From a virus, in IMG/VR virus record IMGVR_UViG_3300048597_000314, positions 1 through 28,732 of that record: DNA of 28,732 nt; one strand, written 5' to 3'. Positions within the stretch are counted from its first letter, which is position 1; every line of letters begins with the position of its first letter. This document shows, piece after piece, positions 1-28,732 of this stretch. Both the position numbers and the translations under genes were made by a program. The notes beneath the pieces were generated by a model. That model was given only the letters and a program-made list of their open reading frames with translations. It did not search any database and was not told the DNA's origin.

Positions 1-1157
1 CTGACGTTGCCGCCAACACATCTGCTCGTCATGCTGCTGTAACTGTCACTGATTCCGACACGATTAACTTCACCCTAGCTGGACAAGATATTACGGGTGT
101 TGTCAAAGACGGCAGTATCACTGCAAGCAAAATGTCTAGCGAATCTGCTACTAACGGACAGGTACTAACTGCAAATGGTTCTGGTGGTACAGCATGGCAA
201 AGCTCAGGTTCAGGATGGGATGGAACTACAGCAATTAACGTGACGGCAAATGCTGCTGCTAGTACTCCTTCTGTAATTTTAAGTGGTACGTGGTTTTCAG
301 GAGGGACTACAACTACCACCAAACCCCAGTTTCTGATTCAACCCACAGGCACTTCATCGACAAACTGGAGCGTGCAGGGGACGGGATTAGGTGTTAATGC
401 ACCTAGCGGGTTCACGGGGAACTTACTAGATTTGCAAGTAGGTGGAGTTAGTCGGTTTAAGTTTGACGTTGCAAACAAAAGATTTCATCTTTTTACTGAG
501 GGGAGTAGAGGGGATGCCTATTTTGATAAGGGAGGAGGCGGTGGCGATTGCCGACTTGTGGGATTTGGGGGGGGGAATGGATGGTTTGAATTAATAAATT
601 TTCCCAATGGGGTAAGGTCAGCTTCTCCCTTTGTAGTATCTTCATCAATTTCGCTAGTATCTTTTGGAAGATTAACCGATAAAAACCTAGAATTGCAAAG
701 TTTTGGTAGCAATGGAGCAGAGCCTCATTGTTATATCACTGGAGGAAACAGAAGTACAGTAGATGAGAACCCTGCGAAGTTTATTATTAATGCACGAGCT
801 AGGGGAGTGGGAACGGCAACCCCTAGTTTTCCTTTTGGCATTGATATTGAAATATCAGCAGGAGATGCATTTAGTGCTGCCACAAATGCAGCCCACGGTG
901 GAGATATATATTTAGATGGAGGTAGAGGTTATGGAACTGGAATTCATGGGTCCGTAAAAGTTGGCGCTACCCGTGGAGTTTTACAAATTGCTGGGGCAAT
1001 GACCGTTGCAACGCTTCCTAGTAGTCCTGCTATTGGAATGATTGCCCGTGTCACAAATGCAAATAGCCCATCACCAGGCAATACTGTTGCTGGGGGCGGG
1101 GTATCTAATGCACTGGTCTGGTATAACGGAACGAATTGGACTGTTTTAGGAGTTTAA
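1..1157 (+). CDS. Phage tail-fibre or appendage protein, 3' part (5' end outside window)
   Basis: The frame is open from base 3, upstream of the first ATG at 132, so this is the C-terminal part of a longer gene cut by the window edge. The readable part has about 384 residues and is rich in Gly, Ser, Thr, Ala and Asn. It contains the SATNGQVLTANGSGGTAWQ-type segment common in phage fibre and neck-appendage proteins. It ends with a compact tip containing ARVTNANSPSPGNTV and NALVWYNGTNWTVLGV, a C-terminus I associate with phage fibres. The role is inferred as host-surface recognition. No chaperone-like autoprocessing motif was recognised. A small gene follows after three bases, suggesting cotranscription. 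Confidence is high for a virion fibre-like protein and low for its exact position in the particle. Confidence 0.8.
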   Translation, partial: DVAANTSARHAAVTVTDSDTINFTLAGQDITGVVKDGSITASKMSSESATNGQVLTANGSGGTAWQSSGSGWDGTTAINVTANAAASTPSVILSGTWFSGGTTTTTKPQFLIQPTGTSSTNWSVQGTGLGVNAPSGFTGNLLDLQVGGVSRFKFDVANKRFHLFTEGSRGDAYFDKGGGGGDCRLVGFGGGNGWFELINFPNGVRSASPFVVSSSISLVSFGRLTDKNLELQSFGSNGAEPHCYITGGNRSTVDENPAKFIINARARGVGTATPSFPFGIDIEISAGDAFSAATNAAHGGDIYLDGGRGYGTGIHGSVKVGATRGVLQIAGAMTVATLPSSPAIGMIARVTNANSPSPGNTVAGGGVSNALVWYNGTNWTVLGV

Positions 1158-1160
1158 CTT

Positions 1161-1562
1161 ATGTCTATTACAAGCATTACTTTAACTTTATCTAAGCCTC
1201 GATTGATTGATGGTTGGGTTGCTGCTGCCAATGCTAATGGCGTTACCCCAGAAGAACTGGCAACTGAATTTTTGGAGAACCAGGGGCGCACTTATGCAGG
1301 AATTTATCATGTTGGAGTATGGACTGCTTCTGCCTTTGTGCTTAGGTTTACGTCCGAAGAAATTACTAACATTCGTACAACCGCAGAAAGTGATGCTAAT
1401 GTTGCTGATTTAATCAGCCAAATTGAGTTGGAACCCTTTGTATCTGTAGATGACGAAAGAGTATCTAATGGTATGGGTTATTTAGTTTCTTTAGGATTGT
1501 TAACTACGGAACGAGTCAATGAAATCATGAGCTATCAACGTCCTTCCTTGATATTAGAATGA
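1161..1562 (+). CDS. Hypothetical protein downstream of tail fibre
   Basis: This gene encodes 133 residues and I do not recognise a family. The ATG lies three bases after the tail-fibre stop and the stop overlaps the next ATG, so it sits in the tail operon. The sequence is acidic, mixed alpha/beta in character, and has no signal peptide, membrane segment or cysteine motif. It includes a segment beginning TLSKPRLIDGWVAAANANG and a C-terminal YLVSLGLLTTERVNEIM stretch that looks helical. Position suggests a fibre-assembly, fibre-associated or minor virion protein, but nothing in the sequence proves this. Confidence 0.65.
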   Translation: MSITSITLTLSKPRLIDGWVAAANANGVTPEELATEFLENQGRTYAGIYHVGVWTASAFVLRFTSEEITNIRTTAESDANVADLISQIELEPFVSVDDERVSNGMGYLVSLGLLTTERVNEIMSYQRPSLILE

Positions 1563-1678
1563 GCATTGCTTTAACTAATTGGCTCGGGGTCACTCAAGAA
1601 CACCGTAATGAGTGGGCGGATAAAGCAGTGGAGTTTAAGTTGCCTGCCGATTTTGTGGCAGTGGTGAGGGGGCAATAA
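1559..1678 (+). CDS. Small hypothetical protein, 39 residues
   Basis: The start codon overlaps the stop of the preceding gene as ATGA, the usual sign of translational coupling in phage operons. It encodes 39 residues starting MSIALTNWLGVTQEHRNEWA and including a DKAVEFKLPADFVAVVRGQ ending. There is no membrane segment or recognised domain. It closes the rightward tail operon just before a hairpin. It may belong to the fibre module, but no function can be assigned. Confidence 0.5.
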   Translation: MSIALTNWLGVTQEHRNEWADKAVEFKLPADFVAVVRGQ

Positions 1679-1681
1679 CAA

Positions 1682-1702
1682 ACCTCCCATGGTTAGGGAG
1701 GT
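1682..1702 (-). terminator. Hairpin between convergent transcription units
   Basis: ACCTCCC at 1682-1688 pairs perfectly with GGGAGGT at 1696-1702 around a seven-base loop. Read on the minus strand the stem is followed by a T-rich TTTGTTATT stretch, so it is best placed as the end of the leftward two-gene unit. It may also stop rightward tail transcripts, although no T run follows on that side. Confidence 0.5.
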
Positions 1703-1726
1703 GGAGGTGGATATAGGTGGGGTCTA

Positions 1727-2155
1727 TTAGCTGAGAGCGGCGATTAGCTGGTCCTTGGAGAGCTTTTTATAACCCTTCACTTTGCCCTGGGCAAGGCGGT
1801 AGAGGTCCCTCACCCCCATCTTGGATAGGTCGGGGGTGAACCCTTGGATGGGGTCAGGCTTGGCGGTGGCAACGGACACGGGACAAAGGGCAGTGGGAGC
1901 AAGGATCGCCGGTTTGGCTACCTCCTCTTTAATCAAACTGGCGAGGGTGGCTTTGGCATGGGCGGGGGCAACAGGCTCAACAGGCTTAGGGCAGAGGTCA
2001 CGCTCCAATTCAGCGGGCAGGTCAACGGGCGGCTCAGGAAAGTAGTCAATGGAGGCGGCGGGGTCGGCGATCGGTGCGACGGTCTTTTTCTTGGGTTGGA
2101 ACAGTCCAATCAAAACGATGTAGGCGACGGTCAAAACGATGATTTCTTGAAGCAT
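1727..2155 (-). CDS. Membrane-anchored protein with C-terminal Rho_N/SAP-like motif
   Basis: The product has 142 residues. Residues 1-19 form a single hydrophobic segment (MLQEIIVLTVAYIVLIGLF) followed by a basic QPKKK stop-transfer, so the N terminus is a membrane anchor. A Pro/Ala-rich linker follows. The last 35 residues, including MGVRDLYRLAQGKVKGYKKL and a DQLIAAL ending, resemble the helix-extended-helix fold of Rho_N and SAP domains. An upstream in-frame ATG exists at 2161, but AAAGGA is adjacent to it and lies seven bases before the ATG at 2155, so 2155 is preferred. It probably shares a transcript with the gene ending at 2253. A role in tethering nucleic acid or protein to the membrane is only a guess. 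Confidence 0.6.
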   Translation of the reverse strand: MLQEIIVLTVAYIVLIGLFQPKKKTVAPIADPAASIDYFPEPPVDLPAELERDLCPKPVEPVAPAHAKATLASLIKEEVAKPAILAPTALCPVSVATAKPDPIQGFTPDLSKMGVRDLYRLAQGKVKGYKKLSKDQLIAALS

Positions 2156-2222
2156 GGTCATTTCCTTTGGGTAGATGTGGCGGCAAGGGCGGTGTAGAGG
2201 GTGCCCTAGGCAGTTTTTGTGG

Positions 2223-2243
2223 TGGGAGATTACCTAGCTCCCA
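2223..2243. repeat. Short inverted repeat after small minus-strand gene
   Basis: TGGGAG at 2223-2228 pairs with CTCCCA at 2238-2243 around a nine-base loop, just downstream of the minus-strand stop at 2253. It has no clear T run. It shares CTCCCATGG with the hairpin at 1682-1702. It could attenuate the two-gene unit or stabilise mRNA. Confidence 0.35.
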
Positions 2244-2252
2244 TGGGGTGGA

Positions 2253-2567
2253 TTAAGCGGCTAACTGGAGAGTTTGGATGGCGAGGTTGGACAGGAATTC
2301 ATTGTGGCGATCCTGCTCCTCGTCAGGGTTGAAACACTCTACATTGATACCGTAGCGGTCACAGTCGGCATAGAGTTGGTCAAGTCCGAGGTCGGCGCAG
2401 AACTGGTCAATTTCGGCTTGGCGGCGGGCTTTGCGGGCTTTGGGGGTATCTGCGGTCAGTTGGTCGTAGGCGGCTTGGAGGACTGCTTTCTTGGAGTTGA
2501 GCTTGGGAACCTTGTGTCCCTGTTGGCGTAAGGCTTTGAGGGCGGTCTGGAGTTGGCGGTAGTTCAT
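2253..2567 (-). CDS. Small protein with SAP-like N terminus
   Basis: The 104-residue product starts MNYRQLQTALKALRQQG, followed by KLNSKKAVLQAAYDQL. This helix-turn-helix pattern resembles SAP, LEM or Rho_N domains. The rest is charged and includes a basic KARKARRQAE stretch and an acidic FNPDEEQDRH segment. The frame is open to 2669, but AAGGAA eight bases before the ATG at 2567 fixes the start there, and a promoter lies inside the longer version. It is the first gene of a leftward unit with the gene at 1727-2155. Function is unknown; DNA or RNA binding is possible. Confidence 0.6.
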   Translation of the reverse strand: MNYRQLQTALKALRQQGHKVPKLNSKKAVLQAAYDQLTADTPKARKARRQAEIDQFCADLGLDQLYADCDRYGINVECFNPDEEQDRHNEFLSNLAIQTLQLAA

Positions 2568-2633
2568 GGTTTTAATTCCTTTGTGTTGTGTCTGTGGCGG
2601 TCGAGGCGGTGTTGCGATTGCCTCATGTAAACT

Positions 2634-2662
2634 ACTATAGTCGGTTACTCTAAATAAGTCAA
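2634..2662 (-). promoter_or_regulatory. Near-consensus sigma-70 promoter, leftward
   Basis: On the minus strand TTGACT (2662-2657) and TATAGT (2639-2634) are separated by exactly 17 bases. This is one of the best promoter matches in the window. It lies 67 bases before the start at 2567 and should drive the two-gene leftward unit independently of the tail operon, possibly in the lysogen. Confidence 0.7.
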
Positions 2663-2735
2663 CCCCCAAAAAGAAAAATTTTTTTATGTGCCTAAAACCC
2701 TTAGATAGAATAAGGATGTTATGGAGTAACCAACT

Positions 2736-2906
2736 ATGATTAGCGAAGCTCTTAAAGCGGCTCAGCGTCGCTACCGAGATAAACCTGATGTAAAAGAAAA
2801 ACGACGGGAATATGATCGCCGTCGTAATCGTGCAGAATATATGCGAGAGTATCGCCGCCGAAAGAAAGAGGAGTCTATCCAGGCAGACGATACTGCCACC
2901 ACTTAG
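2736..2906 (+). CDS. Small highly basic protein
   Basis: It encodes 56 residues. GGAG lies nine bases before the ATG. The central part is dominated by Arg, Lys, Tyr and Glu (AQRRYRDKPDVKEKRREYDR, then YMREYRRRKKEE), with repeated R-x-x-Y spacing. Small phage proteins of this composition often bind nucleic acid, though no named family was recognised. Its 3' end overlaps the 3' end of the leftward methyltransferase gene by 32 bases, so the two are convergent. It is a lone rightward gene between leftward units. Confidence 0.5.
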   Translation: MISEALKAAQRRYRDKPDVKEKRREYDRRRNRAEYMREYRRRKKEESIQADDTATT

Positions 2907-3486
2907 TCACGGTATGCTCTGGCAATAATTCGTCCACTGCCTTAATTACCCCTGGCCAACTAGGTTGATAATCGTCCCCGGCAAGCAATCCGCCGGGTTT
3001 TATTTTTGGTAACCATGCCTCTACATCTGCCTTGACCGCCTCATATTCGTGCTGGCCATCCAAAAACACCATGTCCAGGCTGGCGTCCTCAAACCGTCGG
3101 GCGGCCGTCACCGAGTCCTGTTTAATGGTCCGCACATAATCGCCACATTCACTGGCGGCAAGGTTCTCCCGAAATATTCCTTCTAACGTTTTGCCCTGAC
3201 CGGCGATCGCCTTTAGTTCCATGCTGTGCTCTGGGGAACCCTCAAAGGTGTCGAAGGCATAGAAGAAAATTGGCTTCCCTGACTGGCGGATTTTGTCAGC
3301 GAGATAGATGGTGCTGCGGCCTTGCCAGATGCCGATTTCTACCACTTTGACGATGCCGGTGGACTGCTCCACAAATTGGTCGTAAAGTTCGGACCACCCA
3401 AACCAACCGGGGATAGCTTCCCAATTAAACGGGGCGGCCCCACTTTTGCTGGAGGAGTTGGGCTGAGGTTGAGAAGGTGTATTCAT
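2875..3486 (-). CDS. Class I SAM-dependent methyltransferase (Methyltransf_24-like)
   Basis: The product has 203 residues. Near residues 46-58 the VVEIGIWQGRST segment matches the glycine-rich AdoMet-binding loop, followed by an acidic FYAFDTFEGSPE segment at the second strand. Around residues 140-150 MVFLDGQHEYEAV and then KPGGLLAGDDY match motifs of the Methyltransf_24 and cephalosporin-hydroxylase-like group, which often methylate sugars or small molecules. The first 20 residues are low-complexity. Its start lies 62 bases inside the upstream glycosyltransferase gene, so the pair is cotranscribed and probably acts on one glycan. Likely cytoplasmic. Substrate is unknown; a surface polysaccharide or a virion glycan fits the pairing. 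Confidence 0.75.
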   Translation of the reverse strand: MNTPSQPQPNSSSKSGAAPFNWEAIPGWFGWSELYDQFVEQSTGIVKVVEIGIWQGRSTIYLADKIRQSGKPIFFYAFDTFEGSPEHSMELKAIAGQGKTLEGIFRENLAASECGDYVRTIKQDSVTAARRFEDASLDMVFLDGQHEYEAVKADVEAWLPKIKPGGLLAGDDYQPSWPGVIKAVDELLPEHTVTKWWQYRLPG

Positions 3487-4042
3487 TTACGAGTTTGCGT
3501 AGGGGGTCAGATTTAATCGTGTTGCTGGCGTTGTTGTGGTGCTTACATTCCAAGCCAGTCTCTAGGGCTGGATAGCCTGCTAGGTGGAGGCGGTGGTAAT
3601 AGTCGTTATCCAGGTGGTAGAAGGGGAACCGCAACCAGTCCCACTCCCCGGTTTCGGTTACCGCCCGGGTGTTAAATACACAGCAGACGTCGTAGTTGGA
3701 AAACAGCACCCCCCAGGGATCAACCACCTCGGAAGCGTAGCGATAGAGTCCGTCAATGGTGCCGGGTTCTGGCTCCCCGTCGTTGTGCTGGAAACCGAAG
3801 ACATCCAACTTTTCCTCAATTGCCATATTCCTGATCCAATTCATGGTCTGGGCGGTGGTCAGGGGCACCGTGGCCCGCCGAACCTCCACCGCCCAAAGGT
3901 GGTGATAATTGGCAATTTCTCCGGTGGCTGAGTTATCCAGGACAACCACTTTGCCCTCGGCGATCGTTCCTATAGCCGACTGAACAGCAAGGGAGGTCAA
4001 ATCTGGTCTATTGACGTGGGGAATGAAGTGCAGAAAGTTCAC
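3425..4042 (-). CDS. Glycosyltransferase-like protein, GT-A/GT2 type
   Basis: It encodes 205 residues from a GTG start; an ATG at 4050 is in another frame and stops after three codons. The N-terminal strand-helix pattern, GKVVVLDNSATGE, the middle segment DVFGFQHNDGEPEPG and a late FYHLDNDYYHRLHLAGY segment fit a GT-A nucleotide-sugar fold, where D/N-rich loops hold metal and substrate. At about 200 residues it is short for a full GT2 enzyme. No membrane segment is seen. The next gene is an overlapping methyltransferase, suggesting glycan modification. No Shine-Dalgarno sequence is evident, so the exact start is uncertain. It could instead be an inactive GT-like protein. Confidence 0.6.
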   Translation of the reverse strand: MNFLHFIPHVNRPDLTSLAVQSAIGTIAEGKVVVLDNSATGEIANYHHLWAVEVRRATVPLTTAQTMNWIRNMAIEEKLDVFGFQHNDGEPEPGTIDGLYRYASEVVDPWGVLFSNYDVCCVFNTRAVTETGEWDWLRFPFYHLDNDYYHRLHLAGYPALETGLECKHHNNASNTIKSDPLRKLVNEYTFSTSAQLLQQKWGRPV

Positions 4043-4273
4043 GGCGTCATGGTAGTTTCTGCGGCTATTTTAACCTTCCCTAGTTTTTCCCTGGCAAATG
4101 ATGAGAGTGATGCACAGAATGTATAATTCTGTGTTTGTAAAAATGGCTTCTAGCCTAGATTTGGTGGAACTTAAAGTCGATCCATTAATTTTTGAAGCTG
4201 TGTTCTCTTCTCAAGGATTGGGGAAGCTGAATCCTTTGTTAGATAAGGGTTTGGCTTTCCGTTTTTTTCTTCC
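4043..4273. other. Spacer behind integrase gene, candidate attP region
   Basis: This 231-base spacer lies between the 3' end of integrase and the start of the glycosyltransferase. It is AT-rich and contains a TATAAT-like box at about 4129-4134 with no good -35 partner. A frame at 4098-4343 of 81 codons covers it and runs into the integrase 3' end on the opposite strand. That frame has no ribosome-binding site or recognisable domain and is not called. Phage attachment sites often lie beside int, so this is where attP is most likely, but no core can be recognised without the host sequence. Confidence 0.3.
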
Positions 4274-5350
4274 CTATTTTTTCCCTGGGGTCAAATTCTC
4301 CCAAACTCCATCAAAATCTATTTGGTCTAGGTGCCGCAAATAGTTGTCATAGTGGACTTTCAGGCTGTGGCCCATCCACTTGGCCACAATGGCAGGACTA
4401 ATCCCTAGCCGTGCTGCTCTGATGGCATAGGCATCCCGCAATACCTGGCGAGTGTACGGGACATAATGACGGCGGAATTGCTGTCCCACCAATCGCCCGT
4501 TATTGCTATTTATTGGCGATCGCATTTCGATGGGTTGGGGGCTGGTTAATTTAAATAAATCTACCCAGTCGGGGTGCAGTGGATAGACAACCCTTTCCTG
4601 GGTTTTGGTGGTTCTAGCCACATGGACTCTGGGCCAGTCGTAGGTTATCCCTGCTAGTTCGTGGGGTCGCAATCCGTAGGTGGCGATCATGCCATATAGC
4701 CATTTGCATGGGCCGGGCTGAAGCACTATCCAGGCGTCAATAACTTCGTTGTCGGTGGGGATATACCGCAATTCCGGCTTATATTTGCCCCGCAGTTTAC
4801 GCCAATCGTAGGTAAACGTTAGTCCGCAGAATTTCCCTAGGGCACTATAGGCCATATGCCATGCTTCCCTGATGCGGGTATCGGGGGCGGTGGCGGACAC
4901 TAATTTCTGCTTCAGCACGTCCGCAGTTAGCCGCTGGTCCAGTGGCAGCACCGAAAATGGGCGGGCATAGCTCCAACGGTAATATTCCTCCCTCCCGGGC
5001 GTCTTTTGGTGGGTATCCCAGAAATTTTTCTCAAACCTGGCGATCGCCGTCTCTATGTTTTCTTTGGCGGGAACTACCACCAAGGGGGCTGACTCGGTTC
5101 GAGGGGCGGGGTTGCTTTGCCAGTCGTCCCAATTGAACCGTTCCAACATTAGGTCGGATTCTAATTTTTGCGCCTTCCCTAGCGCTATTTTTGTCCCCTG
5201 AGCGGTGGCGGGGCACCCTGTCCTAATATCTGTCTGTTTCCACTGTCCACTGCCGTCTTTAGCGGGCACTGTGGCTCGCAAATAAAGCCTATTACCCTTG
5301 GCCCGCAACTTCACCCTATCTAGTTTGGCGTTGGCGGTGTCAAGGTTCAT
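4274..5350 (-). CDS. int: Tyrosine recombinase (phage integrase)
   Basis: The product has 358 residues, normal for phage integrases. Residues 10-75 look like the arm-binding domain, 100-185 the core-binding SAM-like domain and 195-345 the catalytic domain. Visible catalytic candidates are Arg228 in YGLRPHEL, Lys249 in ARTTKTQE, Arg305 in VLRDAYAIR, His328 in WMGHS and Tyr337 in DNYLRH. The usual His of the H-x-x-R box appears to be Gln302. Family knowledge implies integration and excision at an att site. Its ATG overlaps the stop of the upstream exported-protein gene by one base, making it the last gene of the repressor operon. Confidence in the family is very high. Confidence 0.95.
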   Translation of the reverse strand: MNLDTANAKLDRVKLRAKGNRLYLRATVPAKDGSGQWKQTDIRTGCPATAQGTKIALGKAQKLESDLMLERFNWDDWQSNPAPRTESAPLVVVPAKENIETAIARFEKNFWDTHQKTPGREEYYRWSYARPFSVLPLDQRLTADVLKQKLVSATAPDTRIREAWHMAYSALGKFCGLTFTYDWRKLRGKYKPELRYIPTDNEVIDAWIVLQPGPCKWLYGMIATYGLRPHELAGITYDWPRVHVARTTKTQERVVYPLHPDWVDLFKLTSPQPIEMRSPINSNNGRLVGQQFRRHYVPYTRQVLRDAYAIRAARLGISPAIVAKWMGHSLKVHYDNYLRHLDQIDFDGVWENLTPGKK

Positions 5351-5691
5351 CAGTTGGCTTGCCGATAGCGTTCAAATTGGATAGGGCAATTTGCCAACTG
5401 GTATTCAATTTCTCTGGCGAGGAGGATGTCAAGCAGGGCATCCCTTGCCGGTCTATTAGATAGCATCAAAATTGCGTCCCGATGCAACTCCCCACCCTCA
5501 ATGGACAAAGCTGAATGCATAGCTTCCATGTTATATATCCCCTCTCCCAACAATCTGCACCGCATTGCTCCCCGATATTCTCCCAATGAGGACGCTAAGT
5601 CTATCTCAGTCAATGTCTGCGCCAACAGGGATTGCCCCCCGGCCACGATGGTCAGGGGAGAAACTAATAAGGCAAATAGGGCTTGTTTCAT
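5350..5691 (-). CDS. Small exported protein between repressor and integrase
   Basis: It encodes 113 residues. The frame is open to 5772, but the ATG at 5691 lies just after the repressor stop and creates a signal peptide: a single Lys, a hydrophobic core (ALFALLVSPLTIVAGG) and a likely SLLA cleavage site near residue 24. The mature part is acidic with two Cys residues, including MRCRLLGEG and YQLANCP, which could form a disulfide. No known family was recognised. It is cotranscribed with repressor and integrase, so it is probably made in the lysogen and acts in the periplasm. Superinfection exclusion or another lysogenic-conversion role would fit but is inference. Confidence 0.65.
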   Translation of the reverse strand: MKQALFALLVSPLTIVAGGQSLLAQTLTEIDLASSLGEYRGAMRCRLLGEGIYNMEAMHSALSIEGGELHRDAILMLSNRPARDALLDILLAREIEYQLANCPIQFERYRQAN

Positions 5692-5695
5692 TCTT

Positions 5696-6067
5696 TTACA
5701 CGGCGATCGCCTTCTTAGGTGCTTTCTTGGTTTTGTAGACTGACGGTTTTTCGCATGCTGCCAGTCGTCCATCGGTCAGGATGGAATACATTTCATTAAA
5801 CGACATGCCACCCCACTCTGCTTGGACGAACAACAGAAGCGTATCTGCGTCGGCCTTGCCTGCACCCCGCTCAATTCCGCTCAGAGTAGTAAAAGAAAAG
5901 GGATACCCAGTCCTTTCGGTTATATAATCAGCGGCAAGTCTTAGGGACATCCCCATTGTTTCTTTGCGAAACTCACGAAGTAGTCGCCCTAATTTTTTTT
6001 GCCCCTTTTCGGTTGCACGCAAAGGACTGACTCTAGCTTGCTTTGGCTTTTCTAGCGTGTTGTACAT
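5696..6067 (-). CDS. XRE-family helix-turn-helix repressor
   Basis: The product has 123 residues. Residues 26-75 match a Cro/CI-type HTH: GRLLREFRKETMGMSLRLAA, then FTTLSGIERGAGKADADTLL, where LSGIERG is the typical turn and recognition-helix ending. There is no C-terminal LexA-like peptidase, so induction is not by simple self-cleavage. The basic tail ends in VYKTKKAPKKAIAV. A strong AGGAGGT lies six bases before the ATG. It faces the early operon across a 100-base switch region and heads the integrase operon, so it is the best candidate for the lysogeny repressor. It could instead be an immunity regulator of another kind. Confidence 0.85.
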   Translation of the reverse strand: MYNTLEKPKQARVSPLRATEKGQKKLGRLLREFRKETMGMSLRLAADYITERTGYPFSFTTLSGIERGAGKADADTLLLFVQAEWGGMSFNEMYSILTDGRLAACEKPSVYKTKKAPKKAIAV

Positions 6068-6101
6068 AAGATACCTCCTGTAGAAGTTTTAGCACAAATC
6101 G

Positions 6102-6131
6102 TTGACATCCGAAAGGTGTTGCATGTACGAT
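6102..6131 (+). promoter_or_regulatory. Candidate rightward early promoter
   Basis: TTGACA at 6102-6107 is a perfect -35 hexamer. TACGAT at 6126-6131 lies 18 bases downstream and agrees with the -10 consensus at four positions. The pair points to the early operon starting at 6168. A second -10-like TATAAA begins at about 6138, so the exact start of transcription is uncertain. Confidence 0.6.
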
Positions 6132-6170
6132 ACGCCGTATAAAATTTTTTTGTATGGCTAACGGTACATG
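6122..6170. promoter_or_regulatory. Candidate operator region with nested inverted repeats
   Basis: A perfect palindrome ATACG-C-CGTAT occupies 6130-6140 and overlaps the -10 of the early promoter. A wider inverted repeat pairs CATGTAC at 6122-6128 with GTACATG at 6164-6170, the latter containing the ATG of the first early gene. Such dyads between divergent repressor and early genes are expected binding sites for the XRE repressor or the RHH protein. Binding itself is inferred. Confidence 0.5.
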
Positions 6171-6353
6171 AGACAAAAAGCGGGTCGCATCAAGCGACGT
6201 TACACCACGCTCAGGTTATCCGAGCAGGACATTTTGATCGCAGAAGAGGCTGCAAGCCTTCTTTCCTTAAACCGTTCTGAGTTTATTCGAGAGGCGATTC
6301 AGAAACACGGTTTGGCAACTATCAAGAAATTTTCGAGGAAATCCGATGGCTGA
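6168..6353 (+). CDS. Ribbon-helix-helix (CopG-type) small regulator
   Basis: It encodes 61 residues. RRYTTLRLSEQDILIAEEAA followed by LLSLNRSEFIREAI fits a ribbon-helix-helix fold, with the beta strand at about residues 10-16 and two helices after it. It is the first gene rightward of the switch and its ATG lies inside an inverted repeat. No clear Shine-Dalgarno sequence precedes it. Position is that of Cro in lambdoid phages, so it may repress the repressor promoter or its own. This is an inference from position and fold. Confidence 0.7.
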   Translation: MRQKAGRIKRRYTTLRLSEQDILIAEEAASLLSLNRSEFIREAIQKHGLATIKKFSRKSDG

Positions 6354-6483
6354 TTTGATTCTTTACAACATCCAAAAGCTTCCCACACTTCCGCCCATTC
6401 CGGCGATCGATTCTTTCACCAAGGCTGAACAACAACTGCACCGCAGTATTCGTTCCCGTCGCAAATTCCAGGGGGTTAAGTGA
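6346..6483 (+). CDS. Small hypothetical early protein, 45 residues
   Basis: The ATG lies inside the 3' end of the RHH gene and is preceded by GAGGAA at a good distance. It encodes 45 residues with a Pro-rich QKLPTLPPIPAID segment and a basic end (RSIRSRRKFQGVK). No domain was recognised. Its stop overlaps the start of the next gene as TGATG, supporting translational coupling. The composition would allow a short peptide that contacts protein or nucleic acid. Confidence 0.55.
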   Translation: MADLILYNIQKLPTLPPIPAIDSFTKAEQQLHRSIRSRRKFQGVK

Positions 6484-7055
6484 TGAGCTATTTACACGAA
6501 GAAAGAAGACTGGAGCAAAAGTGGGCTGGATTGCTAACTGCGGACAACGTAAGTCAATCCATGGACTATCCCGCTAATGTCAATAAACTGTCCTCAAATT
6601 GGAAGGTGATAGCCGAGGGGCTTAACACCGACGGACTGGATTTCCATTCCTTGGACGGGCTGGCGGACAGGTTAATGGAGCTTTGTCAGTCAAGAAAATG
6701 GTTTTCAAAATTAGCAGATGACGAAATCATTAGCTTCAAGCAAGATGCCAAGGCTTACATTGCCTATCTAATTTGGGACATCAAGCGGGTTAATGATGAC
6801 ATTTGTAGCGAAAAGTATTGGCGGTTAGCTAATATGCGCCACTTTTCTCGATGCGCCCGCCGCTTTGGGCACGAGGCTGTTAACCATGCTCTGCACAGAT
6901 TTTCTGGGGAATTAAGTTCTCAGGTCATTTTTGAGCTTAAGCAAGCCTTCACCCAAAAAATAGAGGAACTTTGGGCAGGGGAATCAAAGCCTATTTCCCT
7001 CCCAGAATTTCGTGGGGACTATCTGCACGGTGCTGATGGGGAGGGTGCGGCATGA
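6483..7055 (+). CDS. Hypothetical early protein, 190 residues
   Basis: The frame can start with GTG at 6480, but the ATG at 6483 overlaps the previous stop as TGATG and is preferred. The product is mostly helical, with Trp- and Leu-rich segments such as LADRLMELCQSRKWFSKLAD and AKAYIAYLIWDIKRVNDD. There is no signal peptide or membrane segment. I do not recognise the family. The stop overlaps the next gene's ATG. Its place among early genes suggests a role in host takeover or DNA metabolism, without direct evidence. Confidence 0.65.
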   Translation: MSYLHEERRLEQKWAGLLTADNVSQSMDYPANVNKLSSNWKVIAEGLNTDGLDFHSLDGLADRLMELCQSRKWFSKLADDEIISFKQDAKAYIAYLIWDIKRVNDDICSEKYWRLANMRHFSRCARRFGHEAVNHALHRFSGELSSQVIFELKQAFTQKIEELWAGESKPISLPEFRGDYLHGADGEGAA

Positions 7056-8104
7056 GTCAATTAATTTTGTTTGACTATTCCAGTCTGTCCCCTGATTTGC
7101 AAGTGGAAGTAAAATCCGCCACTGAACGGATCAAGCTCCGCATGAAACGGACGGCAGAGGACATTATCGAAATTGGCAAAGATCTAATCGCCATCAAAGA
7201 AAAGCTTCCCCATGGTCAATTTTTGCCCTGGATTGCTACTGAGTTTGAGATGGAAGAGCGCACTGCACGGCGTTTTATGAGTGTCGCAGAACGCTTTCCC
7301 GAAATCGGACATTTTGACCGATTTAAGCCAGCAACTCTTTATGAACTTGCCGCCCCATCTACTCCCGATCAAGTGGTGGAGCAGGTTATCGAAAAAGCTC
7401 AAAACGGCGAAACCGTTACCGTCAAGGATGTCAAGGAATTAAAGGCAAAGCTCAAGGAAACAGAATCCAAATTACGTCAAAAAGATTCTGAGATCGCCAA
7501 TCTCACCCAAGCCAATCGCTTTGCCGCTCAACAGCTAGAAGAAAAGAAAGCTCTGCTGACCGCCGCTGAGAAGATGTTGCACACCGAAGCGAATCGCATA
7601 GCGGAGCAAAGGATAGAGCAAGTCGAAGCTCAATACAAGGTAAAAATTGCCTCCTATGAGCGGGACATTGAGCAGCTAGAAGAAAAGCTGGAAAGCAATC
7701 AAAAATCACTGGAAAAATTTAAGGCTAACCCCGACCCTGAAACCAAAAAGGCGATCGCCGAATTGCAACAGGAAAGAGCCAAATTGTTATCGGATTTGGG
7801 GGCGGTGAAGCTTCGCATGGAGGAAGCCGTTTCCATCGAGGAACACCGGGCCAACGTAATGCTAAATGTCAAAAGCTTCTTTTCGGGAATCAAGGAAGTT
7901 TGCGATCGCCATTCTGATTTTCTGATTAACAAAGAAGTGCTTTTTGATTATGTGCAGCACTTAGACGACGCTCACATTGCTCAGCTATCCGATATAGGGA
8001 CGTTTTTGGAGGATGTCGGGCAACTAATGCGGGAATGTTGCGAGGACGCCAGGGCTGGCCAAGCCAAATTAATTCCCGCCTGTGAAGTATTAGACGTCGC
8101 CTAA
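7052..8104 (+). CDS. DUF3102-type protein with long coiled coil
   Basis: The product has 350 residues. Residues 20-90 resemble DUF3102: RTAEDIIEIGKDLIAIKEKL, LPHGQFLPWIATEFEM and ERTARRFMSVAERF. Proteins of this family occur on plasmids and phages and are often linked to ParB-like or DNA-binding functions. From about residue 125 to 245 a long charged heptad-like stretch predicts a coiled coil. The C terminus is globular and contains two Cys in MRECCEDA. It overlaps the previous gene by four bases. A DNA-maintenance or regulatory role is inferred from family habits only. Confidence 0.75.
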   Translation: MSQLILFDYSSLSPDLQVEVKSATERIKLRMKRTAEDIIEIGKDLIAIKEKLPHGQFLPWIATEFEMEERTARRFMSVAERFPEIGHFDRFKPATLYELAAPSTPDQVVEQVIEKAQNGETVTVKDVKELKAKLKETESKLRQKDSEIANLTQANRFAAQQLEEKKALLTAAEKMLHTEANRIAEQRIEQVEAQYKVKIASYERDIEQLEEKLESNQKSLEKFKANPDPETKKAIAELQQERAKLLSDLGAVKLRMEEAVSIEEHRANVMLNVKSFFSGIKEVCDRHSDFLINKEVLFDYVQHLDDAHIAQLSDIGTFLEDVGQLMRECCEDARAGQAKLIPACEVLDVA

Positions 8105-8144
8105 TTTTTGGCATTCGTATCCGATATAAGCCCAAAATCAAAAA

Positions 8145-8160
8145 CCCTCAACAAAGAGGG
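8145..8160 (+). terminator. Weak hairpin after DUF3102 gene
   Basis: CCCTC at 8145-8149 pairs with GAGGG at 8156-8160 around six bases. A T-rich stretch begins 11 bases later, too far for a classical terminator. It may cause partial termination or RNA processing before the gene at 8189. Confidence 0.3.
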
Positions 8161-8188
8161 CCTGTAAACACTTTTTACTTTTACCATT

Positions 8189-9076
8189 ATGGACTTTTTT
8201 GACATTGACAATGTGGATTTGACGCAACGTCAATCTTTCGATGCTTACGTTTCACCTGAAATGGCGCAAAAAATGCTGCAAAGAAATATCAAAAACAACA
8301 GGCGCATCAATGAAGCACGTGTCGCATACTGGCTTCGATTGATGCATGCTGGGCGCTTTGAGATTGCTCATCCAGTGTATTTTTCCCGCACCGGATTCCT
8401 TGTAAACGGACAACACCGACTTACAGCATTGTCAAAGTGTGGAACTCCGCAAAAATTAACAATTTCATTGGGGCATGAAGAAAGCATCATTGAAATATTG
8501 GACGAAGGGATGCCACGTACAACAGCCAGCATTATGGCGATGAGGGGTTTGTCGAACGTCCAATATTTTCCTGCCATGTTACAGGTGGTTATTGGACTTG
8601 CTGAAAAAAAGATGGTTTCACAGATAACTTTCTCCAAGTCAGAGGTGGCTGATCTCGCAGAGATTTATGCTGACAAATTCGAAATTGGAGTTTATGGACG
8701 ATCTAGCACCGGAAATCCCATTAAAACTGCATCTGTAATGGGATCGGCAGTTGCAGCATCTTTTGAAGAAGACAATCAAAGAATTAAGGAATTTTTAAGG
8801 GTTTGGCACACGGGACTGCCTATCAATGGAACTATTGACAACGCCGCTTTAAGTCTTCGCAATTCTTATTTGTATGACAAGGGGCGAGGATTGACGTCAA
8901 GCAAAGAGTATAAATATAAGTTCTCTTTAAAGACTCAAGCTGCTCTTAAATTTTTCTTGAATGGTGTTAGCCCGACAAGGATAGTAACACCATTTACCCC
9001 AATATGGTCTCCCGGTGAATTTACCATATCTAATCTCAAGTGGATATTGGCGAAAAAAAAGCGGGGTGAATTTTGA
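8189..9076 (+). CDS. ParB/sulfiredoxin-fold-like protein
   Basis: The product has 295 residues. Around residues 70-82 FLVNGQHRLTALSKCG matches the conserved GQHRL loop of ParB/Srx-fold and DGQHR proteins. In ParB-like NTPases this loop binds nucleotide. An RINEARVAYWLRLMHAGRF helix precedes it. The remaining 200 residues are mostly helical and unassigned. No Shine-Dalgarno sequence is seen before the ATG and the leader is T-rich. A four-base-type TTGA overlap links it to the next gene. It may regulate or process DNA. It lacks the recognisable HTH of chromosomal ParB, so a partition role is not claimed. Confidence 0.65.
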   Translation: MDFFDIDNVDLTQRQSFDAYVSPEMAQKMLQRNIKNNRRINEARVAYWLRLMHAGRFEIAHPVYFSRTGFLVNGQHRLTALSKCGTPQKLTISLGHEESIIEILDEGMPRTTASIMAMRGLSNVQYFPAMLQVVIGLAEKKMVSQITFSKSEVADLAEIYADKFEIGVYGRSSTGNPIKTASVMGSAVAASFEEDNQRIKEFLRVWHTGLPINGTIDNAALSLRNSYLYDKGRGLTSSKEYKYKFSLKTQAALKFFLNGVSPTRIVTPFTPIWSPGEFTISNLKWILAKKKRGEF

Positions 9077-9372
9077 AGAAATACAGGATTAATCACCCAA
9101 TTTTGAGGTTTCCCGTGGACATGAGCCAAGCTTTCGATTTAACCCTTAAAGACTTTGGAATAAAGGCTTCTGAATTTGCCATCAAAAGCGGAGTACCTGA
9201 ATCTGACATTTCCCGTTTCAGAAACGGAAAAACAGACGTTGGCTATCAAAAAGTTCAAAAGCTTTTATCAGCACTCTCTCCGTTGGAATTGGACTATTTC
9301 TGGCTTTTATTCCGTTGCAATCAGCCTGAAATAGCTAAGAAAATTTCACCTAATTTCGGAGGTGCAAAATGA
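9073..9372 (+). CDS. XRE-like helix-turn-helix protein
   Basis: It encodes 99 residues from a TTG overlapping the previous stop as TTGA, with GGTGA just upstream. An ATG at 9121 is an alternative start. Residues 30-65 contain an HTH: KASEFAIKSGVPESDISRFR, then NGKTDVGYQKVQKLLSAL, with the S-x-F-x-N-G pattern of lambda-repressor-like domains. The C terminus LDYFWLLFRC is aromatic. It is probably a second small transcription regulator of the early region, distinct from the leftward repressor. Confidence 0.7.
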   Translation: MKKYRINHPILRFPVDMSQAFDLTLKDFGIKASEFAIKSGVPESDISRFRNGKTDVGYQKVQKLLSALSPLELDYFWLLFRCNQPEIAKKISPNFGGAK

Positions 9373-9920
9373 CTAAGCCCACCGACGAGAATTACACCCC
9401 CAACACCAAAGAGCAACCCATCCTTGACCTAGTGGTGGAAGTGCTAGGGGAAATAGACCTAGACCCCTGTGCCAATGAAGCAAAAACCGTCCCAGCCACT
9501 GAGCATTGGACGATCGCCGACGATTCATTAGGCGGGCCATGGGAAGGAAAAACATTTCTGAATCCTCCCTACTCCAACCCACTACCCTTTCTCGAACGGC
9601 TTTGCTTGTTCCATGAAGTCGGGGACATACCAGAGGCGATCGCCCTTCTGAAGTCTGGCACTGTCCACAACAAGGGAACCGGGGCATTGATTGAGAAATA
9701 CGCCACGGCCATTTGCTTCTGGGGGGCTGGAAAGAATCGGCGCATTGGCTTTATCAACCAGCACGGGGAGCAAAAGCTAGCCGCTGATTTTGATTGTGTC
9801 CTGATTTACTTCGGACTCAATTACGCCAGATTCCGCAAAGTTTTTAAGCCCTTTGGACATGTTGTCTATGGCGATCGGGTGGTGAGTGTTATTGAAAACA
9901 CAGGAGTAGGCAATGAATGA
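9369..9920 (+). CDS. Phage DNA N-6-adenine methyltransferase (Dam family)
   Basis: The 183-residue product resembles the phage DNA N6-adenine methyltransferase family (PF05869). It contains EIDLDPCANEA near residues 29-39, GPWEGKTFLNPPYSNP near 56-71 with the catalytic NPPY of the D/N-PP-Y motif, and a C-terminal DFDCVLIYFG segment. It would transfer a methyl group from AdoMet to adenine in DNA. GGAGG lies six bases before the ATG and the gene overlaps its neighbours. Likely role is protection of phage DNA from host restriction, or changed regulation. Target sequence cannot be read from the protein. Confidence 0.85.
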   Translation: MTKPTDENYTPNTKEQPILDLVVEVLGEIDLDPCANEAKTVPATEHWTIADDSLGGPWEGKTFLNPPYSNPLPFLERLCLFHEVGDIPEAIALLKSGTVHNKGTGALIEKYATAICFWGAGKNRRIGFINQHGEQKLAADFDCVLIYFGLNYARFRKVFKPFGHVVYGDRVVSVIENTGVGNE

Positions 9921-10005
9921 CTTTCTACCCATCTTTGGCACCACTTTAATCCTGAATCTCCCCATGGCCGTGGCCTTGGTTCTCTGGAGGGTTTATGCAA
10001 ACTAA
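9913..10005 (+). CDS. Single-span small membrane peptide, 30 residues
   Basis: AGGAG lies six bases before the ATG, inside the 3' end of the methyltransferase gene. The 30 residues are almost entirely hydrophobic, including FGTTLILNLPMAVALVLWRV, enough for one membrane span. It overlaps the following zinc-ribbon gene. No function is known; the ribosome-binding site and membrane-like composition make it more likely real than chance. Confidence 0.45.
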   Translation: MNDFLPIFGTTLILNLPMAVALVLWRVYAN

Positions 10006-10144
10006 ACCGCTAACCTCCGAACCTTGCCCAATATGTGGGGGAGACTGCCTATTCCTTGACTTCCCCGGTTCAACCCAACCCATTTGGACGTGCCTCAACT
10101 GCGGGGCCATGGAATTTCAAAAGGAGGAATCCAGTGATTGTTAA
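9995..10144 (+). CDS. Small zinc-ribbon protein, 49 residues
   Basis: GGAGGG lies just upstream of the ATG, which is inside the preceding small gene. The product contains CPICGGDC and CLNCG, two CxxC-type knuckles separated by about 20 residues, fitting a single zinc ribbon. Such small phage proteins may bind DNA, RNA or host polymerase. The stop overlaps the GTG of the next gene. Metal binding is predicted from cysteine spacing; the partner is unknown. Confidence 0.6.
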   Translation: MQTKPLTSEPCPICGGDCLFLDFPGSTQPIWTCLNCGAMEFQKEESSDC

Positions 10145-10340
10145 AGCCCAAGACATTAAGCCCGGAATGATTATTTACATCCCACGATTCGCCGCAACAT
10201 TTGCAATTGTGCAGGTTAGACGAATCAACTTGGGGGACGAATCAATTGAGTGCCTGCTTATGGATTCAGTGGGAAATCGCTTCAGGTTAAACCCCAACAG
10301 ACTTCTCTCGATCGCCGGATTTGCCAACCGAACCAAGTAA
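10134..10340 (+). CDS. Hypothetical protein, 68 residues
   Basis: A longer frame opens at 10035, but AAGGAGG at 10121-10127 lies six bases before the GTG at 10134 and decides the start. The product begins MIVKAQDIKPGMIIYIPRFA and continues with beta-rich sequence (TFAIVQVRRINLGDESIECL), suggesting a small SH3-like or beta-barrel fold. It shares a KPGDxF/KPGMxI-like opening with the gene at 11168. No family was identified. Confidence 0.6.
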   Translation: MIVKAQDIKPGMIIYIPRFAATFAIVQVRRINLGDESIECLLMDSVGNRFRLNPNRLLSIAGFANRTK

Positions 10341-10345
10341 ACACT

Positions 10346-10576
10346 ATGGCCACACTGGAACGATTTAACCCTAACGATTACCTACTGACTGATGGAAAGA
10401 ATGAGCGGTACACCTTCTGGTTTATTCCCGACTGCCCCTCTTTTGGATTCTGGACAAGCAAACCTGATGCCGAAATGGCCAGGGGCATTTGGCTAGACAA
10501 CTATCGCACCGCCCGCCAGTCCGACTGGAAACGATATTGCGAAGGCCGTGGATTTAAGCAGGTGTTTTTTCGATGA
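10346..10576 (+). CDS. Hypothetical protein, 76 residues
   Basis: The frame opens earlier at 10250, but that region is the 3' part of the preceding gene, so the ATG at 10346 is chosen; its ribosome-binding site is weak. The product contains FNPNDYLLTDGKNERYTFWF and RTARQSDWKRYCEGRGFKQV, rich in aromatic and charged residues. No domain was recognised. The stop overlaps the next ATG by four bases, so it is part of the early operon. Confidence 0.55.
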   Translation: MATLERFNPNDYLLTDGKNERYTFWFIPDCPSFGFWTSKPDAEMARGIWLDNYRTARQSDWKRYCEGRGFKQVFFR

Positions 10577-10833
10577 GCAAAGTTCTTAGTCAACAACAAC
10601 AAATCGACCAGTTGTTGGCCAGGGTAGAAGCCCTCGAAGCCCTGACCGAAGGCTGGCAATCCGTCAAATCGGCATCCCAGATTTTGGGTGTAAGTCCGAG
10701 TTTTATCCACCAACGATTGAAACTGCGCTCCTATGCCAAAACCCATCGGCGGATGGGGCGCAATTATCAAATCCACGTTGGACTGTTCCGCAAACAACTA
10801 GCAAGGGAGAAACAAAGTGCCAACTTCACCTAA
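10573..10833 (+). CDS. Small HTH (MerR/excisionase-like) protein
   Basis: The product has 86 residues. Residues 1-25 form a Gln/Leu-rich coiled-coil-like helix (SQQQQIDQLLARVEALEAL). Residues 30-65 read WQSVKSASQILGVSPSFIHQ followed by RLKLRSYAKTHRRMGRNYQI, a winged-helix pattern seen in MerR-type and excisionase-like DNA-binding proteins. It overlaps both neighbours. It may act in excision or in early transcription control. It is not adjacent to integrase, so the excisionase assignment remains tentative. Confidence 0.6.
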   Translation: MSKVLSQQQQIDQLLARVEALEALTEGWQSVKSASQILGVSPSFIHQRLKLRSYAKTHRRMGRNYQIHVGLFRKQLAREKQSANFT

Positions 10834-11017
10834 CGACCCGGACTACAAGGAAGTAATGGAGCGCTACCGCCAACAGGTGGATGAACAACGGGCCAAGGTT
10901 CCCAAGAAGCGTAGCCTGTTGATGCCGAAAGGAAGCAATGACCCCGATGTTCTTGCCCGCCGGGAAAAACAACGGGAAGCGAATCAAAAAAAGCGGCAGA
11001 AAAGGAGGGCAAAGTAA
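10817..11017 (+). CDS. Small basic protein, 66 residues
   Basis: It starts at a GTG preceded by GGGAGA and overlaps the previous gene by 17 bases. The product is hydrophilic and basic: VMERYRQQVDEQRAKVPKKR and then REANQKKRQKRRAK at the C terminus. It is predicted to be largely helical. No family was recognised; nucleic-acid contact is plausible from charge. The stop overlaps the next ATG as TAATG. Confidence 0.55.
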   Translation: MPTSPNDPDYKEVMERYRQQVDEQRAKVPKKRSLLMPKGSNDPDVLARREKQREANQKKRQKRRAK

Positions 11018-11199
11018 TGCGTTCCAATTCCGCCACCACTAAACAACTACCGATATTTTTCCACCATGCCCGCCACATCAGGAAAGAAATCCAGAATCTC
11101 TCCCGCCAATATCCCAGCCCGGACCAAGAATCGTGCCCTCCGATGGATCGCCAGTTTGAGGATAGCTATGGAGCATTTTGGCACAGCGGAATCCTATAA
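11017..11199 (+). CDS. Hypothetical protein, 60 residues
   Basis: GGAGG lies eight bases before an ATG that overlaps the preceding stop as TAATG, so initiation here is likely. The product contains FFHHARHIRKEIQNLSRQYP and a short acidic-aromatic end. No known family fits. An overlapping frame from 11066 lacks a ribosome-binding site, so this gene plus a start at 11168 explains the region better. Confidence 0.5.
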   Translation: MRSNSATTKQLPIFFHHARHIRKEIQNLSRQYPSPDQESCPPMDRQFEDSYGAFWHSGIL

Positions 11200-11413
11200 C
11201 CCCAACACCATCCCCGTTTGTCGGCTCCGGCCTGGTGATGAATTTGCTCTTTGTGGGAGCCCCAAGAATCAGCACCGTCGCAGCACTTGGCGAGTGTTGG
11301 ATGTCAAGCACAAGCCCGACCTAGGACTGGTCTTTGTTGAAGTCGAATCCGTCACCAGCGGGCGAATTCATAGCCGTTGCTACCCAGCTAATCAATTAAT
11401 GGAGCCTCGTTAA
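11168..11413 (+). CDS. Hypothetical protein, 81 residues
   Basis: A longer frame opens at 11066, but GAGGA stands about seven bases before the ATG at 11168, which is preferred. The product contains VCRLRPGDEFALCGSPKNQH and LGLVFVEVESVTSGR. This beta-rich pattern resembles the small protein at 10134 and suggests a compact barrel. It overlaps the previous gene by 32 bases and touches the next ATG. Function unknown. Confidence 0.55.
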   Translation: MEHFGTAESYNPNTIPVCRLRPGDEFALCGSPKNQHRRSTWRVLDVKHKPDLGLVFVEVESVTSGRIHSRCYPANQLMEPR

Positions 11414-11694
11414 TGGAAATCCCCACCCATGACCTTTACACCAAGTACCAGGAATTACAGAAGCTAATGGCCGTTGCCGACCGGGCAGCCATGGCATTCG
11501 TAATCCCCTGCGAAGTGTCGGACGATGAACTGCTTCTTGCCTCCGACGTGGCGGCCTACATAAACGACTATCGCAATGAACTGCGCCAACGTGCCAGTTG
11601 GATTAACCGAACCATTGCATTGCGGTTGGAGAACCAAGTGATGGAAGGGGATGTTAACCCCGACTGGGAAGACAGTTCTGGGTTGCTTTTGTAA
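11413..11694 (+). CDS. Hypothetical protein, 93 residues
   Basis: The ATG overlaps the previous stop and the stop overlaps the next ATG as TAATG. The product is acidic and helical, with YTKYQELQKLMAVADRAAMA and DVAAYINDYRNELRQRASW segments. No signal peptide or metal motif is seen. The gene lies directly before the interrupted methyltransferase locus. No family was recognised. Confidence 0.6.
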   Translation: MEIPTHDLYTKYQELQKLMAVADRAAMAFVIPCEVSDDELLLASDVAAYINDYRNELRQRASWINRTIALRLENQVMEGDVNPDWEDSSGLLL

Positions 11695-11732
11695 TGCGCC
11701 AACTTGATCTGTTTGCAGGCTTGGGTGGCTTT
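11694..11732 (+). pseudogene. Residual 5' end of a C5 cytosine methyltransferase gene
   Basis: The 13 codons from the ATG at 11694 read MRQLDLFAGLGGF. This is the canonical start and AdoMet-binding motif I of a C5-MTase. The frame then runs, without methyltransferase-like sequence, into the GIY-YIG gene. The intact methyltransferase at 12628 has its own motif I (LSLFSGIGGF). The fragment is therefore a duplicate 5' end left by an insertion or recombination event. It is unlikely to make a functional protein unless RNA splicing joins it to the downstream gene. Confidence 0.7.
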
Positions 11733-11749
11733 ATACCACCCAGTTTTTT
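11722..11749 (+). terminator. Strong intrinsic terminator at methyltransferase motif I remnant
   Basis: TGGGTGG at 11722-11728 pairs perfectly with CCACCCA at 11736-11742 around CTTTATA, and a run of six T follows a G at 11744-11749. The left arm is formed by the motif I codons themselves. It should stop most transcripts of the upstream early genes before the endonuclease and methyltransferase, unless ribosomes or an antiterminator prevent folding. Confidence 0.7.
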
Positions 11750-11768
11750 AAAACACACAAGAGGAATT

Positions 11769-12635
11769 ATGTTGAAAGAATTGAGTGGGCAGGGCGTATA
11801 CGCCATTACCTGTTTAGCTAATGGCAAAAAATATGTAGGTAGCGCCAAGGACATTAAACGTCGTCATTATTTACACCTATGGCGACTTCGGAGTGGCATA
11901 CATGAAAACCCAAAGCTTCAAAGAGCTTGGGAAAAATATGGAGAATCAAACTTTACGTTTGAAATCTTGGAGTTGGTTAAAGAGATAGAACGTCTTTTGG
12001 ACGTTGAACAGCATTGGATCGATTTTCTGGATGCTTGCAATAAAGGCTTTAACATCTGCCCTGTTGCGGGGAATAGCTTGGGGCGCAAGTTAAGTGTTGA
12101 GACTAAGCAAAAAATATCTCAAGCAAATAAGGGTCGTATTCCATCACTGGAAACACGAAAAAAACTATCTTTGGCAAACAAAGGCAAGACATTGACTGCT
12201 GATCAGCGGGCAAAAGTGTCATTGGCCACGAAAGGGAAAAAGCGAAGCAAGGAGGTTTGTTTACAGATGTCCTTGCGTCGAAAGGGTTTGGTTCAGCCAC
12301 ATAAATATAAGCCTGTCGTGAGGATGGATACGGGGGAAGTCTATCCATCTTTGAACGATGCGGCATTGGCGGTTGGCGTTACAAATAGCAGCATTTCGCA
12401 ATCAATAAAAACAGGGTGTCAATGTAAAGGGATTTACTGGAAATTCCATGGAGAAGAGCCTGTAGCATCAAAGCCACCGCAAAGAAAGCCGGTGAAACGA
12501 TTTGATACAAACCAGATTTTTGACTCGATCAAAGATGCTGGAATGAAATGCTTTATTTCTCCAGAGGCTATATCCAGCGCAATAAAAAGAGGCGGGAAAT
12601 GTTGTGGAACTTATTGGGGATATGTCAATGAGTAA
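11769..12635 (+). CDS. GIY-YIG homing endonuclease with NUMOD repeats
   Basis: The frame is open from 11694, but AGAGGA just before the ATG at 11769 marks a 288-residue endonuclease. Its N terminus has GVYAITC and KKYVGSAKDI, the two strands of a GIY-YIG nuclease, then RAWEKYGESNFTFEILE and a conserved acidic VEQHWID segment. The middle carries NUMOD3-type repeats (SVETKQKISQANKG, SLETRKKLSLANKG). Two IENR1/NUMOD1-like DNA-binding units follow (GEVYPSLNDAALAVGV and NQIFDSIKDAGMK), each ending in a GxYW motif. Such enzymes cut DNA at a homing site. It overlaps the methyltransferase start by eight bases and follows a methyltransferase fragment, which suggests insertion at this site. Confidence 0.9.
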   Translation: MLKELSGQGVYAITCLANGKKYVGSAKDIKRRHYLHLWRLRSGIHENPKLQRAWEKYGESNFTFEILELVKEIERLLDVEQHWIDFLDACNKGFNICPVAGNSLGRKLSVETKQKISQANKGRIPSLETRKKLSLANKGKTLTADQRAKVSLATKGKKRSKEVCLQMSLRRKGLVQPHKYKPVVRMDTGEVYPSLNDAALAVGVTNSSISQSIKTGCQCKGIYWKFHGEEPVASKPPQRKPVKRFDTNQIFDSIKDAGMKCFISPEAISSAIKRGGKCCGTYWGYVNE

Positions 12636-13377
12636 TCCGCTTCGCATACTAAGTCTCTTTTCTGGTATAGGCGGCTTTGAATTGGCGGCCGAACAAATAA
12701 ATCTAGCCTGTCAAGAACAAATATTTTTAGTTGCTCAGATGTGCGAAAAAGATTTGTTTTGCCAGCAGGTTTTGAAAAAAAATTTTCCTGGAGTACCCAT
12801 TCATGGAGACATTACAACTTTCACTGCTTCCCCTGGAGAATTCGACGTCATCACCGCCGGATTCCCTTGCCAGGACGCTTCCGAATGCAATCCCCACGGG
12901 AGAGGGTTGGAAGGTGAGCGAACAGGATTGTTCTATGAAGTCGTGCGAATTGCTTGCGACGTTAGACCCCGGTTCATCCTGCTGGAAAACGTCCCAGCTT
13001 TGCTTAGTCGAGGATTTGGCAACGTCCTTAGCTCACTGGCCAGAAGCGGGTTTGATGCGGAATGGCAGTGTATTCGTGCATCGGAAATGGGAGCGCCGCA
13101 CACCCGTAAGCGATTGTTCCTTATTGCCTACTCCCAAAGCGCAGGAGCGGCCCGGCCTTGTAGCCCACAAACCAGGCCAAACTTTGCACCTTTCAGCAGC
13201 CATTCTTTCTGGGGACAAAACCCACCGCCTGAACGAACAATTTGTTCTCTGGATGATGGGGTTCCCCGCCCATTGGTTAGACAGCGACTAAAGGCAATAG
13301 GCAACAGTGTTTGTCCTCAAGCTGTTGCCGTTGCCTACCAAAGAATCATGGAGATTAACAAGTGTATCACCAATTAA
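12628..13377 (+). CDS. DNA C5-cytosine methyltransferase
   Basis: The 249-residue product contains the ordered C5-MTase motifs: LSLFSGIGGFE (I, 9-18), the catalytic FPCQD with Cys81 (IV), LLENVP at 118-123 (VI), GAPHTRKRLFLIAY at 155-168 (VIII) and RLKAIGNSVCPQAVA near 220-234 (IX/X). It transfers methyl groups from AdoMet to cytosine C5. The recognition region between VIII and IX is short, about 45 residues. In-frame starts exist at 12604 and 12622; 12628 is preferred because GGGGA lies seven bases upstream. Residues 59-221 are overlapped entirely by another reading frame. Likely role is protection or regulation of phage DNA; target unknown. Confidence 0.9.
   Translation: MSNPLRILSLFSGIGGFELAAEQINLACQEQIFLVAQMCEKDLFCQQVLKKNFPGVPIHGDITTFTASPGEFDVITAGFPCQDASECNPHGRGLEGERTGLFYEVVRIACDVRPRFILLENVPALLSRGFGNVLSSLARSGFDAEWQCIRASEMGAPHTRKRLFLIAYSQSAGAARPCSPQTRPNFAPFSSHSFWGQNPPPERTICSLDDGVPRPLVRQRLKAIGNSVCPQAVAVAYQRIMEINKCITN
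12803..13291 (+). CDS. Overlapping protein encoded inside the C5-MTase gene
   Basis: This 162-codon ATG frame lies wholly inside the methyltransferase, shifted +1. It contains SCWKTSQLCLVEDL, HWPEAGLMRNGS, CSLLPTPKAQE and LNEQFVLWMMGFPAHW in order. From memory this is the pattern of a phage protein family usually annotated hypothetical (W-P-x-x-G-x-M-x-x-G, then LPTP, then LNxxFVxWxMGFPxxW). Signature blocks lie exactly opposite methyltransferase motifs: SLARTL opposite PCQDAS, CWKTSQ opposite LLENVP, GLMRNG opposite GFDAEW, MGFPAH opposite DGVPRP. GGAG stands about 11 bases before the ATG, only a weak start signal. It is either a true dual-coded protein or a conserved shadow of the methyltransferase. 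No biochemical function is known to me. Confidence 0.5.
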   Translation: METLQLSLLPLENSTSSPPDSLARTLPNAIPTGEGWKVSEQDCSMKSCELLATLDPGSSCWKTSQLCLVEDLATSLAHWPEAGLMRNGSVFVHRKWERRTPVSDCSLLPTPKAQERPGLVAHKPGQTLHLSAAILSGDKTHRLNEQFVLWMMGFPAHWLDSD

Positions 13378-13532
13378 AACCCCGCACCATTTCCATCAAG
13401 CTTGCCCAGGAAGATTACCTGTTGATTGTTCGCCAAGCATCAGCCCTGGGCATGAATCCCACTGAATTTGTACGCCGCTTCACCGTCCAATCCGCCAAGA
13501 TTTTGGAGCAAGGAGGATTCCCTAATGACTAA
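13362..13532 (+). CDS. Small ribbon-helix-helix protein
   Basis: It encodes 56 residues from a GTG inside the 3' end of the methyltransferase gene, with GGAG about eight bases upstream. PRTISIKLAQEDYLLIVRQA followed by LGMNPTEFVRRFTV fits an RHH fold (strand, helix, helix). It resembles antitoxin- or CopG-type DNA-binding proteins. It overlaps the next gene by eight bases. No toxin partner was seen, so it is probably a small phage regulator. Confidence 0.6.
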   Translation: MYHQLKPRTISIKLAQEDYLLIVRQASALGMNPTEFVRRFTVQSAKILEQGGFPND

Positions 13533-13821
13533 ATATTATGGACGATTCCGCCGTGGTGGACCCGAATTGTGGAGAGGAACCCCAGTCACGATGGGCGATG
13601 CCCGCATCTATAGCCAGACCGTCAACATCAGCGCTGTCCAGAACAGAATCATTGAGTTGGTGATGGAGGGCAACCACAATCGCCGCAGTCTGGCCAAGGC
13701 TATGGGCGCTAATTATGACAGCCTTTGTCGTCATATCCGCCTGTTGATAGCTGATGGGGTGCTTTGTGAGCATGAAAAGGGACGCCTTGGCATTGCCCCC
13801 TTAGACCAGGAGGTGGGGTGA
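13525..13821 (+). CDS. Winged helix-turn-helix regulator
   Basis: The frame opens at 13468, but AGGAGG at 13511-13516 points to the ATG at 13525. The 98-residue product has an N-terminal basic segment (KYYGRFRRGGPELWRGT). A wHTH follows at residues 34-90: VQNRIIELVMEGNHNRRSLA, then YDSLCRHIRLLIADGVL and HEKGRLGI as the wing. This is typical of MarR/ArsR-like or phage regulators. It lies between the methyltransferase and replication genes and may control them. Confidence 0.65.
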   Translation: MTKYYGRFRRGGPELWRGTPVTMGDARIYSQTVNISAVQNRIIELVMEGNHNRRSLAKAMGANYDSLCRHIRLLIADGVLCEHEKGRLGIAPLDQEVG

Positions 13822-13828
13822 GGAAACC

Positions 13829-14119
13829 ATGAGGATAAGAAAAGGTTGGGTCAGAATGTCTGCTGCCGCTAAAACCCTTTACACCACACCCCAGTCAATG
13901 AGCTATCGGATACAGCAATATCCGCAAATCTACAAACTTGGCAGGGTATGGGTATGGCATCCCTCTCTACGCCTACGTTTTGTGAACCTGAAAGCGTGGC
14001 AGGAAGCAGAGGAAGAATTTTTGCAGGCAAGCCATGAGCGAGCCTCTAAAAACAACCATCGCCGTTGGGAGAACCGCAAAAAGCGCAGACCGAATAATCA
14101 CAATCAGGAGGAAGCATGA
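13829..14119 (+). CDS. HTH-like basic small protein
   Basis: The product has 96 residues, and GAGGAAA precedes the ATG. SAAAKTLYTTPQSMSYRIQQ followed by YPQIYKLGRVWVWHPS resembles an AlpA/excisionase-like HTH with wing. The C terminus is strongly basic (NNHRRWENRKKRRPNNHNQ). It overlaps the initiator gene by four bases. It probably binds DNA near the replication genes, and an accessory replication or regulatory role is plausible. Confidence 0.6.
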   Translation: MRIRKGWVRMSAAAKTLYTTPQSMSYRIQQYPQIYKLGRVWVWHPSLRLRFVNLKAWQEAEEEFLQASHERASKNNHRRWENRKKRRPNNHNQEEA

Positions 14120-15045
14120 ATCGAACCCACGACGGCCGGGATGCTGGCGCATTCATTACTGCCGCATTGGATGACTTTGGGCTTGACCCCCATACATTCC
14201 GGGTTTACGCCCGCATTGTCCGCCGAGCAGGGACAAAGCATGGTTGTTTTGAGTCCATCGACAATATTGCCAAAGCCTGCCGGATGAAGCGGGACAGTGT
14301 TTACAGGGCACTGAAGATATTAATCAGACACCGCCTAATCGAGAAAGAACCCCACGCTGGCAAGCCCTCAAATTACTTTTTGACCCCATCAACTGAGTGG
14401 ATACCTTTGTCCGGGGTGTCCCCCAAACGGGATACCACACCTGTCCCCCAAACGGGACACCACCTGTCCCCCAAACGGGACACCACCTGTCCCCCAAACG
14501 GGACACCACCTGTCCCCCAAACGGGACACAAAGGGATCAATAAAGGAACCAATGAAGGAACAACAGGAAGGTGGGAAATTTCACCTGATGATGATGCTGT
14601 CGCTGACCCGTTCTACAACGGACAAGCAAGGCAGTTGGCCAGGGAAGTGGTTAAAGTTTCCAGGCAGATGAGCCAGCCGAAGAATTTCATCACCGATAGT
14701 CCATGGGGACGATTAGCCGAAGAAATCGGGAAAGATGCACTCTCTGTCTGGAAAGAATTTGAAAAGTTTTTGCTTCAAGTCAATTCAGACAAGAAAGACC
14801 CGCATGCGTATTGCAGTAAAATTGCTAACAGTTTGTACCAAAACCCAGGCAGTGAGCTAATTTGCAAGCCCTGGACAGAATTTGCTGATCACTACAGAAA
14901 ACACTTTTGCGCCCCGCCGCCGCCGCAAAAAAAACAACCCCGCATTGTGGAGATAGAAGAAATCCCCGATAGGGAGGAATCCGCCAAGGCTATTCGAGCC
15001 GCACGAGAAGCACGCCAGAAGGCACGGGAGCACCAGCATGATTAA
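14116..15045 (+). CDS. Phage replication initiator (lambda O-like)
   Basis: The 309-residue product has an N-terminal wHTH at residues 20-95: FGLDPHTFRVYARIVRRAG, SIDNIAKACRMKRDSVYRAL and IRHRLIEKEPHAGKPSNYFL. This matches phage O- and RepA-like initiators. Residues 100-140 are a Pro/Thr/Lys-rich linker whose sequence repeats in shifted phases because DNA iterons are embedded in the gene. The C-terminal half is helical (GRLAEEIGKDALSVWKEFEK) and ends in a charged Arg/Ala helix that could contact the helicase. It overlaps dnaB by eight bases. Initiator plus DnaB without a visible separate loader suggests it recruits DnaB directly. Confidence 0.85.
   Translation: MNRTHDGRDAGAFITAALDDFGLDPHTFRVYARIVRRAGTKHGCFESIDNIAKACRMKRDSVYRALKILIRHRLIEKEPHAGKPSNYFLTPSTEWIPLSGVSPKRDTTPVPQTGHHLSPKRDTTCPPNGTPPVPQTGHKGINKGTNEGTTGRWEISPDDDAVADPFYNGQARQLAREVVKVSRQMSQPKNFITDSPWGRLAEEIGKDALSVWKEFEKFLLQVNSDKKDPHAYCSKIANSLYQNPGSELICKPWTEFADHYRKHFCAPPPPQKKQPRIVEIEEIPDREESAKAIRAAREARQKAREHQHD
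14418..14529. repeat. Five palindromic iterons, probable replication origin
   Basis: Five copies of GTCCCCCAAACGGGAC begin at 14418, 14443, 14466, 14489 and 14512; spacing is 25 then 23, 23 and 23 bases. Each copy is a dyad with GTCCC and GGGAC arms. Because 23 is not a multiple of three, the copies encode different residues (SPKRDTT, CPPNGTPP, VPQTGH), so conservation is at DNA level. They lie inside the initiator gene and an A-rich stretch follows, as in lambdoid origins. Confidence 0.8.
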
Positions 15046-16348
15046 TAACCTTACCCTGCCCCATTCCATCGAGGCAGAAGAGCTAATTTTGGGTGGTATT
15101 CTGCTCGACCCAACGGCGATCGCCAGGGTGACTTGTCCGGTTGATGCTTTTTATGTCGCTGCCCACCGCAAAATCTTTGCTGCCATGCTCAAACTGGCGA
15201 GTCAAGAGCAACCCACCGACCTTATTCACGTTGCTGATGCCCTTGGGGATGCTGGACTAACGGCGATCGGGGGCATGCCCAAGTTGCTCAACATCGCTGA
15301 CCGCACCATTTCCGCCGGTTCCATCGACCGTTACTCCGAACTGGTAACCAGCAAGTGGCAACGGCGCAAGTTGATCACCCTTTGTCGGGAGGTGATTGAC
15401 CAATGCTTTGACCCCCTCTTGGAATGGGACAGTCTGAAAAAAGAAGCAGAGAGTAAGTTGACGGAGGCGATCGCCGAACGCACAACCCAGAGCGGACTAA
15501 CTCACATTTCTCAAATCCTGTTCGAGATTTACGGCGAATTAGAAGCCGGAGAAAATCCTGCAACGCCTACCGAATTGAGGTTTTTTGACCAATGTCTAGG
15601 GGGCGGTTTTCGTGGGGGCGAATTAATCGTGATTGCTGGACGTCCCAGCATGGGCAAAACCTTTGTTGCCACGTACCTAACCCGTGTCTTTGCCCAGCAA
15701 GGTCCCGTCGCTCTGTTCAGCCTAGAAATGGACAAGAAATCCATAGTGCGACGCATCGCCGCCGCTGATGCTGGGCTAAAGCAATCCTGGTTAACTGCCA
15801 ATGCTATTCCCGCAGATAAATTGGATTTATTCATGCAGTCCTACGACCGTTGTGCAGTTCTGCCCATCTATGTGGACGACATACCGGGGGACGAATGCAG
15901 CCCCCAATACATCAAATCCGAATGCCATCGCATTTATCGAGAACACCAAAAACTATCCATGGTGGTGGTGGACTACCTGCAATTAATTGGTGATCAATCC
16001 TCCGGCAACCGAGTTAACGAACTGGGCCGCTACACCTCAGCCCTCAAATCCCTGTCCAAAAAATTTGATTGCCCCGTGGTGGCTCTTTCCCAACTATCCA
16101 GGGGAGTGGAAGCCCGCAACGATAAACGGCCTGTGATGTCCGACATCAGAAGTTCGGGGGCGATTGAGCAGGATGCCGACGTGGTGGTCACTCTTTACCG
16201 GGATGAATACTATAGCCCCGATACCCCAGACCAAGGCTTGCTGGAGTTGATTTTGGCTAAAAATCGCCACGGCAAAACCGTCACCGCCAAAGCGGAATTT
16301 GACCCAGAAATCGGCACCATCAAAAACTACATTTCCTGCGCCCTATGA
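15038..16348 (+). CDS. dnaB: Replicative DNA helicase, DnaB family
   Basis: The 436-residue product has the DnaB N-terminal domain (LPHSIEAEELILGGILLDP at 7-25) and a RecA-like helicase domain. Walker A is GRPSMGKT at 201-208, the LFSLEM helicase segment follows, Walker B lies in MVVVDYLQLIG, and DIRSSGAIEQDADVV with LAKNRHGKT completes the conserved set. No intein is present. It would unwind DNA at the phage origin and act as a hexamer. It overlaps both the initiator gene and the next gene. Length is slightly below the roughly 450-470 residues of bacterial DnaB. Confidence 0.95.
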   Translation: MINNLTLPHSIEAEELILGGILLDPTAIARVTCPVDAFYVAAHRKIFAAMLKLASQEQPTDLIHVADALGDAGLTAIGGMPKLLNIADRTISAGSIDRYSELVTSKWQRRKLITLCREVIDQCFDPLLEWDSLKKEAESKLTEAIAERTTQSGLTHISQILFEIYGELEAGENPATPTELRFFDQCLGGGFRGGELIVIAGRPSMGKTFVATYLTRVFAQQGPVALFSLEMDKKSIVRRIAAADAGLKQSWLTANAIPADKLDLFMQSYDRCAVLPIYVDDIPGDECSPQYIKSECHRIYREHQKLSMVVVDYLQLIGDQSSGNRVNELGRYTSALKSLSKKFDCPVVALSQLSRGVEARNDKRPVMSDIRSSGAIEQDADVVVTLYRDEYYSPDTPDQGLLELILAKNRHGKTVTAKAEFDPEIGTIKNYISCAL

Positions 16349-16614
16349 CCATGCCCAACTACATCGCCCAAGCAATCAAGTCCGACCTCGGCACCGATGC
16401 ACTAGCGCAAATCCTCAAAGCCTACGAGGTGGAAGAATATGGCGACTTTGTCCTTGTCCGCTTCTGGGTGTCCGGACATGAGTGCGAGTATTATCCCGGC
16501 ACCGAGCCACTGCTACTCCGCCAAGTGGAAACCGACAAAGAATTTACCAGTTTTGACCAATTACTGGAGGAAATCAATGGAAAGCCTATCCACCACACAA
16601 CAGTTCGAGCTTGA
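16345..16614 (+). CDS. Hypothetical protein, 89 residues
   Basis: The ATG overlaps the helicase stop as ATGA. The acidic product contains YIAQAIKSDLGTDALAQILK and then YEVEEYGDFVLVRFWVSGHE. It has no membrane segment or signature motif. It overlaps the nblA-like gene by 38 bases. Coupling to dnaB suggests an early role, but no function can be assigned. Confidence 0.6.
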   Translation: MTMPNYIAQAIKSDLGTDALAQILKAYEVEEYGDFVLVRFWVSGHECEYYPGTEPLLLRQVETDKEFTSFDQLLEEINGKPIHHTTVRA

Positions 16615-16738
16615 ACAAATGAAGCGGGCCGGTGCCGAATTGAGCAAAGAGCAAGCGCTTGAATTACTCATAAACGCCACCCGTCTGTTGATGGTCAAAA
16701 ACAATGTTTACCAGGAATTGCTACGGCAATCCCGTTAA
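16577..16738 (+). CDS. nblA: NblA-like phycobilisome degradation protein
   Basis: GGAGG lies about six bases before the ATG; the longer frame from 16439 is out of register with other signals. The 53-residue product fits NblA in size and pattern: TTQQFELEQMKRAG, then LSKEQALELLINATRLLM and KNNVYQELLRQ. NblA has QQF near the start, an S-x-E/D-Q-A helix and a terminal Y-x-E-L-L. NblA binds phycobiliproteins and hands phycobilisomes to the Clp protease. Phage copies are known in freshwater cyanophages. Here it would dismantle host antennae during infection, releasing amino acids or reducing light stress. It closes the replication operon and precedes a hairpin. Confidence 0.85.
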   Translation: MESLSTTQQFELEQMKRAGAELSKEQALELLINATRLLMVKNNVYQELLRQSR

Positions 16739-16742
16739 CAGC

Positions 16743-16768
16743 CTGGGGTCTAAAGTCCCTGACCCCAG
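16743..16768 (+). terminator. Eight-base-pair hairpin after nblA
   Basis: CTGGGGTC at 16743-16750 pairs with GACCCCAG at 16761-16768 around a ten-base loop. No T run follows, so it may be a weak or factor-assisted terminator, a processing site, or a structure limiting read-through into the recombinase gene. Confidence 0.4.
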
Positions 16769-16807
16769 TATTGGGCAAACCAACCACTAAACAACAAACA
16801 AAAACAA

Positions 16808-17530
16808 ATGAACGCAATTGTTAAGCACGGATTCGACCAAGAACAGGTGAAGTTAATTAAAGCTACTATCATGTCGGGCAAGTCCACCCCCACCGACAAT
16901 GACCTGGCGTTGTTCGGCATGATTTGTCAGAAAGCCGGACTGGACCCATTCGCCAAGCAGATTTTCGCCATTGAACGGGGTGGTAAGTGGACCTTCCAGA
17001 TTTCTGTCGATGGTTTGCGGGCCATTGCCGATCGCACCGGAGTCTATGCCGGAAGTGACGAACCCTTGTATGACGAAGGTTTGGACGTTTACGAGTTTGA
17101 AGAAACCGGGCGGAATATCCCCAAGGTTTGCAAAGTGACCGTCTGGAAAATTGTTCAGGGGCAGCGGTGTCCTTTTGTCGGTGTGGCCCGGTACTCAGAT
17201 TTTTGTCAGTCCTACAACGGCAAACCGTCTGGGTTATGGGAGAAGATGCCCAGCCACATGCTTGCAAAGTGTGCCGAAACTCAAGCACTCCGTAAAGCAT
17301 TCCCCCAATGCAACCAAATCACGGAACAGGTGGAGGCTATCCCTGTTCAACCCGTCATTGATGAACAATGGCGAGTTGATGGGTATCAATGGGGCATCTC
17401 CCAAGGGGTCAGCCCAGAAACCGCAGCAGAGATCGCCAAAGTAGCCAAGGACAAGAAGGATTTGGCTCAGCGATTGAAGTCTGCCATCCCTGAAGCGGTG
17501 GAAGTAGCAACTTTGCAGCGACACGAATAA
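16808..17530 (+). CDS. bet: RecT/Bet single-strand annealing protein
   Basis: The 240-residue product matches phage Bet-type RecT proteins. LALFGMICQKAGLDPFAKQI (about 33-52), KWTFQISVDGLRAIADRTG (62-80) and MPSHMLAKCAETQALRKAFP (near 150-170) are the hallmark blocks. These proteins coat single-stranded DNA and anneal complementary strands during replication and recombination. No partner exonuclease gene is recognised in this window. No Shine-Dalgarno sequence is evident before the ATG. The gene ends just before a strong terminator, so it is the last early gene. It could use a host exonuclease or one outside the window. Confidence 0.9.
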   Translation: MNAIVKHGFDQEQVKLIKATIMSGKSTPTDNDLALFGMICQKAGLDPFAKQIFAIERGGKWTFQISVDGLRAIADRTGVYAGSDEPLYDEGLDVYEFEETGRNIPKVCKVTVWKIVQGQRCPFVGVARYSDFCQSYNGKPSGLWEKMPSHMLAKCAETQALRKAFPQCNQITEQVEAIPVQPVIDEQWRVDGYQWGISQGVSPETAAEIAKVAKDKKDLAQRLKSAIPEAVEVATLQRHE

Positions 17531-17596
17531 GCTAAAAGTCAAACGTGCCAGATGGGACGAAAGCCAAGCAAAACAGGTTCTCCTCAGTCGAATGGG

Positions 17597-17623
17597 GGCC
17601 CTCTTATTAGAGGGTCTTTTTTT
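17597..17623 (+). terminator. Intrinsic terminator ending the early operon
   Basis: CCCTCT at 17599-17604 pairs with AGAGGG at 17609-17614, extended outward by a G-T and a G-C pair, and is followed directly by seven T at 17617-17623. It separates the recombinase gene from the packaging module and is the clearest rightward terminator in the window. Confidence 0.85.
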
Positions 17624-17636
17624 GTCTAGTGTTAAG

Positions 17637-17648
17637 CTTTGATCAAAG
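17637..17648. promoter_or_regulatory. Perfect 12-base palindrome before terminase
   Basis: CTTTGATCAAAG is a perfect palindrome between the early terminator and the small terminase ATG at 17665. It is well placed for a late-gene regulator, but a -35/-10 pair is not clear here. Confidence 0.35.
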
Positions 17649-17664
17649 ATTTATTTAGTTCCAA

Positions 17665-18156
17665 ATGTCCGATCGCCGACCCTATGATCGCCTGCCGGGG
17701 GAGACAGCCAAGGCTTATGCTGCCTTCTCGCTGTACCGTGACATGGGCATTGAAAGGTCGGTTGACGCTGTTTCTAAAGTGTTGGGCAAAAGTACGGTAT
17801 TCCTTTGCCGTTGGTCATCAAAATATGAATGGGTAGAACGTGCCGAGGCGTGGGACATCGACCAAGATTACGAAAGGCAAAAAGAGGCGATCGCCGCCAA
17901 GAGGGAAGAATATCGGCGGAATTTGGCGGAATTTCAAAAGAATCACTTGGCTGTTGGGAAAATGGCCTTTAAAGCGACAAAAGATGCGACCAAGCAAATA
18001 ATGGATTTTGTGGAAACAAACCAAGTTATTAAGACGCTAGATGATGCCAATAAAATGGCGAACGTCATCAAAGGATTGTCGGTTCTCAGTGAATTTTGGG
18101 GCCGTGCCTTAGCAGTGGATCGCCTTTTGGAACGCCTAGAGTCTGACGATGACTAA
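17665..18156 (+). CDS. Terminase small subunit
   Basis: The 163-residue product starts MSDRRPYDRLPGETAKAYAA. This P-x-E-x-x-x-A-Y opening is common in phage small terminase-like proteins, and SVDAVSKVLGKSTVFLCRW follows with the character of an HTH. The end is helical (IKTLDDANKMANVIKGLSVL). The gene overlaps the large terminase by eight bases, the standard arrangement. It should recognise phage DNA for packaging. No Shine-Dalgarno sequence is visible. It is the first gene after the early terminator, probably under a late promoter. Confidence 0.8.
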   Translation: MSDRRPYDRLPGETAKAYAAFSLYRDMGIERSVDAVSKVLGKSTVFLCRWSSKYEWVERAEAWDIDQDYERQKEAIAAKREEYRRNLAEFQKNHLAVGKMAFKATKDATKQIMDFVETNQVIKTLDDANKMANVIKGLSVLSEFWGRALAVDRLLERLESDDD

Positions 18157-19540
18157 GAACTGGACGGCAAAAATGCTAGACCTGGCGTTTGATGTCCAGT
18201 TCACCAATACGTCCAAGGCAAAGCGGCAACAGGTGGAGGTTAGTCGCTACCCCAAAGCATCCGAAATAGAGGCGATCGTCCGCAAAGACCTCCACCTGCC
18301 CCACCAAGTCGAATTTCTGAATGACACCAACCACCGCATCCTTGGACTGGTGGCCGGCTTCGGTGCCGGAAAAACTCGGTGCCTTGTTGGAAAGGCGGTG
18401 CTACTGGCGATCGCCAACCCGGGCTGTTTAGGTTTAGTGCTGGAGCCGAACAACACCATGATTCGGACGTTGATTATCCCTGAACTGACCAACAGGTTTG
18501 AGGAATGGGGTGTGCAGTATGACCTGCGGTTGTCCCCGTTGCCAGAAGTCAAACTGTACTTTGATGGGTTCACCTCCACCCTCTATCTGCGTAGCTTTGA
18601 AAACTGGAACCGTATTCGGGGGGATAACGCTGCCTTTGCCCTGGTGGACGAGATAGACACGGCTGACAAGAACAACAGCGACAAAGCATGGCAACTTATC
18701 CAGGGACGTATCCGTACCGGATTGGTTCGCCAAATTGGGGTGGTATCCACTCCCGAGGGCTACGGACTGCTATATGACATATTCATCACCCATGCCAACG
18801 GCGATCGGCGGTTAATCAAAGCCAAGACCACGGACAATATCTATTTGCCGCCGGACTATGTGGAGTCATTGCGGGCCAACTATCCACCGGAGTTGATTGA
18901 GGCGTATATCAATGGGGAGTTTGTTAACCTCAACACCTCCAGTGTTTATCCCGACTTTAGCCGCACCCTTAACCACACCGATCGCCAGGTAGAGGCTGAT
19001 GATTATCTCTACATTGGCATGGACTTCAACGTTGGGAAAATGGCAGGAGTTGTGTTTGTCAAGGAAGGCCAGTGGCCCATGGCGGTGGATGAGTTTTTCA
19101 AATTGCGGGATACCAGTGCCATGATCGCCGCCATCAAACAGAGATACCCAGAGCATTACCGCAAGGGTAATATTTGCGTCTATCCCGATGCTAGCGGTGG
19201 GGCCAGTCACACCAACGCCAGCAAATCAGACATTGAGCTCATCCGTGAGGCGGGGCTGAAGGTTAATGCGCCACGGGCCAACCCCCCTATCAGGGATAGA
19301 ATCCTGACCGTCAATGTTCTGATTCTGAACTCCCTCGGCGATCGGCGGTTCAAGGTGAATACCAAAAAATGTCCTCAACTGTTGAGAACCCTGGAGCAAC
19401 AGAGTTACGACGACAAGGAAATGCCGGACAAATCCAATGGGCTAGACCACCCCGGAGATGCAATGGGATATTTCTTGCACAGAGAGTATTCATTCATCCA
19501 TCAACGTGCCGGAACCGGAACCGGAATCAGGATCTACTAA
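18149..19540 (+). CDS. terL: Terminase large subunit
   Basis: The 463-residue product has an ATPase domain with Walker A GFGAGKT at 70-76, Walker B ALVDEID at 164-170 and a VVSTPEG coupling motif at 198-204. The C-terminal RNase H-like nuclease shows acidic residues in YIGMDFNVGKM (Asp292), VYPDASG (Asp347) and LDHPGDAMGYFL (Asp433/437). It would power DNA translocation into the prohead and cut concatemers. Length is normal. It follows the small subunit and is separated from the portal by a long noncoding gap, unusual because these genes are usually adjacent. Confidence 0.95.
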   Translation: MTKNWTAKMLDLAFDVQFTNTSKAKRQQVEVSRYPKASEIEAIVRKDLHLPHQVEFLNDTNHRILGLVAGFGAGKTRCLVGKAVLLAIANPGCLGLVLEPNNTMIRTLIIPELTNRFEEWGVQYDLRLSPLPEVKLYFDGFTSTLYLRSFENWNRIRGDNAAFALVDEIDTADKNNSDKAWQLIQGRIRTGLVRQIGVVSTPEGYGLLYDIFITHANGDRRLIKAKTTDNIYLPPDYVESLRANYPPELIEAYINGEFVNLNTSSVYPDFSRTLNHTDRQVEADDYLYIGMDFNVGKMAGVVFVKEGQWPMAVDEFFKLRDTSAMIAAIKQRYPEHYRKGNICVYPDASGGASHTNASKSDIELIREAGLKVNAPRANPPIRDRILTVNVLILNSLGDRRFKVNTKKCPQLLRTLEQQSYDDKEMPDKSNGLDHPGDAMGYFLHREYSFIHQRAGTGTGIRIY

Positions 19541-20158
19541 CGGCGATCGCCCTTGCCTTAAGGTTTTCCGGTAAAAACCGGAAAAGTAATTAGCAGGTTG
19601 CATAATTCGCACTCTAAGCAAGTCAAAGCTATACAGAGTGAGGGTTACACAGGTTGCAACTTAACACTAAAGCCACATTCACCCCACGTAATACATGGAG
19701 ACCTGGGTCACCAAAGGGTAAGAAAAAAACTCTTACCCTCTACTTTTAATTCACGCTAATTGGCGTGAAATAGAATTTGCAAAAGAAGCAACATGGTAGA
19801 GACATTATGTCCCCACCATCGTCAAGCCTATACACAGTAAGGGGTTTGAATTCTCCCGTTTGAAACGGGAAAAATAAACTGAACCTGTTACGCAATCAAA
19901 GAGGGGTGTCAGTCTCTAGGTAGTTTTTTTGAGTCTATCCCTTGCGGTGTAAGTATTTGAGGGTGTCAGTCAACATTTTTCTCGTTACAGGAATTCTTGT
20001 AACGGGATTTGCCCCATGTATTACATGGACAAACACTGGAAACCCTTGTTTTTAAAGAATTCGGATTATTATCCGAATTGGGTGGAGCAATGGCTCTTGC
20101 ATGGCGATCGCCGCCTAAATTCCTGAATTAGACTAGGGATACCGTAGTTGCCGCCACA
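19541..20158. other. 618-base gap rich in perfect hairpins and repeats
   Basis: No convincing gene is present. Perfect hairpins occur at 19564-19585 (9 bp), 19716-19738 (8), 19750-19769 (7), 19854-19870 (7), 19983-20004 (7, EcoRI-type palindrome in loop) and 20058-20079 (9). CCATGTA-T-TACATGG lies at 20014-20028 and a variant near 19684-19698. Direct repeats are CAGGTTGCA (19594, 19650) and GGGTGTCAGTC (19904, 19961). Imperfect copies of a GTCAAGCTATACAGAGTGAGGG-like unit lie at about 19622 and 19821. An ATG-less frame of about 65 codons at 19562-19759 is not called. The region may make a structured RNA or hold protein-binding sites. No tRNA fold was found. Confidence 0.6.
20016..20126 (+). 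CDS. Possible 36-residue peptide in the hairpin-rich gap
   Basis: An ATG frame of 36 codons begins inside the CCATGTA palindrome. It is rich in Tyr and Trp (YYMDKHWKPLF, then WVEQWLLHGDRR). The ribosome-binding site is poor and the hairpin at 20058-20079 would encode its middle. It may be chance. It is listed because the portal gene starts shortly after and no other gene explains this stretch. Confidence 0.2.
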   Translation: MYYMDKHWKPLFLKNSDYYPNWVEQWLLHGDRRLNS

Positions 20159-21682
20159 ATGACTCAGAATCTTTACCATAACCAAGATGATCGCCTTCCC
20201 TACCTCAACAAGGCGATCGCCGTCACCAAGCCAGAAGATCCGTCGTGGTCGTACCAAAACCAGTCCAGGCACTGGAGTCTGATAGATGCGTTAAGGGGTG
20301 GTACTTATACCATCCGCCAAAGAAAGCAGATTTACTTACCACAAGAGCCACGGGAGAGCGACAAAAGCTACGATAACCGATTAAGTCGATCCGTCCTGTC
20401 CCCGTATCTAGTTCGGCTAACTCAATTGATTTGTGGGCTTGTTTTGCGGAAAGAGGTAGCCCTTGACGAAGTGTCTGATCAATTTCTGGAACACGCCTAT
20501 AACATCAACTTGCTTGGTGATAACCTCCAGGTATTCACCCGCAAGGTGCTAGAGATCGCCATTCTTTACGGACATTGCGGTGTTTTAGTCGATATGCCCA
20601 CGGAGGAGCAACCCCTCCTGACCTTGGCTGAAGAAATGACCGCCAATCGCCGGCCCTACTGGGTGCTTTATGAGCCTAAGGATATCTTGGGTTGGCGCAC
20701 AACTATCAAAGGTGGTGTGGAACAATTAACCCAACTCAGACTGCGGGAACTAGTCATGGAACCTAGTGGCGACTATGGCGAAAAGTTTTTGTATCGCATT
20801 CGGGTGCTAGAGCCAGGAAAGTGGAAGCTGTACAGTCAAAAAGAAGAGGGTGGCGAATACGAATTGAGCAGCAAAGGAACCACTTCCCTGGACTACATAC
20901 CCTTTTCGGTGTGTTATGCCGACAAGGTACGCACCCTGGAATCCCGCCCACCCTTGCTAGACGTTGCCTACCTCAACCTTAAGCATTATCAGGTTCAAAG
21001 TGATCTTGACTGGATGTTGCACATTTCCGCTGTGCCCATGCTGGCTTTCTTCGGCTTCCCCAACAGCGTTGACGAGGTTTCCGTTGGTCCCAACGAGGCG
21101 ATCAATTTCCCCAGTGATGGCAAAGCCCAATACATCGAACCCAGTGGCGCATCTTTCTCTGCCCAGTCCGATCGCCTAGCCAAAATCGAGCATGAGATAA
21201 ATACCCTGTCCCTAGCGGCGATCGCCGGTCAGAAAATGGCAGCGGAAACGGCGCAAGCAAAGCGTATTGACCGCAGTCAAGGGGATGCGGGGCTGAACAC
21301 ATTGGCGCAGGGTTTGGAAGACTGCCTGGACAATTGCCTGATGTTCCATAGTGCCTACCTTGGGGAGAAATCCGGCACCGTCAAAGTGAACCGTGACTTC
21401 ATTGACGTAGGGTTAGACCCCGCCGAAATTAACGCCTACATGCAGTTATGGGTCAGTCAGGCGATCACCCACAAAACCCTGCTAGAAATCCTCCAGGATG
21501 GCGACGTCTTTGCCGGGGTCACCGAGTTTGACGTGGAGAAGGAAATCGAAATGACCCAGCAATCCCTAGTGGAAAAACAGGACCAAGACCTGGAAATGCA
21601 GGCACGGCAACAGGAACAACAAGCGGCGATCGCCGCCGAATACCAACCGGAGGAACCACCACAAAAGGCAAAGGTAGAATAA
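20159..21682 (+). CDS. Portal protein, DUF4055 type
   Basis: The 507-residue product resembles DUF4055 phage portal-like proteins: SRHWSLIDALRGGTYTIRQ near 36-54, YLPQEPRESDKSYDNRLSRS and VLSPYLVRLTQLICGLVLRK follow in the usual order. A Gln/Glu-rich helical tail ends the protein. Portals form a dodecameric ring for DNA entry and exit. The gene follows terminase in the packaging module, though across a 618-base gap, and precedes the MuF-like head protein. No Shine-Dalgarno sequence is visible. Identification is by motif order and position. Confidence 0.8.
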   Translation: MTQNLYHNQDDRLPYLNKAIAVTKPEDPSWSYQNQSRHWSLIDALRGGTYTIRQRKQIYLPQEPRESDKSYDNRLSRSVLSPYLVRLTQLICGLVLRKEVALDEVSDQFLEHAYNINLLGDNLQVFTRKVLEIAILYGHCGVLVDMPTEEQPLLTLAEEMTANRRPYWVLYEPKDILGWRTTIKGGVEQLTQLRLRELVMEPSGDYGEKFLYRIRVLEPGKWKLYSQKEEGGEYELSSKGTTSLDYIPFSVCYADKVRTLESRPPLLDVAYLNLKHYQVQSDLDWMLHISAVPMLAFFGFPNSVDEVSVGPNEAINFPSDGKAQYIEPSGASFSAQSDRLAKIEHEINTLSLAAIAGQKMAAETAQAKRIDRSQGDAGLNTLAQGLEDCLDNCLMFHSAYLGEKSGTVKVNRDFIDVGLDPAEINAYMQLWVSQAITHKTLLEILQDGDVFAGVTEFDVEKEIEMTQQSLVEKQDQDLEMQARQQEQQAAIAAEYQPEEPPQKAKVE

Positions 21683-21722
21683 AGCTAGGGCTGTGCCTGA
21701 CAAACAAATAGAGAGGTATGTT

Positions 21723-22349
21723 ATGGCAGGTCCAAGCATTGGGACGTGGGTTAAGGTTCGCAACAAATCAGGCAGAACGACAGCAAGAGTCATTGCCAAT
21801 AAGTTTGGGGGCGGTAGTTACCAGCAGGGCCAGGTGATAACCCAGTCCGAGTATGAGGGCTATAAGGCTAAGCGGGCCGAGGCTATGAAGGAAGAACCCG
21901 CTAGAGCAGTGCCGGTGGAGGTGGTAGCGGATAGACCCCGGGGCAAATCCCGCTTTCAGAAATTAATTGATGACGTTTCCAGTAATTACGCAAAGGAGGA
22001 GGAATTGCAAGATAGGGCGCTTGGCATAACTGCGAAAGTGGCTACCAAGTACGTTAAGACCCTTGCCGATGCTGGGGTAACGCCCCAAGCCTCCCGATCG
22101 CCGAAGCAATTGCAAGCTGAAGTTCCCGCATTACCAGGGACGGCACGGAAGAAAGGTAGCCGCTTTAGCCAATTAATTTCTGACATGGATGCCCTCGACA
22201 CAAGGCAGACTAAAAACCTTGCCCGTACATTAGGAGTTGCGGCGCAAATGGCGCAAACTACCAAGGATTTGGAATCCCGTCGTGGGCAAGGGCGCAAAAA
22301 GGTGGCTGGTAAAAAGAAAACCAAAAAGCTAAATGGCAACCAATCCTAA
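21723..22349 (+). CDS. Hypothetical head-module protein, duplicated N terminus at 28674
   Basis: A GTG at 21693 opens the frame, but AGAGG upstream of the ATG at 21723 and the matching start of the copy at 28674 both favour MAGPSIGTWVKVRNKSGRTT. The 208-residue product is basic. Similar RFQKLIDDV and RFSQLISDM segments suggest an internal duplication. The C terminus is lysine-rich (KKVAGKKKTKKL). No membrane segment is seen. It may be a DNA-binding or head-associated protein. The family is not recognised. Confidence 0.65.
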   Translation: MAGPSIGTWVKVRNKSGRTTARVIANKFGGGSYQQGQVITQSEYEGYKAKRAEAMKEEPARAVPVEVVADRPRGKSRFQKLIDDVSSNYAKEEELQDRALGITAKVATKYVKTLADAGVTPQASRSPKQLQAEVPALPGTARKKGSRFSQLISDMDALDTRQTKNLARTLGVAAQMAQTTKDLESRRGQGRKKVAGKKKTKKLNGNQS

Positions 22350-22689
22350 TATAAATATGAAAAAATTAACCGAAGCTTACTCTAATGGCGTTTTGACGGG
22401 CTACACATTTCTGTGTCCTGGGTGTAAAAGTCCGCACTACTGCACAGTTAAGCCACACAAGAACAACCTAGGGGCAAGTTGGCATTTTAACGGAGATATT
22501 GAAAGTCCAACTTTTAGCCCCAGTATTTTGGAAAGGCGTGAATGGACAAACCGACCAGATAAACCCACAGCGGTTTGTCACAGCTTTGTGAGAAACGGAA
22601 AGATCGAGTTTTTGGGAGATTGTACCCATGATTTAGCGGGTCAGACCGTCGAAATGCTTGATGCGAATATTGAAGTATTTGAGGAATAG
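22333..22689 (+). CDS. DUF6527-like zinc-binding protein
   Basis: The 118-residue product has FLCPGCKSPHYC, then SWHFNGDIESPTFSPSIL, then CHSFVRNGKIEFLGDCTHDL and AGQTVEM. This matches my memory of the phage DUF6527 family, with conserved Cys and His suggesting a zinc site. Its function is unknown. It overlaps the preceding gene by 17 bases and ends two bases before the head-morphogenesis gene. It is probably expressed late. Confidence 0.7.
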   Translation: MATNPNINMKKLTEAYSNGVLTGYTFLCPGCKSPHYCTVKPHKNNLGASWHFNGDIESPTFSPSILERREWTNRPDKPTAVCHSFVRNGKIEFLGDCTHDLAGQTVEMLDANIEVFEE

Positions 22690-22691
22690 GG

Positions 22692-23927
22692 ATGCCCAAT
22701 GACCCGGTTCAGTCCATCATCACTCGCCAGATTTACCTGAACCGCTACAGCAACAACGTCGCTAACCGTATCCTGGCGATCTTAAACAATGCTTACCTGG
22801 ACGCTGTTAACCAACTGCGGGCTATTGACCTTGGACAGTCTGGCACCTCCGCCAATAGTTACCACGCCCAACGGTTGCGGGCATTCATGCTCCAAACCAG
22901 ACAGGCGATCGCCACTGCTACTGTCCAGGCTGAAGGTATCTTGGTCCCATCGTTGCAGGGTGCCGCCGAAGCACAGACAGAATTTATTCAAAGGCAACTA
23001 GCACTGGCCATTGAAGGGGGAACCATTGATGGCCGCACCATTGGCAAAACCTTCTCCGCTGACACCATTCCATCTAGCGTGGTGGTCAACACAGTGGAGG
23101 TGCCGCCCAACTTTGCAAGGGCGATCGCCACTTCTGACCCCAACGACATTCCCCTTATCTTGCAACGGGACAAGGCGCAGAGTTTGGCTAATGCGGTAGC
23201 TGATGCTCCTGTTACGCTTAACCTCCGCACCCCATTGGGGACTGAGTTGGCCAGGACAATGGACAATGTACCTATCCTGAAAAGGTTTCGGGCCATAACC
23301 GAGGGCAGTGCCGACCTGTTTGATCGCCAGGTCAGAATCGGACTAATGCAGGGGGAAACCACCGACCAAATAGCCCGCCGGTTAGTGGGTAAAGTTCAAT
23401 ACTCCGAGGACAGAACTTTTCTTGGTAAAGGGGCGGCGATCGAGGCTAAGAATGTCCAAGTCAAGACTTTGGTGCGAACGTCGGTGCAGAGTGTAGCCAA
23501 TGCGGCCAACCAGGCTGTCTACCAAGCCAATCAACACGTCACCAAAGGCTACCGCTACCTTGCCACCTTGGACAGCAGAACATCCGCCCCGTGCCGAGCC
23601 TTGGATAGGAAAGTGTTCAATTATGGGGAAGGACCAGTACCACCAATACATTTTAACTGCCGTTCCACGACAGTTGCATATCTCAATTATGAGAAGCTGG
23701 GCATCCCGGCTCCACCCACTGGAACCCGTGCCAGTATGGACGGACAGGTGCCGGCTGACTTGGACTATGAGCAGTGGTTAAGGCAACAGTCACCGGAAAT
23801 GGTCCAAAAGGTATTGGGCAAGGGGAAAGGTAAGCTGTTTTTGGACAATAAAATAACCCTCTCCGATATGGTGAGGGCGGATGGCACGGAAATCACACTA
23901 GAGGAATTACGCCGGTTGACTGATTAA
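22692..23927 (+). CDS. Head morphogenesis protein, SPP1 gp7/MuF-like
   Basis: The 411-residue product is helical at its N terminus. Near its C-terminal third it has the family signature: YRYLATLDSRTSAPCRALDR followed by VPPIHFNCRSTTVAYL. In SPP1 gp7 and Mu F, a D-S-R-T segment, Cys and H-x-N-C-R mark the minor head domain that associates with portal. GAGG lies seven bases before the ATG. It follows portal and precedes scaffold, the expected order. Its 3' end overlaps the convergent GT4 gene by 21 bases. Confidence 0.85.
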   Translation: MPNDPVQSIITRQIYLNRYSNNVANRILAILNNAYLDAVNQLRAIDLGQSGTSANSYHAQRLRAFMLQTRQAIATATVQAEGILVPSLQGAAEAQTEFIQRQLALAIEGGTIDGRTIGKTFSADTIPSSVVVNTVEVPPNFARAIATSDPNDIPLILQRDKAQSLANAVADAPVTLNLRTPLGTELARTMDNVPILKRFRAITEGSADLFDRQVRIGLMQGETTDQIARRLVGKVQYSEDRTFLGKGAAIEAKNVQVKTLVRTSVQSVANAANQAVYQANQHVTKGYRYLATLDSRTSAPCRALDRKVFNYGEGPVPPIHFNCRSTTVAYLNYEKLGIPAPPTGTRASMDGQVPADLDYEQWLRQQSPEMVQKVLGKGKGKLFLDNKITLSDMVRADGTEITLEELRRLTD

Positions 23928-25073
23928 TTCCTCGAAACGTTTGGCGATCGCCGGCCAGGTCAATTTGATTAAGGACGTGTATGCCTCGTTAGCCTTCCCC
24001 ATGGCTGATTTTCTGTCAAAGTAAGCATTATTAAGGCATTGTGCGACCCAATCCGAAGACACTACGGACCAAAGGCGCAGGGTTTCGGGGTCATAGCGCT
24101 TATGGTCACGGGGGATAAACGTTGCTAAATCTTCAAACAAACAATTCCCTGGAGACTTAAATAGCTCCCGGCAGGCTGAATGGTTGGGTACAATCTGATG
24201 CACTTGACAGGCGGCCCCTTCGTGGGAAGTTAAACCCCACCCTTCCCCCTCGCTGGTGTTGATGTGAACGTCGGCGGCATTGTAGATAGCGTTCAAAATC
24301 TGACTGGGCAAACCACCGCTACCGATGTCCAGATCGCCGGAAGTTATTAACCGCCCTTGGGGGTCAAAGCCATGGCGTTTGGCTTCTAGGGTGAACAATG
24401 ATTCAATATCCCAACCCAAATCTTTTTTACCCATGTGGAGATAGAGGCGGGCTTCTGGTTTATCGGCGGCGAACCGACAGAACCCTTCGATGGTGAGGTC
24501 AATGCGCTTCCTGGGCTGATTGCGGTTGGCGTTAAGCACAATAAAATCATTCTCCCCAATGCCCTTGCCTACCTTTCTCGCCTTCTGTTTGTCCATGGGG
24601 AAAAAGGTTTTGGTATCCACCCCATGGGGCAAAGTGGCGATCGCCTGGGTAATGCCTGCTGTACGCAAAACCTCCACCCCAAAGTTGGTGTAGGTGATGA
24701 GGTTGTAATCCTCCAGTCCGTCCAACATGGGCCCACAGAAATTCTCTGCATCCACCGGGAAATAGAGGTAGATGGGGGTATCAATCCCGTGCAGTTGGTC
24801 AGCTAATTTCTTGGCCACCCAGAGGTCGTTCAGGATAACCACCACGTCCGGTTTGACCCGTTGGTAAATTTCCTGCACTCGACCAAACCCCCACAGGTCA
24901 CCCCCCACGATCGCCGGATAGATTTTGTAGGGATGGTTATGGGGGTCGCCATAGTAGTTCACCGCCAGCACATGACAGTCCCACTCTGGACCGAGGTTAT
25001 CCAGTAGTCCATGGGTTACTCGGGCAAAGCCCGTTGCGCTCGTCGCATCGCCGCAGAATAGAAGTCTAGGCAT
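23907..25073 (-). CDS. GT4-family glycosyltransferase (GT-B fold)
   Basis: The 388-residue product contains LLFCGDATSATGFARVTHGL at the start. NANRNQPRKRIDLTIEGF follows mid-protein, then the nucleotide-sugar motif SEGEGWGLTSHEGAACQ, with the E-x7-E pattern of GT4 enzymes. It would transfer a sugar to a glycan or protein in the cytoplasm. It is on the opposite strand to the head genes around it, so it has its own promoter and is probably an accessory gene. It may alter host lipopolysaccharide or a virion protein. A methyltransferase and GT-A pair at 2875-4042 may belong to the same modification set. Confidence 0.9.
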   Translation of the reverse strand: MPRLLFCGDATSATGFARVTHGLLDNLGPEWDCHVLAVNYYGDPHNHPYKIYPAIVGGDLWGFGRVQEIYQRVKPDVVVILNDLWVAKKLADQLHGIDTPIYLYFPVDAENFCGPMLDGLEDYNLITYTNFGVEVLRTAGITQAIATLPHGVDTKTFFPMDKQKARKVGKGIGENDFIVLNANRNQPRKRIDLTIEGFCRFAADKPEARLYLHMGKKDLGWDIESLFTLEAKRHGFDPQGRLITSGDLDIGSGGLPSQILNAIYNAADVHINTSEGEGWGLTSHEGAACQVHQIVPNHSACRELFKSPGNCLFEDLATFIPRDHKRYDPETLRLWSVVSSDWVAQCLNNAYFDRKSAMGKANEAYTSLIKLTWPAIAKRFEELISQPA

Positions 25074-25135
25074 ATTGGTTTGCTGCTCAAAAAAAGTACT
25101 CAGCTAGAATCATTTTGACCCCTAACTTATTTGTT

Positions 25136-25888
25136 ATGACGTTAGAAGAAGCTTTGGCGGCGATCGCCACCCTTGAAACAAAAGTGTCCGGGCTGGAGGA
25201 CGAAAAAGCAAAACTGATCACCAAACGGGATGAACTTATTTCCGAACGGCGATCGGATAAGGAACGGTATGCTAAGTACCAAGACATTGACGTCGATGCC
25301 CTGATTAAATTCAAAGAGGACAAGGAACGTGAAGAGCTCGAATCCCAAGGAAAATATGCCGATGCCCTCGAAAAAGAGCGCAAAAGGCTCGAAAAAGAAA
25401 GGGAAGACTTCCGGCGGCAATTACAAGAAAGGGAAGACCTGTTAAAGCAGGAAAAGGAAGAACTGGCCAAGAAGGCAGAGGAACGGGAGCGGGAACTGCA
25501 AACCCTGCAACTGGATAACCGAGTCCTCGATGAATATGCCAGGGCTGGGGTCATTGCACCAAAACAACTGCTGGCATTGACCAAGCAACAGTTAAAACTG
25601 AACGAGGAGCGGGAGCCTGTGGTGGTGGATGGCTATCGGACAATCCCCGTTAAGGAGTGGATTGATTCTCTCAAAAAGAATGACGAATATGCCCACCATT
25701 TCCGGTCTAGCGGTTCCCGTGGTAGTGGTGCCCCGCCTGCTGGTGCCAGTGGTCCATCCGGTGGTTCATCGTCCAATCCATTTGCTAAAGGCTCTTGGAA
25801 TTTGACCGAACAGGCCAAGCTTTATAAGTCCAACCGGGCAGAATATGACCGCCTCAAGGCTGAAGCCGCTGCCATGGGAGGTCAGTAG
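25136..25888 (+). CDS. Probable capsid scaffold protein
   Basis: A TTG at 25115 opens the frame, but the ATG at 25136 is preferred; neither has a good ribosome-binding site. Of 250 residues, about 15-135 form a highly charged coiled coil. A Gly/Ser-rich linker follows near 190-215. The end reads NPFAKGSWNLTEQAKLYKSN and AEYDRLKAEA, which resembles C termini of phage scaffolding proteins that contact capsid. A major capsid gene is not seen directly after it, as expected in many phages, so the assignment remains moderate. Confidence 0.65.
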   Translation: MTLEEALAAIATLETKVSGLEDEKAKLITKRDELISERRSDKERYAKYQDIDVDALIKFKEDKEREELESQGKYADALEKERKRLEKEREDFRRQLQEREDLLKQEKEELAKKAEERERELQTLQLDNRVLDEYARAGVIAPKQLLALTKQQLKLNEEREPVVVDGYRTIPVKEWIDSLKKNDEYAHHFRSSGSRGSGAPPAGASGPSGGSSSNPFAKGSWNLTEQAKLYKSNRAEYDRLKAEAAAMGGQ

Positions 25889-26061
25889 TGATTATTAAGC
25901 GGATCTTCGATTTTGTCGGCGATTTTTCAATGGGATTTTTGATTTGTCTATTTGGTGACACCAAGGACAATCAAATTTTGTTTGTGGTTTCTTTTTTGTT
26001 TTCGTGGCGAGTGCTGGTGATTGTTTGGCAGGACATTTTGAATGGGGAGGCCGACCAATGA
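25888..26061 (+). CDS. Small membrane protein, candidate holin
   Basis: GGGAGG lies six bases before a GTG that overlaps the scaffold stop. The 57-residue product has two hydrophobic stretches, MGFLICLFG and NQILFVVSFLFSWRVLVIVW, with a charged N terminus (MIIKRIFDF). It overlaps the endolysin ATG as ATGA. A small membrane protein directly before the endolysin is the classical holin position. The hydrophobic profile supports it, but no holin family was recognised. Confidence 0.65.
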   Translation: MIIKRIFDFVGDFSMGFLICLFGDTKDNQILFVVSFLFSWRVLVIVWQDILNGEADQ

Positions 26062-27011
26062 TTCCACCAATGGCGATCGCCTACACACCAGAAGACCGGG
26101 AAATTTTAATTAAGACCGTTTGGGGGGAAGCCAGGGGCGAGAGTGGTTTAGGCAAGGTGGCGGTGGCTTGGGTCATCATCAACCGGGCGATCAAGCCCCA
26201 ATGGCCAAACACAATAGGGGATGTGTGCCTGCAACCTTGGCAGTTTTCCTGTTGGAACGATAACGACCCAAACCGAGACAAGCTTCACAGTCTGGACGTT
26301 GAATCCAGCGACCCTATCATTTCCGCCTGCCGTCGCTGTGTTGATGATGTGCTACAGGGCAAGGTGGTTGACCCCACCTATGGGGCTGACCATTACTATG
26401 CCACTTGGATTCCTGCCCCCAACTGGGCCAAAGGTGAACCCACCACGGCGATCGGGCAACACAAGTTTTTCAACCTACGACCAATACCAACCCCGAAACC
26501 ACCACCACCAAAGGAGGACACACCAGTGGGATTAAATTATTTCCTTGATTTCACCATGGGGTTAGATCTGGACGGCCGCCTAGAGGATGGCAGGCTGGTG
26601 CTACGTTCCCTGTCTGACAAAGGAGGTCGCACCCATCAAATTTGGGTGGCCACAACCAGTATCGCCAGTCGTCAAAAACCTGAAGACTTCCACCAACGGG
26701 GCGGTCCTATCCCCCCAGAGTATCGGGTGCCTAACCTCCGTGCCTGGGAAGTGGAAACCACGCCCATCAACCTTTCCCACGTCAAGGGTATCGAGGGTAA
26801 TTTCTACAAAATTCTTCCCTTTGCTGTCACCACCGACAAGGGCGGGCAAAGGAGTGATCTAGGCATCCATTACGATGGGAACGTCCCAGGAAGCCTAGGT
26901 TGTATTGTTATGTCCGGCGATCGGTTTAAATCCTTTGAAGGCGAAATGCGCCGCCTCAAAGACCAGGCGATCGCCAAAATCCCATTGTTTGTCACTTATC
27001 CCACTAACTGA
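26058..27011 (+). CDS. Two-domain endolysin: SleB-like hydrolase plus L,D-transpeptidase-like domain
   Basis: GGGGAGG seven bases before the ATG at 26058 fixes the start. Of 317 residues, 10-145 match the cell-wall hydrolase_2/SleB family: TVWGEARGESGLGKVAVAWV with catalytic candidate Glu24, CLQPWQFSCWND and YGADHYYA, ending in GQHKFF. A Pro-rich linker (PTPKPPPPKED) follows. Residues 160-317 are a second domain with GIHYDGNVPGSLGCIVM, where His271 and Cys282 recall the H...S-x-G-C motif of L,D-transpeptidase-like (YkuD) proteins. It would cut cell-wall peptidoglycan at lysis. No signal peptide is seen, so it needs the upstream holin. Confidence 0.8.
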   Translation: MIPPMAIAYTPEDREILIKTVWGEARGESGLGKVAVAWVIINRAIKPQWPNTIGDVCLQPWQFSCWNDNDPNRDKLHSLDVESSDPIISACRRCVDDVLQGKVVDPTYGADHYYATWIPAPNWAKGEPTTAIGQHKFFNLRPIPTPKPPPPKEDTPVGLNYFLDFTMGLDLDGRLEDGRLVLRSLSDKGGRTHQIWVATTSIASRQKPEDFHQRGGPIPPEYRVPNLRAWEVETTPINLSHVKGIEGNFYKILPFAVTTDKGGQRSDLGIHYDGNVPGSLGCIVMSGDRFKSFEGEMRRLKDQAIAKIPLFVTYPTN

Positions 27012-27513
27012 CGTCCTCGTCATCTTCGATGGAAATCTTGCAATGGGAGCCTAGGGGCTTTTTGCAATTTAATCCCCACACTTCCTCACTAAGGGCATCC
27101 ACCCTTTTGGCGATCCGCTTAACTTCCGCATTCCTAGCGTCTAGCCCGTCTGATAACTTGTGCAACTCCGTCCGCATTTCCATGGCAAATAGCTCGAACC
27201 CATGGCAAATATCCGAAGCACTCTGGGAGATTTCAGTCTTGAAGGCAAGGCGAATTTCCTCTTTCATTTCCTTGCGGTGTCGTTGGTCCTCCTTATGTTC
27301 TTTCTCCATTTGGGTTTCCAACTCTTCCAATAATTTGGTGTTGCTGTCCACCTTGGCAGACAATCCCCGCACCCACCAAACCACACTAAAGAACAACACG
27401 AATACCCCCAGCACTGACCCCAACAACCAATCAAGGGGAACAGTTATTTGGTTGGTTGAAACCCTAGCCGACTGGGCTTCAATGGTGGCGATCGCCTTTT
27501 GTGGTGGTGTCAT
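27004..27513 (-). CDS. Membrane-anchored coiled-coil protein
   Basis: The 169-residue product has one hydrophobic span at about 27-48 (WLLGSVLGVFVLFFSVVWWV). A long charged coiled coil follows, including LLEELETQMEKEHKEDQRHR and ISQSASDICHG, and then a short acidic tail. An N-terminal span and coiled-coil body recall inner-membrane spanins or tape-like anchors, but the gene is on the strand opposite the lysis genes. It overlaps the endolysin 3' end by eight bases. No Shine-Dalgarno sequence is apparent. It is a plausible lysis or lysogen-surface protein. Confidence 0.55.
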   Translation of the reverse strand: MTPPQKAIATIEAQSARVSTNQITVPLDWLLGSVLGVFVLFFSVVWWVRGLSAKVDSNTKLLEELETQMEKEHKEDQRHRKEMKEEIRLAFKTEISQSASDICHGFELFAMEMRTELHKLSDGLDARNAEVKRIAKRVDALSEEVWGLNCKKPLGSHCKISIEDDEDVS

Positions 27514-27576
27514 GGCAAGAAATCGAAAAGTGTGCAGGCCGCCACTGGCACCCCTACCCCTATCTTAAGAAAGTTT

Positions 27577-28251
27577 ATGGAATTACAGCATTGGGAACTC
27601 AGTAAATTTAAACCCTATCAGAACAACCCCCGCCGCAATGATGAAGTGGTGGACAAGATGGTTAAATCCATTGCTGAGTATGGTTTTCGGATGCCTGTGG
27701 TGGTCAAATCTGATGGCACCGTGGTAGATGGTCACCTCCGGCTAAAAGCGGCCCAACAGATAGGCATGGCCCAGGTGCCGGTGGTTCTCGCTGATGAACT
27801 GAATGACCAACAGGTGAAGGCATTTCGTTTATTGGCTAACCGTTCTGCTAACTGGGCTGAATGGGACACAGAACTTCTAGCCATGGAGCTAACCGAGCTA
27901 GACCTGGGGGACTTTGACCTTGACCTAACCGGCTTTGATGACACCGAACTAGACCTCCTACTCCTAGAGGACACAGAAGAAAAGCCTCAAACGGAATATC
28001 AGTCCCCCCAAATATTCAACCGTCCCGATGCCACCGACTATAATCGTTACACCTACGGCGATCGCCAAGAGGAAGAGGAACCAGAAGAAGAAGACGAAGA
28101 ACCAGAAAAGCCAACGGCGATCGGTGGGCAATATCCCCTGGCGATCGTCCTCCCCTTTGCCGATTACCAACGCTGGAAGGCTTACAAAGAGGCGATCGGT
28201 ATTAAGCGGGATGTCCCTGCATTTTTAAACTTACTCAATTCCGTGGATTGA
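27577..28251 (+). CDS. ParB/Srx-domain protein
   Basis: The frame opens at 27499, but the ATG at 27577 gives MELQHWELSKFKPYQNNPRR. This is the typical start of phage ParB-like proteins. DEVVDKMVKSIAEYGFRMPV and VVDGHLRLKAAQQIGMAQVP follow, where G-H-L-R-L is the family's nucleotide-binding loop. An acidic, low-complexity linker (EEEEPEEEDEEPEKP) leads to a separate small C-terminal domain with PLAIVLPFADYQRWKAYKEA. No HTH is seen. Proteins of this kind often accompany phage terminases or DNA methyltransferases. A partition role is not supported. Confidence 0.75.
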   Translation: MELQHWELSKFKPYQNNPRRNDEVVDKMVKSIAEYGFRMPVVVKSDGTVVDGHLRLKAAQQIGMAQVPVVLADELNDQQVKAFRLLANRSANWAEWDTELLAMELTELDLGDFDLDLTGFDDTELDLLLLEDTEEKPQTEYQSPQIFNRPDATDYNRYTYGDRQEEEEPEEEDEEPEKPTAIGGQYPLAIVLPFADYQRWKAYKEAIGIKRDVPAFLNLLNSVD

Positions 28252-28265
28252 ACCACTGACTACCT

Positions 28266-28610
28266 ATGGAAATTACGACATTCAATTTCTTAACAAGCAA
28301 AGCGGTTTGCAACTCAAACGAATGGAAGGCGTTCGCAAAAATGCTGGGTATTTCGCAAAAACTTAGTTGCTCTATTGACATACATCTTAGGGTTGCCAAA
28401 CCTATAATTGTGGAAAATATCAATGTAAATTTGTTGCAAAGCGATGATGTTTACAGCTCAGATGAGTGGAAGGCGTTCGCAAAAATGCTGGGCATTCCTC
28501 ATAAATCAACTCTTTCTGTTTCCATACATATGGAAATTGATGGACTTGTAACTGTTTCGCAGACTTATTACGCTGATAGAGATGGGCTTAATAACTCTGG
28601 GCTAGAATAG
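28266..28610 (+). CDS. Hypothetical protein with internal duplication
   Basis: The 114-residue product contains the same block twice: NEWKAFAKMLGISQ and DEWKAFAKMLGIPH, 48 residues apart. Both are followed by beta-rich strands (SCSIDIHLRV, TLSVSIHMEI). The duplicated DNA is identical over 26 bases, suggesting a recent event. No ribosome-binding site is evident. No family was recognised. It may be a small head or regulatory protein. Confidence 0.6.
   Translation: MEITTFNFLTSKAVCNSNEWKAFAKMLGISQKLSCSIDIHLRVAKPIIVENINVNLLQSDDVYSSDEWKAFAKMLGIPHKSTLSVSIHMEIDGLVTVSQTYYADRDGLNNSGLE
28323..28492 (+). repeat. In-frame direct repeat within a coding gene
   Basis: The 26-base stretch from 28323 to 28348 recurs exactly at 28467-28492, 144 bases away. 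The spacing is a multiple of three, so the same residues (WKAFAKMLG) are encoded twice. Flanking codons have diverged, which suggests a tandem duplication followed by drift in the surrounding sequence. Confidence 0.8.
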
Positions 28611-28673
28611 GGGCAAGGTCGGTGACCGTATCCATAGGCTGTGCCTAGTAGTTAACCAAACGGAGTAATTATC

Positions 28674-28732
28674 ATGGCAGGGCCGAGTATTGGAACGTGG
28701 GTCAAAGTACGCAATAAGTCCGGGCGGACCAC
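28674..28732 (+). CDS. Second copy of the MAGPSIGTW protein, 5' fragment only
   Basis: The first 19 residues (MAGPSIGTWVKVRNKSGRT) are identical to the protein at 21723-22349, although third codon positions differ. GGAG lies about eight bases before the ATG. The shared GGCTGTGCCT element lies upstream of both genes. The gene is cut by the window end, so its length and function are unknown. It shows duplication within the head module about 7 kb apart. Confidence 0.75.
   Translation, partial: MAGPSIGTWVKVRNKSGRT

Follow-up and report, generated by a model that had tools for sequence, protein, structure and literature searches.

A nested +1 reading frame as the probable recognition subunit of a phage C5-cytosine methyltransferase

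We analyzed a 28,732-nucleotide stretch of virus DNA (IMG/VR record IMGVR_UViG_3300048597_000314, positions 1 to 28,732; hereafter the window) in which a C5-cytosine methyltransferase (MTase) gene encloses a second, complete reading frame. This locus very probably encodes, by overprinting, a two-chain C5-cytosine MTase in which the product of the enclosing frame (alpha) would be the catalytic subunit and the product of the nested frame (beta) would contribute the target-recognition domain (TRD) and motif IX. Beta is most likely the DNA-recognition half of its own MTase. The stretch is dual coding, and the frame on which selection acts changes along the gene.

Results

The catalytic chain and its surroundings

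The 28.7-kb record carries integrase-like, RecT, DnaB-like helicase, terminase, portal, head-morphogenesis, and endolysin genes, and two further DNA-methyltransferase-like ORFs are located at 9369-9920 (+) and 2875-3486 (-) (PHROG 111 and 2675). The ORF that encloses beta spans 12604/12628-13377 (+), and alpha, when read from the ATG at 12628, which overlaps the stop codon of an upstream endonuclease gene (ATGAGTAA), is a C5-cytosine MTase catalytic subunit of 249 residues (12628-13377 (+)). The match of alpha to PF00145 (3.7e-38) is restricted to residues 6-174, and motifs I, IV (PCQ), VI (ENV), VIII, and X, by which a C5-MTase of this family is recognized, are all present. Alpha is not, however, a complete single-chain enzyme because the TRD and motif IX are not in the same chain, motif IX being located in the +1 frame. 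Foldseek matches alpha to the monomeric C5-MTases M.HaeIII and M.HhaI, which resemble it in the catalytic domain but, unlike the window locus, have the TRD and motif IX in frame on a single chain; coverage of M.HhaI by the alpha profile is limited to 6-214. In the AF2 model of alpha, pLDDT values are 90-98 for residues 1-170 and 93-97 for the helices (residues 214-224 and 230-248) of motif X (RLKAIGNSVCPQ; 13288-13377 (+)). Residues 171-215 are mostly of low confidence, with values below 50 for residues 185-209, which lie opposite the TRD and motif IX of beta, and this TRD stretch of alpha is predicted to be disordered.

The upstream gene encodes a GIY-YIG/NUMOD3 homing endonuclease (within 11694-12635 (+)), its likely start being the ATG at 11769 with the Shine-Dalgarno (SD) sequence AGAGGA. 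A 13-codon stub (MRQLDLFAGLGGF; 11694-11732) preceding the endonuclease resembles the 5' end of a C5-MTase gene, and the intact alpha frame downstream begins again with an LFSGIGGF of its own. Apparently, the endonuclease was inserted just past the motif I codons and the 5' end of the MTase was re-supplied. A search for a group I intron around the endonuclease gave no Rfam match of any weight.

The nested frame and its family

Beta is a 162-residue frame with an ATG start (12803-13291 (+)) in phase +1 inside alpha, exactly as the first-pass annotation of this DNA had described, and the sequence blocks named there are all present and placed opposite MTase motifs in the manner claimed. SLARTL (12863-12880 (+)) lies opposite PCQDAS; CWKTSQ (12980-12997 (+)), with which the constrained core of beta begins, lies opposite LLENVP; and WPEAGLMRNG (13037-13066 (+)) lies opposite GFDAEW. 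LLPTP and the putative TRD stretch occupy 13121-13225 (+), and the candidate motif IX (RLNEQFVLWMMGFPAHWLD; family pattern LNPxxVEWLMGFPxGWTDL) occupies 13226-13282 (+). The separately annotated phage family to which the same annotation referred also exists: it is PHROG 1008 ('DNA methyltransferase'), which is matched by the window beta (E 4.5e-15) and by all 68 members of the beta alignment (the window and 67 relatives). Pfam and NCBIfam searches with beta returned no match. The PHROG 1008 model has 329 positions, and its final part also matches motif X of alpha, so that the family, despite the profile match, differs from the window locus in including split-type members whose second ORF carries motif X too.

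The stretch between LLPTP and motif IX is variable, with repeated [WL]PTPxAxD units in some relatives (L055, L119), as expected of a TRD. Assignment of the end of beta as motif IX is based on its position and on comparison with Streptomyces tauricus (L099) and the actinobacterial locus L247, in which a beta-type motif IX is in frame with motifs I-VIII and X. Alignment of the beta C terminus with canonical motif IX using hhalign gives P 0.0025 and a probability of 12%, a match that is weak on its own because the segment is short. AF2 gives a poor model of beta by itself (pLDDT 63), and a fold search of the PDB with this model gave no match; both outcomes are compatible with folding that depends on a partner but are not evidence for it. 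A PDB sequence search with the beta profile retrieved only glycolipid transfer protein (E 0.08), which we regard as chance hits.

Selection on the two frames

The longest +1 frame in the window alpha has 171 codons, whereas 1000 synonymous shuffles average 74 (p=0.003), and the equivalent comparison for the +2 frame gives p=0.075. Over 137 loci, all of which except the window were fetched by beta similarity, the longest +1 frame averages 233 codons versus 120 after shuffling, with p<=0.01 at 88 loci, and the +2 control shows no effect (75.4 versus 75.9). Because of the way in which these loci were chosen, the test was repeated on ORFs picked by PF00145 only. Among 106 such C5-MTase ORFs, taken from genomes of which part had been chosen for holding a beta locus and the others were class-wide draws, 21 show a beta excess (z 4.8-13.4), and none of these has the ordinary motif IX; in four of them, all actinobacterial, a beta-type motif IX is in frame instead. 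The remaining ORFs, mostly with the ordinary motif IX (LTxREaaRLQxF), have z<3 and no beta excess. The class-wide draws hold only a handful of beta-type genes, and so the arrangement is a minority one among bacterial C5-MTases.

Conservation in the +1 frame has two components. The window beta scores 176.9 bits against a beta profile of 106 other loci, and synonymously shuffled versions of alpha score 77.3 ± 11.7 bits (maximum 113.9), none of 500 shuffles reaching the real value. About 77 bits of the beta match are passive mirroring of conserved MTase motifs, and 100 bits lie beyond this shadow. At SLARTL, the wobble position of the codon for the opposing invariant proline is C in 46 loci, T in 20, A in 18, and G in 17, which reveals no constraint beyond the shadow, and this block is mainly passive. 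From CWKTSQ onward, additional constraint is present: the asparagine codon of the alpha ENV motif, opposite CWKTSQ, uses C in 93 of 101 cases, and, opposite WPEAGLMRNG, the wobble positions of alpha Ala 13039 and Gly 13048 are C in 77 of 77 and G in 83 of 95, respectively.

Identity at fourfold wobble sites of alpha over 101 divergent loci is 0.320 upstream of beta, 0.330 in the N-terminal part of beta, 0.513 in the blocks, 0.880 in the TRD and motif IX (13171-13291), and 0.345 downstream, where single coding resumes with motif X; third-position change in 41 non-overlapping pairs of relatives is 0.492 upstream, 0.288 in the core, 0.254 in motif IX, and 0.455 downstream, related loci being treated as independent in both tests beyond the clustering applied. 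Amino acid identities in 25 close pairs identify the selected frame in each region. Alpha is the best conserved frame both upstream (0.754) and downstream (0.774), and both frames are conserved in the core (alpha 0.844, beta 0.744, +2 frame 0.681). In the TRD, identity is 0.728 for beta versus 0.584 for alpha and 0.558 for the +2 frame, and the changes concentrate at position 1 of alpha codons, which is the wobble position of beta; in motif IX, beta is again ahead of alpha (0.910 versus 0.848). The TRD stretch is selected in the beta frame, and alpha is a passenger there. Stop codons at neutral frequency and unsuppressed synonymous change, which the first-pass annotation had named as signs that the nested frame is not real, are not what we observe: the frame is kept open and the wobble sites are constrained.

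An initiation signal for beta

An SD-like GGAG with 9 nt spacing precedes the ATG of beta (12790-12805 (+)). Ahead of the core, 80% of 80 loci have an SD (at least 4) with an ATG or GTG in the beta frame, versus 41% in shuffles, and the peak of these signals along the alignment is the bin containing the window ATG at 12803 (23 of 101 loci versus 7.0 expected from synonymous shuffles). A second bin of starts near 12914 is less enriched (28 versus 17.2), and the ATG at 12935 in the window also has an SD. Conservation is poor over the ~50 N-terminal residues of beta, and so the choice of start codon is based on these enrichment statistics.

Distribution and overlap among relatives

Searches with tblastn detect relatives of beta in 118 phage and 25 plasmid records, in which the underlying annotation is mostly cytosine methyltransferase. 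IMG/VR gave 255 relatives, of which 80 were kept, and GTDB genomes gave 50, their sources including Actinomycetota, Proteobacteria, Gemmatimonadota, Planctomycetota, Bacteroidota, Clostridia, Parcubacteria, and others. Beta homologues overlap a C5-MTase, always in phase +1, at all 137 loci (134 by script, and L047-L049 on re-check), and no standalone beta genes are present among these 137 beta-selected loci. The beta stop codon is inside alpha at 134 of them. The beta frames of L010 and L079, the latter at a contig edge, overrun alpha by a few bases, and in Streptomyces phage phiBT1 (L004; 2314-2814 and 2432-3364) alpha extends no further than motif VIII, and the TRD, IX, and X are all read in the +1 frame, which continues beyond it. 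In the phiBT1 record (AJ550940), gp9.1 is annotated 'may be inactive', and the downstream +1 frame with the TRD, IX, and X is unannotated.

Some relatives are arranged differently. At L047 (about 2957-3310), and also at L048 and L049, an HNH-endonuclease-like frame (CEICGSQSRLGLHHKDRN...LCPTCHTRLHW) directly follows the beta stop codon; it is in phase +1 and still within alpha, and would give the MTase gene a second protein that is out of frame with alpha. In mycobacteriophage Llama (L280; 1513-2272), annotation divides the MTase into two DNA methylase genes (74 and 75), and the match to it is also in two pieces, perhaps because alpha is broken or re-split. L177 and L178 have only motif IX-like tails (LNPLFVEALMGWPTGW and LNPEFVCWLMGFPKEW), joined to an unrelated ORF and adjoining an N6/N4-MTase-like region, and these are apparently remnants or products of domain shuffling.

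Discussion

In the mechanism that we propose, alpha (frame 0) would supply the catalytic Rossmann domain (motifs I-VIII), the AdoMet site, and motif X, and beta, translated in frame +1 from an internal start codon of its own (ATG 12803), would supply the TRD and motif IX that are missing from alpha. The selected frame passes along the DNA from alpha alone (motifs I-IV) to both frames (from about ENV to motif VIII), then mainly to beta (TRD and motif IX), and back to alpha alone (motif X). Because motif X can be reached only by reading through, alpha would carry the TRD/IX stretch as an unstructured passenger linker. We infer that beta is expressed; most likely, alpha and beta would then associate as a heterodimer with methylation activity at a single specific site, which may shield the phage genome from restriction by the host. 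The arrangement could plausibly have begun when an in-frame TRD/IX module was frameshifted (L099 and L247 have modules in either frame), and the N-terminal part of beta would have been overprinted on motifs VI-VIII later.

The first-pass annotation had posed a choice between a dual-coded protein, either an inhibitor or a partner of the MTase, and a family that is itself a frame-shifted shadow of C5-MTases. If conservation in the +1 frame merely reflected the opposite MTase motifs, and PHROG 1008 were an artefact of gene calling, this would account for the invariable overlap with C5-MTases, the 77 bits retained by shuffled alpha, the absence of extra constraint at SLARTL, and the lack of a Pfam or NCBIfam family. 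It does not account for the 100 bits above the shadow, the freezing of wobble sites, the suppression of third-position change, the identity of beta exceeding that of alpha in the TRD, the enrichment of SD and start signals, or the lack of any signal in C5-MTases with an ordinary motif IX. The synonymous-site tests refute the shadow as a full explanation, to which we assign a negligible probability, and the idea survives only for the ~77 bits of mirroring, for example at SLARTL.

Two other accounts accept that the +1 frame is translated. Ribosomes on alpha might undergo programmed frameshifting into +1 to give a single chain with motifs I-VIII, the TRD, and IX, and the sharing of one frame by these modules in actinobacterial L099 and L247 implies that a fused chain is tolerated. 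Enrichment of internal SD and start signals in the beta frame nevertheless makes this very improbable, as do the termination of the nested frame before motif X, which the shifted product would lack, and the onset of the conserved beta core opposite motifs VI-VIII, which a late shift would leave untranslated. We think it equally hard to credit that beta, although truly dual coded, does something else, such as inhibiting or regulating the MTase or host restriction. The function of beta is predicted from sequence, and CWKTSQ and WPxxGxMRNG have no assigned role, both of which would accommodate such an idea; beta, however, supplies exactly the TRD and IX module that alpha lacks, is not seen alongside an alpha with an ordinary motif IX, and has relatives (L099 and L247) that read as complete MTases when the modules are in frame. 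Of the two roles suggested for a dual-coded protein, that of partner is strongly supported, in the form of a TRD and motif IX subunit, and that of inhibitor has found no support.

Two-chain C5-MTases are already known, and M.EcoHK31I, too, has its beta subunit encoded in an alternative frame within the gene for its alpha subunit. The window locus resembles M.EcoHK31I (YGGCCR), a two-polypeptide C5-MTase (Lee, Kam & Shaw 1995, as described in PMC3404938) that has been exploited for being split by nature (PMC3439449), in having motifs I-VIII and X in the large chain and IX in a separate, smaller one, the two being compared by description. The TRD of M.EcoHK31I, however, is predicted to be in the larger subunit, only motif IX being in the smaller (PMC3404938), whereas in the window the TRD is selected in the nested frame (0.728 versus 0.584). 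M.AquI (CYCGRG) is likewise split between motifs VIII and IX, but its beta subunit has both IX and X (PMC3404938); motif X of the window remains in alpha, which is therefore not of the M.AquI type. The M.AquI order, with IX and X in beta, is that of phiBT1, with a long overlap there. We found no paper on nested phage C5-MTases in the open literature, which is weak evidence of absence because most subscription journals were outside the search. What is new here seems to be the breadth of the arrangement and the evidence of frame selection.

Genome pipelines keep one frame, and so MTases of this kind are annotated without their recognition subunit; the beta-type arrangement is widespread among phages and bacteria, and most annotations omit it. 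For phiBT1, the consequence is that gp9.1 is called 'may be inactive' while the frame that would complete it stays unlisted in the record. Specificity prediction, cloning, and knock-outs that assume one protein per gene would fail or mislead. The locus is a clear example of extended dual coding on one strand, with the work divided between the two products in chemically defined terms, and it offers a way to distinguish conservation that is a passive shadow (77 bits here) from that due to genuine dual coding (a further 100 bits). It also raises the question of whether the TRD assignment in M.EcoHK31I needs revising. We lean towards the view that such 'frame relay' C5-MTases are common and old. 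On this view, the catalytic chain reads through the TRD/IX stretch as a passenger, the recognition module in the +1 frame is variable and in some cases repeated (LPTPxAxD), and specificity would evolve, in phages as in many bacterial phyla, within a concealed gene that is mostly missing from annotation, with modules having moved between frames several times.
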